DNA of 64,000 nt, from positions 124,001 to 188,000 of the forward strand of contig NZ_FQXA01000002.1 of the NCBI RefSeq assembly GCF_900129835.1, written 5' to 3'. A program made the position numbers and the translations under genes. Every line of letters begins with the position of its first letter. Positions within the stretch are counted from its first letter, which is position 1. The notes under the pieces were generated by a model. That model was given only the letters and a program-made list of their open reading frames with translations. It ran no database searches and had not been told where the DNA came from. This stretch comes from Stutzerimonas xanthomarina DSM 18231 (GTDB taxonomy: Bacteria > Pseudomonadota > Gammaproteobacteria > Pseudomonadales > Pseudomonadaceae). Positions 1-64,000 of the stretch are shown in pieces.

Positions 1-1
1 C

Positions 2-412
2 GTCTTCGGCGAGCCGAGCGAACACCAGCGAGCCTTGTGGACGTTCGAAAAGGACGCACAGTTGGCCGCCTTTGCGGCGGCCCGACGGGGTGCGCGCTGT
101 GAAGAAGTGGACGAGGCGGCGCGAGGCGCGCTCGAAGCCTGCGGCCTCGGTCCCGATTACCAATTGCCGGGGCTTCCTCATCGAACCGGTCACGGGGTCG
201 GGCTGGAAATCCATGAAAGTCCCTATCTGGTCCGCGGCGACCAGACACCCATCGACGTCGGCATGTGTTTCAGCAACGAACCGATGATCTGCGTGCCCGG
301 TGAGTTCGGCATTCGCCTGGAGGACCACTTCTACATGAGCGAGAGTGGACCGCGCTGGTTCACCGAGCCGAGCCACAGCATTGATGATCCCTTCGGCCTC
401 AATCACTGCTAA
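2..412 (+). CDS. M24 family metallopeptidase (Xaa-Pro aminopeptidase-like), C-terminal part
   Basis: Only the last ~136 codons are in the window; the reading frame is open to the left edge, so the start lies outside. The sequence shows the pita-bread metallopeptidase signature: HRTGHGVGLEIHE (metal-binding and catalytic histidines), then SNEP and GIRLEDH, which carry the two glutamate ligands. Members cleave N-terminal X-Pro bonds or related substrates using two divalent metals, normally in the cytoplasm. A short inverted repeat (421-442) lies just after the stop but has no T-run. The exact substrate cannot be told from this fragment; creatinase-like relatives share the fold. Confidence 0.9.
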   Translation, partial: VFGEPSEHQRALWTFEKDAQLAAFAAARRGARCEEVDEAARGALEACGLGPDYQLPGLPHRTGHGVGLEIHESPYLVRGDQTPIDVGMCFSNEPMICVPGEFGIRLEDHFYMSESGPRWFTEPSHSIDDPFGLNHC

Positions 413-526
413 GCGGTGAGGCGGTGCGCCTAACTGCACCGCTAAACAAATGGCTGACTGTGCTTATTCTTGGCTAAGTGGGCTATCTAGAATGGTCGAT
501 CCCACCACCCGCTCGGGCCTCACGTC

Positions 527-1432
527 ATGTCTTCGCGCCGCTTTCCGCTGCTGCTCGTGGGCGCTTTTGCCGCCCTGTATCTGATCTGGGGTTCGACCTA
601 TTTTGTGATTCGTATCGGCGTCCAGTCGTGGCCGCCAATGCTGTTGGCCGGGCTGCGTTTCGTCGTTGCCGGTAGCCTGATGTTTGCCTGGTTGCGCTGG
701 CGCGGTGTCCCGATGCCGACCGCCAAGGAGTGGCGCTCATGTGCAATCGTCGGCTTCCTTCTGCTCAGTTGCGGCAATGGCGGCGTCACCATTGCCGAGC
801 ACCTTGGGGTAGCGTCGGCGGTTGCGGCGCTGGCGATTGCAACCGTGCCGCTGTTTGCCTTGCTGTTCGGCTTGATCTGGGGCCAGCGAACCACGGGTCT
901 GGAGTGGGGCGGGATCCTGCTGGGGCTGATCGGCATCGGCTTGCTCAATCTTGGACACAACCTTCAGGCCAGCCCTCTGGGCGCGGTGATCGTTTTGCTC
1001 GCAGCGGCGAGCTGGGCGTTCGGTTCGATGTGGAGTCGCCACCTCAGTCTGCCGAACGGTGCAATGGCGAGTGCAGCACAGATGCTCGTCGGTGGCGCCG
1101 TGTTGTTGTTCGGCAGTTTGGTGAGCGGCGAACGCCTGCAGCAGATGCCAGACATGGGTGGCTGGCTTGCGTTGATCTACTTGACGTTTCTCGGATCCAT
1201 CGTCGCGTTCAGCGCCTACCTGTACCTGCTCAAGCATGTGCGACCGGCAGCGGCGACCAGTTACGCCTATGTAAATCCGGTGGTGGCGGTCCTGCTGGGT
1301 ATCACGTTTGCCGGTGAGCGCATCGGGCCTGAGGAGTGGTTGGCGATGACGGTTATCGTCAGCGCGGTAATCCTGATCGGTTTGCCCCAGTGGCGCCGGC
1401 CGAAGGCCGCAGCTGTGGCGAGCGAGACCTGA
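527..1432 (+). CDS. EamA/DMT-family transporter (YedA-like)
   Basis: A 301-residue integral membrane protein with ten predicted hydrophobic segments arranged as two EamA repeats. The N-terminal motif LYLIWGSTYFVIRIG and a second repeat with a GSIVAFSAYLYLL segment are typical of the drug/metabolite exporter group that includes E. coli YedA. It probably exports a small metabolite through the inner membrane, but the substrate is unknown. Family length is about 300 residues, so the gene is complete. It stands alone between the peptidase and an MFS gene, in the same direction as both. Confidence 0.85.
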   Translation: MSSRRFPLLLVGAFAALYLIWGSTYFVIRIGVQSWPPMLLAGLRFVVAGSLMFAWLRWRGVPMPTAKEWRSCAIVGFLLLSCGNGGVTIAEHLGVASAVAALAIATVPLFALLFGLIWGQRTTGLEWGGILLGLIGIGLLNLGHNLQASPLGAVIVLLAAASWAFGSMWSRHLSLPNGAMASAAQMLVGGAVLLFGSLVSGERLQQMPDMGGWLALIYLTFLGSIVAFSAYLYLLKHVRPAAATSYAYVNPVVAVLLGITFAGERIGPEEWLAMTVIVSAVILIGLPQWRRPKAAAVASET

Positions 1433-1614
1433 ATCGAGCGCGCCGTCGGCCTGACGGTAGTTGTATGATGACTGCCGCTTGGGCAAGATCGGACCAATTA
1501 CTTCGTGGTCCTGACCTCGGACGACTCATACGCCACCTTGGTCCTCCATAGCTGCACCGAGAGCGGTCTGGCCCGCCGTGTCTTTTCCTTCCGCTCATCT
1601 CAACAGGCGACCCG

Positions 1615-2802
1615 ATGCCCGCTGCGAAACAACCGTCCACCAACGACACCTTCTTCATCCTGTCGCTGGTCATTTTCAACTTCATCTCGTTCATTTCCAT
1701 TGGTATTCCGCTGGCGTCGCTGCCGGGCTACATCCATGAAAACCTGGGGTTCAGTACCGCGATCGCCGGTATTGTTATTGGTGCGCAATATCTGACCACC
1801 TTGCTCTGCCGTCCGCTCGCCGGCCGGCTGGCGGACGAGCGGGGCGCAAAGAAAACCGTACTCATCGGCATGGCGTCAGGGCTGATAAGCGGCGCGTTTC
1901 TGCTGGCCTCGGCGCTATTCGAATCCTGGCCGCTGGCAAGTATCGGGGTGATGGTCGCCAGCCGCTTGATCCTTGGTTTTGCGCAAAGTCTGGTTGGCAT
2001 ATCGGCGATCACCTGGGGCATCAGCCGGTTGGGAGCCGAAAGTACTGCGCGGATGATTTCCTGGAACGGAGTCGCCGCCTATGGCGGGGTCGGCATTGGC
2101 GCACCATTGGGCGTTTTTCTGACTGAGTCGCTGGGCCTCTGGAGCCTCGGCGCTGTGACAATGGGACTGGCCACCACAGGGCTGGCATTGGCATGGCGGC
2201 GTGGTGATGCGCCGCTCAATCCGGGTGCACGATTGCCGTTTGGCAAGGTGTTGTGGAAAGTCGCTCCGCCAGGTATCAGCTTGGCGTTGGCAACCATCGG
2301 TTACGGCACGCTGACAGCGTTCATTGCTTTGTATTATGACGCGCGTGGATGGGATGGCGCCGCCTGGTGTCTGACCGCTTTCGCCTTTGCCTTTATCGGC
2401 ACACGCCTGCTATTTCCCAATCTGATCAACCGCGTTGGCGGCTATTCAGTGGCGATGGTCTGCCTGATGATTGAAATCTGTGGGTTACTGCTGCTCTGGC
2501 TGGCGGAGGCGCCGAGCGTTGCACTGGCCGGTTCAGCCTTGACCGGCTGCGGCCTTTCTCTACTGTATCCGGCGTTGGGCGTGGGCGTGGTATCCCGAGT
2601 AGGCACTGCCAACCGCAGCTCGGGTCTTAGCGTCTTCGCTATGTTCTTTGACCTGTCGCTGGGCCTGTCCGGCGCGATCATGGGCGTGTTGGCCGCTTAC
2701 ATCGGCATGCAGAGCATCTTTCTCGGTGCCGCAGTGGTAGCCGTGGGCGGTCTTGGCATCGTCTGGCTGCTGCTCAGGCAGGAGCGGGCGACAGAACAAT
2801 AG
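1615..2802 (+). CDS. MFS transporter (YfcJ/YhhS-like)
   Basis: A 395-residue protein with about twelve hydrophobic helices. The loop between helices 2 and 3 carries the major-facilitator motif as GRLADERGAKK (residues ~70-80). The N-terminal NFISFISIGIPLASLPGYIHENLG resembles the YfcJ/YhhS group (often annotated as arabinose-transporter-like or UPF0226). Role: proton-driven export or uptake of an unidentified small molecule. The ATG at 1615 follows a weak AGGCGA. It converges on the badR gene; a GC-rich hairpin lies between them. Confidence 0.82.
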   Translation: MPAAKQPSTNDTFFILSLVIFNFISFISIGIPLASLPGYIHENLGFSTAIAGIVIGAQYLTTLLCRPLAGRLADERGAKKTVLIGMASGLISGAFLLASALFESWPLASIGVMVASRLILGFAQSLVGISAITWGISRLGAESTARMISWNGVAAYGGVGIGAPLGVFLTESLGLWSLGAVTMGLATTGLALAWRRGDAPLNPGARLPFGKVLWKVAPPGISLALATIGYGTLTAFIALYYDARGWDGAAWCLTAFAFAFIGTRLLFPNLINRVGGYSVAMVCLMIEICGLLLLWLAEAPSVALAGSALTGCGLSLLYPALGVGVVSRVGTANRSSGLSVFAMFFDLSLGLSGAIMGVLAAYIGMQSIFLGAAVVAVGGLGIVWLLLRQERATEQ

Positions 2803-2810
2803 TCATGCGA

Positions 2811-2832
2811 CGCTGCTTCGCGATGAGCAGCG
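2811..2832. terminator. Hairpin between convergent genes
   Basis: Seven-base-pair perfect stem CGCTGCT / AGCAGCG with an 8-nt loop in the 42-bp gap between convergent genes. It lacks a T-run, so it may act only weakly as a terminator or as an RNA-stabilising end. Confidence 0.3.
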
Positions 2833-2844
2833 TGGTCGAGAACG

Positions 2845-3351
2845 TTATGACTGCCCGATAGCAGATTCTTCTATTGAGTCCAAGTCGGCAGTATCGACGC
2901 GCTCGAGCGCAATGCTGCCGAGATCTGCCTGAAATTTGCTCAGGTAATGCAGGAAGTTGACGCTGTCATCGAAGCTGAAGCCCTTCAATCCCTGCGCATA
3001 GAACTCGGCGATACGCTGCTGTAGCGCCTCCCAGTACGTGCGTCCCGGCGCGGTCAGCCTGACCAGCCGTGCACGCCCGTCGTCGGGATGCGGCACGCGC
3101 TCGACATGGCCGTCCCGCTCCATGCGTTTCAGAACGCCGTCCAGGCTCTGGCGGCTGACCACCAGATACTCGGTCAGTTGATTGAAGGAGATTCCCTCGT
3201 CATAGCCTGGACGGGACAAGGCGCCGAGCACCGCCCACTGCACGGTGCTGATGCCCATCTCTTTCTGCACTTGCCGCTGCAACACGTTGCCGGTCTGAAA
3301 CAACCGGAAGAAAAGCCGGTTGGGAATGCTCTTGGTTTCAATCGCGGACAT
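2845..3351 (-). CDS. badR: MarR-family regulator, BadR-like
   Basis: A 168-residue winged-helix protein. The core has the MarR pattern: GISFNQLTEYLVVSRQSLDG is the recognition helix region and HPDDGRARLVRLT is the wing with its usual DxRxxxVxLT motif. It is the last gene of the aliA-badH-badI-aliB cluster, 41 bp after aliB. In Rhodopseudomonas palustris the MarR protein BadR represses the same badHI/aliAB set and is relieved by a pathway CoA intermediate, so the same job is inferred here. The start has an AGGAA ribosome site. Only position and family, not a tested binding site, support the badR name. Confidence 0.75.
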   Translation of the reverse strand: MSAIETKSIPNRLFFRLFQTGNVLQRQVQKEMGISTVQWAVLGALSRPGYDEGISFNQLTEYLVVSRQSLDGVLKRMERDGHVERVPHPDDGRARLVRLTAPGRTYWEALQQRIAEFYAQGLKGFSFDDSVNFLHYLSKFQADLGSIALERVDTADLDSIEESAIGQS

Positions 3352-3392
3352 CGGAATTCCTAGCAGGATGGCGGTAAGTCAGTCGGAACGCG

Positions 3393-4532
3393 CTACCTGG
3401 GTATGCATTCACGGGCGATGATATTTTTCATGATCTGCGCCGTGCCGTCACCAATCTGCAGCCCCAGCACGTCCCGCATGCGCTGCGAGAAGGGCAGATC
3501 CTCGCCCCAGCCGGTATGACCGTGGGCAAGCATGCACTGCTTCACGACGTCGAACGCGAGTTTCGGTCCCCACCATTTATTCATTGCCGCTTCAGCATTG
3601 TGGCGCTGCCCCGAATCCTTTAACCAGAGTGCGTAATAGCATTGCAGCCGAGCGGCCTGCACGTAGGTCTGGTATTCGGCGAGCGGATGCGTAAGGCCTT
3701 GAAAGGCGGAGAGCTTTTGCCCGAAGGCATCGCGCTCGGTCAGCCATTGCCAGGTTTCGTCCAGCGATTGCTGGGCGGTGGCCAGGCACTGCAGGCCGAT
3801 CAGCGCGCGGCTGTAGTCGAACCCTTGCATGACCTGCTTGAAGCCCTGGCCTTCCTCGCCCAGACGATGGCTGGCCGGCACCCGGACGTTGTCGAAGAAG
3901 ATCGAGCCACGACCGATGCAGCGCTGGCCGGCATCATCGAAACGGGTGGTGCTGATGCCGGGCGAGTCCATCGGGACGAGAAAGGCGCTGATGCCGTTGG
4001 CGCGCGATTCCTGCGTACCCGTGCGGGCAAACACGACCGCCACGTCCGCCTGGTCAGCCATGGAAATCGAGGTCTTTTCGCCGTTGAGGATGTAACCGTC
4101 GCCGTTGTGTTCGGCCTTGAGGCGCAGGTTCGCCGCATCCGAGCCGCCGCTGGGTTCGGTCAGGGCAATGCACACGACCTTGCGACCGGCGGTGATTTCA
4201 CCGAGCCATTCGCGCGCCAGTTCAGGCGCGGCATGCTGCGCGATGATCTGGCCATTGAGTGCGGCCAGTAACGGGATGTAGCCCACGTTGAAGTCGCCGC
4301 GTGAGATTTCTTCGATGATGATGCCGGCCGTGACGCAATCCAGACCGCTGCCGCCGAACGCTTCCGGCAGTTCGCCACCCAGCAGGCCCATTCCCCCCAT
4401 CTGCTCGATCAGCGACCGCTCGATACATCCTTCGCGCTCACGACGTCGGTAGCCGGGCATGAGCACATCGGCACTGAAGCGTGCCACGCTGTCGCGAATG
4501 GCGGTTTGATGCTCGTTGAAACCGAAATTCAT
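3393..4532 (-). CDS. aliB: Cyclohexanecarboxyl-CoA dehydrogenase (acyl-CoA dehydrogenase family)
   Basis: A 379-residue FAD-dependent acyl-CoA dehydrogenase that should oxidise cyclohexanecarboxyl-CoA to cyclohex-1-ene-1-carboxyl-CoA. The flavin region ALTEPSGGSDAANL and C-terminal IIARE motif are present. At the position where short- and medium-chain enzymes have the catalytic Glu (EGT), this protein has Asp362 in IGDGTAQI. From memory, an Asp base is characteristic of cyclic-substrate dehydrogenases. The ATG at 4532 was chosen because GGAG lies just upstream and the protein starts at the family's normal MNFGF position; an upstream extension to 4796 runs into badI and has no family character. 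Confidence 0.85.
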   Translation of the reverse strand: MNFGFNEHQTAIRDSVARFSADVLMPGYRRREREGCIERSLIEQMGGMGLLGGELPEAFGGSGLDCVTAGIIIEEISRGDFNVGYIPLLAALNGQIIAQHAAPELAREWLGEITAGRKVVCIALTEPSGGSDAANLRLKAEHNGDGYILNGEKTSISMADQADVAVVFARTGTQESRANGISAFLVPMDSPGISTTRFDDAGQRCIGRGSIFFDNVRVPASHRLGEEGQGFKQVMQGFDYSRALIGLQCLATAQQSLDETWQWLTERDAFGQKLSAFQGLTHPLAEYQTYVQAARLQCYYALWLKDSGQRHNAEAAMNKWWGPKLAFDVVKQCMLAHGHTGWGEDLPFSQRMRDVLGLQIGDGTAQIMKNIIARECIPR

Positions 4533-4591
4533 GGTGATCTCCAGCCAGAAGCCTGTGGCAGGAGCCGGTCTCCCGGCTCCGCGCGGATGCG

Positions 4592-5374
4592 TTACTTGTA
4601 GAACTGACGGAAGTTCGGCTTGCGCTTTTCCTTGAACGCAGCGGTCCCTTCCTTGGCTTCGTCGGTGTCGTAGTACAGGCTCAGCGCCTGCATCCCGAGC
4701 CCGCCGATCCCGCCAATATTGGCGCTGTCGGCATTGAACGAGCGCTTGGCGATGGAGAGAGCGGTCGGGCTCTTTTCCAGAATTTCGTCGCACCACTTGC
4801 TCACTTCAGCATCGAGTTCAGCGTGGGGCACCACGGCGTTGACCAAACCCCAGTCATACGCTTGCTGCGCGCTGTACTTACGGCACAGGTACCAAATCTC
4901 CCGGGCGCGTTTCTCGCCGATCACCCGGCTGAGGTAGGCGGTGCCGTAGCCGGGATCGACCGAGCCGACCTTCGGGCCGACCTGGCCGAAGATGGCGTTT
5001 TCAGAGGCGATGCTCAGGTCGCAGACCACATGGAGTACGTGCCCGCCGCCAATGGCGAATCCATTGACCCGCGCGATGACGGGCTTGGGCACTTCGCGAA
5101 TCAGATTCTGCAACTCTTCGACAGGCAGTCCGATCAGGCCGCGACCGTCGTATTGGCCCTCATGCGCACCTTGATCCCCGCCCGTGCAGAAGGCTTTGTC
5201 GCCGGCGCCGGTGAATACGATGACGCCAATGGCCTTGTTCCAGCCGGCCCGGTTGAAGGCGTCGAGCAGCTCCATGCAGGTCTGGCCGCGAAACGCGTTG
5301 TAGCGCTCCGGGCGGTTGATGGTGATGGTCGCGACGCCGTCGGCTTCGCTGTAGAGAATGTCTTCGTAGTTCAT
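4592..5374 (-). CDS. badI: 2-ketocyclohexane-1-carboxyl-CoA hydrolase (ring cleavage)
   Basis: A 260-residue crotonase-fold enzyme very close to R. palustris BadI throughout: GAGDKAFCTGGDQGAHEG, FAIGGGHVLHVVCDL and FGQVGPKVGSVDPGYGTAYL are all recognisable. BadI is related to MenB and hydrolytically opens the ring of 2-ketocyclohexane-1-carboxyl-CoA to give pimelyl-CoA, which then enters beta-oxidation. Length equals the family's. AGGAG precedes the ATG and it starts 13 bp after badH, so the two are probably co-translated. This gene is the strongest marker for the pathway assignment. Confidence 0.92.
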   Translation of the reverse strand: MNYEDILYSEADGVATITINRPERYNAFRGQTCMELLDAFNRAGWNKAIGVIVFTGAGDKAFCTGGDQGAHEGQYDGRGLIGLPVEELQNLIREVPKPVIARVNGFAIGGGHVLHVVCDLSIASENAIFGQVGPKVGSVDPGYGTAYLSRVIGEKRAREIWYLCRKYSAQQAYDWGLVNAVVPHAELDAEVSKWCDEILEKSPTALSIAKRSFNADSANIGGIGGLGMQALSLYYDTDEAKEGTAAFKEKRKPNFRQFYK

Positions 5375-5387
5375 GTTGAGCTCCTGT

Positions 5388-6155
5388 TCAGCCAGCCATG
5401 GTCAGGCCACCGGACACGCTGATGACCTGTCCGGTGATGAAGTCGGCATCGTCGCTAGCAAGCAAACAGACGATGCCGGGATAGTCTTCCGGTTGGCCAA
5501 GACGACGCTTGGGAACGGCGTTCTTGAACGCTTCAAGCAGCTTCTCCGGATTGTTCGACGTGGCCGCCACACTTTTCAGCAGCGCGGTATCGGTGGGGCC
5601 GGGGCAGACCACGTTGAAATTGATGTTCTTGCTGGCCAGCTCCCGCGCCAAGGTCTTCGACAGACCGATCAAGCCCGCTTTGCACGCGGCGTAGACCGCT
5701 TCCCCCGAGGAGCCGACGCGCGCGGCATCGGAGGCAATGTTGATGACCTTGCCGCCGCCGGCTTCGAGCATTTTCGGCAGCACCACGTGGTGCATGTTGA
5801 GCGCGCCGGTCAGGTTGATATCGATCAGCTGCTGCCACATGCCTGGCTCGGTCTTGAGAAACGGCATGAAGCGGTCGAAGCCCGCATTGTTGACGAGCAC
5901 GGTTGGCACACCCAGGTCGCGCTCAATCTTTTCTACCGTTTCGACGATGCTGGCGTAGTCGGTGATGTCCGCGGCATAGGCCACTGCCTTGCCGCCGGCT
6001 TCGGTGACAAGCTCGGCTGTGCTTTGCGCGGCTGCTTCGTCACGATCAAGGACCGCGACTCGGCTGCCCTCGGCGGCAAAACGCAGGCAGAGCGCGCGGC
6101 CAATGCCACCGCCACCGCCCGTGATGATCACGGTTTTTCCAGATAGGCCTTTCAT
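5388..6155 (-). CDS. badH: 2-hydroxycyclohexanecarboxyl-CoA dehydrogenase (SDR)
   Basis: A 255-residue classical short-chain dehydrogenase. NAD-binding TGGGGGIG at residues ~12-19, NNAG motif, and the Ser-Tyr-Lys set (IASDAARVGSSGEAVYAACK, residues ~140-160). The stretch INLTGALNMHHVVLP and the end GQVISVSGGLTM match BadH of R. palustris closely. It oxidises 2-hydroxycyclohexane-1-carboxyl-CoA to the 2-keto ester, the substrate of BadI encoded next to it. GGAG lies upstream of the ATG. It follows aliA by 35 bp. Confidence 0.9.
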   Translation of the reverse strand: MKGLSGKTVIITGGGGGIGRALCLRFAAEGSRVAVLDRDEAAAQSTAELVTEAGGKAVAYAADITDYASIVETVEKIERDLGVPTVLVNNAGFDRFMPFLKTEPGMWQQLIDINLTGALNMHHVVLPKMLEAGGGKVINIASDAARVGSSGEAVYAACKAGLIGLSKTLARELASKNINFNVVCPGPTDTALLKSVAATSNNPEKLLEAFKNAVPKRRLGQPEDYPGIVCLLASDDADFITGQVISVSGGLTMAG

Positions 6156-6190
6156 ATCGGTTCTCCAACGAATGCAAAGGGAAGGGGTGT

Positions 6191-7858
6191 TCAGGCGGGC
6201 TTGGCGGCCGGGAGGCAGATGCCTTTGGCCTGCTCACGCAGTTTGAATTTCTGGATCTTCCCGGATGGTGTGCGTGGCAATGCAGGCAGCACTTCGAGGT
6301 ATTCCGGTAAGTAGTTGCGGGTCAGGCGCTGCTCCGTGAGGAAGCTGACTACGTCCTGCAGGCTGAGCGACGGATGCCCCTCATGGAGGGTGACGTAGGC
6401 GCAAAGCCGCTCGCCTAGACGTTCATCAGGGCAACCCACCAGCGCGACTGCAGAAATCGCCGGGTGCTTGTAGAGCAGGTTTTCAATTTCCACGACCGGT
6501 ACGTTTTCGCCACCGCGGATCACCACGTCCTTGGTGCGACCCGTGATGCGGATGTAGCCGTCAGCGTCCATCCGCGCCAGGTCGCCGGTGGGAAACCAGC
6601 CGTCGTCATCGACGTTGTACAGATCCGGGCGCTTGAGGTAACCGATGAACAGGCTGGCGCCCCGAACGAGCAGGTTGCCTTCGGCGCCGCGTGGTACGTC
6701 TTCGCCAGTCTCATCCACCACGCGCACTTCCATATGGGGCACTGCGACGCCGTCGCTGTTGATCGCGCGCTCCGGCTCGTCTTCGGGCCGGGTCATGGTT
6801 ACGGCGCCGTTCTCGGTCATCCCCCACGCGGAAACAATCTTGGCCCGAATGGCGGCAGCCGCACGCTCCACCAGCGCCCCCGGTATTGGCGCGCCGGCCG
6901 AGACGAAGACGCGCAGCGAGGACAATTCTTCTGGGTGTTGTGGCGCAATCTCGATCAGGTCCGCCAGAAAGGGTGTCGACGCCATTGTGAAGGTCGGTCG
7001 TTCGGCCTTGGCGACCTTGACGGCAAACGCCGGGTCCCAAACGTCCTGCAGGACCGATGCGCTTTTCAGGTAGATGGGCATCATCAGGCCGTAGAGGAAG
7101 CCGGTCTGATGGGCCAGTGGCGACGCCATGAACATGATGTCGTCGCTGCCCAGATGCAGGCGTTCGGCGTAGGGACGGATATTGCTGAACAGCGTATTGC
7201 TGCTGTGCAGAACGCCTTTGGGCTCGCCCGTAGTACCAGATGTGTAAAGCAACTGGACGACGTCGTCGCCGTGCGGCTTCCGGTCGGCGAATAGGGCTTG
7301 GGTGTCGGTTTCCTCTTCCCACGCGCGATCCAGCAGCACCCGCTGGAAGGAACGACTCTCATCGTCGCTGTCGATTACCAGTACATGCTCGAGCGCCGGT
7401 AGTTCGGGGCGCAGCCCGTCCACCATCGCGGCGTAATCGAAGCCGCGGAATGTCTGCGGTACAACCAATACGCGGCTCTGCGCATAGCCCAGCATGAAGC
7501 GCAGCTCGTGCTCGCGAAAAATCGGCATCAACGGATTGAGCACCGCGCCGATGCGAACACACGCCAGGTGCAGGGCGGTCATTTCCCACCAGTTGGGCAG
7601 TTGGCAGGAGACGATATCGCCTTTGTCCACGCCCAGCGCCGCGAGGCCGGCTGCCATGCGGCGAACGATGTGATCCAGTTCGGCGTAGCTGAACATGCGT
7701 CGTACGTTTTGTTGGACACGGTATGCGATGAGGGCAGGCGCATCAGGTCTGCTCGATACAGCATGGTCCAGATAGTCTGTAATGACCTTGTCATTCCACG
7801 CGCCGGATTCGATCATTGATGCGCGGCGTTCGGATGGCACCGTTGCGGTAATGTTCAT
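6191..7858 (-). CDS. aliA: Cyclohexanecarboxylate-CoA ligase (AMP-binding)
   Basis: A 555-residue adenylate-forming enzyme, first gene of the operon. It shows the P-loop-like LLYTSGTTGEPKGVLHSS (residues ~210-227), AWGMTENGAVTMTRPED, the hinge TGDLARMDADGYIRITGR, and the C-terminal SGKIQKFKLR with the catalytic lysine. It should activate cyclohexanecarboxylate with ATP and CoA. The substrate assignment rests on the neighbouring badH, badI and aliB; by itself the sequence only says medium-chain or alicyclic acyl-CoA synthetase. AAGG lies 10 nt before the ATG at 7858. Confidence 0.85.
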   Translation of the reverse strand: MNITATVPSERRASMIESGAWNDKVITDYLDHAVSSRPDAPALIAYRVQQNVRRMFSYAELDHIVRRMAAGLAALGVDKGDIVSCQLPNWWEMTALHLACVRIGAVLNPLMPIFREHELRFMLGYAQSRVLVVPQTFRGFDYAAMVDGLRPELPALEHVLVIDSDDESRSFQRVLLDRAWEEETDTQALFADRKPHGDDVVQLLYTSGTTGEPKGVLHSSNTLFSNIRPYAERLHLGSDDIMFMASPLAHQTGFLYGLMMPIYLKSASVLQDVWDPAFAVKVAKAERPTFTMASTPFLADLIEIAPQHPEELSSLRVFVSAGAPIPGALVERAAAAIRAKIVSAWGMTENGAVTMTRPEDEPERAINSDGVAVPHMEVRVVDETGEDVPRGAEGNLLVRGASLFIGYLKRPDLYNVDDDGWFPTGDLARMDADGYIRITGRTKDVVIRGGENVPVVEIENLLYKHPAISAVALVGCPDERLGERLCAYVTLHEGHPSLSLQDVVSFLTEQRLTRNYLPEYLEVLPALPRTPSGKIQKFKLREQAKGICLPAAKPA

Positions 7859-8371
7859 GAGCTAATCTACCTTTTTCCGTTCGAATAGCATTGTTCTTGT
7901 AGTGGGCGAAGGAAACGACTGATCGCTGGTGAGTAGTTAAACTAGAACCCAATAATATGTCAATGTGTTGTCGTTAATTGTGACAGATAGCCTGCCGTTC
8001 ACTATCCCACCAAACAGTTGATGAACTGCCTGGCGGCCAGCTAAGGCGGCTGTTTGCATGCCGAGAGGGAGTCGAGCAGTGAACTGCAAAGTGCTTCGTG
8101 CTACAAAGCCTTTATGGGACAGAGCCATGCAGGTCGGGTCGCAACAATGAACTTGCAGGTTTGCGCCGACGCTGAGCGAGAGACTGCGATACAGGCTTCT
8201 ATATAGCCCGGACTGGAATCGGCGTGCGACGCCAAACGGGGACGTCAGGGCTGATCAATGAGGAATGGACAGGAGCGGCTGGGATCGCGCCCCGCGGGCG
8301 GGCATTGAGCCCGGTTCTGTTCTTCTGTGATTGCGGCGCTACGTAGTTTGCGTGCGGGTGTGCAGAGATGC
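7859..8371. other. Intergenic region upstream of aliA
   Basis: About 510 bp with no convincing gene. Apart from the aliA promoter region near 7934-7964, I see no clear repeats or RNA structure. Short ORFs here have no ribosome sites and no recognisable protein. Confidence 0.5.
7934..7964 (-). promoter_or_regulatory. Candidate aliA operon promoter and overlapping palindrome
   Basis: On the minus strand TTGACA (7964-7959) is followed after 17 nt by TTTAAC (7941-7936), a plausible sigma-70 promoter about 75 nt upstream of the aliA start. The -10 region overlaps an 11-bp palindrome TAGTTAAACTA (7934-7944), a suitable size and place for a MarR-type repressor such as the BadR encoded at the operon end. 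The local AT richness stands out from the flanks. Confidence 0.45.
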
Positions 8372-8542
8372 TTAGCGTCCGACCACGTAGAGCTCGAGGT
8401 CCATTGATGCACGCCTCGCCAGTGCCGCAGCGCTCGGGCGATTGTCCGTTTTGCAGCGCCTCAGCTGTTTCCAGAATTCAAGCGGTTGCTTGTTGCTGAG
8501 ATCGGATTGCTTGACCAGGTTTTCCAGCGTTTTGCTGCTCAT
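8372..8542 (-). CDS. Small hypothetical protein (56 aa)
   Basis: A 56-codon ORF starting ATG at 8542 with a textbook GGAGG six nucleotides upstream, and ending in TAA. The product begins MSSKTLENLVKQSDLSNK and ends DLELYVVGR; it is polar and charged with no signal peptide, membrane helix or cysteine pair, and contains one Cys. Codon use is that of the surrounding genes. I do not recognise the family. The strong ribosome site is the main support. It stands alone inside the aliA-KGG intergenic stretch. Confidence 0.55.
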   Translation of the reverse strand: MSSKTLENLVKQSDLSNKQPLEFWKQLRRCKTDNRPSAAALARRASMDLELYVVGR

Positions 8543-8974
8543 GTGGCCTCCAATGTCTCGGTCGAGGGGCTGGTGGTCCAGAAAATCGCTTCCTTGCGCC
8601 AGCCGTCGCGGCTTTCCTTGACTCCGAGACTGCTCCGATTCGGTTACAGCTTGTTGACAAAAATCCTTCCTTTGACGGCGCCGATGAGCGGCGTCTGCTG
8701 ACGATTAACAGTCTGTCTTCGCTGGTCGTCGCGACGCAAAGCCCTATATAGCGCTGTAACTAGCATGGGCATGGTGTTTGGCGTTCCGTTGCCATCTAAG
8801 TGCAACTATCGCAGATTAAGGTGTTGCGCTTGTAATGGCAGTTTGAAGTGGCGCCGTTCATCGAACTCTATCTGTTTTTTCAGAACTCTTAGGCCGTAGT
8901 TGCCCTCCGAGATAGTGAGGCGGCTGCAGAGTGGCCGCCATTTTTAAGTACCATCAAGTAACTGGAGTAATCTC
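8543..8974. other. Intergenic region upstream of the KGG gene
   Basis: About 430 bp without a supported gene. It presumably holds the promoter of the KGG protein gene. The only structure seen is the hairpin at 8919-8945. Two short ORFs of 60-71 codons on opposite strands here lack ribosome sites and look random. Confidence 0.45.
8919..8945 (+). terminator. Terminator-like hairpin in the KGG leader
   Basis: GGCGGC (8919-8924) pairs with GCCGCC (8934-8939) and is followed by ATTTTT. It ends 29 bp before the start of the KGG protein gene, so it either ends an upstream transcript or acts as a leader element of that gene. The stem is only six pairs. Confidence 0.35.
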
Positions 8975-9286
8975 ATGTCGAACGATAAGAGCGGAAATCC
9001 GGGTAACTTTGCTAACGATCGCGAGAAGGCCTCCGAAGCAGGGCAAAAAGGCGGTCACAACAGCGGTGGCAATTTTGCCAACGATCCGCAACGCGCCTCC
9101 GAAGCCGGCCAGAAGGGCGGTCAGAACAGTGGTGGAAACTTCGCTAACGACCGCGAGAAAGCGTCTGAAGCCGGCCAGAAAGGTGGCCAGAACAGCGGTG
9201 GAAACTTTGCCAACGACCGCGAGAAGGCGTCCGAAGCCGGCAAAAAGGGCGGTCAGAACAGCCACGGTGGTGGCCGCAACTCGTAA
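8975..9286 (+). CDS. KGG-repeat stress-induced protein (YciG/con-10-like)
   Basis: A 103-residue hydrophilic protein made almost wholly of four copies of a 22-residue unit (NFANDREKASEAGQKGGQNS and variants), each a KGG motif. KGG proteins such as E. coli YciG and fungal con-10 are small, disordered-looking, glycine-rich proteins induced by stress or in stationary phase, often under RpoS. GGAG lies 9 nt before the ATG. A clear intrinsic terminator follows. YciG-type proteins have one or two to three units; four is at the long end. Molecular function is unknown. Confidence 0.85.
   Translation: MSNDKSGNPGNFANDREKASEAGQKGGHNSGGNFANDPQRASEAGQKGGQNSGGNFANDREKASEAGQKGGQNSGGNFANDREKASEAGKKGGQNSHGGGRNS
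9001..9264 (+). repeat. Four tandem 66-bp coding repeats
   Basis: The KGG gene contains four near-identical in-frame 66-bp units. Copies 3 and 4 are closest to each other, which suggests recent duplication by slippage or unequal recombination; unit number could vary between strains. Confidence 0.8.
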
Positions 9287-9320
9287 ACGTTAAAGCTATA
9301 TTGCTAACGTGAGCGAATAT

Positions 9321-9353
9321 AAGCGGAACTTGCGATGCAAGTTTCGCTTTTTT
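9321..9353 (+). terminator. Intrinsic terminator of the KGG gene
   Basis: A 13-bp stem (AAGCGGAACTTGC with GCAAGTTTCGCTT, one G-T pair) with loop GAT, running into a stretch of T. It lies 34 bp after the stop codon. Confidence 0.88.
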
Positions 9354-9557
9354 ATTTGCTGGTAAATCTATTTTCGAAAAACAGCGCCGCTGTAGTTCGT
9401 TAACTTATCTATGGGGCGGCGGTTGCGAGTGTTCTTTCTGATTTGTTATATGGAAGGAATATGCTCTGGCCAGTCATCAGGTGTAATTCAGCGAAACAGT
9501 GGTAAGCCGTTGGGACAGCATCATGCGGCACAGCCTGCTGCGATGAGGAGGGACCAC

Positions 9558-10157
9558 ATGAGTAAGGCCCGCGAGCGCGAACACAACTGTCTGGAACAAG
9601 TGATCGACGCTGTCGTCGAGTTGGGTGATGACCAATCAAAGGTATCGATTGGTGATATCCAGAACCAAATCGGCCGGCGCAGCTTTGGGCCGTTCCTGTT
9701 TGTTCCCGCCATCATCGAAATCAGCCCGGCCGGCGGGATCCCCGGCGTGCCGAGCATGCTCGCTCTAATCGTCGCGTTGTTCGCCATTCAGATGTTGTTG
9801 GGTCGGCATCATTTCTGGATGCCCGGATTTCTCGCGCATCGCTCGGTCAGCGGCCAGAAGCTCGAGAAGGGTTTGAACAAGATCCGTCCCGTTGTGCGCT
9901 GGCTGGATACAGTGAGCAATAAGCGTTTGGTCTGGGCCACCAGCAACAGCTTTCTACGGGTGATTGCGGTGCTCTGCATCGTGCTTGCGACCTCGGTGCC
10001 TCCGCTTGAACTGTTGCCCTTCGCCAGCACCGCGCCGTTCTCGGCCATCTGCCTGTTCGGTCTGGGAATCACCACCCGAGACGGAGCAGCCATCGTTCTC
10101 GGGCTGATAGTGGCGGTTGGCGCGTTCGTGCTGGCGGGAATGGGGCTGATTGGCTGA
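9558..10157 (+). CDS. ExoD-family membrane protein
   Basis: A 199-residue protein with a polar N-terminus (~60 residues) containing SIGDIQNQIGRRSFGPFLFVPA and GGIPGVPSML, then several hydrophobic helices to the C-terminus. These motifs define the ExoD family, first described for exopolysaccharide production and alkaline tolerance in rhizobia. The biochemical role is unknown. The ATG at 9558 is preferred over upstream starts because GAGGAGGG precedes it and the family begins here. It is convergent with the antiporter gene. Confidence 0.85.
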   Translation: MSKAREREHNCLEQVIDAVVELGDDQSKVSIGDIQNQIGRRSFGPFLFVPAIIEISPAGGIPGVPSMLALIVALFAIQMLLGRHHFWMPGFLAHRSVSGQKLEKGLNKIRPVVRWLDTVSNKRLVWATSNSFLRVIAVLCIVLATSVPPLELLPFASTAPFSAICLFGLGITTRDGAAIVLGLIVAVGAFVLAGMGLIG

Positions 10158-10208
10158 TCGGCTCGTCCCAACGCGGCCTACCCGTTCCGTTGTATTGGCT
10201 CAGCCAGG

Positions 10209-11462
10209 CTACTCGTCAAGGTGAGCGCTGCCTCGCGGCGTAGCGCCGTGATGGCTTGAATACAGGCGTGACAGCGGCGCGGCGGACACGCCATGAATCA
10301 TGATCGAAGCGAAGATCAAAGCACTGGCTGCATGCCAATAGAGCGGATCGTGCAGATGACTATGGGCGAGCGCGGCGTAGTAGATCGCGGCGATACCCAG
10401 TGGGCCGAACCAACCGAGGTAGAGCGAGTCCCGCAAATTGAGCGCGTTACGCCACGTGGCGGAAAGCGACATCACCGCCGGCGGCCTGCGCAACAGCAGG
10501 ACCAGCAATGCGAATGCCAGCAGGGGCCACCCCAGCGCAGCCCACTCGTGCAAGGGCAGGGCGATGCCGAAAATCACGAACATCGGCAGCGTGAAAAGCT
10601 TCGCCACGGCCTCCTGAATGTTCTCTTCCTCCTGTTTTTCGTGCTTCTCGCTGAAGAGATTGAACGCCAGCCCTCCTGCGAATACCGCCAGCACGCCATC
10701 CATCTGCAGCAGCTTGGCGAGGCCCAGTGTCAGTAGCGAGAAAGCCACGGTGTAACCCAGCAGTGAGGAATTGGCGACCAGCTTCTTGTGCTCTGCAAAA
10801 GCCAGCAGTTTGGCCGCTGCAAAACCCACTACTGCGCCAACGAGTGCAGCGCCACCGATTCCGATCAGTACCGACTCAAGAAGCCAGCGCGACCACGCCT
10901 GGTCGGACGTATGGCTGAGCATGAGAATCGGCAGCATGACGAAGGCGTAGGCCAGGCCGTCGTTGGCGCCTGACTCCGCCGAAAGCGTGTCGCGCAGGCG
11001 CAAGGGGAGATGCTTTTTGGCGAACTCGCCGGTCACGATCGAACTGGCGACAACCGGGTCGGTGGGCGTGATCACCGCACCCAGCAGCAGGGCGGCCCAT
11101 AAAGACAAGCCCAGCAGCCAGCCGGCCAACAGCGATGACACCAGCCACATGCCGAGCATGACGAAGGTCAGCAGGAGCATGATGGGCTTGCGCATGGCCT
11201 TGAGCGCCGCAGGTTGCAGGCGCAGCGCAACGCCCATCAATCCGATCGCTAGCGTCAACCGCGCCGCCTGCTCGAGAATGCTGAATGTGTCGCCCCAGCG
11301 CGCAAGATCCAGCCAACTCAACCCGTAGGGCCCGACGGCAGCACCCACCAGCACGGCCAGCGCCGGTTCGGATACAGGACTGCGCTTGATCAGCGCCGAC
11401 AGCAGGGCAATACAGACGGCAACGCCGCCCATGATGGCAAGTGCAATGTTCAGCTGGGTCAT
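10209..11462 (-). CDS. CPA1-family cation:proton antiporter
   Basis: A 417-residue membrane protein with 11-12 helices. The central segment GAVITPTDPVVASSIVTGEFAKKHLPLRLRD-like region (TDP motif, residues ~130-150) and SAESGANDGLAYAFV (residues ~160-175) hold the conserved Asp pair of NhaP-type Na+/H+ antiporters. It should exchange Na+ or K+ for H+ across the inner membrane, helping pH and salt balance. Length is on the short side for NhaP because there is no cytosolic C-terminal domain. GGAG lies before the ATG. Confidence 0.88.
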   Translation of the reverse strand: MTQLNIALAIMGGVAVCIALLSALIKRSPVSEPALAVLVGAAVGPYGLSWLDLARWGDTFSILEQAARLTLAIGLMGVALRLQPAALKAMRKPIMLLLTFVMLGMWLVSSLLAGWLLGLSLWAALLLGAVITPTDPVVASSIVTGEFAKKHLPLRLRDTLSAESGANDGLAYAFVMLPILMLSHTSDQAWSRWLLESVLIGIGGAALVGAVVGFAAAKLLAFAEHKKLVANSSLLGYTVAFSLLTLGLAKLLQMDGVLAVFAGGLAFNLFSEKHEKQEEENIQEAVAKLFTLPMFVIFGIALPLHEWAALGWPLLAFALLVLLLRRPPAVMSLSATWRNALNLRDSLYLGWFGPLGIAAIYYAALAHSHLHDPLYWHAASALIFASIMIHGVSAAPLSRLYSSHHGATPRGSAHLDE

Positions 11463-11520
11463 GACGGCTCCGTTTCCGCGATACCTCCATTGCGAGCGGT
11501 GCCGCTAACAAAACGTTCCC

Positions 11521-12690
11521 CTAGTTGCCGGCGCGTTTCATGCAGGCCAGATGGCGGTCATTGACTCGATTGGCAAACCAGGCAGTCGTCAGGTTACGCG
11601 TGATCTTCGGACTCTCCAGGCGAATGCCGGGTAGTACGGCGCGGGGAAGGGGCTTTCCGGCGCGCTTCTCGGCCAGCGTGAACACCCGTTCATACAAGCT
11701 GGTTTTCTCGAATCCGTGCGTGTCGCCGCGTTCCAGGGCGTTGCGAATCGCCGTCTCGCTCATGTCGAGCTTGCCCGCCAGCGAGCGAACCGCACGCTCG
11801 GTCTGGCCGGCTTTGCTGCTGCCATGAATGATCAGATCGCCATCGAGGGTCAGCTTGATACCACTGGCACGGCTGACCGCAGCCTGAAACGCGGCGTTGC
11901 GGCTGGCATACCAGCCGGCGTTGAAGTCTGCGAAGCGGTACAGCGGTTGGGTGTAACTGGCCGGGTAGTCCAGCAGATGTGCGATGCCGAAGTACATACC
12001 GCCGCGGCGCGTGAACACTTCGTCCCGAATAGAGCCTTCGCGACGATAGGGATAGTCGCGTGCGCGGTCCTCTGCGAAGGCGATGCTGACTTGCATCGGG
12101 CCGCCGGTCTTGACCGGGTTCAGTGTGCCGAACAGCTGTTTGCCGAGCGGCATGATGCCGAGGAAATCGTCGAAGATCGCGCTTAGCTGTTCTTCGGTGC
12201 GCACCGCCGCAAGGCGCTGGCTGTACGTCTTGCCGTTGGGTGACTGAACGTCCAGAGCCGCGTCGACAATGAAGCGGGGAACATGCAATCGGGACGCGCG
12301 GCGATAGATCTCCTCGCGGGCGATTTTGGCCAGGCCTGGGACCGGTGGCGTCGCCTGGAACGTGGATTCCTGCACCGTGACGGCCAGGACAGCGCATAGG
12401 TTTTCATTGGTCGGCGGGATCGCCAACGCATCGAAGGCAGCGTAGATGTCGGTGGCCCAGCCCTGGCGATTCGGAATGTTGCTGGGAATCAGCCGGACGA
12501 TCTTGGCCCGCACTTCGTCTGGCCGAGGCGCCGGTACCTCAGGTTTTTGCGTTCCGCAGCCGGCCAGACCAAGCAGCATGGCGCCAGTGAGCGCAGCGGC
12601 GAGCCGGCGCGTAACCCAGCTGGAGAGGGTCGTCGTTGGTACGAGCGCCTCGACAATCGAAGCCGGGCGTTTGGAAAGCTGAAGAATCAT
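11521..12690 (-). CDS. DUF1615 lipoprotein
   Basis: A 389-residue protein with a lipoprotein-type signal: a long basic N-region, then RRLAAALTGAMLLGLAGC with the lipobox LAGC. The mature part contains CAVLAVTVQESTFQATPPVPG, a pattern like the catalytic region of lysozyme/transglycosylase folds, and the conserved FNAGWYASRNAAFQ stretch typical of DUF1615. Function is not established; a role at the cell wall is possible from the fold-like motif. The start at 12690 (GGGA upstream) was chosen over 13086 since the longer form lacks a usable signal peptide. Confidence 0.75.
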   Translation of the reverse strand: MILQLSKRPASIVEALVPTTTLSSWVTRRLAAALTGAMLLGLAGCGTQKPEVPAPRPDEVRAKIVRLIPSNIPNRQGWATDIYAAFDALAIPPTNENLCAVLAVTVQESTFQATPPVPGLAKIAREEIYRRASRLHVPRFIVDAALDVQSPNGKTYSQRLAAVRTEEQLSAIFDDFLGIMPLGKQLFGTLNPVKTGGPMQVSIAFAEDRARDYPYRREGSIRDEVFTRRGGMYFGIAHLLDYPASYTQPLYRFADFNAGWYASRNAAFQAAVSRASGIKLTLDGDLIIHGSSKAGQTERAVRSLAGKLDMSETAIRNALERGDTHGFEKTSLYERVFTLAEKRAGKPLPRAVLPGIRLESPKITRNLTTAWFANRVNDRHLACMKRAGN

Positions 12691-12864
12691 GCGGTCCCAT
12701 CTGAATAAGTTGTTCAGGTTCCGACAGTAAAACAGACGCAGCCGTTCTTCGGACTTCGAGGTGCTGATGCGAGCGCTGGTGAACTTGCATGGCCTAAGCT
12801 GTCCGAAACCTGACGAGCCACCTGGATGTTCCGGTGGCACCAACTTCGACGAGCACCTGACTTC

Positions 12865-13826
12865 ATGAGCGAATCGCACTTCGACGTTCGGCGACTCGAA
12901 CGCTACGACAGCACCACCCGCGAATACATGCTGGCCATCATCACTGACGAGGACCACGCGTCCCAGGTTGAACTGGATTGCGGCCAGATCGCCTGGCAGT
13001 CGACCTTGCGCCATGATCGGCTGCACCGTGACATCGACCCGCAAACGGGCAAGCCACACTTCCGGTTTGAGGATATTCCTGAGCACGACGGCGGCGAGTT
13101 TCAGTTGGTCAGCCTGATTGCAGAGGGCGGGCGCGGCGCCGAGTTTTCCGAGCTGGTCATGTTCGGCAAGCGCCTAGTGACCTTCGACGACCGCACCGGG
13201 TTAGTCTGTGAAATCCGCGACCAGAGTCAGCTGGTGCCGCGAAACATCCTCATGACCGGCAGCGGCGACGAGGTTTTCAAGGGCTTCAAAGCGGAGTGGG
13301 CAACGCTTTACAACGACCGATTGGTGGTGGGCAGCCATGGCAAGAAGGCACCGAGGAATGGGTGAAGCTGCTCGATCGACATTACACCGTGCGAAGTGTG
13401 GACTGGGCGGATCGCTATCAACGCATCCGCGACGCGCTCAATGTCGGGCCGGACGGCTATGTGATCCACGAGGCGGCCGAGTGGCACCCGTATCGCCGTG
13501 AATGGCTTTTCTTTCCGCGCAAGATCTCGACCGAGCCATTCGACGAGGCGGTTGACGAGCGCGAGCGTGGCGCCAATACCTTGATTATTGCCAGCGAAGA
13601 CTTCAGTCAGATCCGAACCCTTGAGGTCGGTCAGCGCATCCCCGAGCGGGGCATCTCATCGTTCAAGATCCTGCCGGGCCATCCCAACGAATGCGTTGGC
13701 CTGAAAAGCGTCGAGATCGGTGATCGGACCGAGAGCTACCTGTTCTGCTTCAACCTCGACGGTGAGGTGCTGCAGGACGATATCTTCATCGGTGACTACA
13801 AGTGCGAGGGTCTGGAAATTCTCTGA
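12865..13826 (+). pseudogene. Apyrase/calcium-activated nucleotidase (CANT1-like), frameshifted
   Basis: Two overlapping frames together encode one ~320-residue protein aligning to animal soluble calcium-activated nucleotidase: GRGAEFSELVMFGKRL, FDDRTGLVCEI and FKAEWATLYNDRLVVG in the first frame, then EEWVKLLDR, GYVIHEAAEW and GISSFKILPG in the second. The break is at ~13341-13352 in GGCAAGAAGGC; one extra A would restore HGKEGTEEWVK. Apyrases hydrolyse nucleoside di- and triphosphates with Ca2+. Unlike the animal enzymes it has no signal peptide. The first part ends at 13365. It may be a real pseudogene, recent mutation, or sequencing error; codon use and reading sense are otherwise intact. 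Confidence 0.8.
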
Positions 13827-13907
13827 TGGTTCGTCCGTGTCGTGACGGCGTAACCATGCTGTTTTGCGCTACGCTGATGGTCCCTGGCCGCCGTTACAGA
13901 TTCGACC

Positions 13908-14786
13908 ATGCATCAGCAAGTCCTCGCCCAGTCTCGTTCAGCTTCGGCGTCCAGTTTCTGGCGCGATGAGGCGCTGCCGTTCATCGAGTCGCGCACTGTA
14001 GAAGATGGCCGCCGCGTCTGTTATGCGCGGCACAGCCACGAAACCTTCTCCATCGGCTTGATCGACAGCGGCGCCAGTACCTACATTAACGGCGAATATC
14101 AATGCCGCGTCGAAGCCGGCACCCTGGTGCTGATGAACCCCGGCGATGTGCATGCCTGCAACCCAATTCAGACCCAGCCATGGGCGTATCGCATGCTGTA
14201 TGTCGATACTGGTTGGCTGAGCGAGCTGCAAGATGACCTGGGCATGGGAGGTGCGGGCTTTCGCTGCTTCGCCCCAATAATGACCCGCGATCCGCTGCTG
14301 CAGGCGGGCTTTCACCGCTTTCACACGGTGCTCATCGACGACAACGCCGACTTGCTGCAAAAGGGGGCCGCCGCCGTATCGTTCTTCTCTTTGCTACACG
14401 AGCGATTGGGGCTCGAAGCCAACGCCCCGGTGAGCGACTTGAAACTGCAGCGCGCCGCTGAATACATCGCGGACCATTATCAGCGCTCCCTCAAGCTGGA
14501 CGAGATCAGCGCTATGGCAGGCGTCTCACCGTCGAGCCTCATTCGCGCGTTTAAAAAGCAGTTCGGCATGACCCCACATGCTTATCTGACCAATCGACGC
14601 GTGCAGTTCGCGCGCGCCGAGCTGCGGCGTGGCCGGCCTATTGCAGATGTGGCGCTGGATGCGGGTTTCGCCGACCAGGCGCACCTGCAGCGCGCCTTCA
14701 AGCAACTGCTGGCTGCCACGCCCGGGCACTATCGAACAGGAAGCCGAAACGTGCGCCACGACACCCGTCAGGTCAGCAGCAAATAA
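13908..14786 (+). CDS. AraC-family transcriptional regulator
   Basis: A 292-residue protein with an N-terminal cupin-like AraC binding domain (HSHETFSIGLIDSG at ~40-55, NPGDVHACNP at ~83) and a C-terminal double helix-turn-helix (residues ~185-280: LKLDEISAMAGVSPSSLIRA and PIADVALDAGFADQAHLQRA). It lies tail to tail with the LysE exporter gene, overlapping it by 19 bp. This AraC/LysE pairing is common in Pseudomonas and suggests, but does not prove, that it controls the exporter in response to an amino acid or related compound. Confidence 0.88.
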   Translation: MHQQVLAQSRSASASSFWRDEALPFIESRTVEDGRRVCYARHSHETFSIGLIDSGASTYINGEYQCRVEAGTLVLMNPGDVHACNPIQTQPWAYRMLYVDTGWLSELQDDLGMGGAGFRCFAPIMTRDPLLQAGFHRFHTVLIDDNADLLQKGAAAVSFFSLLHERLGLEANAPVSDLKLQRAAEYIADHYQRSLKLDEISAMAGVSPSSLIRAFKKQFGMTPHAYLTNRRVQFARAELRRGRPIADVALDAGFADQAHLQRAFKQLLAATPGHYRTGSRNVRHDTRQVSSK

Positions 14787-15355
14787 ACCGCGCTAGCGAT
14801 CAGCAGCGCTGCCATCAACCGATTGAACAGCCGTACCCGTGCGGGCTTGTCGAGATGTTGCCGCAGAAAGGTGCCCGCATACGCCCAGCATGCCAGTGAG
14901 GCGTAGCAGATCACGAAGTAGATCGCTGCGAAGCGCCAGACTGAGGGAGCGTCGCCCGCGGCAGCGAACAAGCCCATGCCCGCTACCGAGGCCAGCCAGG
15001 CTTTGGGATTGAGCCACTGCATCGCTGCGCCATACAGCAGCGTCGGCCGCATCGCAGGCTTGTCTGCATTCAGGCGACCGTTGTCTGCGGCCAGCCGAAA
15101 CGCCATGTACAGCAGAAATGCCACGCCGGCCAGCTTGATCGATTCGGTCAGCCAGGGCCAATGATCGAGAAGTTCGTTCAGGCCCAGCCCGATCAGCAAC
15201 AGTAGCAGCGTGAAGCCAATGGTTGCGCCGCTGACGTGACGCATGGCTGGCCGCAAACCGAACTGCGCGCCAGCGCTGAGCGCGACGATATTGACCGGGC
15301 CCGGCGATATGGAAGAGGCCAGCGCGAAGGCGGCCATGGACAACAAAAGACTCAT
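14768..15355 (-). CDS. LysE/RhtB-family exporter
   Basis: A 195-residue inner-membrane protein of about six helices. The N-terminal SSISPGPVNIVALSAG motif and QWLNPKAWL in the middle are the family's signatures. Members export amino acids such as lysine, homoserine or threonine. The ATG at 15355 has AGGAG upstream; the ORF extends further but the longer form has no family match. Its 3' end overlaps the AraC gene on the other strand. Confidence 0.87.
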   Translation of the reverse strand: MSLLLSMAAFALASSISPGPVNIVALSAGAQFGLRPAMRHVSGATIGFTLLLLLIGLGLNELLDHWPWLTESIKLAGVAFLLYMAFRLAADNGRLNADKPAMRPTLLYGAAMQWLNPKAWLASVAGMGLFAAAGDAPSVWRFAAIYFVICYASLACWAYAGTFLRQHLDKPARVRLFNRLMAALLIASAVYLLLT

Positions 15356-15443
15356 CGAAAGCTCCTGAAAGTACGCATGAACATCAGCGCGACGATAGGA
15401 GCGGGAACTGCCCCGGTATTGAAGAAAATGCGCGCTATGCGGC

Positions 15444-15539
15444 TTACCAACGCAACAGCCGTGGGCCGAGGAGGGCGCCGATGGCGGTGGGGATGAGCAT
15501 GCCGAGCACATACCAAACGGCCCAGAAAGTGACACTCAT
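15444..15539 (-). CDS. Possible 31-aa single-helix membrane protein
   Basis: ATG at 15539 opens a 31-codon ORF whose product begins MSVTFWAVWYVLGMLIP and ends ALLGPRLLRW, one clear transmembrane helix with a basic C-terminus. No strong ribosome site is visible. It lies 88 bp upstream of the LysE gene on the same strand. The amphipathic, aromatic-rich composition looks protein-like, but this could be chance; conservation in relatives would decide. Confidence 0.35.
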   Translation of the reverse strand: MSVTFWAVWYVLGMLIPTAIGALLGPRLLRW

Positions 15540-15654
15540 CTCAGGACAATGCAGGCTGTAGGTTAGGGTTGCCATCGAACCGGCCAACAACCCCTCGGCT
15601 GCGTCGGCAAGACGCAGCCGGGTCGGCGCTAAGCCACGGATAGCTCAGAACACG

Positions 15655-16014
15655 GTGTTCTGGCAGCCGCTGAGCCTTGGCGGCTGTGCCTTTGTCGATG
15701 CCTGCGCGGCTGGCCGAGCCGTAGCCGACGCATCGGCACTGACGCTCCAAGCCCAGTCCGCGCTGCCGCTGTTGTCGCCTTATCTTGCAGCGCATCTGGT
15801 CACCTACGCCGAGCATCTGTTCCCACTGCTGCTGGTGCTCGGCCTGTTGGCGCGGCTATCGGCCTTGGCCTTGCTGGGCATGACGCTGGTGATCCAGCTC
15901 TTCGTCTACCCCGATGCCTGGCCTACGCACCTGACCTGGATCGGCCGGATGCTGGTCGTAATCGGCCGTGGCACTGGGCGTTGGTCGGCTGACCGGATGT
16001 TGGGCAATCGCTGA
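15655..16014 (+). pseudogene. DoxX-family membrane protein, 5'-degraded
   Basis: From about 15730 the frame encodes a good DoxX C-terminal two-thirds: [20 protein letters not shown] and [16 protein letters not shown] are near-identical to intact Pseudomonas DoxX proteins. The N-terminal part (normally ~40-50 residues with an FWQSGxxK motif) is reduced to FWQ followed by unrelated sequence, and no start codon with a ribosome site gives a full-length protein. I read it as a decaying gene. DoxX proteins are four-helix membrane proteins linked to quinone or redox functions. Confidence 0.6.
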
Positions 16015-16138
16015 GGCGGCATGGTTGAGCGGCCGCTGTACCGCCGCAGGCTAAACTCAGCGCACCGTTTGCAGTCCAAGGCGCTGTCTCCAAACCGGAG
16101 TCGTCGCGCCGTTCTGCGCATTCACAACGGGAGATTCG

Positions 16139-16810
16139 ATGGCCTCTATCGACTTGTTGATCAGCGACTGCGACGGGGTGATCGTCGACAGTGAAATCAT
16201 CAGCCACCGCGTCCTGTTCGAGGCCCTGAGCCTGCATGTACCCGCTGAGCAGCTGCATGCCGCGCTGGAAGGCACCTTCGGTCTGACCGTTCCGAGCATC
16301 ATCGATCTGATCGAAAAACGCTTCGACCTGACCATGCCGGAGACTTTCGATGCCGATCTACGCCGACAGAGTGAGAAGGTCGTGGCGGAAGAAGTCCAGG
16401 CGATCCCGGGCGTGCGCGAAGCGCTGTTGGCGATCAAGCTGCCGCTGGCGGTGGCATCCAATAGCCGTTTGCACAACGTTCAAGCATCGCTGCAGCGTGC
16501 CGGCCTGACCGAACGGGTGGCCGGCAATATCTTCTGCGCCGAGATGGTCCGCTCACCGAAACCGGCGCCCGACGTCTACTTGCTGGCCGCCGAGCGTATG
16601 GGGATCGCGCCGGGTCATTGTCTGGTCGTTGAAGACAGCCCGACTGGCGTGTTGGCGGCGCGTACCGCGGGCATGCAGGTGATCGGCTTTACTGGCGCCA
16701 GCCACATCCCGGCTGGGCATGACCAGGCATTGCGGGAGCTGGGTGTGGCCGCGGTGATCAATAACATGCGGGACCTGCCAGCTACGGTGGCCAACCTGGC
16801 GGCCGACTAG
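16139..16810 (+). CDS. HAD-superfamily phosphatase (YieH/beta-PGM-like)
   Basis: A 223-residue haloacid dehalogenase hydrolase. Motif I is SDCDGVIVDSE (nucleophile Asp10 and Asp12), motif II VASNSR, motif III K in RSPKPAPD, motif IV VVEDSPTG. The cap between motif I and II is helical, as in phosphoglucomutase/6-phosphogluconate phosphatase relatives. It likely removes phosphate from a small sugar or polyol phosphate in the cytoplasm; the exact substrate is unknown. GGGAG precedes the ATG. Confidence 0.85.
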   Translation: MASIDLLISDCDGVIVDSEIISHRVLFEALSLHVPAEQLHAALEGTFGLTVPSIIDLIEKRFDLTMPETFDADLRRQSEKVVAEEVQAIPGVREALLAIKLPLAVASNSRLHNVQASLQRAGLTERVAGNIFCAEMVRSPKPAPDVYLLAAERMGIAPGHCLVVEDSPTGVLAARTAGMQVIGFTGASHIPAGHDQALRELGVAAVINNMRDLPATVANLAAD

Positions 16811-16902
16811 CAGCGGCGGCGGTTAGGGCGAAACCAGCTAACTTACGCAACGGTCCGCCAGCGCGCTTGTCTGTATTGAAACGGACGGAGTGCGAGCAAC
16901 AC

Positions 16903-18165
16903 ATGATCGAGCGTTGGAAGTGGTTCCTCATCCGCATCAGTAAGCGACCCTGGTTCCGGGCCAGCCTGTATTCGGTGTTGGGGATTGCTACCGCGCTGGT
17001 GGCGCTGGTCGCGGCACCATACATACCGGAAGACGTGCCGGCCAAGATCGGTTCCGATGCGGTCGACAACATTCTTGGTGTGCTGGCGTCCAGCATGCTT
17101 GCAGTCACCACCTTCTCCCTGAGCATCATGGTGGCGGCCTACGGCTCGGCGACCAACAATGTCACACCGCGCGCTATTTCCCTATTGGTCGAAGACACGA
17201 CCACGCAGAACACCCTGTCGACCTTTGTCGGTTCGTTCATCTTCAGTCTGGTCGGCATCATCGCGCTAAGCACTGGCCTTTACGGTGACAACGGCCGCGT
17301 GGTGCTTTTCGCGGCGACGATCATCGTGGTCATCCTGGTGCTTTACGCGTTGTTGCGCTGGATCGATCAATTGTCCGGGCTGGGCCGCGTTGCTGAAACG
17401 ACCGCCAGAGTCGAGAAGGCCGCTACGCGGGCGCTTTGCCAGCGAATGGAACAGCCATTTCTGGGCGGTCGTCCACTGGAGGTCGATCCCAAGGTACTGC
17501 CGGGTGCGCGGCCGTTATACGCCGACAAGATCGGTTTCGTGCAACACGTCGACATGCCTGCGCTGGGCGAGTTGACCAAGGCAGAAGACAATGCGGTCTA
17601 CATCTGCGTATTGCCGGGGATTTTCGTAGAGCCGACGCAGCCGATCGCCTGGTCGGTAGGGATCGCTGAAGACTGTGACACCGCGCTGCGCAATGCCTTC
17701 GTCATTGGCGCGCAGCGAACCTTCGATCGAGACCCGCGCTACGGTGTTGTCGTCATGGCCGAAGTCGCTTCGCGGGCGCTGTCGCCTGCTATTAACGACC
17801 AGGGCACCGCAATCGATGTGATTGGACGGGGTGTGCGCGTCCTGTCGCATCTGTCCAGGCCGACGCCGCCGGAAAAGCCGAAGTTCGACCGCGTTTTCGC
17901 GCCAGGGCTGAGCGTAGCGGACATGCTCGACGATTTCTTTACGCCCATTGAACGTGATGGCGCGGGTGTCGTCGAGGTGGGCATTCGCTTGCAGCAGGCC
18001 TTGGCCTCGCTTGGGCGACTTGGCGATGCGGCGATGACGCTCGCAGCGAACCATCATGCCCAGTCTGCGCTCAAACGCGCAGAGGCAGGGCTGTCGTTGC
18101 CAGATGACTATCAACGGGTACGCCAGGCGGCACAGGAGACAGGATTGCTCGAGACCTCGCGCTAG
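16903..18165 (+). CDS. DUF2254 membrane protein
   Basis: A 420-residue protein with four N-terminal membrane helices (residues ~20-150) containing SSMLAVTTFSLSIMVAAYGSA, the hallmark of DUF2254, and a long soluble C-terminal region with the conserved ALSPAINDQGTA. The function of this widespread family is unknown. ATG at 16903 is preferred over a TTG at 16867 because GGAG lies upstream and the family's N-terminus starts near here. It sits upstream of mucD but with a 286-bp gap, so co-transcription is not obvious. Confidence 0.82.
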   Translation: MIERWKWFLIRISKRPWFRASLYSVLGIATALVALVAAPYIPEDVPAKIGSDAVDNILGVLASSMLAVTTFSLSIMVAAYGSATNNVTPRAISLLVEDTTTQNTLSTFVGSFIFSLVGIIALSTGLYGDNGRVVLFAATIIVVILVLYALLRWIDQLSGLGRVAETTARVEKAATRALCQRMEQPFLGGRPLEVDPKVLPGARPLYADKIGFVQHVDMPALGELTKAEDNAVYICVLPGIFVEPTQPIAWSVGIAEDCDTALRNAFVIGAQRTFDRDPRYGVVVMAEVASRALSPAINDQGTAIDVIGRGVRVLSHLSRPTPPEKPKFDRVFAPGLSVADMLDDFFTPIERDGAGVVEVGIRLQQALASLGRLGDAAMTLAANHHAQSALKRAEAGLSLPDDYQRVRQAAQETGLLETSR

Positions 18166-18451
18166 CGAGTACCGGACATTGCGGTACCGGCGTGGGCCGT
18201 TGCTGTTGTAAAACCTTACTTTTCCTTTACGCCCGCTACACACCAAGCTGACTGTCTTAGGCGTAAAGTCCGGCTCAGGCTGACGGAACAGCCAGCTCCC
18301 TTGGGTGGGTTTGCCGCAAACGGGCTGTCAGCTTAGAGTCAGCCATTGTGTATGCGGCAACCCGCTGCTTTTTTTGTGACCAGGAATCGGCTGTGGCGCG
18401 AAACCGGTCGTTTTTAACCCCCATTTTTTCATCGTGGAGAGACCAGTCACT

Positions 18452-19861
18452 ATGATTCTTCGTAGAAACTTCCTGGCTGCTGTGGCCGGCGTAGCGCTGT
18501 TTGGACAGACGCTCATGGCCCACGCTGAACTGCCGGATTTCACGCCTCTGGTGGAGGATGCATCGCCCGCGGTAGTGAACATAAGCACCAAGCAGAAGCA
18601 ACCGATGCGCGGCAACGCGCAGGCGCAAATGCCTGATCTCGAAGGCATTCCTCCCATGTTTCGCGAGTTTTTCGAGCACGGGATGCCTCAACAACCCGAG
18701 CGTCGTCGTGAAGCTCAGTCCTTGGGTTCGGGGTTCATCATTTCCGAAGACGGTTACGTCCTGACCAACAATCACGTTGTAGCCGACGCTGACGAGATCA
18801 TGGTGCGTCTGCCTGATCGCAGCGAGATGCAAGCCAAGCTGGTCGGTGCCGACCCGCGCAGCGACGTGGCCCTGCTGAAAATCGAAGGCGACGGCCTGCC
18901 GACGGTCAAGATCGGCAGCTCCGACGAGCTGAAGGCAGGCGAGTGGGTTGTCGCGATTGGCTCACCGTTCGGTTTCGACCACACGGTGACTGCAGGCGTG
19001 GTCAGCGCCAAAGGTCGCAGCCTGCCGAACGAAAGTTATGTGCCGTTCATCCAGACCGACGTAGCGATCAATCCGGGTAACTCCGGCGGGCCGCTGTTCA
19101 ACCTGGAAGGCGAAGTGGTAGGTATCAACTCGCAGATCTTCACCCGCTCCGGTGGGTTCATGGGGTTGTCGTTCGCGATCCCGATCGACGTCGCCATGGA
19201 CGTGGCCAACCAGCTGCGCGAAGACGGCAAGGTCAGCCGCGGATGGCTTGGCGTTGTCATTCAGGAAGTGAACAAGGATCTGGCAGAGTCGTTCGGCCTC
19301 GAGCGTCCCGCGGGTGCGCTGGTCGCACAGGTGATGGATGGCGGTCCGGCAGCCAAGGGCGGCCTGAAGGTCGGCGATGTGATCCTCAGCGTTAACGACA
19401 AGCCAATCGACATGTCCGGTGATCTGCCGCATCTGATTGGTGCGATGAAGCCGGACAGCAAGGCCAAGCTTGAAGTGGTGCGTGACGGCGAGCACAAGAC
19501 GCTGAACATCGACATCGGCGCGCTACCGGAAGACGGCGACATCATGGCTTCGGTCGATGGTTCGGGCGGCAACTCCCAGAGCAACAATCGCCTCGGTGTT
19601 GCCGTAGCCGAACTGACCGATGCGCAGCGTCAGGCACTGGAGATCTCGGGTGGCGTAGTGATCCGCGATATCAGCCAGGGGCCTGCTGCGATGATTGGTC
19701 TGCGCCCGGGTGACGTCATCACCCACCTGAACAACGAAGCGATCGATTCGGTCCAGCAGTTCAGCCAAGTGGTCAAGGATTTGCCCAAGAACCGCTCCGT
19801 ATCGATGCGGGTATTGCGTGAAGGCCGCGCCAGCTTCATCACCTTCAAGCTGCCCAAGTAA
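18452..19861 (+). CDS. mucD: Periplasmic serine protease MucD (DegP/HtrA family)
   Basis: A 469-residue HtrA protease almost collinear with P. aeruginosa MucD. Signal peptide at residues 1-25 (cleavage near MAHA-ELPDF), trypsin-like domain with His108 (NNHVV), Asp138 (RSDVAL) and Ser211 (GNSGG), then two PDZ domains. MucD degrades misfolded periplasmic proteins and restrains the AlgU envelope-stress response. Start at ATG 18452 with GGAGAG. In P. aeruginosa mucD closes the algU-mucABC operon; here none of those genes is adjacent, so mucD is free-standing. A terminator follows. Confidence 0.93.
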   Translation: MILRRNFLAAVAGVALFGQTLMAHAELPDFTPLVEDASPAVVNISTKQKQPMRGNAQAQMPDLEGIPPMFREFFEHGMPQQPERRREAQSLGSGFIISEDGYVLTNNHVVADADEIMVRLPDRSEMQAKLVGADPRSDVALLKIEGDGLPTVKIGSSDELKAGEWVVAIGSPFGFDHTVTAGVVSAKGRSLPNESYVPFIQTDVAINPGNSGGPLFNLEGEVVGINSQIFTRSGGFMGLSFAIPIDVAMDVANQLREDGKVSRGWLGVVIQEVNKDLAESFGLERPAGALVAQVMDGGPAAKGGLKVGDVILSVNDKPIDMSGDLPHLIGAMKPDSKAKLEVVRDGEHKTLNIDIGALPEDGDIMASVDGSGGNSQSNNRLGVAVAELTDAQRQALEISGGVVIRDISQGPAAMIGLRPGDVITHLNNEAIDSVQQFSQVVKDLPKNRSVSMRVLREGRASFITFKLPK

Positions 19862-19883
19862 GCAGTCGTCACGTAACACCAAG

Positions 19884-19908
19884 AGGCCCGCCATGTGCGG
19901 GCCTTTTT
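19884..19908 (+). terminator. mucD terminator
   Basis: Perfect 8-bp stem AGGCCCGC / GCGGGCCT, 5-nt loop, five T residues. It lies 22 bp after the mucD stop. Confidence 0.9.
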
Positions 19909-20020
19909 GCGTTTCGAAAGCACCAAAAAGGGTTTGCAAGCCGGGCTCGGCGGCACTGGGCACGAACTCTCTGGCTTGGCGCCTGCTCCATATGGTTTGA
20001 ACCATGCTCTGGAGGTTGCG

Positions 20021-20373
20021 ATGAATTTCTCTCTGACGCTGGGATTGCTCTTGCTGCCGGCGGTCGCCTTGGCCGATCCGCTGGCACTGGAGCGAGAGCT
20101 GAACGAGCTGCGAGTCGAGGTGGAGGTCAGTGAGCTGGAGACCGATTCCGGCGCTGGAATCGAGTCCGGGCTGGTTCAGGTCATGATCACTAATAACGAG
20201 CGTTTCAAAGTGGCGTGTCAGCTCCATCCCGGAGAAACCGAGGCCGCACACCCGGCCTGGATAGCACGCCCATCACCATCATCGCTCCCGAGGGGCGTCG
20301 TGCGCTTACGATGAGTGGCGAGTATGGCGATTCAACTCTAAATGCGCTGCTGACCTGTATTCGGGACGAATGA
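20021..20373 (+). pseudogene. Small secreted hypothetical protein, frameshifted
   Basis: ATG at 20021 with GGAGG 6 nt upstream opens a protein with signal peptide MNFSLTLGLLLLPAVALA and a mature part reaching NNERFKVACQLHPGETEA. Beyond about 20250 the sense continues in another frame (STPITIIAPEGRRALTMSGE and on to CIRDE, stop 20371-20373). The rejoined ~117-residue protein resembles the intact product encoded at 58169-58531: signal, a CQ-x-H centre, a GxY motif and a second Cys near the end, suggesting a disulfide. The in-frame version ends early at 20314. Function unknown. Confidence 0.6.
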
Positions 20374-20414
20374 CGCCTGGCGATCTGGTACTGCCTGGCG
20401 AATCACGCTGTTTT

Positions 20415-20585
20415 TTAATCCTCCGGATTGCGGCAACCTTGCGGCTTGTGCCCGCGGTGGGTCGAGGGCGGGTTGTTGGCGAGTTGGGTGACCAGACGGC
20501 GCGGCCTGGCGATCAGCTCGCCGCCGTAGTTGGGGCAGCTCCTTCCTGAATCTTGATCATTAAACAGTCCTGCTTGGTTCTGCAT
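20415..20585 (-). CDS. Possible 56-aa small protein
   Basis: ATG at 20585 begins a 56-codon ORF, too short for usual gene finders. The C-terminal 40 residues look protein-like (SCPNYGGELIARPRRLVTQL and then NPPSTHRGHKPQGCRNPED) with a CPN-x-GGE element like half of a zinc ribbon. No good ribosome site is seen before the ATG, and the first 16 residues are less convincing, so the real start may differ or the gene may be damaged. It lies between the broken secreted-protein gene and the hybrid kinase. Confidence 0.4.
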   Translation of the reverse strand: MQNQAGLFNDQDSGRSCPNYGGELIARPRRLVTQLANNPPSTHRGHKPQGCRNPED

Positions 20586-20639
20586 GGCACTGCATCAGGG
20601 TGCAGATGGAACCTGTCTGGTACCCGGGTTTCCAAGTGA

Positions 20640-23600
20640 ATGCGTGCCATCAACCGATCGCTTAAGCTAGCGCGCAGCGCACGACGCAGTACTCGTTTTG
20701 GCAGAAATATTTCGCGACTGATCCGTCCAGGCGTCAAAGGAAACGATAATTTGAATCACGCAGCGGGAAGCAACTCGGGACGGTCGGTACCGTTGCGTAG
20801 TCGCTTGTTGACCATTGCCCTGGCCGGGATTTTGCCGCTGGCCCTGGTGGCCGGGCTGGGCATGCTGTTGATCGTTTCTGAACAGACAGAGTTGGCCAAG
20901 CAGCGCAGCCTTGAAGCTACGCGCCTCGCCGCGACGGCCGTGGAGGTCGAGCTGAGCCGGTCGCTCAATGTGCTCCAGGCGTTGTCGCAGTCGCCGCTGC
21001 TGGATGAAGGTGATATCGATGAGTTCGCCGACATGGTTCGCCGCGTATTGCCCTCGGTACCCAGCTGGTATGCCTTGCTGGTGCTCAGTTCTGAAGGCGA
21101 GGTGCTAAAGCGGGTTTCGCTACAAAATCCTCCGGCTTCCAAAGCCATCGCAGAGCCACGCAGCTTCGCCGAGTTGATCCGAACAGGCAAACCGCAAGTT
21201 GGAAGCATGAGCAAGGGGCCCGGCGGAGCCTGGGGCGTCCCTCTTCGTGTGCCGGTATTCCAAGGCGACGCGGTTCATTACGTATTGACCGCCGTGCTCA
21301 AGCCGCAGGCCATTGCTGATGTGATCGCCAACCGAAGGCTACCAGCCGGCTGGGTCAACACCGTGCTGGACTCCAGCGGTTTGCGTATCGCGCGCTCTCT
21401 GCATCATCAACAGACGCTTGGGAATCCGGCTTCGCCCACGCTGGCGGCCATGCTGCAGGAGAATACCGACGAAGAAGGCGTTGGCCTGTCCACAACCATG
21501 GAAGGCACGTCGGCCTATACCTCTTTCGTGAGATTGCAACCGTCCGGTTGGGTGTTGGCGACCGGTGTGCCCACAGAGGTCGTCGAAGCCGGAGCGACGC
21601 GTGCCTATACGCTGTACGGTGGCGGGCTGCTGCTGTCGCTGGTGTTTGCGGTGGCCGCGGCCCTGTTCGCGACACGGCGGATCAACGTTCCGATGCGGCA
21701 TTTGCGGCGGGCGGCTCAGGCTATCGGGCAGGGACAAACATTTCAGGCGCCTGAAAGCGAGATCGAAGAAATCCGCGAAGTCGGACGAGCGCTCGAACGT
21801 GCCGCTCAGGCGCGTCTGTCGAGTGAGGCCGAGCGTGACAACATGCTCTCGCAGCTGGAGCTGGCGCAGCAGGATCTGACCGAGCAGGTCAGCGATCTGA
21901 AGTTGGTCCAGGACCTGAGCAGCCGCCTGTTACAGATGCCTGCCCTGGACGACCAGTTGCAAGCGATCATCGACGCGCTGTGCACCTTGCACAGCGCTGC
22001 GCATGGCCTCCTGGCGCTCAGCGACGGAGGGTCCCCCTTGCGCGTTCATGCATCGAAAGGCTTTTCTGCTGCTTCGCTGGCGCTGATGGAAAACATGCAG
22101 CGGGACCTGGGGCCTTGTGGGATCGCGATGCAAAAAGGGGAGCGCGTGATCGTGACCGATACTGAAGCCGATCCCTGCTTCAGTGAGCTGGTCTCGGTCT
22201 CACGCAGTGAAGGGTTTCGCTCGGTTCACTGCACGCCGATTCGGCACAGTGACAGCAGCGTACTCGGCACGCTTACCGTACAGCTCAAAGAGCCTCGGAC
22301 GCCTACGGAAAGAGAGATACGACTGGCTGATGTCTTGGCGGGCCTGGCCGCGGTGTTCATCGATCGGGCGCGGGCACAAACCAAGGCGGGCATGTTCGAG
22401 CAGCGCCTGCAGGTGGCATTGAATTCATCCACGGTACCTTTTGCAGTCCTGTCTCCCCACCGGAACGCGGCGGGCGAGGTGGTCGACTTCCGCTTTGATT
22501 TCATCAACCTTACCGGTGCGGCCAGCCTGCGCGGAACAGTCGCCGCGCTAACCGGGCGGCGGTTGCGCGAGGTGCTTGGTGATGCGGCCAATCCACAAAC
22601 ACTGCAAACCTTGTTGGAGGTGGCGCAGCTTCAGCAACCGCGCGATCTGGAGTTACGCAGTACTGCGTTTGATAGCGAGCGCTGGGTGCGGCTTATCGCG
22701 ACGCCGTTCGATCAAAGCCTGGCGGTTTGGTTCGCTGACGTATCCCAAGCCAAGCTCCATGAACAGGAGATTCGCGAATCCGCGCGGCGAAAGGATGAAT
22801 TCCTGGCGACCCTGGCCCATGAGTTACGCAACCCGCTGGCGCCGATTCGGTTGGCGGCTGGCATTTTCGGTTCTGCCGCGGCAAGCGATGCGCAGAAGCT
22901 CCGCAGCCAGCAAATCATCGAGCGGCAAGTGCGGCATATGGCGCTGCTGCTTGACGACCTATTCGACATCTCCCGTATCACGCTTGGCAAACTGGTCCTG
23001 CGCAAGGAACAACTGGATCTGCGAAACGTCATCGATGCGGCCATCGAGACTGCCCGAGAAAAGATCGAGGCGAAGCAGCATGAGCTGGTAGTGACACTGC
23101 CGGACACGCCGATCCAGCTGAACGCTGATCCGCTTCGTCTCGAGCAGATCCTGACCAACCTGCTCAATAACGCTGCGAAATTTACCCCTAACGGCGGTTG
23201 CATTCGCATCACTGCGACTCGGGACGGTGACACCGTCAACGTTTCGGTCATTGATAATGGTCTGGGTATCGCGCGAGGGAACCTCAAGTTGATCTTCGAG
23301 CGGTTTGCCCAAGTGCCCGTCGCCGAATCTCACATCAATTCCGGCCTAGGGATCGGTTTGGCACTGGCCAAAGGGCTGGCGAAGCTGCACGGAGCAGACC
23401 TTCGCGTGCGCAGCGCGGGGCTAGGTCACGGCGCGGAGTTCATCCTGACCCTTCCGGTCCTGCCGGCCAGTAACGTCGGCGCAAGCGCTGATGTCAGCGA
23501 AAGCGTCACTCTGAACAAACGGCTCGTGCTGGTTGCCGACGACAACCGCGACATTGCCGAAACCATGGCCGAAATCCTTCGGCTGGAGGGCCACGAGGTG

Positions 23601-23870
23601 CATCTGGCGTTTGACGGCATCGAAGCGTTCGAACGTTATCTGCAACTCAAACCGGAGGTGGTGGTGCTGGATATCGGCATGCCCGGTCAGCGCGGCGACG
23701 AAGTAGCGCGGACGATTCGAGCCCATCCCAGTGGGGCCGGTGTGCGTTTGATTGCCATCACCGGTTGGGGACAACCGAGTGATCGCGAACAGGCGCTGGC
23801 CGCAGGGTTCGATATCCATATGACCAAGCCGGTCGACCTGCGTCGGTTGATTGCGGTGGTAGGTGGTTGA
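20640..23870 (+). CDS. Membrane hybrid histidine kinase/response regulator
   Basis: A 1076-residue sensor. A basic N-terminus precedes helix 1 (~57-78); a periplasmic Cache-like sensor (~80-325) follows; helix 2 is at ~328-348, then HAMP. Cytoplasmic part: coiled coil, GAF (~430-575), a PAS-like region (~590-700), HisKA with His727 in LAHELRNPLAP, an ATPase domain (NLLNNAAKFTPNGG, GLGIGLALAKG) and a receiver with Asp1011 (VVVLDIGMPGQ). It should autophosphorylate in response to an unknown external signal and pass phosphate internally and onward. No cognate output regulator is adjacent. An alternative TTG start at 20752 after AAAGGAAAC would shorten the N-terminus. Confidence 0.88.
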   Translation: MRAINRSLKLARSARRSTRFGRNISRLIRPGVKGNDNLNHAAGSNSGRSVPLRSRLLTIALAGILPLALVAGLGMLLIVSEQTELAKQRSLEATRLAATAVEVELSRSLNVLQALSQSPLLDEGDIDEFADMVRRVLPSVPSWYALLVLSSEGEVLKRVSLQNPPASKAIAEPRSFAELIRTGKPQVGSMSKGPGGAWGVPLRVPVFQGDAVHYVLTAVLKPQAIADVIANRRLPAGWVNTVLDSSGLRIARSLHHQQTLGNPASPTLAAMLQENTDEEGVGLSTTMEGTSAYTSFVRLQPSGWVLATGVPTEVVEAGATRAYTLYGGGLLLSLVFAVAAALFATRRINVPMRHLRRAAQAIGQGQTFQAPESEIEEIREVGRALERAAQARLSSEAERDNMLSQLELAQQDLTEQVSDLKLVQDLSSRLLQMPALDDQLQAIIDALCTLHSAAHGLLALSDGGSPLRVHASKGFSAASLALMENMQRDLGPCGIAMQKGERVIVTDTEADPCFSELVSVSRSEGFRSVHCTPIRHSDSSVLGTLTVQLKEPRTPTEREIRLADVLAGLAAVFIDRARAQTKAGMFEQRLQVALNSSTVPFAVLSPHRNAAGEVVDFRFDFINLTGAASLRGTVAALTGRRLREVLGDAANPQTLQTLLEVAQLQQPRDLELRSTAFDSERWVRLIATPFDQSLAVWFADVSQAKLHEQEIRESARRKDEFLATLAHELRNPLAPIRLAAGIFGSAAASDAQKLRSQQIIERQVRHMALLLDDLFDISRITLGKLVLRKEQLDLRNVIDAAIETAREKIEAKQHELVVTLPDTPIQLNADPLRLEQILTNLLNNAAKFTPNGGCIRITATRDGDTVNVSVIDNGLGIARGNLKLIFERFAQVPVAESHINSGLGIGLALAKGLAKLHGADLRVRSAGLGHGAEFILTLPVLPASNVGASADVSESVTLNKRLVLVADDNRDIAETMAEILRLEGHEVHLAFDGIEAFERYLQLKPEVVVLDIGMPGQRGDEVARTIRAHPSGAGVRLIAITGWGQPSDREQALAAGFDIHMTKPVDLRRLIAVVGG

Positions 23871-24092
23871 GGTCAGACCAAAGTCGCGTAGGGGCTATCT
23901 TCTGTCCCGCATCTGCGGTAGAACGAGCATGCGACCAAAGCGCGCACCGATGTTGCATCGTCGTGGTGAGTGTCAGGACGCATTGAATGGCTGAGTCTAG
24001 CAGCAGCGTACCCGTAGCAACGGGTGCTGACTGAGGCCATTTTGTTGTGATAGGACTGCCATGAGCATGCGCTCATGGCCATGAAGTGATAT

Positions 24093-24275
24093 CGGGAGAG
24101 ACTGCAGCGGCTTGGTCGTGTGCAGCGCCGAAGGAGCAACCGCCCCGGAAACTCTCAGGCAAAAGGACCGTTATCACGTGTGAACTCTGAAGAGCCGCCG
24201 GGCCGTCGTCGCCCGTCGCACCGAAGGAGCAAGCGAGCAGCGCTCGTGAAACTCTCAGGTCCAGAACAGAGGGGG
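24093..24275 (+). promoter_or_regulatory. Tandem glycine riboswitch
   Basis: Two consecutive glycine aptamers. The first runs from GGGAGAGAC through GCCGAAGGAGCAA to GGAAACTCTCAGGCAAAAGG; the second from ACTCTGAAGAGCC through GCACCGAAGGAGCAAG to GTGAAACTCTCAGGTCCAGA. These conserved blocks define the class, and tandem aptamers are usual. It lies ~60 bp before the start of the DadA-like gene, so glycine is expected to switch that gene's expression (normally on). The element ends near an inverted repeat around 24280-24310 that may form the expression platform. Confidence 0.93.
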
Positions 24276-24333
24276 CGTCTGATCCGCATGTCGCGGACGG
24301 GCTCTGACCCTTTGACGTTCTGGAGCTGCACAG

Positions 24334-25599
24334 ATGAAAAAGATCGCTGTCATTGGTGGCGGTATCACCGGCATCACAACCGCCTACGCGCTGGCCAAGC
24401 GTGGTTTCGACGTCACTCTTTTGGAAAAGCATCGCTATGCAGCGATGGAAACCTCCTTTGCCAATGGCGGCCAGCTGTCGGCTTCCAACGCCGAAGTCTG
24501 GAATCACTGGTCGACCATCCTCAAGGGCATCAAGTGGATGCTAAAGAGCGATGCGCCATTGCTGGTCAATCCCAAACCCAGCTGGCACAAGTTGTCCTGG
24601 TTTGCCGAGTTCATCGGATCCATCCCTCAATACCGCGACAACACCATCTCAACCGCTCGCATGGCGATTGCGGCGCGCGAGCACCTGTTCGCCTGGGCTG
24701 AGGAAGAGGGCATTGATTTCGATCTGAAAAAAGCCGGCATCTTGCACATCTACCGCGACAAGGCCGGTTTCGACCATGCTGGCAAAGTCTCGACATTGCT
24801 CGCGCAGGGCGGCTTGCCCCGCCGCAGCGTGACCCCCGACGAGATGCGCGCTATTGAACCGACCCTGGCCGGCCGGTATTACGGTGGTTACTACACCGAA
24901 TGCGATTCGACCGGTGACATCCACAAGTTCACCCATGGGCTGGCCGAGGCTGCCATTCGCCGTGGCGTCGATTGCCGCTACGGGCAGGATGTTGTTCGGG
25001 TTGCAACCGATGGCAAGGGCGCCAGCGTGACGATCGCAGCGCCTGGCGGCGAGCAAACGCTGCAATTCGACGGCATCGTCATATGCGCCGGAACCGCCAG
25101 CCGCGCGTTGGCAGCACAACTTGGCGATCGGGTGAATATTTACCCCGTCAAAGGCTATTCGATCACGGTCAACCTTAACGACGAGACCAGTCGCGCCGCA
25201 GCGCCTACCGTCAGCCTGCTGGACGACGAAACCAAGCTGGTCACCAGTCGCCTGGGTGACAGCCGCCTACGAGTGGCCGGCACCGCCGAGTTCAACGGCT
25301 ATAACCGCGACATCCGCGCCGATCGGATCCGTCCGCTGGTGGACTGGGTGGCTGAGTGCTTCCCGGGCGTCAGCACCCAAAGCGTGGTCCCCTGGGCCGG
25401 CCTGCGCCCGATGATGCCGAACATGATGCCCAAGGTTGGCCGCGGCAGCTCTCCATGCGTGTTCTACAACACCGGCCACGGCCACCTCGGTTGGACGCTC
25501 TGCGCCATAACAGCTGACATGCTGGGTGATGTGGTGGGCGAGTCGATGGGCCGCTCCTCGTCGACGGCCACCGTCAGCGGTCAGCCGGCCCACGCTTGA
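24334..25599 (+). CDS. DadA-like D-amino acid/glycine dehydrogenase (FAD-dependent)
   Basis: A 421-residue flavoprotein with dinucleotide-binding VIGGGITGITTAYALAKRG at the N-terminus and the C-terminal FYNTGHGHLGWTL motif of the DadA/DAAO family. It oxidatively deaminates an amino acid to a 2-oxo acid, passing electrons to the respiratory chain. Its control by a glycine riboswitch suggests that glycine, or a D-amino acid linked to glycine metabolism, is the substrate, rather than D-alanine as for classical DadA, whose gene sits with the racemase dadX (absent here). Substrate is therefore inference. Confidence 0.82.
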   Translation: MKKIAVIGGGITGITTAYALAKRGFDVTLLEKHRYAAMETSFANGGQLSASNAEVWNHWSTILKGIKWMLKSDAPLLVNPKPSWHKLSWFAEFIGSIPQYRDNTISTARMAIAAREHLFAWAEEEGIDFDLKKAGILHIYRDKAGFDHAGKVSTLLAQGGLPRRSVTPDEMRAIEPTLAGRYYGGYYTECDSTGDIHKFTHGLAEAAIRRGVDCRYGQDVVRVATDGKGASVTIAAPGGEQTLQFDGIVICAGTASRALAAQLGDRVNIYPVKGYSITVNLNDETSRAAAPTVSLLDDETKLVTSRLGDSRLRVAGTAEFNGYNRDIRADRIRPLVDWVAECFPGVSTQSVVPWAGLRPMMPNMMPKVGRGSSPCVFYNTGHGHLGWTLCAITADMLGDVVGESMGRSSSTATVSGQPAHA

Positions 25600-25604
25600 A
25601 ATCC

Positions 25605-25636
25605 ATGACGGCTGCCGCGTGGGCTGCAGCCGTCAT
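25605..25636 (+). terminator. Hairpin after the DadA-like gene
   Basis: Perfect 11-bp stem ATGACGGCTGC / GCAGCCGTCAT with a 10-nt loop just after the stop codon. No T-run follows, so termination strength is uncertain. Confidence 0.45.
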
Positions 25637-25732
25637 CGGCTCGAGTTGCGTCTGTCTTGAGTGTGGCTGAGGTCGTGGCTCTATATGCCCGGCTGATGCT
25701 ACGGCGACCTTCGGGTATAGACCCGGTGGCCT

Positions 25733-26074
25733 TCAGTCGTCACGGGTCAATACTTCCAACAGATCGATCTCGAATAGCAGGTTCGAGTTCGGCGTGATGT
25801 GTTCACCTACCTGCCGTTCGCCATAGGCGAGGTGGGCGGGGACGAAAAGCCGACGTTTGCCGCCGACTTTCATGCCCATCAATCCCTGGTCCCACCCCTT
25901 GATCACCCGGCCGGTGCCGATCACGCACTGGAACGGCTTGCCGCGATCATAGGACGAGTCGAACACGCGGCCGTCTTCGAGTTGGCCGTGGTACTGCGTG
26001 GTGATTAGGGCGCCTTTGACCACGGCCTTGCCGTCGCCAAGCTGGATGTCTTCGATCCGAAGTTCGTTGCTCAT
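25733..26074 (-). CDS. FKBP-type peptidyl-prolyl cis-trans isomerase
   Basis: A 113-residue single FKBP domain without signal peptide, thus cytoplasmic. Active-site features are visible: YHGQLEDGRVFDSSYDRG, VIKGWDQGLMGMKVGGKRR and AYGERQVG followed by LLFEIDLLEV. It speeds proline isomerisation during folding. Length is that of the stand-alone FkbP-type proteins. The first of a run of small minus-strand genes of mixed function; no operon logic is evident. Confidence 0.93.
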   Translation of the reverse strand: MSNELRIEDIQLGDGKAVVKGALITTQYHGQLEDGRVFDSSYDRGKPFQCVIGTGRVIKGWDQGLMGMKVGGKRRLFVPAHLAYGERQVGEHITPNSNLLFEIDLLEVLTRDD

Positions 26075-26107
26075 CGTGTCTCTCGTGATGTCTTGTTGTG
26101 TGCGTTG

Positions 26108-26461
26108 CTAGACCAGCACCTGGCGCGTGCTGGCAATAAGTTGATGCACCTGCTTTTCCACCTCTGGCGCGGTGGGCGTTTCCGGGCCGCGGCCGCGAGG
26201 GCAGGGCAGGCTGGCGGTGGTGCCGAACAGTCGACAGATCAACGGGCGCTGTTCATAGGCCTCGCAGCCGTTTGGGCCCAGGTGCACACAATTCCAGTGC
26301 GCCAGGGCGGCGTCGTGCTCAGCAACGCTTTTATGCGGTAAGCAGGCCATTTCTTCCGAAGAAGCGGTGACCGGACCACAGCAATCGTGACAGCCAGGTT
26401 CGCAGGCGAAACCCGGGATCTGGCGGCGGAGATGATCGATCTTGCGGTTGGTAGAGGTCAT
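26108..26461 (-). CDS. YkgJ-family cysteine-cluster protein
   Basis: A 117-residue protein with the CEPGCHDCCGP cluster (residues ~20-30) and further cysteines at NGCEAY and RPLICRLFG. This arrangement (UPF0153/YkgJ) is thought to bind zinc or an iron-sulfur cluster. The biochemical role is not known. Complete in length. Located 33 bp downstream of... the neighbouring FKBP gene lies on the same strand after it, so both could share a transcript. Confidence 0.85.
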   Translation of the reverse strand: MTSTNRKIDHLRRQIPGFACEPGCHDCCGPVTASSEEMACLPHKSVAEHDAALAHWNCVHLGPNGCEAYEQRPLICRLFGTTASLPCPRGRGPETPTAPEVEKQVHQLIASTRQVLV

Positions 26462-26533
26462 GCGCGGCTTTTTGGATCAGGGGGCCGGCATGGTACTCGT
26501 CTGAGCGATACATGCCTGCCCCTCCGCTTGCTT

Positions 26534-26827
26534 TTATCGGGCCTCGAGAACATCGTCCCAGTCGTGATGCTTCTTCACGTAGGCCGCGACGAACTCGCAC
26601 ACCGGCACGATGCGCTTGCCACTCTGACGGGCGTCATCGAGCGATTCACGGATCAACTTGCTGCCCATGCCTTGACCCTCCAGGCTTGGGTTGACCTCGG
26701 TATGGCTGAATACCCGGCGATCGCCTTCGTCTTCATAGCGGGCGACGCCTAGCGCCTCGCCGCCGACGTCGAGGACATAGCATTGCTGGGACTCGTCGTG
26801 TCGCACGACCGCGTTACCATCGTTCAT
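26534..26827 (-). CDS. GNAT-like N-acetyltransferase (YjdJ/YidJ type)
   Basis: A 97-residue minimal acetyltransferase. SLEGQGMGSKLI is the acetyl-CoA pyrophosphate-binding turn and VPVCEFVAAYVKKHHDW is the conserved C-terminal signature of the short YjdJ group. The acceptor is unknown. ATG at 26827 was chosen since GGAG lies 9 nt upstream; another in-frame ATG at 26836 is closer to that site than is optimal. Longer upstream starts add low-complexity sequence. Confidence 0.85.
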   Translation of the reverse strand: MNDGNAVVRHDESQQCYVLDVGGEALGVARYEDEGDRRVFSHTEVNPSLEGQGMGSKLIRESLDDARQSGKRIVPVCEFVAAYVKKHHDWDDVLEAR

Positions 26828-26891
26828 GAAAATCATCTCCGGTTGGTCTGGCCGCGTCTGGGCGGCGGTGGCTGTTCGGGTGGTGAAGGCG

Positions 26892-27203
26892 CTAGAACTC
26901 GTCGACCAGGCGCTTGCCCAGCGAGGTGCCGTGTGCCAGCGCTTCGTCATAGCTGTTGAAGTACTGCGTCTGGTCAACGCGCACCGGGACGATGATTTCC
27001 TGATCCTTGACCACTTCGGCCCCTACGGCCCAGAGCGTCTCGCCAAAGGTTTCGTATTCGTACCCGGTGAGGTGCACGATCACGTCATGATCGCGGTAGA
27101 CCAGCCGATGGCTGTGGGGAATCTGATGGTTGCTGCCGCTGGGTATATGGGCAGGGGTTTCGAAGTAGGGCTCTTCGGCGTCCGGTTTGACTGCCTTGGT
27201 CAT
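26892..27203 (-). CDS. Hypothetical protein (103 aa)
   Basis: ATG at 27203 with GGGAGG 7 nt upstream opens a 103-residue soluble protein: an acidic start, then HRLVYRDHDVIVHLTGYEYE, and a C-terminal stretch YFNSYDEALAHGTSLGKRLV. No signal peptide or membrane helix. The end looks like a short helical module often seen in small Pseudomonas hypothetical proteins. I do not recognise a function. The longer ORF reaching 27548 runs into nosR and is not supported. Confidence 0.7.
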   Translation of the reverse strand: MTKAVKPDAEEPYFETPAHIPSGSNHQIPHSHRLVYRDHDVIVHLTGYEYETFGETLWAVGAEVVKDQEIIVPVRVDQTQYFNSYDEALAHGTSLGKRLVDEF

Positions 27204-27405
27204 CGCTGGGCCTCCCTTGGGTTGTGTAGCTTGGGCCCCTAGCCGGCGTGCATCGTTCCGTCGCGATGAGCGTGCGCGACAGGCGTGACATTGCCAGCCG
27301 GGTCTTGGTATGAGACTGAAGTAGTGCCGTACCGACCAGCAAGTCGCATGGCAGTGTGCTGAGCGGGGAATAGCATGGGTGCATAACAATACGTCTGGAG
27401 CATCC

Positions 27406-29541
27406 ATGTCACGTCGCGCCAGCTTCTTTTCGCGGATGTTATTGCTATTGAGCATGCTGGCCAGCCCAACGCTGTTTGCGCAGGAGCTGGACGCGCAGAT
27501 CCAGCAGCTGTTTCCCAAGGCTACGCGCATCGAGCCGAAGCAAGACAATCCGCCGGTGCACAGTGTCTATCAGTTGGACGAATTACTTGGCTATGCCTTC
27601 GAATCCACCGACTACTCGAACCTGCAGGGCTTTTCCGGCAAGCCGATCCGTCTGCTGATAGGCATGGAAGCTCAGGGCGTGCTGGCTGGAGTGAAGGTGC
27701 TTGAACATCACGAGCCGGTTTTCCTGCACGGGCTAGGCGAACAACCTTTGTTCGACTTCGTCGATCAGTACCAACAGAAATCGATCGGCATACCCATTGT
27801 GGTGGGCGGTTCACAGGGAGGGGCCAGCGAAAGTGAGTCGATAGTCCGAATCGACGGGGTGAGCAAGGCAACCGTGTCGGTGGTGATCCTCAACGAAACC
27901 GTGTTGCTCTCCGCCCTGAGCGTGGCCCGCAAGCTGCTTGAAGGGTTCGCCAGTGGTCCCTTGGCCACGGCCAAGCCTGACCTTTATGAACCGCTCGACT
28001 GGTCACAGCTGCTGCAACGCGACTACCTCCAGCACTGGACAATCAGCCGCGAAGAAGTCGAAGGTGGCTTGGGCCATTCGATCGAGGGATACCTGGGGAT
28101 CGAGCCGGAGAGCGATACGCAGCCCTTCACCGACCTCTACTTCGCCTACCTGAACGCGCCAAGCATTGGTCGCAACCTGCTGGGTGACGCAGGCTTCGCC
28201 AGACTCAACGAGGAGTTGAAAGCCGACGAACAGGCGGTGCTGGTGCTTTCCTCGGGCATGTATCGCCATGTGCCGGACGACTTCGTGCCGGCCACATCGC
28301 CCAGCCGGCTGGTGCTGATGCAGAACGACCACGCCATCGATCTCTATGACATGAACTTCAACAACGGTGCGGTGATGGAACAGCTCGACGTGCCGCTCGA
28401 TGAAGGCGAGGCGCAGATCTTCCGCATCAAGGCACATAGCGCCTTCAACCCTGCCGAGCCTGCTGGGTTGCGCCTGAACGTTAATTTGCAGCGCAACCAT
28501 CTGGTGCAAAGCAGCACGCAGTTCACCCGAGACTTTCAGCTCGACCAGGCGTTGTTCAACATCGAAGAGGCACAGGCTGCAGTCGAGCCAACGCCCATCT
28601 GGTTGCGCATGTGGCAGGAGCGCATATGGCAGATCGGCGTGCTTGGCATGTCGCTGATCCTGTTGAGTGCGGTATTCATCTGGCAGCACCGCATCAGCCG
28701 GCACAGCCGTGGTTTCCATCTGCTGCGCGCCGGCTTTCTACTCTTCACCCTGGGGTTTATCGGCCTCTATGCCCAGGGACAGCTCTCGGTCGTGAATATC
28801 TTCACGCTGTTGCTGGCGCTGGGCGAAAACTTCGATATCCGTGTGTTCCTGATGGACCCGGTGATTTTCATCCTCTGGAGCTTCACTTTTGTCAGCCTGT
28901 TCCTGTGGGGCCGTGGCGTATTCTGCGGATGGCTCTGTCCATTTGGCGCGCTGCAGGAAATGCTCGGCTGGCTGGCCAAGCGCCTGCACATCCGCCAATG
29001 GAAAATCTCCGATCGCAGCCATCAGCGCTTGCAGTGGCTGAAATACCTGATCCTTATTGGACTGGTCTCGACTGCTTTCTATTCGCTGACGCTGGCCGAA
29101 AGGCTTGCCGAAGTGGAACCGTTCAAGACCAGCATCACACTGTTCTTCGTACGCTCCTGGCCGTTCGTGCTCTATGCGATGGTTCTGCTCGGGCTCGGTC
29201 TGTTCGTGCACAAGTTCTACTGCCGCTACATCTGTCCGCTCGGTGCGGGGTTGGCGATGCTCGGCAAGTTCCACCTGTTTTCCTGGCTCAAGCGTATCGA
29301 CGCGTGCGGCCAACCCTGCCAGCACTGCAAGCATCAGTGCGAGATCGGTGCAATCAAGCGCGATGGACGTATCGACTATGACGAGTGCATCCAGTGTCTG
29401 GAGTGCATCGTCATCCTAAACAACGATGACCAGTGCGTGGCGACCATCAGTGCGCGCAAGCGAGCCGACAAGGCGGCTCGACAGGCGCAGAGCGAGCTGA
29501 TCGCCAGTGATGCCATGGCGCCGCGTGTCCCGGCTAGCTGA
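27406..29541 (+). CDS. NosR/NirI-family membrane flavoprotein with polyferredoxin domain
   Basis: A 711-residue protein close in length to NosR (~724). Signal-like N-terminus; a periplasmic FMN-binding domain (~25-170) with a Thr near VSKATVS that could carry covalent FMN; further periplasmic sequence to ~400; about six membrane helices; two CxxxCP motifs on the cytoplasmic side (Cys507/Cys511 CGWLCP, Cys606/Cys610 CRYICP); then two [4Fe-4S] sites starting Cys634 (CGQPCQHCKHQC, CIQCLEC). NosR donates electrons to and controls N2O reductase; NirI does similarly for nitrite reductase. No nosZ, nosD or nirS is adjacent, so it is solitary. GGAG precedes the ATG at 27406. Confidence 0.8.
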   Translation: MSRRASFFSRMLLLLSMLASPTLFAQELDAQIQQLFPKATRIEPKQDNPPVHSVYQLDELLGYAFESTDYSNLQGFSGKPIRLLIGMEAQGVLAGVKVLEHHEPVFLHGLGEQPLFDFVDQYQQKSIGIPIVVGGSQGGASESESIVRIDGVSKATVSVVILNETVLLSALSVARKLLEGFASGPLATAKPDLYEPLDWSQLLQRDYLQHWTISREEVEGGLGHSIEGYLGIEPESDTQPFTDLYFAYLNAPSIGRNLLGDAGFARLNEELKADEQAVLVLSSGMYRHVPDDFVPATSPSRLVLMQNDHAIDLYDMNFNNGAVMEQLDVPLDEGEAQIFRIKAHSAFNPAEPAGLRLNVNLQRNHLVQSSTQFTRDFQLDQALFNIEEAQAAVEPTPIWLRMWQERIWQIGVLGMSLILLSAVFIWQHRISRHSRGFHLLRAGFLLFTLGFIGLYAQGQLSVVNIFTLLLALGENFDIRVFLMDPVIFILWSFTFVSLFLWGRGVFCGWLCPFGALQEMLGWLAKRLHIRQWKISDRSHQRLQWLKYLILIGLVSTAFYSLTLAERLAEVEPFKTSITLFFVRSWPFVLYAMVLLGLGLFVHKFYCRYICPLGAGLAMLGKFHLFSWLKRIDACGQPCQHCKHQCEIGAIKRDGRIDYDECIQCLECIVILNNDDQCVATISARKRADKAARQAQSELIASDAMAPRVPAS

Positions 29542-29693
29542 TCGCCGATTGCGGCTGACCGTTCGGTTCTGCAAATTCGCACAACGCCTCTGCGCAGCTG
29601 CGTATTGTTCTCTCGCCTCAGGCCGCTAGGATCGGGCGACTCGCCGTGTCGGCATCCCCGGCACGCTCCGATCTTCTCAGCAGAGAGAAACCC

Positions 29694-30881
29694 ATGGCTG
29701 AACGTGAAATCGTCATTGTTGGTGCAGTGCGCACGCCGATTGGCTCCTTTGGTGGTGCGCTCAAGGACGTCGACCTGATCACCCTCGCGACCACTGCCTG
29801 TCGCGGTGCGCTGGAGCGCTCCGGCATGCCAGCGGACGCCGTTGGTCACGTGGTGATGGGTAATGTGATCCCCACCGAGCCACGGGACGGCTACCTGGCG
29901 CGGGTCGCTGCGGTGGACGCCGGTATCCCGTTGGAAACGCCTGCGTTCAACGTCAACCGACTGTGTGGCTCGGGCTTGCAGGCGGTGATTTCGGCGGCCC
30001 AGTCAATCCTGCTGGGTGACACCGATGTGGCCGTTGGTGGCGGTGCGGAAAGCATGAGCCGTGGCCCGTTCATCCTGCCGAACCTGCGCTGGGGCGCGCG
30101 CCTCGGTGACAGCCAAGCGATCGATTACATGAACACGCTGTTGCACGATCCCTGGGGCAAGTTCCACATGGGGGTCACCGCGGAAAATGTCGCCGAGCGC
30201 TATGGCATCAGCCGCGAACAGCAGGATTCGCTGGCACTGGAAAGCCAGCAGCGCGCCGTGCGTGCAATCGAAAGCGGCCGCTTTCGCGAACAGATCGTTC
30301 CGGTGGAAGTCGCGACCCGAAAAGGCAGCGTGCTGTTCGATACCGACGAGCACCCGCGCTCCGACCTGACGGCCGAGCGCCTTGCAGCGCTGAAGCCCAT
30401 CTTCAAGAAAGACAACGGCAGCGTGACCGCCGGCAATGCCTCGGGGCTTAACGATGGTGCTGCGGCGCTGGTGTTGGCCGAGGCCGGGCGCGCACAGGCG
30501 CTTGGGCTCAAACCGATGGCGCGGCTGGTTGGCTATGCGCATGCCGGCGTTGACCCCGCGTACATGGGCATTGGCCCGGTGCCGGCGGTGCGCAAGGTGC
30601 TGGAGCGCACCGGGATCAGCCTCGACCAGATCGACGTGATCGAAGCCAACGAAGCCTTCGCCGCCCAGGCCTGCGCGGTGATGCAGGAGCTGGGCATGGA
30701 CCCGGCGCGAGTCAATCCCAACGGCTCGGGCATTTCCCTCGGTCATCCGGTGGGCGCGACCGGTGCAATCATTACGGTCAAGGCGATCCACGAATTACAG
30801 CGGGTGCAAGGGCGCTATGCGATGGTGACCATGTGCATCGGTGGTGGGCAAGGGATCGCGGCGGTCTTCGAGCGCTGTTGA
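29694..30881 (+). CDS. Acetyl-CoA C-acyltransferase (thiolase)
   Basis: A 395-residue biosynthetic-type thiolase. Cys in NRLCGSGLQAV (residue ~91) is the acyl-carrying nucleophile, GHPVGATGA holds the active-site His, and CIGGGQGIA near the C-terminus has the second Cys. It condenses or cleaves acetoacetyl-CoA and short 3-ketoacyl-CoAs. ATG at 29694 was chosen because the family starts at MAEREIVIVGAVRTPIG; GAGAGAAA lies upstream. It could serve beta-oxidation or ketone metabolism; no partner genes are adjacent to settle this. Confidence 0.9.
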   Translation: MAEREIVIVGAVRTPIGSFGGALKDVDLITLATTACRGALERSGMPADAVGHVVMGNVIPTEPRDGYLARVAAVDAGIPLETPAFNVNRLCGSGLQAVISAAQSILLGDTDVAVGGGAESMSRGPFILPNLRWGARLGDSQAIDYMNTLLHDPWGKFHMGVTAENVAERYGISREQQDSLALESQQRAVRAIESGRFREQIVPVEVATRKGSVLFDTDEHPRSDLTAERLAALKPIFKKDNGSVTAGNASGLNDGAAALVLAEAGRAQALGLKPMARLVGYAHAGVDPAYMGIGPVPAVRKVLERTGISLDQIDVIEANEAFAAQACAVMQELGMDPARVNPNGSGISLGHPVGATGAIITVKAIHELQRVQGRYAMVTMCIGGGQGIAAVFERC

Positions 30882-31005
30882 ACTTCGGCGGTGCGGCCGC
30901 AGCTTGTCGTGCCGCGCAGATTCCATTGAAGATTTCCGCGCGGCCGCCGACAAGCTCTAGCGAGGTTACATCTCCGCACGAGACCGGCATTCCACAGGAC
31001 CACCC

Positions 31006-31914
31006 ATGAACAACGCATCCGCTACCGACGCCTTATCGCTTCTGCTGTTCACGCTGCGCAGCGGCAAGCAGATGGCGATCAACCTGTTGAAGGTCAGCGA
31101 AATCATTCCGACGCCGTCGCTGACGCGGCTGCCCGAATCGCATCCCCATGTCCGCGGCGTCGCTACGCTGCGGGGCCAGCCGTTGTCGGTGATCGACCTC
31201 AGCCTGGCGATTGGCATGGCGCCGTTGCAGGATCCCAAGGGCGGTTGTCTGATCGTCACCGAGATCAGCCGTTCCAAACAGGGCTTGCATGTTCAGGCGG
31301 TGGTTAAGATCGTGCATATCCAGACGTCGAAGATCCTGCCGCCGCCCTATGGCGCGCGCACCAACTCGTTCATTACCGGAACGGCGGAAGTGGATGGCGA
31401 ACTGATCCAGATCCTCGACGTGGAAAAGGTCATCCACAACATCGCCCCCATTCCGGGTGAGGCCGACATCTCTCATCTGGATGACCAGGACGCGCAGTTG
31501 CTGACCGAAACCCGCGCGCTGATCGTTGATGACAGCCAGGTGGCCATTCACATGTCAGTATCGGCGCTGACCAAGATGGGCATCACTTGCCATGCGGTCC
31601 GCAGCGCCCGCGAAGCCTTCGAGAAACTCGACAGCCTCAAGGATAGCTACGAGGCGATCAACTGCGTGGTCTCGGATATCGAGATGCCTGAAATGGACGG
31701 GTATTCCTTCACCCAGGCACTGCGCAAACATCCGGATTACGCCTCCATTTACGTGCTGCTGCACACCTCGCTGGACAGCACCATCAGCACCGACAAGGCC
31801 AAAGCCGCCGGTGCCAATGACATCCTGACCAAGTTTTCACCGCCCGAAATGACCAAGTGCATGCTGCGCGCGGCCCGGGTGATTCACCTCGGCGAGGATG
31901 CGTCGGTCGCTTGA
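31006..31914 (+). CDS. cheV: Chemotaxis coupling/response protein CheV
   Basis: A 302-residue fusion of a CheW-like domain (~1-165) and a receiver domain (~170-295) with phosphorylatable Asp in CVVSDIEMPEMDGYSF. CheV links receptors to the CheA kinase and its receiver is thought to tune adaptation. Length and domain order are standard. The gene stands alone, not in a chemotaxis operon, which is usual for the several CheV copies in pseudomonads. Confidence 0.92.
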   Translation: MNNASATDALSLLLFTLRSGKQMAINLLKVSEIIPTPSLTRLPESHPHVRGVATLRGQPLSVIDLSLAIGMAPLQDPKGGCLIVTEISRSKQGLHVQAVVKIVHIQTSKILPPPYGARTNSFITGTAEVDGELIQILDVEKVIHNIAPIPGEADISHLDDQDAQLLTETRALIVDDSQVAIHMSVSALTKMGITCHAVRSAREAFEKLDSLKDSYEAINCVVSDIEMPEMDGYSFTQALRKHPDYASIYVLLHTSLDSTISTDKAKAAGANDILTKFSPPEMTKCMLRAARVIHLGEDASVA

Positions 31915-31946
31915 GCGATTGGAGCGTTCGGGGCGCGCCATCCTGT

Positions 31947-32019
31947 AAGAGCGAGTTTGCTCACGAATGCTTGAGCCTGGTGTAGCAGTTCTTTACGAGT
32001 AAGCTCGCTGCTACGGAAA
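31947..32019. repeat. REP-like inverted pair
   Basis: Two imperfect copies of the Pseudomonas GAGCGAGnTTGCTC repeat type in opposite orientation (TGTAAGAGCGAGTTTGCTCACG and TACGAGTAAGCTCGCTGCTACGG region), located between cheV and the convergent SMP-30 gene. Such paired REPs can fold into long hairpins at transcript ends. Confidence 0.65.
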
Positions 32020-32047
32020 GCTGCGCTGGTGAAAGACTGGAGCCTGC

Positions 32048-33169
32048 TCAGCTGCCGTACTTGCCGAAGCTCGCATCACGCGTGTTGACGTAGAGCGCAT
32101 ACAGCGAGTGGCTGCCCGCCATGAACAGGCGGTTGCCCTTGGCACCGCCGAAGCACAGATTGGCACAGCGTTCCGGCAACCGGATCTTGCCGATCGCCTT
32201 GCCCGCCGGGTTGAAAATCATCACACCATCTAGGTCGGCGGTCACCGCTTCCGGAGCGCCTGAGCTGCCCCAACCGCACCACAAGTTGCCGTCTTCATCG
32301 CACTTGATGCCATCCAGTGCGCCATACGCCGAGGCTTCGATGTGCTTGCGGCGTTCGCCCAACGTGCCATTTGCGTTGACCGGGTAGGCCCAGACCAACC
32401 GGTTCGGTTTGGCGCGACCTTCCACGACGTACAGCGTTTTCTGATCAGGGGAGAAGCACAGCCCGTTAGGCCCGGAAATCGAGTCGATCACGCGGGTCAC
32501 GGCGCCGGTTTCACCGTCGATGCGGTAAACGGCGTCTGCCAGCTCAGTCTGGATCTTGTGGCCCTCGTAGTAATTGCCAGTCTGGAAAGGCGGGTCGGTA
32601 AACCAGATCGAGCCGTCGCCGCGAACTGCCAGGTCATTGGGTGAGTTGAAGCGTTTGCCCTCGAACTGGTCGGCCAGCACGGTGATGCTGCCGTCGGGCT
32701 CGGTGCGGGTCACACGACGGCCCAGGTCATTGGTGGTCGAACCTTCGCACGTCAGCAACCGGCCCTGAAGGTCGCGCGCAAGACCGTTGGAATGGTTGGA
32801 AGGCTGGCGGAAAACATCGAAGGAGCCGGTGATTTCGTCCCAACGCATGATGCGGTTTTCAGGAATATCGCTAACCAGAAGGTAGCGCCCGTCACCCACC
32901 CAGACAGGGCCCTCTGCCCAGCGCATGCCGGTGGCGAGGCGTTCGACGCTGGCGTTGAACAGCCGGTACTTGGCGAAACTTTCGTCGAGGATTTCGACCA
33001 GCTCATCCGGGTAACGCTGGGTCAGCGGCTCGGCGGAGGCAAGGCGGGAAAAGCCGAGGCTGCCCATCGACGCAACGCCAGCTGAGAACAGCAGCGAGCT
33101 TTTCAGAAATGAGCGTCTGGCGTTTTCTGGCTCGTCGCTGGCGAGTGGTGCGTTGAACTTGATCGTCAT
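32048..33169 (-). CDS. Tat-exported SMP-30/gluconolactonase-like protein
   Basis: A 373-residue six-bladed propeller protein. The N-terminus has a twin-arginine signal ([16 protein letters not shown], cleavage near LASA-EP), so it should be folded before export to the periplasm. Family motifs include [41 protein letters not shown] and [16 protein letters not shown], which position the metal-ligand Glu, Asn and Asp residues. Relatives hydrolyse sugar lactones or other esters. The true substrate is unknown. No neighbouring sugar genes are present. Confidence 0.88.
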
Positions 33170-33301
33170 GAGGCGGTTCGTCCGTCGTTATTGTTGATGT
33201 AGTCATCGTACAACCATGGTGAGTATTGTCAGCGCCTGCGTCGTTGTCAAAGTGAAGTGGCGCTGGAATGGGGTTATTTCCGCTTGTTCGCAGATTTGGT
33301 T

Positions 33302-33328
33302 GTCTGATGACGCTGCTGGTCATCAGAC
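33302..33328. promoter_or_regulatory. Perfect inverted repeat upstream of polB
   Basis: GTCTGATGAC and its reverse complement GTCATCAGAC separated by 7 nt, about 60 bp upstream of polB. It could be an operator, or a terminator-like hairpin in the leader. It does not match the CTG-N10-CAG LexA box. Confidence 0.4.
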
Positions 33329-33389
33329 GCGCTCCTGCAGCGTTAGCCACGTAGAATGGCCGTCACGGGAATAGGCGGGGCGGCGTACG

Positions 33390-35753
33390 GTGAATTTGCA
33401 GCAAGGTTTTGTGCTCACGCGGCATTGGCGCGATACCGCGGCGGGTACCGAGGTGGAGTTCTGGTTGGCGACCGACGCTGGTCCACGTCGCCTGCGGGTG
33501 CCGTACCAGCCTTCGGTTGCCTTTGTTCCGGCGGCGCAGCAGCGTAAGGTCGAGATGCTGCTCAAGGGCGAGCGCGACGTTGAGCTGCGGCCCTTGAACC
33601 TGACCGATTTCCGCCATCGCCCGGTGGTCGGGTTGTATTGCAAGCAGCACCGTCAGTTGATGAATCTCGAGAAGCGCCTGCGTGGTGCAGGACTGGATGT
33701 GTACGAGGGCGACATTCGCCCGCCGGAGCGCTACCTGATGGAGCGCTTCATCACCGCGCCGGTCAGCTATACCGGCCAGCCGGATGCAGATGGCGTATGG
33801 GTCGAGGCGCAGATCAAACCTGCCCCGAACTATCGGCCGCAGCTCAGACTAGTCTCGCTGGATATCGAAACCACCATGCGTGGCGAGCTGTATTCCATTG
33901 CGCTGGAAGGCTGCGGGGAGCGGCAGGTCTACATGCTCGGCCCGGCCAACGGCGATGGCTCCGGCGTGGATTTCGAACTGGAATATTGCGACAGCCGCAA
34001 ACAGCTGATCGAACGGTTGAACGGCTGGATGGCACGGCATGACCCAGACGGCATCATCGGCTGGAACCTGGTGCAGTTCGATCTGCGGGTGCTGCGTGAT
34101 CAGGCTCAGCGCTATCAGGTACCGCTGCGCCTGGGCCGTGGCGGGGAAGAAATGGCCTGGCGCGAGCACGGCAGCCGAGGCAACCATTTCTTCGCCGCAG
34201 CGGCGGGGCGGCTGATCATCAATGGCATCGAGGCCCTGCGTTCGGCGACCTGGAGTTTCACCTCGTTCAGCCTGGAAAACGTCGCGCAAACCTTGCTCGG
34301 TGAGGGCAAAGCCATCGACACGCCCTATCAGCGCATGGACGAAATCAACCGCATGTTCGCCGAGGACAAGCCGGCCTTGGCGCGCTACAACCTCAAGGAC
34401 TGCGAACTGGTCACGCGCATCTTCGCCAAGACCGAACTGCTGACGTTTTTGCTCGAACGGGCCACCGTCACCGGGTTGCCAGCCGACCGTAGCGGTGGGT
34501 CGGTGGCAGCCTTCGAACACCTCTACATCCCGCTGATGCACCGCCAGGGCTTCGTCGCGCCCAACCTGGGCGAGCGACCACCGGAGGCCAGCCCCGGCGG
34601 TTTCGTGATGAATTCGCAGCCGGGCCTGTACGAGTCAGTGCTGGTGCTGGACTACAAAAGCCTCTACCCCTCGATCATCCGTACCTTTCTGATCGATCCG
34701 GTGGGGCTGGTCGAAGGCATGCGCCAGCCGGAAGACGGCGACACGGTGCCCGGCTTTCGCGGCGCGCGGTTCTCGCGTACACGGCATTGCCTGCCGGCCA
34801 TCGTCGAACGCGTCTGGGAAGGCCGCGAGTCGGCCAAGCGTGAAGGCAACAAGCCGCTGTCCCAGGCGCTGAAAATCATCATGAATGCTTTCTACGGCGT
34901 GCTCGGCTCAAGCGGCTGTCGTTTTTTCGATCCGCGGCTGGCCTCGTCGATCACCTTGCGTGGCCACGAGATCATGCGCCGCACCCGTGAGCTGATCGAA
35001 GCCGAGGGCTACAGCGTTATCTACGGTGATACCGACTCCACTTTCGTCTGGCTCAAGCGCGCCCGCAGCGACGAGGACGCGGCGCGTATCGGCAAGGGGT
35101 TGGTGCAGCAGATCAACCAGTGGTGGCGCGAGCATCTACAGCGCGAGTTCGGTCTGCATAGCGCGTTGGAGTTGCAGTTCGAGACCCACTTCAAGCGCTT
35201 TCTGATGCCAACCATTCGCGGCGCGGAAGAAGGCAGCAAGAAGCGCTATGCCGGGCTTGTCACCCGTGCGGACGGCAGTGATGGACTAGTGTTCAAAGGG
35301 CTGGAAACGGTGCGCACCGACTGGTCGCCACTGGCTCAGCAGTTCCAGCAGGAGTTGTACCGGCGCATCTTCAGCCGCGAGCCTTACCAAGACTACGTGC
35401 GCACCTACGTTCAGCGAACCCTGGCCGGTGAGCTGGACGACCTGCTGATCTTTCGCAAGCGCTTGCGTCGGCGCCTGGATGACTACGAGCGCAACGTTCC
35501 GCCGCACGTGCGGGCTGCGCGGATCGCTGACGAATTCAACCTGCAAAATGGTCGTCAGCGGCAATACCAGAATGGCGGCTGGATCAGCTACCTGATCACT
35601 GTCGCCGGGCCGGAGCCGCTCGAAGTGCGGCGGGCGCCAATCGATTACGACCATTACGTGACCCGTCAACTACAGCCTGTTGCCGATGCCATCCTGCCGT
35701 TCGTGAATGACAGCTTCAGCGCTCTGATCGACGAGCAGCTCGGCTTGTTCTAA
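33390..35753 (+). CDS. polB: DNA polymerase II (family B)
   Basis: A 787-residue family-B polymerase, E. coli PolB being 783. Exonuclease motif I is LDIETT (Asp158), polymerase motif [11 protein letters not shown] (Asp421), the conserved [12 protein letters not shown] helix, and motif C YGDTDST (Asp547, Asp549). It does repair and translesion-related synthesis with proofreading. The start is GTG at 33390, matching the family N-terminus; no strong ribosome site is visible. In enterobacteria polB is SOS-induced, but I find no LexA box here. Confidence 0.93.
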
Positions 35754-35925
35754 CGCCGGCCCTCAGCCGAGCTGACTTATGGCGGGAACCATCGCAACCC
35801 CAGCGAAATAAGTCAGAGCGTGGCGCTTTCAAAGCCCCCCTTGCCCGGTCCGTATTTTCTCAACAGAAGCGGACGTGACCGGACATGCATTCCAGCCATC
35901 CTTGAGCCTGATCAAGTTCAACCAG

Positions 35926-35974
35926 CGGTGGCCTGGTTAGCCTGTTTGCTTCTTTCAAGCAAACCCCCGAGGCC
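35926..35974 (+). promoter_or_regulatory. Structured leader of the DUF3079 gene
   Basis: GGCCT (35930-35934) can pair with AGGCC (35970-35974), enclosing a strong 8-bp hairpin GTTTGCTT / AAGCAAAC (35944-35964). The outer stem would mask the AGG immediately before the ATG at 35982, so translation might depend on its opening. No known riboswitch class is matched with confidence. Confidence 0.35.
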
Positions 35975-35981
35975 TCCTGCG

Positions 35982-36185
35982 ATGGCCAAAAAATTTCCGC
36001 TCAACCCGCCGCACCCCGAGCGCATCTGCTGGGGTTGTGATCGCTATTGCCCGGCCGACTCGCTGGCCTGCGGTAATGGTGCCGGTCGAACTCAGCATCC
36101 GTCCGAGATGATGGGCGACGACTGGTACGAGTTCGGCGATTGGGGAGACCTGATCGCAACTGACAAGGGTGAAAAAAAGCAGTAA
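35982..36185 (+). CDS. DUF3079 protein (67 aa)
   Basis: A 67-residue protein with NPPHPERICWGCDRYC at residues ~6-21, giving CWGCDRYCPADSLACGNG, a four-cysteine pattern that defines DUF3079 and suggests metal or iron-sulfur binding. It then reads HPSEMMGDDWYEFGDWG and has a lysine-rich tail. Function is unknown. It lies between polB and the stressosome-linked hybrid kinase (convergent). Confidence 0.85.
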   Translation: MAKKFPLNPPHPERICWGCDRYCPADSLACGNGAGRTQHPSEMMGDDWYEFGDWGDLIATDKGEKKQ

Positions 36186-36216
36186 CTAGCGCTGCCGATG
36201 TTGCTGCATGGATCGA

Positions 36217-38172
36217 TCAGCGGCCGGCGCTAGCTGCCTGATCGAGCATCTGCCGCACCTTGCCGAGCAGTTCGCCAATCTGGAATGGCTTGATCACCAT
36301 GTCCATTCCGGTGTCGAGGAAGCGATCTCGGCGCACCGCGTTTTCGGCGTAACCCGTCATGAACAACACGGGCAGAGCAGGGCGATGCGTTCGCGCTGCG
36401 TCAGCAAGCTCCCGCCCGGAAAGCTGAGGAAGCCCCACGTCGGTCAACAGCAGATCGACGCTGGAGTCATCCTGCAGCACCGACAGCGCTGTAGTGACGT
36501 CGCCGGCTTCGCTGCATCGGTAACCAGCCTCGCTCAGCATCTCGGCGACGAGCATGCGCACCGCTGGCATGTCCTCGACGATCAATACATGCTCGCCGTT
36601 ACCCTGTGGCATGTCGTTGACCGAGGCGATTGTCGTTTCGCTTGCAATGGCTGCGGGTAACACCAGCGAGACTTCCGTGCCTTCGCCGACGACGCTGCTT
36701 AGCCTGGCTTCGCCCCCCGATTGCCGGGCGAACCCGTAGATCGATGACAACCCCAGGCCTGTGCCCTGGCCAAGCGGCTTAGTGGTAAAGAAGGGATCGA
36801 AGACCTTGCCAAGCACGTCCGGTGCGATGCCGGTACCGTCATCCTCCACCGTTAGCACCACATAGTTTCCGTCAGTCAGGTCCGCATCGCCATCGGAGCG
36901 CAATGCCGCGGTGCGGATGGTGATATTGCCGCCACGGGGCAGGGCGTCGCGTGCATTGATAACCAGATTGAGGATGGCGCTTTCAAGCTGGTTGGCATCG
37001 ACCTGCGCCACCGCGCCTTGATCGGACAGTTCCAGATTCAAGGAAATATGCTCGCCGATGGTTCGCTGCAACAGCTCCTCGAGCGAGCGGATCTGCTCGT
37101 TGAGGTCGGCCGGGCGTGCATCCAGCGGCTGTTGGCGGGCGAAGGCCAACAGCCGGTTGGTCATCGACGCGGCGCTGCGCGCCGAATTCAGCGCGGTATC
37201 GGCAAAACGCAGAACCGCATCGGTGCGGCCTTCATACAGGCGCTTCTTGAGCAGTTCGATGCCGGTGATGATGCCGGTCAGCAGGTTGTTGAAATCGTGC
37301 GCGATGCCGCCGGTCAGCTTGCCCAGCGAATCCATTTTCTGCGCCTGCATCAACTGCCCTTCGGTGCGGACGCGCTCGGCGACTTCGCGGGCAAGCTCGT
37401 TGTTGGCATTGTCGAGCTGCTGGCGCTGCGAGCGCTCGCGTTGGCGCTGCTCGGTGATGTCTTCGATGACCACCAGTCCGAGCTCAGACGCTCGGTAAGG
37501 CGATACCTGCCACTTGGTTTCGCGGCGCTCGCCAGCCACTTCCAGGATCAAGGTGTCTTGCCAGCGAGAACCGCTTGCCAAGCTCTCTCGCAGCGTCTGC
37601 AGCTTTGTGTCCTGCCCGTCGGCAAGCCTCGCGGCCAGTGCGGTTGGCTCCGGTTGGTCCCCCAGCAGCAGGGACAGTGCACGGTTGCTTTCGTGAATTT
37701 GCAGCTGCGGGTCGATCACTGCAATCGGCGCCGCGACCTGAGAGAAGATCTCACGGAAGCGCGCCTCGCTTTCGCGCAACGCATGCTCGGTGTCGCGTAC
37801 ACGCAACAGCGTGCGCAAGGTGGCAAGGAGCACGTCCGGATCGACCGGGTGAATGAGGTAGGCGTCGGCGCCCGCATCCAGGCCGGTAATGATATCGCCG
37901 GTCTGGATCGAGGCTGCGGAGACATGGATGACCGGCAACAGCCGCGTGCCGTCATCGGTCCGCAGCTGGCGCACGATGTCGAAGCCGCTCATGTCAGGCA
38001 GGTTCACGTCGAGAATCAGCGCATCGATCGTGCCGGTGGCGATCAGGCCCAGTCCTTCGGTACCCGTTCCGGCTTCGAGCACGGCATAACCGTGGCGCTC
38101 CAACACCCGGCGTATTGCGTAGCGCGTGGCTGCGTTGTCGTCGACGACCAGCAGCTGGCTCTTATGCTCCAT
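36217..38172 (-). CDS. Receiver-PAS-histidine kinase-receiver hybrid protein
   Basis: A 651-residue cytoplasmic protein, last gene of the stressosome operon. Order: receiver (LLVVDDNAATR; Asp in ALILDVNLPDM), PAS (~135-250), coiled coil, HisKA with LTGGIAHDFNNLLTGI, ATPase domain (NLVINARDALPRGG, DDGTGIAPDVLG, GTGLGLSSIYG), and a C-terminal receiver (LLLTDVGLPQLSG). It overlaps the upstream kinase gene by 11 bp, so the two are translationally coupled and probably work as a pair. Start at ATG 38172. No DNA-binding output domain, so a further partner is needed for a transcriptional effect. Confidence 0.88.
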   Translation of the reverse strand: MEHKSQLLVVDDNAATRYAIRRVLERHGYAVLEAGTGTEGLGLIATGTIDALILDVNLPDMSGFDIVRQLRTDDGTRLLPVIHVSAASIQTGDIITGLDAGADAYLIHPVDPDVLLATLRTLLRVRDTEHALRESEARFREIFSQVAAPIAVIDPQLQIHESNRALSLLLGDQPEPTALAARLADGQDTKLQTLRESLASGSRWQDTLILEVAGERRETKWQVSPYRASELGLVVIEDITEQRQRERSQRQQLDNANNELAREVAERVRTEGQLMQAQKMDSLGKLTGGIAHDFNNLLTGIITGIELLKKRLYEGRTDAVLRFADTALNSARSAASMTNRLLAFARQQPLDARPADLNEQIRSLEELLQRTIGEHISLNLELSDQGAVAQVDANQLESAILNLVINARDALPRGGNITIRTAALRSDGDADLTDGNYVVLTVEDDGTGIAPDVLGKVFDPFFTTKPLGQGTGLGLSSIYGFARQSGGEARLSSVVGEGTEVSLVLPAAIASETTIASVNDMPQGNGEHVLIVEDMPAVRMLVAEMLSEAGYRCSEAGDVTTALSVLQDDSSVDLLLTDVGLPQLSGRELADAARTHRPALPVLFMTGYAENAVRRDRFLDTGMDMVIKPFQIGELLGKVRQMLDQAASAGR

Positions 38173-39019
38173 CAGTGCGCTCCGTGGAAATCGCGACAGG
38201 AATGACGACGTAGAACGTCGATCCCAGTCCCGGCTTGCTCTCGACGCCAACGCGACCGCCGAGCAGTTCGGCGAAGCGTTTGCACAGCGACAATCCCAGG
38301 CCGGTACCACGCAGACGCTTCTGCAGCGGTGTATCGATCTGTACGAAATCTTCGAACAGATTGCCGTGCATGTCTTCCGGAATGCCGATGCCTGTGTCCG
38401 TCACGGCGAAGCGCACCTCGCCGTCACCTTCGGCACAGGCAGAAATGCGCACCTCGCCGTTCTGCGTAAACTTGAGCGCATTGGAGATAAAGTTACGCAG
38501 AATCTGCGCGAGCTTTTTGTCGTCCGTGAAGAGCCGCGGCATGTCGTGCGGCTCCTCGAAAATCAGATCCACCGCGTTGGCATCGACGATCGGGCGAAAC
38601 ATTCCGCGCAGCGCCGCGAAGAGGTCAAACATGTCGAACCAGGCGGGCGATATGGTGATGCGGCCTGCCTCGATCTTCGCCAGATCGAGCAAGTCGTCAA
38701 CCATGTCACTGAGTTCGCTGGCCGCGCCACTGATGAACAGCACCTGCTTATGCTGTTCCGGGCTGAGCGGGCCGTCCAATTCGTCGCTGAGCAAACGGGT
38801 AATGCTGCGAATGGACCCCAGCGGCGTACGGAACTCGTGGCTCATGTAGGACAGAAAACGGCTTTTCAGATCCGAGGCCTGTCGCAGCTGCTCGGCCTGG
38901 GTGTCGAGTTCGGCATACAGCGCGAGGACGCCCTGGTTGGTTTCCTCGAGCTCGCCGCGCAGCAGGTCGTTCTCGCTGCGCAGCTGTTGGATGAGGTCGT
39001 TCGTGTTCGAGTCAGTCAA
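38162..39019 (-). CDS. Soluble sensor histidine kinase linked to the stressosome
   Basis: A 285-residue cytoplasmic kinase: N-terminal coiled coil (~5-45), HisKA with His in SYMSHEFRTPLGS, ATPase domain (NFISNALKFTQNG, DTGIGIPEDM, GTGLGLSLCKR). There is no input domain, so activity is presumably set by a partner, likely RsbT or the upstream modules. A TTG at 39019 was chosen as start: GGAGG lies 7 nt before it and it overlaps the previous gene's stop by 8 bp. It feeds naturally into the hybrid kinase downstream, whose N-terminal receiver could be its phosphate acceptor. Confidence 0.85.
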   Translation of the reverse strand: MTDSNTNDLIQQLRSENDLLRGELEETNQGVLALYAELDTQAEQLRQASDLKSRFLSYMSHEFRTPLGSIRSITRLLSDELDGPLSPEQHKQVLFISGAASELSDMVDDLLDLAKIEAGRITISPAWFDMFDLFAALRGMFRPIVDANAVDLIFEEPHDMPRLFTDDKKLAQILRNFISNALKFTQNGEVRISACAEGDGEVRFAVTDTGIGIPEDMHGNLFEDFVQIDTPLQKRLRGTGLGLSLCKRFAELLGGRVGVESKPGLGSTFYVVIPVAISTERTDGA

Positions 39020-40016
39020 CGATTGCCTCCAGCGCAATCACCATAACGGTCACGTCATCGCGGCCACGACAGAAGTCGCGATGCAGCAGCGCTGCAATAA
39101 TGGCCGGGTGACGATGGACAAGACCAGGGTAGTCGCGCAGATCCCAGCGTGACTGAAGTCCATCGCTGTACATGACCAGAAGCTGCGCCGAGTCGACCGG
39201 GTAGTCGAATGCAACGGCCTTGCGAAACTGAGAGCCCACGATGCCTGGGTGAGATGCCATGCCGCGACTCTTTTCGGCAGTCACCAGGCTGGCTCCGATG
39301 TTGCCGATACCAGCGAAACGCACCTTGCCAGCCTCATACAGCGCGATAGCTGCTGCGCCACCGCGTGAGCCGGTCATCGCCTGGTGCATGTCGAGCATAT
39401 TGATCGTTGGGTCGGCAAACGAGTCCTCGGCAAACGCGGCAGCGCCGGCCAGACCGGCTTGCTCAGCATCTTCGCCATGGCCGATGCCGTCGATGATCAG
39501 CGCACTGAGCCGTGAACCATCGACAGCCAGATGCCAGACATCGCCGCAGGCCGGATCGTTTTTAAGAGAATGCTGGCTAACGCCGAACCGAAGTGGCAGG
39601 GCCGAAACATGGCGAGGGTACAGCTGCGCCAGCACCACCGATCCTTTGTTATCGGAGTGGATGTCGAACAGCTGAGCCTGGCGCGTGAGCGCACCGAGCC
39701 CTGTGCCCTGAGTGCCGCCGGTGGAAAAACCATCGGCCAGGCACACATTGGGATTGAAACCGGCGCCACGGTCGATGGCGATCAGCTCGATTCCCTGTCC
39801 GCTCTGAGCTGGTATCGCGCGCAGGTGCAGAGACCCATGATGCGCATGCTTGAGCAGGTTGGTGGCCAGCTCCGTTGCAACCAGTGCGACGCGTCCGGCA
39901 TCGGTTTCATCGAATGCAAGTTCGACGGCGAGCGATTGCGCGACGCGGCGCGCATGGCCGACCTGGGTTTCGTCTTCGATCGCCAGAACGATGGTCATCG
40001 AGCCCTGAATATTCAT
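39012..40016 (-). CDS. rsbX: Anti-sigma-like ATPase/SpoIIE phosphatase fusion (RsbX-like)
   Basis: About 334 residues. The N-terminal half is an RsbW/RsbT-type ATPase fold (VALVATELATNLLKHAHHG, DRGAGF, GTGLGA); the C-terminal half is a PP2C/SpoIIE phosphatase (IIDGIGHGEDAEQAG, YSDGLQ, GRDDVTVMVI with metal aspartates). In stressosome operons this protein dephosphorylates RsbS and RsbR and so resets signalling. Starts at ATG 40016 in an ATGA overlap with rsbT; ATG 40022 is also possible. Gene symbol given by position and domain likeness to RsbX. Confidence 0.87.
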   Translation of the reverse strand: MNIQGSMTIVLAIEDETQVGHARRVAQSLAVELAFDETDAGRVALVATELATNLLKHAHHGSLHLRAIPAQSGQGIELIAIDRGAGFNPNVCLADGFSTGGTQGTGLGALTRQAQLFDIHSDNKGSVVLAQLYPRHVSALPLRFGVSQHSLKNDPACGDVWHLAVDGSRLSALIIDGIGHGEDAEQAGLAGAAAFAEDSFADPTINMLDMHQAMTGSRGGAAAIALYEAGKVRFAGIGNIGASLVTAEKSRGMASHPGIVGSQFRKAVAFDYPVDSAQLLVMYSDGLQSRWDLRDYPGLVHRHPAIIAALLHRDFCRGRDDVTVMVIALEAIVD

Positions 40017-40417
40017 GACCATTTGGTAATACTGATGCGTGTGCCGATGCCAGGAGTACTGTCGAGTTCGAAGGCATCCACCAGGCGCTTGGCACCGGTC
40101 AGTCCAAGCCCAAGGCCGCCACCGGAAGTCCAGCCGTCAGTCAACGCCAATTTGATGTCGGCGATGCCCGGGCCCTCATCACGGAAGGTCAGCCGGATGC
40201 CAGTGCGCGGGCCTTCGTCCACAACTTCCCAGTCCATATCGCCACCGCCGCCATAAACGACGGTGTTACGGGCCAGTTCGCTCACTGCAGTCACCAGCTT
40301 GGTCTGGTCGATCAAGCGCATGCCACAGTCCTGGGCCAGCTTGCGAACTGCCTGGCGGGCCAAAACCACATCCTGCTCGATCCGTACCGGTGTGCTGCCG
40401 CTGTCGCGCACGGTCAT
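40013..40417 (-). CDS. rsbT: Stressosome serine/threonine kinase RsbT
   Basis: A 134-residue GHKL kinase: N box SELARNTVVYGGGGDM, G1 box DEGPGI, G2 box GGGLGLGLTGAKRL. RsbT binds the RsbR-RsbS stressosome, phosphorylates both on stress and is then released to activate a downstream partner. Start overlaps the rsbS stop by 4 bp (ATGA). In Bacillus the released partner is the phosphatase RsbU; no rsbU exists here, so the histidine kinase genes downstream are the likely targets, by inference. Confidence 0.92.
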   Translation of the reverse strand: MTVRDSGSTPVRIEQDVVLARQAVRKLAQDCGMRLIDQTKLVTAVSELARNTVVYGGGGDMDWEVVDEGPRTGIRLTFRDEGPGIADIKLALTDGWTSGGGLGLGLTGAKRLVDAFELDSTPGIGTRISITKWS

Positions 40418-40776
40418 CTAGCGGCCATCCGTTTATGCAGCAGCTGCATGCCTCTTTCGACATTGAGCGCCGTGCTGACGCCCTGCAGCGTCAGGCTCAG
40501 CTCGACCAGCGTGATCGCTACCGCCGGCTGCATGCCGACCACGACGGTCTCGGCATCCATGATGCTGGACAGACCCGAGATCGAGCTGATCATGCGACCG
40601 ATGAACGAATCGACCATGTCAAGCGCCGAGATGTCGATCAGCACCGCTTTGGCGGACGTCGAGTTGATGCGCTCGGCGAGATCGTCCTGGAGTGTCATGG
40701 CCAGTTGGTCATGCATGTCGACCTGAATGGTGACGAGCAGGAACTCGCCCATTTGCAGTATTGGGATGCGCTCCAT
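40414..40776 (-). CDS. rsbS: Stressosome scaffold protein RsbS (STAS)
   Basis: A 120-residue single STAS domain. VLIDISALDMVDSFIGRMIS contains Ser57, which matches the RsbT-phosphorylated Ser of Bacillus RsbS (Ser59). It forms the core of the stressosome with RsbR. Overlaps rsbR by 1 bp (TAATG) and rsbT by 4 bp, indicating tight coupling and fixed stoichiometry. Confidence 0.92.
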   Translation of the reverse strand: MERIPILQMGEFLLVTIQVDMHDQLAMTLQDDLAERINSTSAKAVLIDISALDMVDSFIGRMISSISGLSSIMDAETVVVGMQPAVAITLVELSLTLQGVSTALNVERGMQLLHKRMAAR

Positions 40777-41627
40777 TACACCGCCTTACTGACAGTCAGT
40801 CCGGAGCGACGCAGCGCAAGCGCCAGCGCATCGGCGAGAGAGGCCTTGGTGACGATGCCCTGAAGATCGAGACCCAGATGCACGATGGTCTGCGCAATCT
40901 GCGGACGTACGCCGCTGATGATGCAGTCAGCGCCCATCAGGCGGATGGCCGTAACGGTTTTAAGAAGGTGCTGCGCGACCAAGGTGTCCACGGTTGGCAC
41001 GCCGGTGATGTCGATGATGGCGATTTCCGAACCGGTGTCTACGATGCGTTGCAACAGCGACTCCATCACCACTTGGGTGCGTTGCGAGTCGAGGGTGCCG
41101 ATCATCGGCAGCGCGAGCACGCCGTCCCACAGCTTGACCACTGGTGTAGAGAGCTCCAGCAATTCCTCCTGCTGACGTTTGATGACCGATTCGCGGGACT
41201 TCTGGAAGGTGCGTACCGTGTGCAGGCCAAGTTGGTCGATCAGCTCGGATAACGCCCAGAGTTGTTCGGCCAGCACCGCCGGCTCATCGGCGTATTCAGC
41301 TTGCAACAGCGGCATCAACGGCCTTTTAAACGAGAAGATGAAACCGGCGGTTTGCTGCGAATCGAACCCCAGCAGCACGCGGCTGTGCGACAGCTGTTCG
41401 AGGAACTGGCGCATGCCGTCCCAGCTTCCGGCGCGCAAATCAGTGGATTCGGCCTGGCCTGCACCTTCGATCAGTAAACGGATGAACTCGGCCGTCTGCC
41501 GGCGAAACTCGTCAACCTTGACGTTGCGGTACATGCCACTGGCTTCGAGTTCACGAGTCCAGCTGTCGAGCAGCTCATGCTCTTTCTTGGCGATTGCGTT
41601 GAAGGTGCGTTGTTGCAATGAGGCCAT
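40776..41627 (-). CDS. rsbR: Stressosome sensor RsbR
   Basis: A 283-residue protein with a helical N-terminal sensor (~1-150; LLDSWTRELEASG resembles the RsbRD-type N-domain) and a C-terminal STAS (~160-275). In the STAS, Thr215 of DITGVPTVDT aligns with the RsbT phosphorylation site Thr205 of Bacillus RsbRA; the position of the second site (Thr171) appears to be Ser181 in TLDSQRT. It should sense stress through the N-domain and form the stressosome with RsbS. First gene of the operon; AGGA precedes the ATG. Confidence 0.9.
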   Translation of the reverse strand: MASLQQRTFNAIAKKEHELLDSWTRELEASGMYRNVKVDEFRRQTAEFIRLLIEGAGQAESTDLRAGSWDGMRQFLEQLSHSRVLLGFDSQQTAGFIFSFKRPLMPLLQAEYADEPAVLAEQLWALSELIDQLGLHTVRTFQKSRESVIKRQQEELLELSTPVVKLWDGVLALPMIGTLDSQRTQVVMESLLQRIVDTGSEIAIIDITGVPTVDTLVAQHLLKTVTAIRLMGADCIISGVRPQIAQTIVHLGLDLQGIVTKASLADALALALRRSGLTVSKAV

Positions 41628-42132
41628 TGGCGCGGGTCCTTTTGGGAGGTACAGCGATTGTCGGGTTTGATCCGGATTGCTGTCATGCGTTCCGGTAGCG
41701 CAGAACTAGTTCTGTCCGATATGCAGCCAGACACTAGGGGTTTTTAGCAAGCCGTAGAGCAGAACGAATCGAAGGCGTGATCATCCCACGCCCAATCAGG
41801 AAGTGAAGCCGGGACGTAATCCATGCGTTTTTCGGTGCGCATAGCCTGGTCCCGCCAGTGGCAAAGTGCTTTCATTTCGCCTCATGTCTATAGCCGGGTC
41901 AAGTTTGATCGTCAGCGTAACGTTCGGTTAAGGGGCTGCCTCTAGCAGACTGACGACCGTTTGGCAGATACCCGCAAGCTCTGCTTCAGAGACGCACAAC
42001 CGGACCGACACAGGGAATGAAACCAACACCGGCGTGCACGGCCAGTTGTCGATCCACGGCTGACGGATGGCACTTCGCCTTTATTGATTATTCGGTCAAG
42101 ATCCGCGCCCCTTATTTCATGAAGGCACCGTA
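41628..42132. other. Divergent intergenic region of rsbR and the MHYT-GGDEF-EAL gene
   Basis: 505 bp between divergent genes, holding the promoters of both. Apart from the palindrome at 41701-41714 I see no well-formed repeat, small ORF or RNA element. A TCAAG (41897) resembles the -35 half of a flagellar sigma promoter, but the -10 half is not convincing. Confidence 0.5.
41701..41714. promoter_or_regulatory. Perfect 14-bp palindrome upstream of rsbR
   Basis: CAGAACTAGTTCTG is a perfect palindrome 74 bp before the rsbR start. It is a candidate operator for a dimeric regulator of the stressosome operon. It is not a LexA box or a known Pseudomonas consensus I recognise. Confidence 0.45.
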
Positions 42133-44250
42133 ATGCTGGTCGGTAGCTATAACGACACCCTGGTTTTCTTTTCGTTTGTTGTTGCCGTACTGGCGTCCTA
42201 CACCGCGCTGGATATGGCCGGTCGGGTTGCGACGTCAACAGGCCGCGCGGCGCAATGGTGGTTGCTTGGCGGCGCGTTCTCGATGGGGCTGGGCATCTGG
42301 TCGATGCACTTCATTGGCATGCTTGCCTTCAGCCTGCCGATTCCGCTGGGTTATGACCCATCGATCACCGCGGGCTCGCTGGTCCTTTCGATTGGCGCTT
42401 CTGCGCTGGCGTTATGGCTAGTCTGCCAACGCAAGCTGCCGTGGAATCGTCTGATGCAGGGTGCGCTGCTGATCGGCGCAGGTATCTCGGCGATGCATTA
42501 CAGCGGGATGGCCGCGCTGCGCATCCAGCCGGGTATCGTCTATGACATTGCATGGCTGGCCGCCTCGGTGTTGGTTGCGTTCATGGCGTCGGGCGCTGCG
42601 CTATGGCTGGCCTTCCGGCTACGCGCCAATCTGCAGCATGTGCGCGCCTGGCGCTGCGCCGCCGCGCTGGTGATGGGGCTCGCCATAGTCGGCATGCACT
42701 ACACCGGCATGGCCGCTGCGGGCTTTCCGGAGGGCAGCTTCTGCGGTGCGGCTAACGGTGTTGACAGCAACTGGCTGGCGTTGCTGGTCATCGTGCTGAC
42801 CCTCGCAGTGCTGGCGATCACCTTGATCGTTTCGGTGCTTGATGCGCGCCTGCAGGCTCGCACCTCAGTGCTAGCCAGCTCGCTGGAAAAGGCCAACGGC
42901 GAACTGCTGCAGCTGGCACTGCATGACAACCTGACCCGCTTGCCGAACCGTCTGTTGCTCGAGGACCGGCTCAGCCAGGCGCTCAAGGTGGCGCAACGTG
43001 AGCAGTCCCGCTTTGCGCTGATGTTTATGGACCTGGACGGCTTCAAGGCGGTGAACGATGCCTACGGTCATCACTTGGGCGACCAATTGCTGATCAGCGT
43101 GACCGGCCGACTTCGCGCCTGTACTCGCGCCCAGGACACGTTGGCGCGCCTCGGTGGAGATGAATTCGTATTGCTGGCAGCGATTGATGATCCGGACGAC
43201 GCAGCCACTCTGGCAGCGCAACTGGTGCAGTGCGTCAGCGAGCCGTTCATGCTCTCGCGCTACACCCTGAGCGTTTCGTTGAGCATCGGTATCGCGGTCT
43301 ACCCGGGTGACGGCGAGACCGAGCGCGATCTGCTGTTGCACGCCGACGCGGCGATGTATCACACCAAGAGTGCGGGGCGAAACGGCTACAGTTTTTTCGA
43401 GGCCTCGATGAACGCCAATACGGTCGAGCAATTGCAGCTATTGCATGACCTCCGGTTGGCTGTGTCCAACGGTGAGTTGCGGTTGCACTACCAACCCAAG
43501 TTCGAAGCACCGGCCGGGCCAGTACGAGGCTTCGAGGCTTTGTTGCGCTGGCAGCATCCGCAGCGTGGTTTGCTGTCACCGGACGCCTTTCTGCCGCTGG
43601 CGGAAAAAACCCGTCTGATCATCCCGATGGGCAAGTGGGTGCTGAACGAGGCCTGCCGGCAATTGCGGGAATGGCATCTGCAGGGCTTCAGCCATTGGAC
43701 TGTAGCGGTGAACCTTTCAGCGGTTCAGTTCGAGCAACCCGACCTGGTCGGCACGGTGACCGACGCGATCGAGCTTCACCACATCCCGCCGCAGATGCTC
43801 ACCATCGAGGTGACCGAAACCGTGGCCATGCGCGACCCGGAGTCCACCATCGATACGCTGGAGAAGCTCACACAGCTCGGTATCAAGGCATCGATTGACG
43901 ACTTCGGAACGGGCTACTCGAGTTTGCTCTACCTCAAGCGCTTGCCGGCCAGTGAGTTGAAAATCGACCGTGCGTTCGTTAAGGAGATGAGCCCTGGCAA
44001 TGAAGATTCGGTCATCGTTTCGGCCATCATCGCTTTGGCCAAGGCGCTGGGCTTGGAGGTTGTAGCAGAAGGCGTGGAAACGGCTGAGCAACAGGCATTT
44101 CTTACCGGCCTCGGTTGCGAAACGTTGCAAGGTTTCCTGTTGGACCGACCGATGGTGCCGGAGCAGATTCTGCAACGCGCCGCTCAGGCACAGCTCGGAC
44201 CTTCGGCATTCGTCCGAACCAATGCTGAGTGGGTCGCTGAACCGAGCTGA
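42133..44250 (+). CDS. MHYT-GGDEF-EAL c-di-GMP protein (MucR-like)
   Basis: A 705-residue membrane protein. The N-terminal MHYT sensor has seven helices and the three repeats MHFIGM, MHYSGM and MHYTGM, proposed to bind copper and sense gases or redox state. Then GGDEF (LGGDEF at Gly341, intact) and EAL (Glu468 in FEALLRW; NLSAVQF, TETVA, DDFGTGYSS all present). Both catalytic sites look intact, so it could make or break c-di-GMP. P. aeruginosa MucR, which drives alginate synthesis, has the same architecture. It diverges from the stressosome operon. Confidence 0.93.
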   Translation: MLVGSYNDTLVFFSFVVAVLASYTALDMAGRVATSTGRAAQWWLLGGAFSMGLGIWSMHFIGMLAFSLPIPLGYDPSITAGSLVLSIGASALALWLVCQRKLPWNRLMQGALLIGAGISAMHYSGMAALRIQPGIVYDIAWLAASVLVAFMASGAALWLAFRLRANLQHVRAWRCAAALVMGLAIVGMHYTGMAAAGFPEGSFCGAANGVDSNWLALLVIVLTLAVLAITLIVSVLDARLQARTSVLASSLEKANGELLQLALHDNLTRLPNRLLLEDRLSQALKVAQREQSRFALMFMDLDGFKAVNDAYGHHLGDQLLISVTGRLRACTRAQDTLARLGGDEFVLLAAIDDPDDAATLAAQLVQCVSEPFMLSRYTLSVSLSIGIAVYPGDGETERDLLLHADAAMYHTKSAGRNGYSFFEASMNANTVEQLQLLHDLRLAVSNGELRLHYQPKFEAPAGPVRGFEALLRWQHPQRGLLSPDAFLPLAEKTRLIIPMGKWVLNEACRQLREWHLQGFSHWTVAVNLSAVQFEQPDLVGTVTDAIELHHIPPQMLTIEVTETVAMRDPESTIDTLEKLTQLGIKASIDDFGTGYSSLLYLKRLPASELKIDRAFVKEMSPGNEDSVIVSAIIALAKALGLEVVAEGVETAEQQAFLTGLGCETLQGFLLDRPMVPEQILQRAAQAQLGPSAFVRTNAEWVAEPS

Positions 44251-44270
44251 GCACAGCTCGGTTCTCGTCG

Positions 44271-44948
44271 TCAGAACCAGCGGTCGTTGCGCTTGCGGCC
44301 GCGGGTCATGGCTGGAAGGATCAGCCCGAGCAGCAGTCCGGCCCCGGCGATGCTGCCGCCGTAGACCATGTAGCGCATCAGTACCTGATTGTTCTCATCG
44401 CCCAGGCGCGCCTGGGCATCACGCAGCTCTGACTCGGTCGCGGTGAGGGCTTCGTCCAGCGCCAAGCGGCGCGCTTCAAGCTCATCGATCAGCGCCTTGC
44501 GCGAATCAAGGGTTTCCTGCATGCCCTGGACGCGGGTTTTCCAGGAGTCGTCGATGGTTTTCAGCTCTTCGCTGAGTTCGGCCACTTGTTGCTCGAGCTG
44601 CGGCAGACGCTCTGCCTGACCCGGAACCTCCTGCAGATCGCTGCTGCGAATCCATACCCGGTCGCCATTTTCGCCGCGGACCTGGCTGTAGTCGCCGCTG
44701 GTCTCCAGCAGCTCGACCTTCTGGCCTGACGTAAGGCTGCCAACGATGCGATAGCCGTCGGTTGGGCCGCTGCGTACGTAGGTGGTGAGCGTGTCGCTGA
44801 CCCAGCGATCATTGCTGGCCTGTTGGGCATGAGCGGGTGCGATGACCGCCAACAGCGTCCCGATCAGACCAGCGTTGAAAGCACGGCGCTGAGTTGCGGA
44901 CCAGGACATACGGGATAAAAGTGCGATGAGACGACGAGATAGGGACAT
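44271..44948 (-). CDS. SH3-domain, coiled-coil membrane protein (YgiM-like/TIGR04211)
   Basis: A 225-residue protein: N-terminal signal sequence (NAGLIGTLLAVIAPAHA), a bacterial SH3 domain (DTLTTYVRSGPTDGYRIVGS, VRGENGDRVWIRSSDLQEV), a coiled coil (~110-195: rich in Glu/Leu), then one membrane helix (MVYGGSIAGAGLLLGLILP) and a basic tail. The same order defines the TIGR04211/YgiM family, whose role is likely in the envelope but unknown. The 44948 start has no good ribosome site; MSW at ~44908 is an alternative. Confidence 0.85.
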   Translation of the reverse strand: MSLSRRLIALLSRMSWSATQRRAFNAGLIGTLLAVIAPAHAQQASNDRWVSDTLTTYVRSGPTDGYRIVGSLTSGQKVELLETSGDYSQVRGENGDRVWIRSSDLQEVPGQAERLPQLEQQVAELSEELKTIDDSWKTRVQGMQETLDSRKALIDELEARRLALDEALTATESELRDAQARLGDENNQVLMRYMVYGGSIAGAGLLLGLILPAMTRGRKRNDRWF

Positions 44949-45247
44949 TAAAAGTATTCGCGTTGGCAATGGAGATCCCGCTGAGCGGGCCGAAACATAA
45001 GCGCAATTCCGGTCTGGCGAGCGCGCGACAGCAACGTGTTTCGATGCGTCGAACAGCGGCGCTCCGGAAGTGCCGATCGTAAGCGGGAGGATGCTTTCTC
45101 CCGTTAATTTGGCCACTGGGCCCTGTAGTTCTGCAGACTGGACTGACAGCGGGTAGCGCTTGGGGTTCATTAAATTTTCACGGTTTTGTGGCGTGTTCTG
45201 CTTTGCTATACGACAGTTCTGAGGCCGTGCGAATGACAACCTTACCG
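44949..45247. other. Intergenic region upstream of the SH3 protein gene
   Basis: About 300 bp with no supported gene. It presumably holds the promoter of the SH3 protein gene. An in-frame N-terminal extension of that gene reaches into this stretch, but it lacks a signal peptide and family likeness. A short inverted repeat GGGAGGATG/CTTTCTCCC lies near 45088-45105. Confidence 0.4.
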
Positions 45248-45556
45248 CTAGAGCGCTTCGACTGTCTGTACGCGGATCAGCACATGTTCCTGGCGAAAGC
45301 GTGTCTGCAGCGACTCGCGATATCCCTTCCACCAAGCTCGGTCCAGTTCGGACATCATCACTTCATAGACAACCAGGTCGTCGCGCACGGAATGGCTGTT
45401 GTCTTCTTGCCATAGCCCGTCGACAGGGGCTCGGCTGTGGGCGGTCAGGCCACCGAATTGGGTCACCAATTCGTCCCGCACATCGGCAAACAGCGACTTT
45501 GGCAATGCCTGTTGGGCGTTGTCATACAGTGGCAAAAACAGAAGGACGAGGTGCAT
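45248..45556 (-). CDS. Hypothetical protein (102 aa)
   Basis: ATG at 45556 with GAGGA 8 nt before it opens a 102-residue soluble protein. It begins MHLVLLFLPLYDNAQQ and then has SLFADVRDELVTQFGGLTAH and SELDRAWWKGYRESLQTRF. Codon use is typical of the window. It is not a family I can name; the pattern of hydrophobic start then mixed alpha-beta resembles small ferredoxin-like proteins. It is divergent from the next hypothetical gene. Confidence 0.65.
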   Translation of the reverse strand: MHLVLLFLPLYDNAQQALPKSLFADVRDELVTQFGGLTAHSRAPVDGLWQEDNSHSVRDDLVVYEVMMSELDRAWWKGYRESLQTRFRQEHVLIRVQTVEAL

Positions 45557-45708
45557 GGTCAGGGTTCCTCAGCGATTGGCGTGCTTTGTGATACGACCTA
45601 CTGGCGCACGCTCGATGCGACCGCTGCGGACCAACGGCAGCTCAGCGGCGAATTTGCAGGCGCGGCCGGACTCCAAGCACTACAAGCATTAGTTGGAGGT
45701 AACCCAAG

Positions 45709-46035
45709 ATGGCATCGTCCACCCCCTCGGTAACCGCCCTACAGAAAGCGCAGGACATCACATCGCGCTGGGCCGACGGCGAGCTGGGCGCCGAAGAGGC
45801 GCAGCATGCACTTAAGTCGGTCTTCGATCACTGGCGGCCCGCTGAGGCCACGACCGACGCCGGGCAGGTCGCGGAGTCATCGCTGACTGCGGCGCGTATT
45901 GCCTTTCAGGATTGGCAGCAGCGCGGCGAAAACTGCGAGGAACTGGTCACGCAGCTGCGCTGGATTCTCGATCCTTCGAAAGACGGTATCACCGATCCGG
46001 CGCTCAACGTCTACGCGCCTCAGCGCCCGGATTGA
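45709..46035 (+). CDS. Hypothetical protein (108 aa)
   Basis: Preceded by GGAGGTAACCCAAG, an excellent ribosome site. The 108-residue product is acidic and mostly helical (QKAQDITSRWADGELGAEEA, AARIAFQDWQQRGENCEEL), with no signal peptide. Ends 10 bp before the stop of the convergent PP2C-kinase gene. Unknown function. Confidence 0.7.
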   Translation: MASSTPSVTALQKAQDITSRWADGELGAEEAQHALKSVFDHWRPAEATTDAGQVAESSLTAARIAFQDWQQRGENCEELVTQLRWILDPSKDGITDPALNVYAPQRPD

Positions 46036-46044
46036 TGCCTTCGC

Positions 46045-47766
46045 TCAACGAGCCAGCAATACGATTACCGCGATCATCAACAGCAACGACACAGCTTGCC
46101 AGAACAGCACCGGGTTGCGCTCCAGAAGTGGCGGGCGAGCCTTGTTCAGAAAAGCCTGGTTCGGCTGGCGCAGCTCGAAGACGAACTCCGACAGATCCTC
46201 GTAGCGTTTGTAAGGGTCCGGATGCAGCGCCTTGCGCAGTACGTCATCAATCCACGCCGGTACGCCGCGGTCGTGCTCGCGGATGGAACGATAGCTGAGC
46301 TTGTTCTGCGCCGCGCGGGTGCGGCAGCTGGCAACTTGGGTGCCGTAGGGCAGGGCACCGGTCAGCATCTGGTAGGTGATCACCGCCAGCGAAAACATGT
46401 CGGAGCGGCTGCTACCGCTCTCGCCGAGGAAGTACTCCGGCGCCGTGTACTGGGCCGTGCCCAACAGTTCGTTGCGCTCGATGGGCGACGCCACTTCCAT
46501 GATGCCGGCCACCCGCGTGGATCCGAAGTCGATGATTTTGACCGTGCCGGTGGCGTCGATCATGATGTTGGCCGGGCGCAGATCCTGATGCAGCATTTCC
46601 AGCCGGTGGAAGGCGCGAACGCCCTTGGCGATTTGCTCGACGATGCCGCGCACGGTTTCCAGATCCGGGCGGGGATGGTCGATCATCCATTGCGCCAGCG
46701 TCTGGCCTTCGATGTATTCGCTGACGCTATACAGGTAGTTGCGTTTGCGGGTCTGCAAGCATGGCTTGGCCACATGCGCGCTGTTGATGCGTCGCGCCAC
46801 CCAGTCTTCCGTGAGAAACCGCTCCAGGTACTGCACGTCTCGTTGCAGGTCCATCGAGGGGGCCTTGATGATCACCGGCGCTTGGCTTTCGTCGTCGGTT
46901 GCGAGATACACATGGCTGCGGCTGCTGGCGTGCACCTCGCGCACGATGGTGTAGCCGTCGAATGCCGCGCGGGCTTCGAGAATGGGCGGGAAGGGCAGTT
47001 CGGTCAACTGCTGCAAGAGTTCGTCGGCAGCCTGCAGCGGCAGCGCGTCGATACGCAGGATTTGCACCGTCAGGTTGTCGTCGCTGCCCTGTTCCAGCGC
47101 CTGGGCGACGATGGCCCGTGCGGCTGCGTCCAGATCATCTGCGTAGTGAGCGATGGCACCGAGCATCGACGGTGCGCTGACGTACTCGTATACGCCATCG
47201 GTGGCGAGGATAAAGGTGTCGTCCACGTCGACCGGTTCGGCGCGATAGTCCAGATCCAGCTGTGGGTGGATGCCCAATGCGCGGCTCAGGTAACTCTTGT
47301 CTTCCGAGACCCACATTCGGTGGTCATTGGTCAGTTGCTCCAGCGCAGCGCCTTGGACGCGGTAGATACGCGAGTCGCCCGCATGAAAGAGGTGCGCCGT
47401 GGTCGATTTGATGACCATCGCGCTGAAGGTGCAAACATAACCACGATCCGGATCGAAGCGATAGGGGCTCTGTTGGCCCTGGGCGTGCAACCAGGAATTG
47501 GTTGCCATCAGCACTCGTTGCGCCGAGGTTTTCACTGACCAGGCATCGGAGGTGCAGTAGTAGTCAGCGAAAAAGCCACTGACGGCTGATTCGCTGGCAA
47601 TGTGACTGACGGCGCTGCTGCTGATGCCATCCGCCAAGGCAATGGCGATGCCCTTGCTGCTCAGTTGTGGCTCTTTCGGAATGTAGACGCCGTGGAAGTC
47701 CTGGTTGGTTTCCTTGGCGCCCTTGTCGGTGTGTTGGCCCACCGAAACCTTGAGTTGACTGCTCAT
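46045..47766 (-). CDS. Bifunctional PP2C phosphatase/serine-threonine kinase
   Basis: A 573-residue protein. N-terminal PP2C domain (~1-235; GQHTDKGAKETNQD, ADGISSS, HAGDSRIYRV, ATDGVYEY, DNLTVQ). Middle Hanks-type kinase (~265-530; catalytic HQDLRPANIMI and KIIDFGSTRV; Lys near IIKAPS). C-terminal membrane helix (~548-570). It is thought to phosphorylate and dephosphorylate proteins at the inner membrane. In P. aeruginosa the homologue lies next to nirBD, and its target in nitrate/nitrite assimilation is not known to me. Starts at ATG 47766; a GGGTT repeat tract ends 14 bp upstream. Last gene of the nirBDC cluster. Confidence 0.9.
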   Translation of the reverse strand: MSSQLKVSVGQHTDKGAKETNQDFHGVYIPKEPQLSSKGIAIALADGISSSAVSHIASESAVSGFFADYYCTSDAWSVKTSAQRVLMATNSWLHAQGQQSPYRFDPDRGYVCTFSAMVIKSTTAHLFHAGDSRIYRVQGAALEQLTNDHRMWVSEDKSYLSRALGIHPQLDLDYRAEPVDVDDTFILATDGVYEYVSAPSMLGAIAHYADDLDAAARAIVAQALEQGSDDNLTVQILRIDALPLQAADELLQQLTELPFPPILEARAAFDGYTIVREVHASSRSHVYLATDDESQAPVIIKAPSMDLQRDVQYLERFLTEDWVARRINSAHVAKPCLQTRKRNYLYSVSEYIEGQTLAQWMIDHPRPDLETVRGIVEQIAKGVRAFHRLEMLHQDLRPANIMIDATGTVKIIDFGSTRVAGIMEVASPIERNELLGTAQYTAPEYFLGESGSSRSDMFSLAVITYQMLTGALPYGTQVASCRTRAAQNKLSYRSIREHDRGVPAWIDDVLRKALHPDPYKRYEDLSEFVFELRQPNQAFLNKARPPLLERNPVLFWQAVSLLLMIAVIVLLAR

Positions 47767-47779
47767 GCGCTCGAAATTT

Positions 47780-47804
47780 AACCCAACCCAACCCAACCCA
47801 ACCC
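47780..47804 (-). repeat. GGGTT pentanucleotide repeat (5 copies) before the kinase start
   Basis: On the minus strand (GGGTT)5 sits 14-38 bp upstream of the PP2C-kinase ATG, in the position of the ribosome binding site. Pentamer tracts change copy number by slippage and could alter spacing or translation. Copy number is exact: 25 bp. Confidence 0.85.
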
Positions 47805-47820
47805 AGCCCTGCGGTTATCG

Positions 47821-48003
47821 CGGCTGGCTCGATTTTGAAAAAGCCAGCTTGCTGGCGAAGCTGCTCCACCGACCTTGGCGTCTGGCCCATAGCGTCGCCC
47901 TGCTATTCGCGAGCGAGCTCGCTCCTACGGGACGTGTTCCTGCTTCAGCCTTCATTGCCGCGGCTGGCTCGCTTTTGTGGGAGCCAGCTTGCTGGCGAAG
48001 CTG
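47821..48003. repeat. REP-like direct repeat pair
   Basis: Two 43-bp near-identical copies (CGGCTGGCTCG...GCTGGCGAAGCTG at 47821-47863 and 47961-48003), each with an inner inverted repeat (GCCAGCTTGCTGGC-like). A third, different REP unit (TATTCGCGAGCGAGCTCGC) lies between them at 47904-47930. They fill the gap between nirC and the kinase gene. Confidence 0.75.
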
Positions 48004-48026
48004 TTGGATATCGCTCGATTGCCGTC

Positions 48027-48842
48027 TCAACGCGCCACTGCACGCTTTGGTGCGGTCCGTACGTGGGTGGTGTAGAGCGTCAGGCCGGTGAAGGCCAGGC
48101 CGCCGACCAGGTTGCCCAGCGCAGTGGGGATTTCGTTCCAGACCATGTAATCCATGATCGAGAAGTTGCCGCCCATGATCATCGCCGAGGGGAACAGGAA
48201 CATGTTCACCACCGAATGCTCGAAGCCCATGAAGAAGAACAGCATGATCGGCATCCACATGGCGATCACCTTGCCGCTGACCGAGGTGGAGATCATCGCG
48301 CCGACCACGCCCATCGAGACCATCCAGTTGCACAGCATGCCGCGCAGGAAGATGGTGAACCAGCCAGCGGCGCCGAACTCGGCATAACCCAGCGTACGCG
48401 CTTCACCGACGTGCGAGATCTTTTCGCCCACGGGACCCGGATCGGTGGAGAAGCCCATGGTGAAGACGAAGGCCATCATGAAGGCGACGGTGAGCGCTCC
48501 GCCGAAGTTACCCAGAAACACCAGCCCCCAATTGCGCAGCACGCCGTTGACGGTTACGCCCGGTCGCTTGTCCAGCAAGGCCAGCGGCGTGAGGACGAAG
48601 ACGCCGGTGAGCAGGTCGAACCCCATCAAGTACAGCATGACGAAACCGACCGGGAAGAGCATGGCTCCTACCAGGGGCGAACCGGTTTGTACCGTGATGG
48701 TGATGGCAAAGACTGCTGCCAGCGCAAGGATGGCTCCGGCCATGAAGGCCCGAATCAAGGTATCCCGTGTGGACATGAAAATCTTGGACTCACCCGCGTC
48801 GACCATTTTGGTGACGAATTCCGAAGGGACGATGTAGGACAT
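48027..48842 (-). CDS. nirC: Formate/nitrite transporter (NirC/FocA family)
   Basis: A 271-residue membrane protein with six helices in the FNT fold. Signatures: AGAILALAAVFAI, NWGLVFLGNFGGALTVA, GMLCNWMVSMGVVGA, and the MGFEHSVVNMFLFP segment bearing the channel-gating His. It moves nitrite (or formate) across the inner membrane. Being in the nirB-nirD cluster, nitrite is the likely substrate. In related Pseudomonas a nitrate MFS carrier (NasA) often takes this place. The start is at ATG 48842. Confidence 0.9.
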   Translation of the reverse strand: MSYIVPSEFVTKMVDAGESKIFMSTRDTLIRAFMAGAILALAAVFAITITVQTGSPLVGAMLFPVGFVMLYLMGFDLLTGVFVLTPLALLDKRPGVTVNGVLRNWGLVFLGNFGGALTVAFMMAFVFTMGFSTDPGPVGEKISHVGEARTLGYAEFGAAGWFTIFLRGMLCNWMVSMGVVGAMISTSVSGKVIAMWMPIMLFFFMGFEHSVVNMFLFPSAMIMGGNFSIMDYMVWNEIPTALGNLVGGLAFTGLTLYTTHVRTAPKRAVAR

Positions 48843-48935
48843 GGCGGTTCTCTGTGGGCGTTGTGGAGCCCGACCAAGAAGGTGCGGGCTGGATTCGTTT
48901 CTGGCCCGGCGAGGAGCCGGGCAATGGTGCGCTAA

Positions 48936-48961
48936 GGCTCGCGGTCAAGACCGCTCCCACA
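48936..48961. repeat. REP element in nirD-nirC gap
   Basis: GCTCGCGGTCAAGACCGCTC followed by CCACA is a typical Pseudomonas REP sequence with a short inverted repeat (GCGGTC/GACCGC). It lies in the 168-bp gap between nirD and nirC and may limit transcription or stabilise mRNA. Confidence 0.7.
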
Positions 48962-49010
48962 ATCGGCCTGCGGGCGCGGTCGGGGGACGCCTAGTCTCGA
49001 TCGCGAAAAC

Positions 49011-49388
49011 TCAGTCGACGGCGATTTCTACCGCCTCGCCTTTGAGCCGCACCGCCCAAACGCGCAGGCGCTGCTCGGGATACTCAAGACAGGCGCCGTC
49101 CTGCAGCCGAAAGTGCTGTTTGTACAGCGGGGAGGCGATTACCAAATCGCCCTTGAGCTGCCCCAGAATGCCGCGGCCGATGACATTGGCGCCCGATTTC
49201 GGGTCCTTGTTGGCGACGGCGAAAACTTTCTCACCCGTCTCGGTTTCGGGCAGGTGGAACAGCGCCACCTGCTCGTCATCGAGCCAGGCGACCACGCCTG
49301 AATTGGCGACCAGATCACGACGGCTGCAGAGCGCCCGCCAGCTGACGTTTTCACTCGGTTGCATGCGTAAGGCGTTGGACTGGCTCAT
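49011..49388 (-). CDS. nirD: Nitrite reductase small subunit NirD
   Basis: A 125-residue Rieske-fold protein without the usual cluster cysteines, as expected for NirD. Conserved segments include SGVVAWLDDEQVALFHLP, FAVANKDPKSGANVIGRGI and YKQHFRLQDGACLEYPE. It partners NirB in reduction of nitrite to ammonium in the cytoplasm. Its ATG overlaps the nirB stop (TGATG), so the two are coupled. 125 residues is slightly longer than the usual 108-120. Confidence 0.92.
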   Translation of the reverse strand: MSQSNALRMQPSENVSWRALCSRRDLVANSGVVAWLDDEQVALFHLPETETGEKVFAVANKDPKSGANVIGRGILGQLKGDLVIASPLYKQHFRLQDGACLEYPEQRLRVWAVRLKGEAVEIAVD

Positions 49389-51961
49389 CAGAGCACCTCC
49401 TCGGTGACGGGAATCAGGTGAAGTTCGTGTGCATGTGCTGGGCGGCGCTGGCCGCGTTCCCTGACGAAGTGAACGTCCGGATCGCCGCGCTGGTCGTTGA
49501 CGAAGGTGCGGAAGCGCTTGAGTTTTTCCGGGTCCTTGATGGCGTTGGCCCACTCGCATTCGTAGCGGTCGACCACCAGCTGCATCTGCGCTTCCAGCTC
49601 AGCGGCGAGGTTCAGGCTGTCATCGATGATGACTTCCTTGAGGTAATCGAGGCCGCCGTCCAAGGATTCGCGCCACACGGAGGTGCGTTGCAGCTTGTCC
49701 GCGGTGCGGATGTAGAACATCAGGAAGCGGTCGATGTAGCGGATCAGCGTTTCGTCATCGAGGTCAGTGGCGAACAGCTCGGCGTGACGCGGGCGCATGC
49801 CGCCATTGCCTGCCACATAGAGGTTCCAGCCGTTCTCGGTGGCGATCACGCCGATGTCCTTGCTCTGTGCTTCGGCGCATTCGCGGGTGCAACCGGAGAC
49901 GCCGAACTTGATCTTGTGTGGTGAACGCAGGCCCTTGTAGCGATCCTCCAGGCGCAGCGCCATGCCGACACTGTCCTGCACGCCGTAGCGGCACCAGGTG
50001 CTGCCAACGCACGATTTCACCGTACGCAGGGATTTGCCGTAGGCATGGCCGGTTTCGAAGCCGGCCTCGATCAGCTCACCCCAGATATCCGGCAGCTCGT
50101 GCAGCTGCGCGCCGAACAGGTCGATGCGCTGACCGCCGGTGATCTTGGTGTAAAGGTCGTATTTCTTGGCGACAGCGCCGAGGGCGATCAGCTTGTCCGG
50201 GGTGATCTCACCGCCGGCGATGCGCGGCACCACCGAGTAGGTGCCGTTCTTCTGCATGTTGGCCATGAAGGTGTCGTTGGTGTCTTGCAGTGGGATCAGG
50301 CCTGGATCGGTGATCGGCTGGTTCCAGCAGGAGGCGAGAATCGAGCCCACCGCCGGCTTGCAGATGTCGCAGCCGGTGTGGCCGCGGCCGTGTTTGGCCA
50401 GCAGCTCATTGAAACTGATGATGCCTTCAACGCGGACGATGCCGTACAGCTCCTGGCGGGTATGAGCAAAGTGTTCGCATAGGCTTTTGTCGACTTCGAC
50501 GCCACGAGCGGTCAGCTCGTGCTCGAAGACCTGCTTGAGCAGCGCGCTGCAGCCGCCGCAGCCGGTGCCAGCTTTGGTTGCGGCTTTCAACTCACCGAGG
50601 TCGGTGATGCCGGCGTCGACCTGACAGCACACCGCGCCTTTGGTGACGTTGTGGCATGAGCAGATCGTGGCGGTGTCGGGTAGCGCGTCGGCGCCCAGCG
50701 TCGGTGCGCCATCCGACAGCGGAAGGATCAGAGAGGACGGATCGGTCGGCAGCTTGATGCCGTTCTGCGCGTATTGCAGCAGGGTGTCGTAGTAACTGTT
50801 GTCGCCGATCAGCACCGCACCGATGACGCGCTTGCCGTCTTCGGACAGCACCAGACGGCGATAGCTGGCGTTGGCTTCGTCGATGAAGCGATAACTCTTG
50901 GCGCCGGGTGTGGCGGCGTGGGCATCACCGATGGAGCCGACGTCGACGCCGAGCAGCTTGAGCTTGGTGGACATGTCCGCGCCGCTGAATGGCTGGTGCG
51001 GCTCGCCGGTGAGCAGGGCTGCGACGTTACGTGCCATGGTGTAGCCGGGCGCGACCAAGCCGAAAATCATGCCGTTCCAGGATGCGCATTCACCGATGGC
51101 GTAGATCGAGGGGTCACTGGTGCGGTAGTCGCCATCGATCACGATGCCCCCGCGCGGGGCGATGTCCAGCTCGGCGCTGCGGGCCAGTGCATCCTGCGGG
51201 CGGATACCGGCGGAGAAGACGATCAGGTCGGTTTCCAGATACTCACATCTACCATCAGCGCCATCGTTGAAGTTCATCCGGTACGCGTATTCCTCACCGA
51301 TGACGATTTCCTGCGTGGCGCGGGACAGGTGCACACCGACGCCCAGCGCCTCGATACGGGCCTTGAGCGCCTTACCGCCTTCCTCGTCCAGCTGAACGGG
51401 CATCAGGCGCGGGGCGAACTCGACCACATGCGCTTCAAGACCGAGGGACTTGAGTGCGTTGGCCGCTTCCAGACCAAGCAGGCCCCCACCGACCACCACG
51501 CCGCGCTTGGCATTGCTGGCGGCGGCGCGAATGGCGTCGAGGTCATCCAGGGTGCGGTAGACCAGACGCGAGTTGCCTTCGGCGCCTGGAATCGGCGGTA
51601 CGAACGGGTAGGAACCGGTGGCCAGGATCAGCTTGTCGTACGGCTGGCGGCCTTCGCGGGTGACCACTTCCTTGCGCTCGCGGTCGATTTCCAGCACCTG
51701 CACGCCGAGGTGCATGTGCACGCCGTGAGCGGCGTAATAGTCCGCTTCGCACATGGCCAGGGAATCGGCATCGCGGCCACCGAAGTACTCGGACAGGTGA
51801 ACGCGATCGTAGGCACGCTGGCGCTCTTCGCCGTACACGTGCAACTGATACTGGCTCAGCGCACCGCGCTCGATCAGCTGCTCGACACAGTGGTGTCCCA
51901 CCATGCCGTTGCCGATCACGATCAATGTTTCGCTTTTGATCGGGGTGATGATTGCGTTCAT
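49388..51961 (-). CDS. nirB: NADH-dependent nitrite reductase large subunit NirB
   Basis: An 857-residue multidomain enzyme. N-terminal FAD/NADH domains (VIGNGMVGHHC at ~16, VVVGGGLLGLEAA at ~155), a BFD-type [2Fe-2S] site (Cys434, Cys436, Cys468, Cys471), a second cysteine pair (Cys531, Cys534), and siroheme/[4Fe-4S] ligands Cys651, Cys657, Cys691, Cys695. It makes ammonium from nitrite for assimilation. First gene of the operon. The start at 51961 has AGGA-like GGACCAGGC upstream. Upstream lie a terminator hairpin and a sigma-54 promoter. Confidence 0.94.
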   Translation of the reverse strand: MNAIITPIKSETLIVIGNGMVGHHCVEQLIERGALSQYQLHVYGEERQRAYDRVHLSEYFGGRDADSLAMCEADYYAAHGVHMHLGVQVLEIDRERKEVVTREGRQPYDKLILATGSYPFVPPIPGAEGNSRLVYRTLDDLDAIRAAASNAKRGVVVGGGLLGLEAANALKSLGLEAHVVEFAPRLMPVQLDEEGGKALKARIEALGVGVHLSRATQEIVIGEEYAYRMNFNDGADGRCEYLETDLIVFSAGIRPQDALARSAELDIAPRGGIVIDGDYRTSDPSIYAIGECASWNGMIFGLVAPGYTMARNVAALLTGEPHQPFSGADMSTKLKLLGVDVGSIGDAHAATPGAKSYRFIDEANASYRRLVLSEDGKRVIGAVLIGDNSYYDTLLQYAQNGIKLPTDPSSLILPLSDGAPTLGADALPDTATICSCHNVTKGAVCCQVDAGITDLGELKAATKAGTGCGGCSALLKQVFEHELTARGVEVDKSLCEHFAHTRQELYGIVRVEGIISFNELLAKHGRGHTGCDICKPAVGSILASCWNQPITDPGLIPLQDTNDTFMANMQKNGTYSVVPRIAGGEITPDKLIALGAVAKKYDLYTKITGGQRIDLFGAQLHELPDIWGELIEAGFETGHAYGKSLRTVKSCVGSTWCRYGVQDSVGMALRLEDRYKGLRSPHKIKFGVSGCTRECAEAQSKDIGVIATENGWNLYVAGNGGMRPRHAELFATDLDDETLIRYIDRFLMFYIRTADKLQRTSVWRESLDGGLDYLKEVIIDDSLNLAAELEAQMQLVVDRYECEWANAIKDPEKLKRFRTFVNDQRGDPDVHFVRERGQRRPAHAHELHLIPVTEEVL

Positions 51962-52000
51962 GCCTGGTCCTCCGTCGATGCCGCGCTACGGCGTCGTCGT

Positions 52001-52050
52001 ACAAAAACAAAAAAGGCGCCTGGAGCTGTCGGGCAGCTCCAGGCGCCTTT
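52001..52050 (-). terminator. Leader attenuator hairpin upstream of nirB
   Basis: A 17-bp perfect stem (52012-52028 with 52034-52050, 5-nt loop) followed on the minus strand by TTTTTTGTTTTTGT. It lies 40 bp upstream of the nirB start, between promoter and gene, so transcription must pass it. In pseudomonads and Azotobacter, nitrate/nitrite assimilation operons have such leader terminators, overcome by NasT when nitrate or nitrite is sensed. The same logic is inferred. Confidence 0.85.
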
Positions 52051-52189
52051 GCCTGGTATTCATGGAATGTGGGGGTGATGTGCGAGCGACGTTGCCCGTT
52101 GCACCCGTCCCGTGCCATGTGTGGCTGATGGTCTTCGTTGACCGCGGGAAGCTCTGCCGAATCGGTCGGCAGGTGTTGAAGGTGACTTA

Positions 52190-52204
52190 GCAGGTTGCAT
52201 GCCA
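52190..52204 (-). promoter_or_regulatory. Sigma-54 promoter of nirB
   Basis: Minus-strand TGGCATGCAACCTGC matches the TGGCACG-N4-TTGC consensus with correct GG to GC spacing and only two deviations. The predicted transcript start is near 52178, giving a ~217-nt leader. A sigma-54 promoter fits nitrogen control (NtrC), though no NtrC site was mapped. Confidence 0.75.
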
Positions 52205-52250
52205 GTGTTGGGTGCAGGTGGCAGCGTCAGGGAACCGCTTCTAGGAACTG

Positions 52251-52309
52251 GTGGGCTGAAGCCCACCCTACGCAACCTCCGTCTACCGTAGGGTGGGCTT
52301 CAGCCCACC
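52251..52309. repeat. Inverted-repeat pair of the GGGTGGGCTTCAGCCCACC family
   Basis: Two opposing copies, each itself palindromic (GTGGGCTGAAGCCCACCCTACG and CGTAGGGTGGGCTTCAGCCC), 13 bp apart. This is a REP pair (BIME-like), able to form a long hairpin. A similar element occurs at 55003-55021. Confidence 0.8.
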
Positions 52310-52532
52310 AATGATCCCCACAGCCCTCACATCCGTTTCCGCTTGCTGAGGCGCGGCACCGACCCAGAAGGGTGCGGTGCAAGAGACCGGTTCCCCTATT
52401 TGGGGCGATATGGCAGACGTTTTGGCCCGAAGCCGAACATTGCACCCCGGTAGTCGGTCAGTACACGACTTGCCGGTGGCCGCGTACTTATCCTGCTGCT
52501 GGCCTTACCAACTGACGAATCGCGGAGATCAC

Positions 52533-53393
52533 TTGAACAAGGTCGTCGAACAACCTCTTTTGCTGGGCATGATGCGCCTGATGCAATACCCCGAACTGGC
52601 GCAGCCACAGGCGCTGCTGGGCTTTCTGGAGCGCTGCGTCGAGCGCGGCCTGAGTGGTTTCGACCACGCCGATATCTACGGTGGCGGTGACTGCGAAGCG
52701 CATTTCGGCGCAGCGCTAAAACTGCAACCGGCGTTGCGCGAGCAGGTCCAGCTGATCGGCAAGGCCGATATCGTGCCCGCTGCGCAGGACAGCTCGCGCT
52801 GGCAGGTCAAGCACTACAACACCCGAGCGGATTACCTCACCCAGGCGGTGGAGGGCTCGTTGAAGCGGTTGGGCGTGGAGCGCCTCGACGGCTTTCTACT
52901 GCACCGCCCCGATCCCTTACTGCGGGTCGATGAAGTCGCGCGGGCGCTGGATGATCTGGTCGGCAGCGGCAAGATCGGCTGGCTCGGGGTCTCCAATGCG
53001 GAGTTGCTGCACTGCCAGACGCTGGCGCGGGAGCTGCCGCTGCGTTGCAATCAGATCGAGCTGTCACTGCAGGCGCAGGACGCCGCGTGGGATGGTCGGT
53101 TGCACGCCATGGAAAGCGAAGGAGTGCATGTGCTGGCGTGGTCGCCGATGGGTGGTGGACGTTTCGGTCCTGAATTGCTGCGTGCGCTCGACGAGGTTGG
53201 CGCGGCGTTGAACGCCACAGCCAATCAGGTCGCCCTGGCCTGGCTGCGCAAGCTGCCCGGCAAGCCGGTGCCGATCCTCGGTAGCCTGCGCTGGGAGCGA
53301 ATCGAGGAAGCGCTGCTGGGCGCCGAGCTGCAGCTTGATACTCAGACCTGGTTCTATCTCGCCCAGGCGGCGCGAGGGCATGAGGTTGCCTGA
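52533..53393 (+). CDS. Aldo/keto reductase (YdhF-like)
   Basis: A 286-residue (beta/alpha)8 reductase. Catalytic residues: Asp and Tyr in GFDHADIYGGGDCEAHFG (residues ~35-55), Lys in IGKADIV, His in LLHRPDPLLR. The C-terminal NADPH site follows. Reduces carbonyls with NADPH; substrate unknown. The start was placed at TTG 52533 with GGAG upstream because it gives the family N-terminus QPLLLGMMRLM; earlier starts add about 50 residues of unrelated sequence. Confidence 0.87.
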   Translation: MNKVVEQPLLLGMMRLMQYPELAQPQALLGFLERCVERGLSGFDHADIYGGGDCEAHFGAALKLQPALREQVQLIGKADIVPAAQDSSRWQVKHYNTRADYLTQAVEGSLKRLGVERLDGFLLHRPDPLLRVDEVARALDDLVGSGKIGWLGVSNAELLHCQTLARELPLRCNQIELSLQAQDAAWDGRLHAMESEGVHVLAWSPMGGGRFGPELLRALDEVGAALNATANQVALAWLRKLPGKPVPILGSLRWERIEEALLGAELQLDTQTWFYLAQAARGHEVA

Positions 53394-53565
53394 CGCCCTT
53401 TGTGGCCTAGCCGTACGGTGCTTTTCGCCGAACGGTGCCGGCGTAATGGCGCTTATTCAGCTATAGCCATATTCCTGACACAGTGACTTTCTAAGGTGGT
53501 TCTCCGGTGCCAGAGTGCCGCGCATGTCGCACGGCGCAGGCCCCAAACGGATGGAGACACCCAAC

Positions 53566-54912
53566 ATGCGAATCCCGAAGCCGCTGGTCGTGGCGCTTGC
53601 CGCTGCGATCTCTGCCCCCGCCATGGCTGCCACCAATACCCTGGTGGGTTGGGCGATGATGCCTGCCGATACGTTCTCTGACGGCCCGACGTCGGGTCAG
53701 ATGGCCAACGCGAACCCCTACGGCACCTTCGCGCCACCCTATGAAAACCGCCAGCCGGTACAGGGGTTCTCCGCCGTGCTGCCGGGCGCAGATGAAAACA
53801 GCTTCATATTCATGACCGACAACGGCTTCGGTGGGCAAACGAACTCTGCCGATACGCTGTTGCGGCTTTACAGTGTGCGGCCGGATTTCCGCACCGCCAG
53901 CGGCGGCAGCGGCAAGGTCAGCGCCAGCGACTATCTCAGCGGTGCGCCGCTGGCTCGCTTCACTCATCCGTCGCGCCTGACGCTCAACGACATCAATCAA
54001 AAGCTGGAACTGCCGATTCAGGCCGACTACCGCTTCTATTACAACGACGGCTCCAAGCCGCGCGTAGACAGTGCCATCGATTTCGGTCGCCTGCTGACGG
54101 GCGGCGACCTGGACGTCGAGTCGGTGCGCCGCGATAAGAACTGCGCCATGTGGTTTGGTGATGAGTTCGGTCCGTACCTGGTGAAGACCGATGCGTCCGG
54201 CACCGTTACCCGCAGCGCCATCTCGCTGCCGGGTGTCTATGCGCCGCAGCACGCGGATGTAGTGGCGGGGCGCGCGACTGCCAACCTGGGTGGGTCCGGT
54301 GGCTTCGAAGGCATGGCGATCAACCCGCGCGGTGACCGGCTGTACGCGCTGTTGGAAAAGTCGGTCAACGGCGATCCGGCCGGCACACTGCGCATCAACG
54401 AGTTCGACATCGATCAGGAGCGCTATAGCGGCAAGGTGTTCTTCTATCGCCTGCAGGCGCCGGAGCACGCCATCGGTGACATGACCGCGATCGACGAGAC
54501 ACGCTTTCTGGTCATCGAGCGCAATGGCGCTACCGCTACCAACGGCACCCCGTTCAAGAAGATCTACCTGATCGACATCCGTGGTGTCGCCAGTGGCGGT
54601 GCCGTGCATAAAACCGAAGTGGTCGACCTCATGCAACTGGCCGACCCCGACGACCTGAACGGCGACGGCCAGCGGTCATTCACCTTTCCCTACGTGACCA
54701 TCGAAAGCGTGTTGCCGCTGGATGCGCGCACCTTGCTGGTCACCAACGACAACAACTTTCCTTATGGAGGAGGGCGTGGCCTCAACGCGGACGTCACCGA
54801 ATTCCTGAAGATTCGCTTGGCCAAGCCGATTCCCGGCGTGCGCCCGCCGCATCTGCAACAGGCCAGGGATGCGCGTCGTTGCGATGTAACGGCAGGAGCG
54901 GGGCAGGGTTGA
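53566..54912 (+). CDS. Secreted esterase-like phytase-family protein (PF13449)
   Basis: A 448-residue protein with signal peptide (MRIPKPLVVALAAAISAPAMA, cut before ATNT in the mature start). The mature part has TDNGFGGQTNSADTLLR, GDEFGPYLVKTDASG, GGSGGFEGMAINPRGDRLYALLE and TLLVTNDNNFPYGGGRG, repeats of a beta-propeller with Asp-rich turns as in the phytase-like esterase family. It is likely periplasmic or extracellular, hydrolysing phosphate or carboxylic esters. ATG at 53566 with GGAG; an upstream start at 53515 lies before the signal and is less likely. Confidence 0.85.
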   Translation: MRIPKPLVVALAAAISAPAMAATNTLVGWAMMPADTFSDGPTSGQMANANPYGTFAPPYENRQPVQGFSAVLPGADENSFIFMTDNGFGGQTNSADTLLRLYSVRPDFRTASGGSGKVSASDYLSGAPLARFTHPSRLTLNDINQKLELPIQADYRFYYNDGSKPRVDSAIDFGRLLTGGDLDVESVRRDKNCAMWFGDEFGPYLVKTDASGTVTRSAISLPGVYAPQHADVVAGRATANLGGSGGFEGMAINPRGDRLYALLEKSVNGDPAGTLRINEFDIDQERYSGKVFFYRLQAPEHAIGDMTAIDETRFLVIERNGATATNGTPFKKIYLIDIRGVASGGAVHKTEVVDLMQLADPDDLNGDGQRSFTFPYVTIESVLPLDARTLLVTNDNNFPYGGGRGLNADVTEFLKIRLAKPIPGVRPPHLQQARDARRCDVTAGAGQG

Positions 54913-55002
54913 ACTGCGCACAAGCTCGCCGGGCCGAGCGCTATCTAAAGAAAAAGGAATGGCTCGTCCCCGCAGGTGCGCGCACTACGCGCACCATTTG
55001 TC

Positions 55003-55087
55003 GGGTGGGCTTCAGCCCACCGATGGCGGCTCCGTCAGGTGGGCGCTAACCCTGTAGGGAGGGCTGTAGGGAGGGCTTCGGCCCACC
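55003..55087. repeat. REP-like palindromes after the phytase-like gene
   Basis: GGGTGGGCTTCAGCCCACC (55003-55021) is a perfect inverted repeat of the same family as at 52251-52309. An imperfect copy (GAGGGCTTCGGCCCACCC, 55070-55087) follows. They lie between two convergent genes. Confidence 0.75.
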
Positions 55088-55129
55088 CATAACGACGCAG
55101 TCCTCAGCTTCTGACCGACCGGTAAGGCT

Positions 55130-56164
55130 TCACGCCTCGCCGACCTGCACGACCAGTTTCCCGAAATTCCTGCCTTCGAGCAGGCCGATAAACGCCTCGG
55201 GCGCATTTTCAAGACCCTGAACGATCTGCTCGCGATACTTGATTTTGCCTTCGGCGTACCACGCGCTCATGTCACGGGCGAATTCGTCGTAGCGGTGCCC
55301 GTAGTCGTTGAAGATGATGAAGCCCTGCATGCGCATGCGCTTCTTAAGGATGGTATCGAGCAGCAATGGCAAACGGTCCGGGCCGTCTGGCAGGTTGGTG
55401 CTGTTGTACTGCGCGACGACGCCACAGACCGGCACCCGTGCGCTGGTGTTGAGGAGTGGCAGCACGGCATCGAATACTTTGCCGCCGACGTTCTCGAAAT
55501 ACACATCGATCCCGTCTGGGCAGTTGTCCGCCAATTGCTGCGCAAAATCTTCGGCGCGATGATCGATACAGGCGTCGAAGCCAAGCGTTTCGACCGCATG
55601 CCGACATTTATCAGAACCACCGGCGATACCGACAACCCGGCAGCCTTTGAGCTTACCGATCTGTCCGACAGTCGCGCCAACGGGGCCGGTGGCTGCGGCC
55701 ACTACCAGCGTTTCGCCGGCCTTGGGTTGGCCGATATCGAGCAAACCCATGTAGGCGGTGAAGCCCGGCATACCCAGTACACCGAGGGCATGGGACGGAT
55801 GCTCCATATCGGGGTCGAGCTTGATCAGCCCTTGTCCTTCGGACAGCGCATAATCCTGCCAACCATTGCCGCTGAGTACCCAGTCGCCTTCCTGGTAGTC
55901 GGCATGGCGGGACTCGACGACCCGGCAAACCGTGCCGCCGACCATCACATCGCCCACTTCCATCGGGGGCGCATAGGACGGACCGGCACTCATGCGGCCG
56001 CGCATGTAGGGGTCCAGCGAGAGATAGACGGTACGCAGCAACAGCTGCCCGTCGTTGGGGCTCGGCACCGGACCGGTTTCCAACCGAAAGTTATCTGCGG
56101 TGGGCGCACCGTGTGGGCGCGAGGCGAGGTGGATGCGGCGGTTGTGTTGCGATTGTTGAGCCAT
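55130..56164 (-). CDS. Zinc-independent NADP-dependent oxidoreductase (CurA/MDR family)
   Basis: A 344-residue medium-chain reductase. The first domain has YLSLDPYMRGRMSAGPSYAPP; the cofactor site is ATGPVGATVGQIGKLKGCRV (residues ~160-180). It lacks zinc ligands. E. coli CurA, its relative, reduces curcumin; others reduce alkenals or quinones. Substrate unknown here. ATG at 56164 has GGAG upstream. Confidence 0.88.
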   Translation of the reverse strand: MAQQSQHNRRIHLASRPHGAPTADNFRLETGPVPSPNDGQLLLRTVYLSLDPYMRGRMSAGPSYAPPMEVGDVMVGGTVCRVVESRHADYQEGDWVLSGNGWQDYALSEGQGLIKLDPDMEHPSHALGVLGMPGFTAYMGLLDIGQPKAGETLVVAAATGPVGATVGQIGKLKGCRVVGIAGGSDKCRHAVETLGFDACIDHRAEDFAQQLADNCPDGIDVYFENVGGKVFDAVLPLLNTSARVPVCGVVAQYNSTNLPDGPDRLPLLLDTILKKRMRMQGFIIFNDYGHRYDEFARDMSAWYAEGKIKYREQIVQGLENAPEAFIGLLEGRNFGKLVVQVGEA

Positions 56165-56435
56165 TGCGGTCTCCATGAGTCGATCAGGACATATCAAGAT
56201 GGGAGCATGGAGGGCGTCGAGCGTTCCATCGCATGGCCGCTGCAGAAATAGGGGAAGAATATGCTAAAGCCGGAAACATAGCCGCCAGCGAGTAGAGGGC
56301 AGCCCCATCCGTTCTAATCAGCGGAGCAAGGCTTATCGGCATCCCTGGCGTCGTCATCCAAGTCCGCTGCGTTGTTCAGGGAAATAGTTTCAGTAGATTT
56401 AAGTGGACCGATACCCGGCCAAACAAGCACAACGA

Positions 56436-57617
56436 CTATTGGCCAATCAGATTGATGGTGTTGTTGATGGGTATGTCCTCGACGGATTGGGCCTGGGCCA
56501 GCAACTGCGAGACCATAGACAGCACGGCACCAGATTGTCCGCCGTCTGGTCCCTCAGGGATCCAATACTCATCGCCCGCGAACTCGGTTCGGACAACCGC
56601 ATTCATCGTCATTCCTTGCCTCACCCGGATGATCGGCTGCGGCCCGGCGTGGGTTCTGATGGTCAATAAGGTGCCCTTGGCCTTCTGCTCACGCACGCAT
56701 TCGCCCAGGTAGTCGAATACTTCGGCGAGTGAGCGGGTGCGCAGCTCGACCTTGCCGAGACCCTTGGCCTCGAAATACACCCGCCCGCCACCGACACTGC
56801 CGAAGAAGTCCGGGTCGCCGAGCTGAAACTCGTTTCGGCTTTCAAGCTTGCAGCGGGCTAGTTTGAACAGCGCCTCCTGAGGGCGGACGAAGCAGAACCG
56901 TGCGCTTTCAACCGATTCGGTGAGCTGATAACGATTGTTGCCACGTGTACTGACGGACAGGTTCCCTTTGCGTGCCGAAATCAGCTGATCAATGGAGGGG
57001 GCTTGTTTGAGTTCCAACTCCGGACCGAAGCGGCTCACGAGAAAGGCCGTTTCCATGGTGATGCCCTGATCAACGAGGCGGTTGACCAGCTGCTGGAAGT
57101 GTTTGAAATCGGCCACCTTGGACGGGTTGTTAAAAAAGCGCTCAGTTCCGTTCGGACTCTGAATATGCGCACTTTCGAGAAACAGGGAAAGGATCAGCTC
57201 GGGTGGGTAATCCTGGCGCAGCATGAATGCCAACGATGTCGTGCTGATCGGCGCGACATAACCGCGGTAGAACTCCTGGTTATCCTGGGTCGACACATCG
57301 AAGCCCGGCCCTTGCTCAACGGACATGTGGGGATTGAAACTGAAGTCTGACGGTGCCTCGCCTCCGAACGGCAGCGTCAGGTTGGCCCCAGCGAAGAAGC
57401 GGCTCCGCCCACGGATGGTTGTCACAGTCGTGAAGTGCGCCGGTAGCGAGGCGCTACGACGAACGATGTTGAGCAATAGGGCTTCGTCCTGCAGACGGCT
57501 GTAGTCCTGATTGATGGTTGCCATTGCGGAATCGAGGCGTTCGGTTCCGGTGCAGCCTGCTAACAGGCCGAGAAAAGCGGTAGCCACTAGTCGTCCAGCC
57601 AGCGTCGAGCGGCTCAT
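56436..57617 (-). CDS. Hypothetical lipoprotein (393 aa)
   Basis: Signal peptide with lipobox LLAGC (Cys22), so membrane-anchored, probably outer membrane. The mature part begins with DSAMATINQDYSRLQDEALLLNIVRRSASLPAHF and contains many polar and aromatic residues; no repeated domain or catalytic motif is recognised. Widespread homologues are annotated only as hypothetical. Two small secreted genes follow on the same strand upstream in the window. Confidence 0.75.
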   Translation of the reverse strand: MSRSTLAGRLVATAFLGLLAGCTGTERLDSAMATINQDYSRLQDEALLLNIVRRSASLPAHFTTVTTIRGRSRFFAGANLTLPFGGEAPSDFSFNPHMSVEQGPGFDVSTQDNQEFYRGYVAPISTTSLAFMLRQDYPPELILSLFLESAHIQSPNGTERFFNNPSKVADFKHFQQLVNRLVDQGITMETAFLVSRFGPELELKQAPSIDQLISARKGNLSVSTRGNNRYQLTESVESARFCFVRPQEALFKLARCKLESRNEFQLGDPDFFGSVGGGRVYFEAKGLGKVELRTRSLAEVFDYLGECVREQKAKGTLLTIRTHAGPQPIIRVRQGMTMNAVVRTEFAGDEYWIPEGPDGGQSGAVLSMVSQLLAQAQSVEDIPINNTINLIGQ

Positions 57618-57772
57618 TCAGTTGCGTTCCCTAATGTGCGGTTAACGTGTAACAAAAAGATCGGGCAAATTCGGATAAGTGCACACACCCTTATTACCCG
57701 CGCAGGATGGTCGAGCGGTTCTCCGCTCGGCCTTGCGGCGTTACTGCTCCAGCTGGTTGACGAACTTCGCTG

Positions 57773-58093
57773 CTATTCAATCTCGCCGGGCGTCGCGGAG
57801 CGGTGCGCTGGGTCATCGGTCACCGTTTCCTGCTCAGTGCGATGCATGTTGCGGTTGGGAACGCTGTCGTTTTCCGGCATACCTTTAACGACCCGGCCAT
57901 CCTCGGTGACGATCTGACCTTGCTCATTGCGGTGGGTTTCAAGCTTTTCCATGGGCGTAGGAACACCCATAGGGCTCGGGCGCGAACCGGTATCTTCCCG
58001 CGGCGTGCCGGCTGGCCACTGGGCCAATGCCGGTTGAGCGGCGGCGGCGAGCAGCGTGGCTATAACCAGCGACTTCATGATGGATCTGTTCAT
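57773..58093 (-). CDS. Small secreted hypothetical protein (106 aa)
   Basis: Signal peptide (MKSLVIATLLAAAAQPALA) cut before QWPAG; the mature ~80 residues are polar, Pro/Glu/Thr-rich, probably disordered, with ETHRNEQGQIVTEDGRVVKG. ATG at 58093 has GAGGAGAA upstream. An internal ATG after six codons would also keep the signal. Function unknown. Confidence 0.72.
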   Translation of the reverse strand: MNRSIMKSLVIATLLAAAAQPALAQWPAGTPREDTGSRPSPMGVPTPMEKLETHRNEQGQIVTEDGRVVKGMPENDSVPNRNMHRTEQETVTDDPAHRSATPGEIE

Positions 58094-58168
58094 GATGTTC
58101 TCCTCGTTAATAGACTGACGAGCTGAGGTATAGCTGGTTGGCGCGGCTGTGCCGACGGCCTGCTCGAT

Positions 58169-58531
58169 TCAGCGGCTCGGAACGCCTTCGGGCTTGCATA
58201 CAAGCAAGGCGATCGGGCCACCAGCGGAATATTTGCCCGGGACGCGCATCACGACCTCTTCGTTTGGGTTCACCGAGACAGCTGGCGTGGCGGTCATCAC
58301 GGTTTCCTCAGGTAGCGAGTGGAATTGGCATGAGGCTATTTCATTGCCGTGATTGTTAACTTTGATCGCGGGAACGCCCTTCAGGTCGACGCTATCCGAT
58401 GAAGCCGAGGGCACGCCCAGTTCTTCCACCTTGATGTCCATGCCGTTCAGCCGTGTGACGACCTGAGGCTCTTGCCCAATGGCCGGGATCGCGAACGCCA
58501 GGCCGACCAATGCTAATAAGGGTCTTTTCAT
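58169..58531 (-). CDS. Small periplasmic hypothetical protein (120 aa)
   Basis: Signal peptide (MKRPLLALVGLAFAIPAIG) then ~100 mature residues containing VNNHGNEIASCQFHSLPEE and VPGKYSAGGPIALLVCKPEG: two cysteines probably bonded. GGAGAG precedes the ATG. It resembles the broken gene at 20021-20373, suggesting a small paralogous family. Function unknown. Confidence 0.75.
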   Translation of the reverse strand: MKRPLLALVGLAFAIPAIGQEPQVVTRLNGMDIKVEELGVPSASSDSVDLKGVPAIKVNNHGNEIASCQFHSLPEETVMTATPAVSVNPNEEVVMRVPGKYSAGGPIALLVCKPEGVPSR

Positions 58532-58921
58532 TCTGCTCTCCGTTTTAGGCTCTCTATATATGTGAACAGGACTGGGGACTTGAGTTCGCAGCGCGTGTCG
58601 TATCCGAGCGGGCTCATCGGAGGCCGAGCACGGCGGGCGCCGGCGCCAATCAGTATCGTGGATGCAATCATCTCTACGGCCCATTCGACGCCTCCGGCAT
58701 GCTGCTCTCCGCGTCATACGTCACGAACGGCGCGGCTTTCGAGCTCACTAATATTTCGTTGCAATTTACTGAACCCCGCGCATTTAACCGGGTCAGAGCA
58801 GAGCGTCATGGCTAAAGCCCATCACGTCTCCGCAGCCACCTCCGCCGCTTCATACGATCTGGTCGGTGGCTCGCTGTCGGATTGAACTTTCCGCCTTGTT
58901 GAATCGAAACCGAGCGCATCA
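58532..58921. other. Intergenic region before the GT2-RmlD gene
   Basis: 390 bp between divergent genes. It contains an AT-rich TCTATATATG near 58551, a likely promoter for the minus-strand secreted protein gene. No repeat or RNA structure of note. A 25-codon ORF (58809-58886) has no clear ribosome site. Confidence 0.45.
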
Positions 58922-60967
58922 ATGGATCAGATATACGCAGTGGTACTGTCGTACAAACGCAAGGAATTGTTACAGCGCTGCCTGGATGCGATCGACGAAC
59001 AGACCCGCCCGTGTGCAGGAGTCATCGTCGTTGACAATGCCAGCAACGACGGCACCGAAGAGATGCTGCTGCAATCGGAACTGCCTAATCTCAAGGTCTA
59101 TGTGCTGTCGCGTAACACCGGCGCATCAGGTGGCTTCAGCGCTGGCTTTCGGCTTGCTTACCAACAGGGCGCGGACTTCGTCTGGATGATGGACGATGAT
59201 GTGATTCCTGAACCGGATGCGCTTGAGCAGTTGCTACTGGCCAACGAGCGCCTGGCCGAGCGTAAACAGCCGAGTTCGTATCTGCTCTCGATGGCCCGCA
59301 CCGAGCATGGTCTGCTTACCAACGTGCCCAGAGTCGATGAGCGCACCAATTCGATCGATTATGAAAACTGGCCTGCACTGCTGGACATTGGCGTAATCCC
59401 GGTGCGCCCGGCGACCTATGTTTCGATTCTGGTGCCTCGCAGTTCGCTGGCGCAGCATGGCCTGCCGTTGGCGCCGATGTTTATGTGGGGGGATGATACC
59501 GAGTTCACCCTGCGCATCAGCCAGAACGTACCGGGCTATCTGGTGGCTGCCAGCAGGGTGCTGCATGTGCGACGTGTCAGCGGCGCGATCGATATTCTGC
59601 GTGAGCCCGATCCGGCGCGAATCGCGCTGCACCGCCATCTGGTTCGTAATGAGCTGTTCGTTGCCCGAAAGTATTTCCGCAAACGACGAGTGTTGGGCCT
59701 GTTCGGTTCTCGGCTGAGCCTGGTCGCTGCGATGCTGGCCAGAGGTCAGTTCGCTAAGGCACGCATCATTCTTACTGGCCTGCTGGAAAGCTTCAGTTTT
59801 TCGCCGGTTCCGGAATCGGCCGATGCGCCGGTCGAGGCGCTGGGCGTGACTGTACGTGAGCTGTTCCCAAAGGGAGCAGGCGAGACAGCTGATCTGCGGT
59901 TGGAGGTCGTCTCGACAACCGTTATCCGCTCCGATGCATCTGCCAGTCCGCCGCCAGGAGCCGTTGAAAACAATATGCGGATTCTGGTGTGCGGCGCCGA
60001 GGGGCAGGTTGGTTATTGCTTGATCAACCAGGCCGCGAGCTTCGGGCTGGATGCAATCGGTTTATCTCGCCGCGCCCTGGATATCACTCGCGTAGACCAG
60101 ATATACGAGGCGATCGAGCGTTATAACCCCGCGCTGATCATTAACGTTGCGGCCTATACCAACCTGGATCACGCCGAAGCGGAAGTGGCGCAGGCTGAAG
60201 CGGTCAACCGCGACGGCGCGGCCAACCTGGCCGCGGCCGCTCGCCACTTCGATATCCCGTTATTTCACCTGTCCAGCGAATACGTGTTCTCCGGCGACGG
60301 CACCGAGCCGTACCGTGAAACCGATCAGCCGATGCCGAACAGCGTGTACGGCTCCACGCGCCGGGCAGGCGAGCAAGCCATCAGCCAGACGCTGGATCGA
60401 TTCCTCATTCTGCGGACCAGTTGGATATACGGCGAGCGTGGTAATAATTTCGTAAAGACAATGCTCAACCTCTGCGGCAAAACTGGGGAAGTCTCAGTCG
60501 TCAGCGATCAGATCGGCTGCCCAACTCGGGCACGCAGCGTAGCGCGTGTGTTGGTTGAGCTGGCTCTGCGCTATTGCCGTAACGGTGATCTGCAGTGGGG
60601 TCTATACCATTACAGTGGTTCATCACCTTGCAGCTGGGCAGAGTTCGCCACGGAAATTTTCCGTGAAGCCGAACTGGCCGGGCTCATCGAACAAGCCCCT
60701 CGCGTGGTCCCGGTCACCAGTGACCGACTGCCTCGTGCCGCCATGAGACCGGCCTGGTCGGTACTCGATTGCTCACTTATCGAAGCCACGTTCGGCATTC
60801 GCCCGAAACATTGGCGGGAAGAGCTACGCAATGTCATTCGCCGTATGGGTGATCTGCCAGCCGAGCCATGCGGGCCGGCGCCGAGCAGAATTCCCTTCAA
60901 GGCCTACCCATTCAGCATTGGCGAGCCGGCGCGGTTATCGACCAATCAGGCGGTAAACCAGAACTGA
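58922..60967 (+). CDS. Fusion: GT2 glycosyltransferase and RmlD-like dTDP-sugar reductase
   Basis: A 681-residue two-part protein. Residues ~1-290: GT2 (GT-A) glycosyltransferase with AVVLSYKRKELLQRCLDAI, VDNASNDGTEE, the metal motif MMDDDVIP and MWGDDTEF, closest to rhamnosyl/galactofuranosyl transferases. Linker ~290-350 is Pro/Ala-rich. Residues 352-~640: RmlD-type reductase (MRILVCGAEGQVGYCL, Rossmann Gly motif; Tyr-x3-Lys replaced by YGSTRRAGE, i.e. Tyr-x3-Arg). RmlD normally completes dTDP-L-rhamnose. Fusion suggests one protein makes and transfers a deoxysugar, but the Lys-to-Arg change may weaken reductase activity. No other sugar-nucleotide genes are adjacent. Confidence 0.85.
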   Translation: MDQIYAVVLSYKRKELLQRCLDAIDEQTRPCAGVIVVDNASNDGTEEMLLQSELPNLKVYVLSRNTGASGGFSAGFRLAYQQGADFVWMMDDDVIPEPDALEQLLLANERLAERKQPSSYLLSMARTEHGLLTNVPRVDERTNSIDYENWPALLDIGVIPVRPATYVSILVPRSSLAQHGLPLAPMFMWGDDTEFTLRISQNVPGYLVAASRVLHVRRVSGAIDILREPDPARIALHRHLVRNELFVARKYFRKRRVLGLFGSRLSLVAAMLARGQFAKARIILTGLLESFSFSPVPESADAPVEALGVTVRELFPKGAGETADLRLEVVSTTVIRSDASASPPPGAVENNMRILVCGAEGQVGYCLINQAASFGLDAIGLSRRALDITRVDQIYEAIERYNPALIINVAAYTNLDHAEAEVAQAEAVNRDGAANLAAAARHFDIPLFHLSSEYVFSGDGTEPYRETDQPMPNSVYGSTRRAGEQAISQTLDRFLILRTSWIYGERGNNFVKTMLNLCGKTGEVSVVSDQIGCPTRARSVARVLVELALRYCRNGDLQWGLYHYSGSSPCSWAEFATEIFREAELAGLIEQAPRVVPVTSDRLPRAAMRPAWSVLDCSLIEATFGIRPKHWREELRNVIRRMGDLPAEPCGPAPSRIPFKAYPFSIGEPARLSTNQAVNQN

Positions 60968-61044
60968 TTAGACCGGATGGCCGAGTCGCCAGCTTTATCT
61001 AAATGTTACGGTCGGAAGGCCAGAGCTATTAAAGGGATTTCGCA

Positions 61045-62250
61045 ATGAAGGACGCAACGATCAAAAGGGTAGGGGTGTCGGGTACAGGGATGATCTCGCA
61101 CTGTTTCGTTCGCCTGATCATGCAGCACTACAAGGACATGACGATCAGCCGTGTTCTGACCCGCAGACGAATCGATACGCTCGGCGACTTTCCGCTCAGG
61201 GACGCGCTGACGAACTCGATCGATGATCTGCTCGAGCATTCGGACATCATCGTCGAATGCACCGGTGACGTGTTCTTCGGTACGGAAGTGATCGAGCGTG
61301 CTTTCGAAGCCGGCCTACCGGTGGTGACCATAAATGCCGAACTGCAAGTAACCACCGGGTCTCACTTGGCCGGCAAAGGCTTGCTGACTGAAGCCGAAGG
61401 CGATCAGCCTGGGTCTCTGGCCGCACTGCACGAAGAAGCGCTACAGATGGGCTTCAAACCGCTCGTGTACGGCAACATGAAAGGCTACCTGAACCATAAT
61501 CCCAGCCTGGAGGACATGACTTATTGGTCCAAGCGTCAGGGCATCAGCCTTGAGCAGACCACGTCATTCACCGATGGCACCAAGGTGCAGATCGAGCAGG
61601 TTGTAGTCGGCAATGGATTTGGCGCAACCATCACCAGGCGCGGCCTGGAAGGGCTGGCGTCAACCGATCTCAACGTCAGTGGCCAGGTTCTTGGGCTGAT
61701 CGCGGACGGCGTCGGTCAGCCGATCGTCGACTACGTTCTGCCCAGCGGCTATCCAGCAGGTGGCGTGTTTCTGGTGTGTCGGCATGATGAAATGCAGGCG
61801 CAGGCAATTGAGTACTTCAAGCTCGGCCCCGGCCCTTATTACGTACTGACGCGACCGTTTCACCTCTGCTCGCTTGAAGTCGGCAAAACAGTTCGTCGGG
61901 TATTGGCTGGTGGCGGTGTGCTGCTGAACAATTCTGTCTCGCCCACCTTGGGCGTTGCAGCGATAGCCAAACGTGAAATGAGAGCTGGGGAGATCATCGC
62001 TCGTGGCATAGGTGGCTTCGACGTTCGTGGCGAAGCGGTGAAGCTCGCCGAGGAGCTCGACCATGTGCCCATTGGGCTGTTGCGCAACACGGTTCTCAAG
62101 CGACCAGTCGAGCCGGGGCAGCTCATCACCTTCGACGACATCGAGGTGCAGCCAAGTCGCGTGCTGGACATCCTCACCCAGCAACAGCAAACAGTGCGGC
62201 AGCGGATCGCAACAGATACTCAGCCAACTACGTTGCGCCAGGCTCTGTAA
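61045..62250 (+). CDS. NAD(P)-dependent oxidoreductase with SAF domain (COG4091-like)
   Basis: A 401-residue protein. N-terminal Rossmann fold (RVGVSGTGMISHCFVRLI, then SDIIVECTGDVFFG and VVTINAELQVTTG) like homoserine dehydrogenase-type enzymes; the middle has YGNMKGYLNHNP; the C-terminal ~90 residues have a SAF domain (EMRAGEIIARGIGGFDVRGE, GQLITFDDIE). Relatives are annotated as predicted homoserine dehydrogenases or sugar acid oxidoreductases, with unknown substrate. 77 bp after the GT2-RmlD gene, on the same strand; they may share a transcript and pathway. Confidence 0.8.
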   Translation: MKDATIKRVGVSGTGMISHCFVRLIMQHYKDMTISRVLTRRRIDTLGDFPLRDALTNSIDDLLEHSDIIVECTGDVFFGTEVIERAFEAGLPVVTINAELQVTTGSHLAGKGLLTEAEGDQPGSLAALHEEALQMGFKPLVYGNMKGYLNHNPSLEDMTYWSKRQGISLEQTTSFTDGTKVQIEQVVVGNGFGATITRRGLEGLASTDLNVSGQVLGLIADGVGQPIVDYVLPSGYPAGGVFLVCRHDEMQAQAIEYFKLGPGPYYVLTRPFHLCSLEVGKTVRRVLAGGGVLLNNSVSPTLGVAAIAKREMRAGEIIARGIGGFDVRGEAVKLAEELDHVPIGLLRNTVLKRPVEPGQLITFDDIEVQPSRVLDILTQQQQTVRQRIATDTQPTTLRQAL

Positions 62251-62357
62251 TGAGAGCCGGCGATGAGCCCGAGGTCTGGGCAGACGGGTACAGTTTCGTG
62301 GAGTTTCAGCGGACCGGGACCGGTCTCGTCCCGTATCACCATGAAACTAATTCTGCA

Positions 62358-62432
62358 GGAGCGACGCTGCCGATCGCAGCGTCCGGCTCCTCGGCAGAAG
62401 AAGGCTTGGCGTGCGACGGAGCTGCCTTCTTC
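62358..62432 (+). terminator. Double hairpin after the SAF-domain gene
   Basis: Two adjacent hairpins: GGAGCGACGCTGC with GCAGCGTCCGGCTCC (62358-62390), and GAAGAAGGC with GCCTTCTTC (62397-62432). Their position 108 bp after the stop and strong stems suggest a transcription end or an mRNA 3' structure, though no T-run is present. Confidence 0.45.
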
Positions 62433-62459
62433 ACCCTCCTGGCTTGATTTGACTTCCTT

Positions 62460-62672
62460 TTACACGAGCTGAGGCTGGTCCTCAGCAGTGCTATCAACGG
62501 TCATGTTAAGGCCCTTCCAAAGGCTGCAAGCCAGGCGCACCACGACACCGCCGAAGCCGATAGCCTCTAGTTGGGCGTCCTGCTCGTTGTCAAAAACTGC
62601 CAGCACGCTGCCGTATGAGTAAACGACTCCCCAACGACCCGAGTTCTCGCTATCTGCCTTGATGAAATCCAT
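62460..62672 (-). CDS. Hypothetical protein (70 aa)
   Basis: AGGAG 6 nt before the ATG at 62672. The 70-residue product starts MDFIKADSENSGRWGVVYSY and ends with a polar tail; a pattern of GVVYSYGSVLAVFDNEQDAQ looks like a small antiparallel-sheet domain. Short soluble protein, unknown function. Confidence 0.65.
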   Translation of the reverse strand: MDFIKADSENSGRWGVVYSYGSVLAVFDNEQDAQLEAIGFGGVVVRLACSLWKGLNMTVDSTAEDQPQLV

Positions 62673-62889
62673 GAACGTCTCCTAATGTCACGGTCTGTGA
62701 CAAAAATACGTCGCATAGATAGCATGGCGTCAGAACGCCGGCAATCACCGTTCGGCGAGGTCTCGATCCGCCCGTCGTACGGCTGTTCCGTACTGCTATT
62801 ACAAAGCTATACGGCACCCGGCCAAGCGGTTCTCCAATCGCACTGCGCACTGCGGGAATTGATGACTACGTGTCCGGGCTCCTCATCAT

Positions 62890-63258
62890 TTACGACGTGC
62901 CGCGACGCTCGCCCGGATGCGTTTCGTGGCCCATCGGTGTGGTGTCAGGGAAGGCCATTTCTGGCTCGTCGAAGTCGGGGCTGTGCACTTCCGAATCCAA
63001 TGGCATGTGGCTGTAGCGCTGCTTATCGGCTCGGGCCTGATGTGGCGCCTGCTCGGTTGCGGTCAAGATTCGCTTGGCCTCACAACGGCCGCTGATGCCA
63101 CGAGCCAAGGCCATGCCACCCATCGCGAGCTGCAACAGACCGCTGAGGCCACCGCGTCGCAGCCCTCGACCCAGCATCACCAGTCCGCCGGCCACTGAGG
63201 CGCCGCGTTCCCAGCCGTGCACGTTTTGAGGAGCATTCTTGTCAAAAAGTCGATTCAT
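62890..63258 (-). CDS. DUF2892-like membrane protein
   Basis: A 122-residue protein. Residues ~12-75 (NVHGWERGASVAGG, LGRGLRRGGLSGLLQLAMGG, GISGRCEAKRIL) match the YgaP-type transmembrane DUF2892 fold: two short helices with conserved ERG and a Cys near the end. The C-terminal half is polar and variable. AGGAA precedes the ATG. Function unknown; often near stress genes. Confidence 0.75.
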   Translation of the reverse strand: MNRLFDKNAPQNVHGWERGASVAGGLVMLGRGLRRGGLSGLLQLAMGGMALARGISGRCEAKRILTATEQAPHQARADKQRYSHMPLDSEVHSPDFDEPEMAFPDTTPMGHETHPGERRGTS

Positions 63259-63903
63259 GGTCGTTCCTTATGTTCAGCCGTAGAACCTGTGCCTCGTTTG
63301 AGGCGAAAACGAGGCACAGTGGGTGTTGTCGGGCGAAGGGCCACACCCGTCTGGCGTGCCCGCAGACGATGCAGTTTTGGCTCGTTTCGTTGGTATAGCT
63401 TGGGCAGCGCCGCAGCGGTATTCGTTCGGGACGAAAGATGAGCGGCATGCGGCAAGGCTTGACAGTTCGGCATGGGTCCCGCAGATTTCGCTAAACGTAA
63501 TTGAATTACGCAAAAAAATAATAGAGCGCTGTGCAAATGCGGCGTGCCTTGTATGCAGCCATGGCAACGAATATGGATTCATCAGTTTTCTTCCGGTTCA
63601 CCGCGTCCGCTCGTCCCCGTACCGTCCAGGTATCCGTCCGCTCGGTGAGCCTGGTCACTCCGGTTGGCCTGTTGCGTGGCGGCGATGCGCGTTTGCCAAC
63701 CCAGCCAAAGCACAGCGCGCAGGGCAGGTTGGCAGTCAGACCTGACGCCTGGCTGAGCCGTTGAAATGAAGACTTTGGGCTTTCGATTGACACTGGGCGA
63801 CCATCTGGGTCGCAGCGTCCGTGGGATTTCCTGTGCGCCGCCGAGCTGACCTTCGCAGAACGTCAACCTCTTAAAAACGTACCGTTATTCCAAGGAGCCA
63901 GTC
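63259..63903. other. Intergenic region before hpd
   Basis: 645 bp with no gene I can support. Short ORFs on both strands (for example 63531-63764) have no ribosome site. Contains an AT-rich stretch (CGCAAAAAAATAATAG, near 63509) that may be part of a promoter. The right end must hold the hpd promoter. Confidence 0.45.
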
Positions 63904-64000
63904 ATGGCCGATCTGTTTGAAAACCCAATGGGCCTCATGGGCTTCGAATTCATAGAATTTGCCTCGCCCACCCCGAACGTCATTGAGCCGGTGCTGGAAA
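63904..64000 (+). CDS. hpd: 4-hydroxyphenylpyruvate dioxygenase, N-terminal part
   Basis: ATG at 63904 with AAGGAG 6 nt upstream opens a protein beginning [20 protein letters not shown], which I recognise as Pseudomonas 4-hydroxyphenylpyruvate dioxygenase. It turns 4-hydroxyphenylpyruvate into homogentisate with Fe(II) and O2, in tyrosine breakdown. Only 32 residues are in the window, so domain evidence is limited to this N-terminus. Confidence 0.9.

Follow-up and report, generated by a model that had tools for sequence, protein, structure and literature searches.

The stressosome is a stress-sensing protein complex that is best known from Bacillus. The RsbRST-RsbU-RsbVW-SigB pathway of Bacillus subtilis, together with RsbX, has in common with the locus described here RsbR, RsbS, RsbT and a phosphatase of the RsbX type, including the corresponding catalytic and phosphorylated residues, but the present locus has a histidine kinase as its output, with no RsbU_N protein and no SigB/F/G-class sigma factor above the cut-off in its genome. 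For the RsbK-RsbM-RsbY pathway of Bacillus cereus, we know of no RsbRST stressosome upstream. It resembles our locus in that a stress signal passes from a histidine kinase to a regulator of the receiver type (PMC8115616). According to PMC12143880, RsbT acts on a helical linker of RsbU, histidine kinases with RsbU_N domains are mentioned in stressosome operons, and MtG of Moorella thermoacetica (RsbU_N-GAF-GGDEF) is an output under RsbT-type control that is likewise not SigB; that output is a diguanylate cyclase with RsbU_N, whereas ours is a histidine kinase whose helix motif is a different one. In Vibrio vulnificus (RSTX; PMC9237108 and PMC10014275), rsbR, rsbS, rsbT and a phosphatase gene are also followed by a two-component system, with no SigB cascade; its RsbR carries a haem globin, its RsbX has a single domain and the predicted target of its downstream module is c-di-GMP, whereas at our locus the sensor is RsbRD_N, the phosphatase is an ATPase-PP2C fusion, the kinase bears the motif and has no sensor, and a REC-PAS-HK-REC hybrid follows. 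Published examples of stressosome modules already include HisKA/REC outputs (PMC9237108), and the route from the stressosome to downstream proteins without RsbU_N is left open in that paper.

In this study, a window of 64,000 nucleotides from Stutzerimonas xanthomarina DSM 18231 was investigated. An earlier note on this DNA had claimed a complete stressosome set in an overlapping operon with two histidine kinases, and both claims were confirmed: rsbR, rsbS, rsbT, TX, HK and the hybrid gene follow one another as a six-gene run on the minus strand, neighbours overlap by 1 to 11 bases, and the phosphorylation sites and ATP motifs of the proteins are intact in sequence. The features, in positions of the window, are as follows.

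40776 to 41627, minus strand: rsbR, 283 aa, RsbRD_N sensor domain and STAS domain (Pfam, PDB matches)
40414 to 40776, minus strand: rsbS, 120 aa STAS scaffold with phospho-acceptor Ser57 (PDB RsbS chains at 1e-29)
40013 to 40417, minus strand: rsbT, 134 aa GHKL switch kinase (Pfam, motif tally, ATPase-domain tree)
39012 to 40022, minus strand: TX, RsbT-like ATPase (about residues 1-134) and RsbX-type PP2C (about 142-331)
38162 to 39037, minus strand: HK, HisKA and HATPase_c with no sensor domain, phospho-acceptor His67 counted from 39037; probable start codon TTG at 39019
38858 to 38989, minus strand: 44-residue match to the linker profile, with the core ETNQGVLALYAELD at 38944 to 38903
36217 to 38172, minus strand: hybrid, REC-PAS-HisKA-HATPase-REC, ATG at 38172, final gene of the operon (Pfam)

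The RsbR protein combines an N-terminal sensor and a STAS domain with two phospho-acceptor positions, Ser181 and Thr215, which align to 175 and 209 of PDB 7b0u. It matches the PDB RsbR chains 7o0i (4e-34, solely over residues 134-280, the STAS part) and 7b0u (4e-32), and no globin family was found on it by Pfam at E<=0.01, a sequence-level result. The likeness to Vibrio modules put forward in the earlier note holds for the two-component system that follows the stressosome genes, and not for the sensor, which is RsbRD_N rather than the haem globin of Vibrio. RsbS is a single STAS domain with the conserved Ser57. In RsbT the N-box E/N, DxGxG and GxGxG motifs of a GHKL Ser/Thr kinase are all intact; the sequence search matched it to no RsbT chain in PDB, its best matches being anti-sigma F SpoIIAB (2e-4). 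The AlphaFold2 model of TX (pLDDT 90.3, pTM 0.91) matched 3zt9, which we take to be the stressosome phosphatase of Moorella, and RsbX 3w40, with 3zt9 closest to TX-PP2C among the matches listed; the list is made up of PP2C domains and speaks for the PP2C half. By sequence and predicted fold, then, the phosphatase of TX is RsbX-like, as a feedback phosphatase of the RsbX type should be.

The absence of RsbU and sigma-B, also claimed earlier, was upheld at the level of the whole genome. No RsbU_N (PF08673) match was obtained in the own genome at E<=0.1, in a search where B. subtilis alone was positive among 14 controls, and neither Pfam nor the genome search placed this domain on HK. Five matches to TIGR02980 were recorded at E<=0.001, the best of which reached 136 bits against a cut-off of 234 for a SigB/F/G-class sigma factor.

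What HK does carry, ahead of its DHp domain, is a helix motif, ETNxGVxALYAELD, which together with the R-S-T-TX-HK operon places it in a proposed linker-type class. Searched against the own genome, a profile of 44 columns made from this linker matches just once, also when the cut-off is relaxed to E<=1. Across the phylum (E<=1e-4), it was detected in 17 of 398 genomes, every one of which belongs to the 29 with RsbS and has its match within 2.5 kb of rsbS, with no match in the 369 RsbS-negative genomes, 12 of the 17 being rows of the profile seed. A second sample gave 4 of 260 genomes (one a seed row), all among the nine with RsbS, and no match in the 251 RsbS-negative ones. The linker is not universal, as it is missing from 12/29 and 5/9 of the RsbS genomes, respectively; no same-position kinase without the motif was found in loci with RsbS above 140 bits. 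Among 29 kinases picked by RsbS neighbourhood, all of which had to match the motif expression, the motif window ranked 5th of 261 by conservation, next to the windows of the H-box and N-box (0.50 bits vs 0.42 and 0.46; mean 1.32); this set excluded L070 and L077, which are of another HisKA type, as well as L213, which is truncated. The linker is about as conserved as the catalytic boxes of the kinase. A first place (rank 1 of 262) was dropped, since the rows had been chosen by the motif.

Many related operons harbor an additional RsbT-type switch domain fused to the kinase helix. Of 19 motif-bearing operons collected through RsbS, 10 have it ahead of the linker, as do 9 of the 11 named loci collected through the motif; a natural fusion of this kind is the 469-residue kinase of Paraburkholderia nodosa (L128). 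The RsbT-linker unit is found on two HisKA types, and HisKA_2 kinases also carry RsbT-like domains. In the ATPase-domain tree, the 16 fused domains included make up a single clade (100/98) on the side of RsbT and the TX ATPases stand apart (branch 100/96), which rules out a copy of the TX ATPase as their source; the RsbT of the window is placed among RsbT proteins, so that an origin by splitting from a fused kinase is excluded as well. Fused relatives retain a separate RsbT, and the fused domain is therefore an addition. In the concatenated tree, linkers without it fall into one clade that includes the window, with L211 separately within the fused clade as the only nested loss (98/90); an ancestral fused domain lost in the window was not upheld, as the window clade (92/75) fits loss as well as never having had it. 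The model of a fused relative predicts a single helix (residues 162-250) that holds both the motif and the phospho-His, with domain packing that is unreliable because its pTM is 0.48. The actinomycetal loci L126, L127, L129 and L130 share our gene order and an RsbT-like domain, linker motif and histidine kinase; unlike in the window, the motif is doubled there, 18 residues apart.

Outside the motif group, L218 has an RsbT-like N-terminus with 34.8 bits in the RsbT profile. Lower scores came from L085 (18 bits), the GGDEF-EAL proteins L087 and L088 (14 bits), Vibrio maerlii P0242 (13 bits) and Ferrimonas L090 (4 bits), against 3 bits for the best of 91 control kinase N-termini; hhalign probabilities were 74-80% for L085 and 22-25% for the Vibrio/Ferrimonas pair. 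Such scores say little, because the profiles also match the kinases' own HATPase domains at up to 27 bits, and these N-termini, L218 apart, are suggestive only.

From sequence and models, the genes, their order and catalytic residues, the RsbX-type fold, the specificity and conservation of the linker, the fusions and the receiver-first genes can be taken as established. On this footing we infer the bindings, phosphorylations and directions of effect of a pathway which we hold to be reasonably probable, in which the stressosome signals through a two-component system. In the resting state, the STAS complex of RsbR and RsbS would hold RsbT, and perhaps TX as well. Upon a signal at RsbRD_N, RsbT would phosphorylate Ser57 of RsbS and Ser181/Thr215 of RsbR and then depart. 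The freed RsbT-family ATPase would bind the ETNxGVxALYAELD helix, which is predicted to be continuous with the DHp helix of the sensorless kinase, and so switch HK activity, in analogy to RsbT on the RsbU linker. HK would in turn phosphorylate the first receiver of the hybrid, its presumed phosphate acceptor, which would relay the signal, and the PP2C half of TX would dephosphorylate RsbS and RsbR and reset the complex. Gene order alone would be insufficient to argue for such a switch, and the case for it comes from the linker motif together with the fused domains. The gene after HK starts with a receiver in most related operons. In three actinomycetal loci (L126, L127, L129; Pfam) that gene is REC-SpoIIE, whereas the window has the hybrid kinase instead. 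An MHYT-GGDEF-EAL gene adjoins the operon, and a GGDEF-EAL protein occurs in 3 of 13 loci of the genus (L098, L099, L102); that this gene belongs to the stressosome system is weakly supported at best.

The earlier note had suggested that released RsbT acts on a histidine kinase. The fused RsbT paralogues and the stressosome-specific helix agree with this, but RsbT is not the sole candidate, because TX brings a second RsbT-like ATPase, fused to the RsbX-type phosphatase. It is conceivable, if unlikely, that the TX ATPase domain switches the helix and couples the reset phosphatase to the kinase, with RsbT phosphorylating only RsbS and RsbR. Among operons fetched by RsbS, the motif is present in 19 of 24 with TX and in none of 12 without it, two of the latter being incomplete (Fisher 5e-6, ignoring relatedness). 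All 19 of these motif-bearing operons have TX, while RsbT also occurs in operons without the motif, a pattern that favours TX as the helix partner. The c-di-GMP proteins L083 and L216 (GGDEF-EAL), encoded directly behind TX, have at their start a helix that faintly resembles the motif (9.5 and 7.2 bits; E 0.012 and 0.06 over 217 proteins), ranking 1 and 3 among motif-less proteins, rank 2 being taken by an unrelated kinase that matches in part; this resemblance is suggestive only. Against this, the fused domain that lies in cis ahead of the linker clusters with RsbT and not with the TX ATPase, the motif is missing from 5/24 TX operons in a pattern confounded with relatedness, and in RsbU, the known RsbT-linker case, the partner is RsbT (PMC12143880).

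A good deal less probable is that the kinase itself is recruited to the stressosome, via the fused RsbT-like domain if present, or is Ser/Thr-phosphorylated by RsbT. By eye, the fused domains of L068 and the four actinomycetal kinases apparently lack ATP motifs, which would suit STAS docking over catalysis, and phosphorylation of a sensor kinase by RsbT has been proposed for outputs without RsbU_N (PMC9237108); the kinase of the window, with no fused domain, would need another contact. A point against the main reading, control of the kinase by a freed RsbT-family ATPase, is that RsbT of V. vulnificus is reported to have given no positive results for interaction with the downstream kinase VvD1 (PMC9237108).

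Lastly, signalling helices ahead of DHp domains are common and many stressosome operons have motif-less outputs, yet an ordinary signalling helix, with operon order as the only link between parts that may work separately, is the least probable reading given that the motif appears in 0/369 and 0/251 RsbS-negative genomes, is about as conserved as the catalytic boxes and is kept even with no fused domain.

RsbS is encoded by 44 of the 56 genomes searched in the genus and by 29 of the 398 searched in the phylum, the same gene order is also found in Cyanobacteria, Planctomycetota and Actinomycetota, and related operons from at least four bacterial phyla have the short kinase helix in common. It may be, though we hold this somewhat more tentatively than the pathway in the window, that stressosomes in at least four phyla drive histidine kinases via one dedicated helix, and that many lineages carry an RsbT copy on the kinase, which may sometimes lack ATP motifs and only dock. 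The earlier note knew of no described case in this Pseudomonas group; a limited literature search likewise found no study of a Pseudomonas or P. stutzeri stressosome, but the gene order itself is not particular to the group. A printed RsbT-kinase fusion was not met in a limited literature search, from which we do not claim absence from print. New in this analysis are the stressosome-specific kinase helix, the fusions of RsbT paralogues and the receiver-first next gene.

The stressosome-only helix of 14 residues and the natural RsbT-kinase fusions provide defined residues and constructs for testing stressosome output. If true, the proposed pathway would link Ser/Thr partner switching to a His-Asp phosphorelay within a single conserved unit, and would account for an operon that is widespread and, in Stutzerimonas, common. 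Our findings point to how bacteria without the Bacillus pathway may relay a stress signal.

The stressosome-to-histidine-kinase operon observed in this window is real, complete and widespread. It consists, as the earlier note had claimed, of six overlapping genes, all on the minus strand. Two further genes in its surroundings were also considered:

41627 down to 36217, minus strand: operon of rsbR, rsbS, rsbT, TX (ATPase-PP2C fusion by Pfam), histidine kinase and hybrid (REC-PAS-HisKA-HATPase-REC by Pfam)
42133-44250, plus strand: MHYT-GGDEF-EAL protein, divergent from rsbR
46045-47796, minus strand: fusion of a PP2C phosphatase domain with a Ser/Thr protein kinase domain

The successive overlaps are of 1, 4, 4 or 10, 8 and 11 bases, the 8 bases between TX and the kinase being counted from the kinase start whose ribosome site is better. 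The operon has a GC content of 0.612, compared with 0.606 across the window. RsbS matched the solved RsbS structures at 1e-29 with Ser57 at the expected position, RsbR matched the RsbR chains 7o0i (4e-34) and 7b0u (4e-32), and the N-box, G1 and G2 residues are retained almost throughout RsbT and two other GHKL types (50 T, 46 X and 16 H rows, with 3 deviating cells). The MHYT-GGDEF-EAL gene is not a constant neighbour, as 3 of 13 genus loci encode a GGDEF-EAL protein close to the operon. The PP2C-kinase fusion accounts for a weak SpoIIE match in the genome; it adjoins genes resembling, by eye, a nitrite reductase and a formate/nitrite transporter. The absence of RsbU and sigma-B was also borne out, as neither an RsbU_N protein nor a SigB-class sigma factor was found in the genome. 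Two strong SpoIIE phosphatases occur outside the operon and might have other STAS partners. Besides the operon, the genome has two STAS and SpoIIE sets (C9:87817-89759 and C10:85383-86281), which resemble HsbA/HsbR- and RssB-type systems.

At E<=1e-10, RsbS was detected in 44 of the 56 genus genomes (40 at >=85% identity and 4 at 63-65%), 29 of 398 phylum genomes and, in a sample of 260 genomes from another class, 9; the neighbourhoods of 28 phylum loci besides the window, 12 additional genus loci and 8 additional class loci were compared. Among the best 120 of 2679 TX homologues and the best 120 of 3003 kinase homologues, the named ones belong to Stutzerimonas and many Pseudomonas species. 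The TX region of one locus (L098) is divided between two overlapping frames of 175 and 163 aa, which may reflect gene splitting or an error in sequencing; four others (L085, L087, L088, L089) harbor a second, separate RsbT-PP2C phosphatase fusion, and no other rsbT was found in them.

The window kinase lacks a sensor domain and begins with a helix whose core, ETNQGVLALYAELD, precedes the DHp helix. A 44-column profile of this linker, built from 14 linkers, matched 17 of the 398 phylum genomes once each, all among the 29 with RsbS and within 2.5 kb of rsbS, and 4 of the 260 class genomes, all within the 9 with RsbS. The hypergeometric chance of this overlap is 2e-22 (phylum) and 7e-7 (class), with seed rows among the matches (12/17 and 1/4, respectively) and the genomes related; the cleaner statement is that the linker occurs in 0/369 and 0/251 RsbS-negative genomes. 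The converse association fails, as the linker was not found in 12/29 phylum and 5/9 class RsbS genomes. Of the best 80 loci in the named-genome scan, 11 are motif-bearing (Stutzerimonas, Pseudomonas, Caldimonas, Paraburkholderia, a Rhodospirillaceae, Cylindrospermum, an Isosphaeraceae, Paractinoplanes, Actinomadura and two Herbidospora), and all 11 are stressosome operons with the same gene order. It was seen in none of the remaining 69, including L133, where RsbS and RsbT are encoded in the DNA examined. Across 29 kinases chosen via their RsbS neighbourhood, the conservation of the motif window ranked 5th among 261 windows, next to that of the H-box and N-box, and in four actinomycetal operons (L126, L127, L129, L130) the motif is doubled at a spacing of exactly 18 residues, that is, five helix turns.

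Among the motif-bearing operons, an RsbT-like domain precedes the linker in 10 of the 19 retrieved through RsbS and in 9 of the 11 named loci among the best 80. The 16 fused domains in the ATPase-domain tree, which excludes L068 and the four actinomycetal operons (weak matches), L080 (missed by script) and L212-L215 (added later), form a single clade (100/98) grouping with RsbT, separate from TX. In L068 and the actinomycetal operons the first half of the domain is kept, and DxGxG and GxGxG are absent by eye. In the concatenated R, S, T, TX tree, the unfused kinases form one clade including the window (14 rows, 92/75), plus L211, nested among fused kinases (98/90); motif and fused domain are therefore separable. 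The RsbT-linker unit is joined to another HisKA type in L070 and L077, and a motif-less RsbT-like domain to a HisKA_2-type kinase in L214 and L080 (Pfam) and L215 (by eye). The model of the fused kinase of Paraburkholderia nodosa predicts one helix (162-250) spanning motif and phospho-His, its domain packing being untrustworthy at pTM 0.48.

The next gene begins with a receiver in all six loci checked by Pfam, namely the window, L071, L122 (gene order taken from the named-locus comparison) and L126, L127 and L129, where it is REC-SpoIIE; a separate receiver-first gene was not seen in the neighbourhoods of L070 and L077. The receiver-first arrangement supports phosphate flow from the kinase to the next gene product. 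With reference to the literature, the parts of PMC9237108 consulted survey globin-coupled RSTX modules, HisKA/REC outputs among them, with RsbU_N absent from most downstream proteins considered; those of PMC10014275 describe similar phenotypes for Vibrio rsbRSTX and downstream kinase mutants, and PMC4976288, likewise consulted in part, concerns the V. brasiliensis stressosome. A search at search-result level, its scope excluding the Pane-Farre 2005 and 2017 reviews, met no report of an RsbT-kinase fusion and no study of a Pseudomonas stressosome.

The earlier proposal that RsbT acts on the kinase is strengthened, with TX as a second candidate partner: the closeness of the fused domain to RsbT favours RsbT, and the restriction of the motif to TX operons (19/24 with TX vs 0/12 without) favours TX. 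The five motif-less TX operons carry HisKA_2-type kinases (L080, L214 and L215, the last cut short) or GGDEF-EAL proteins (L083, L216). Since RsbT is reported, in the part of PMC12143880 consulted, to activate RsbU through ordering of its helical linker, an RsbT-family ATPase may by analogy act on the helix of the window kinase.
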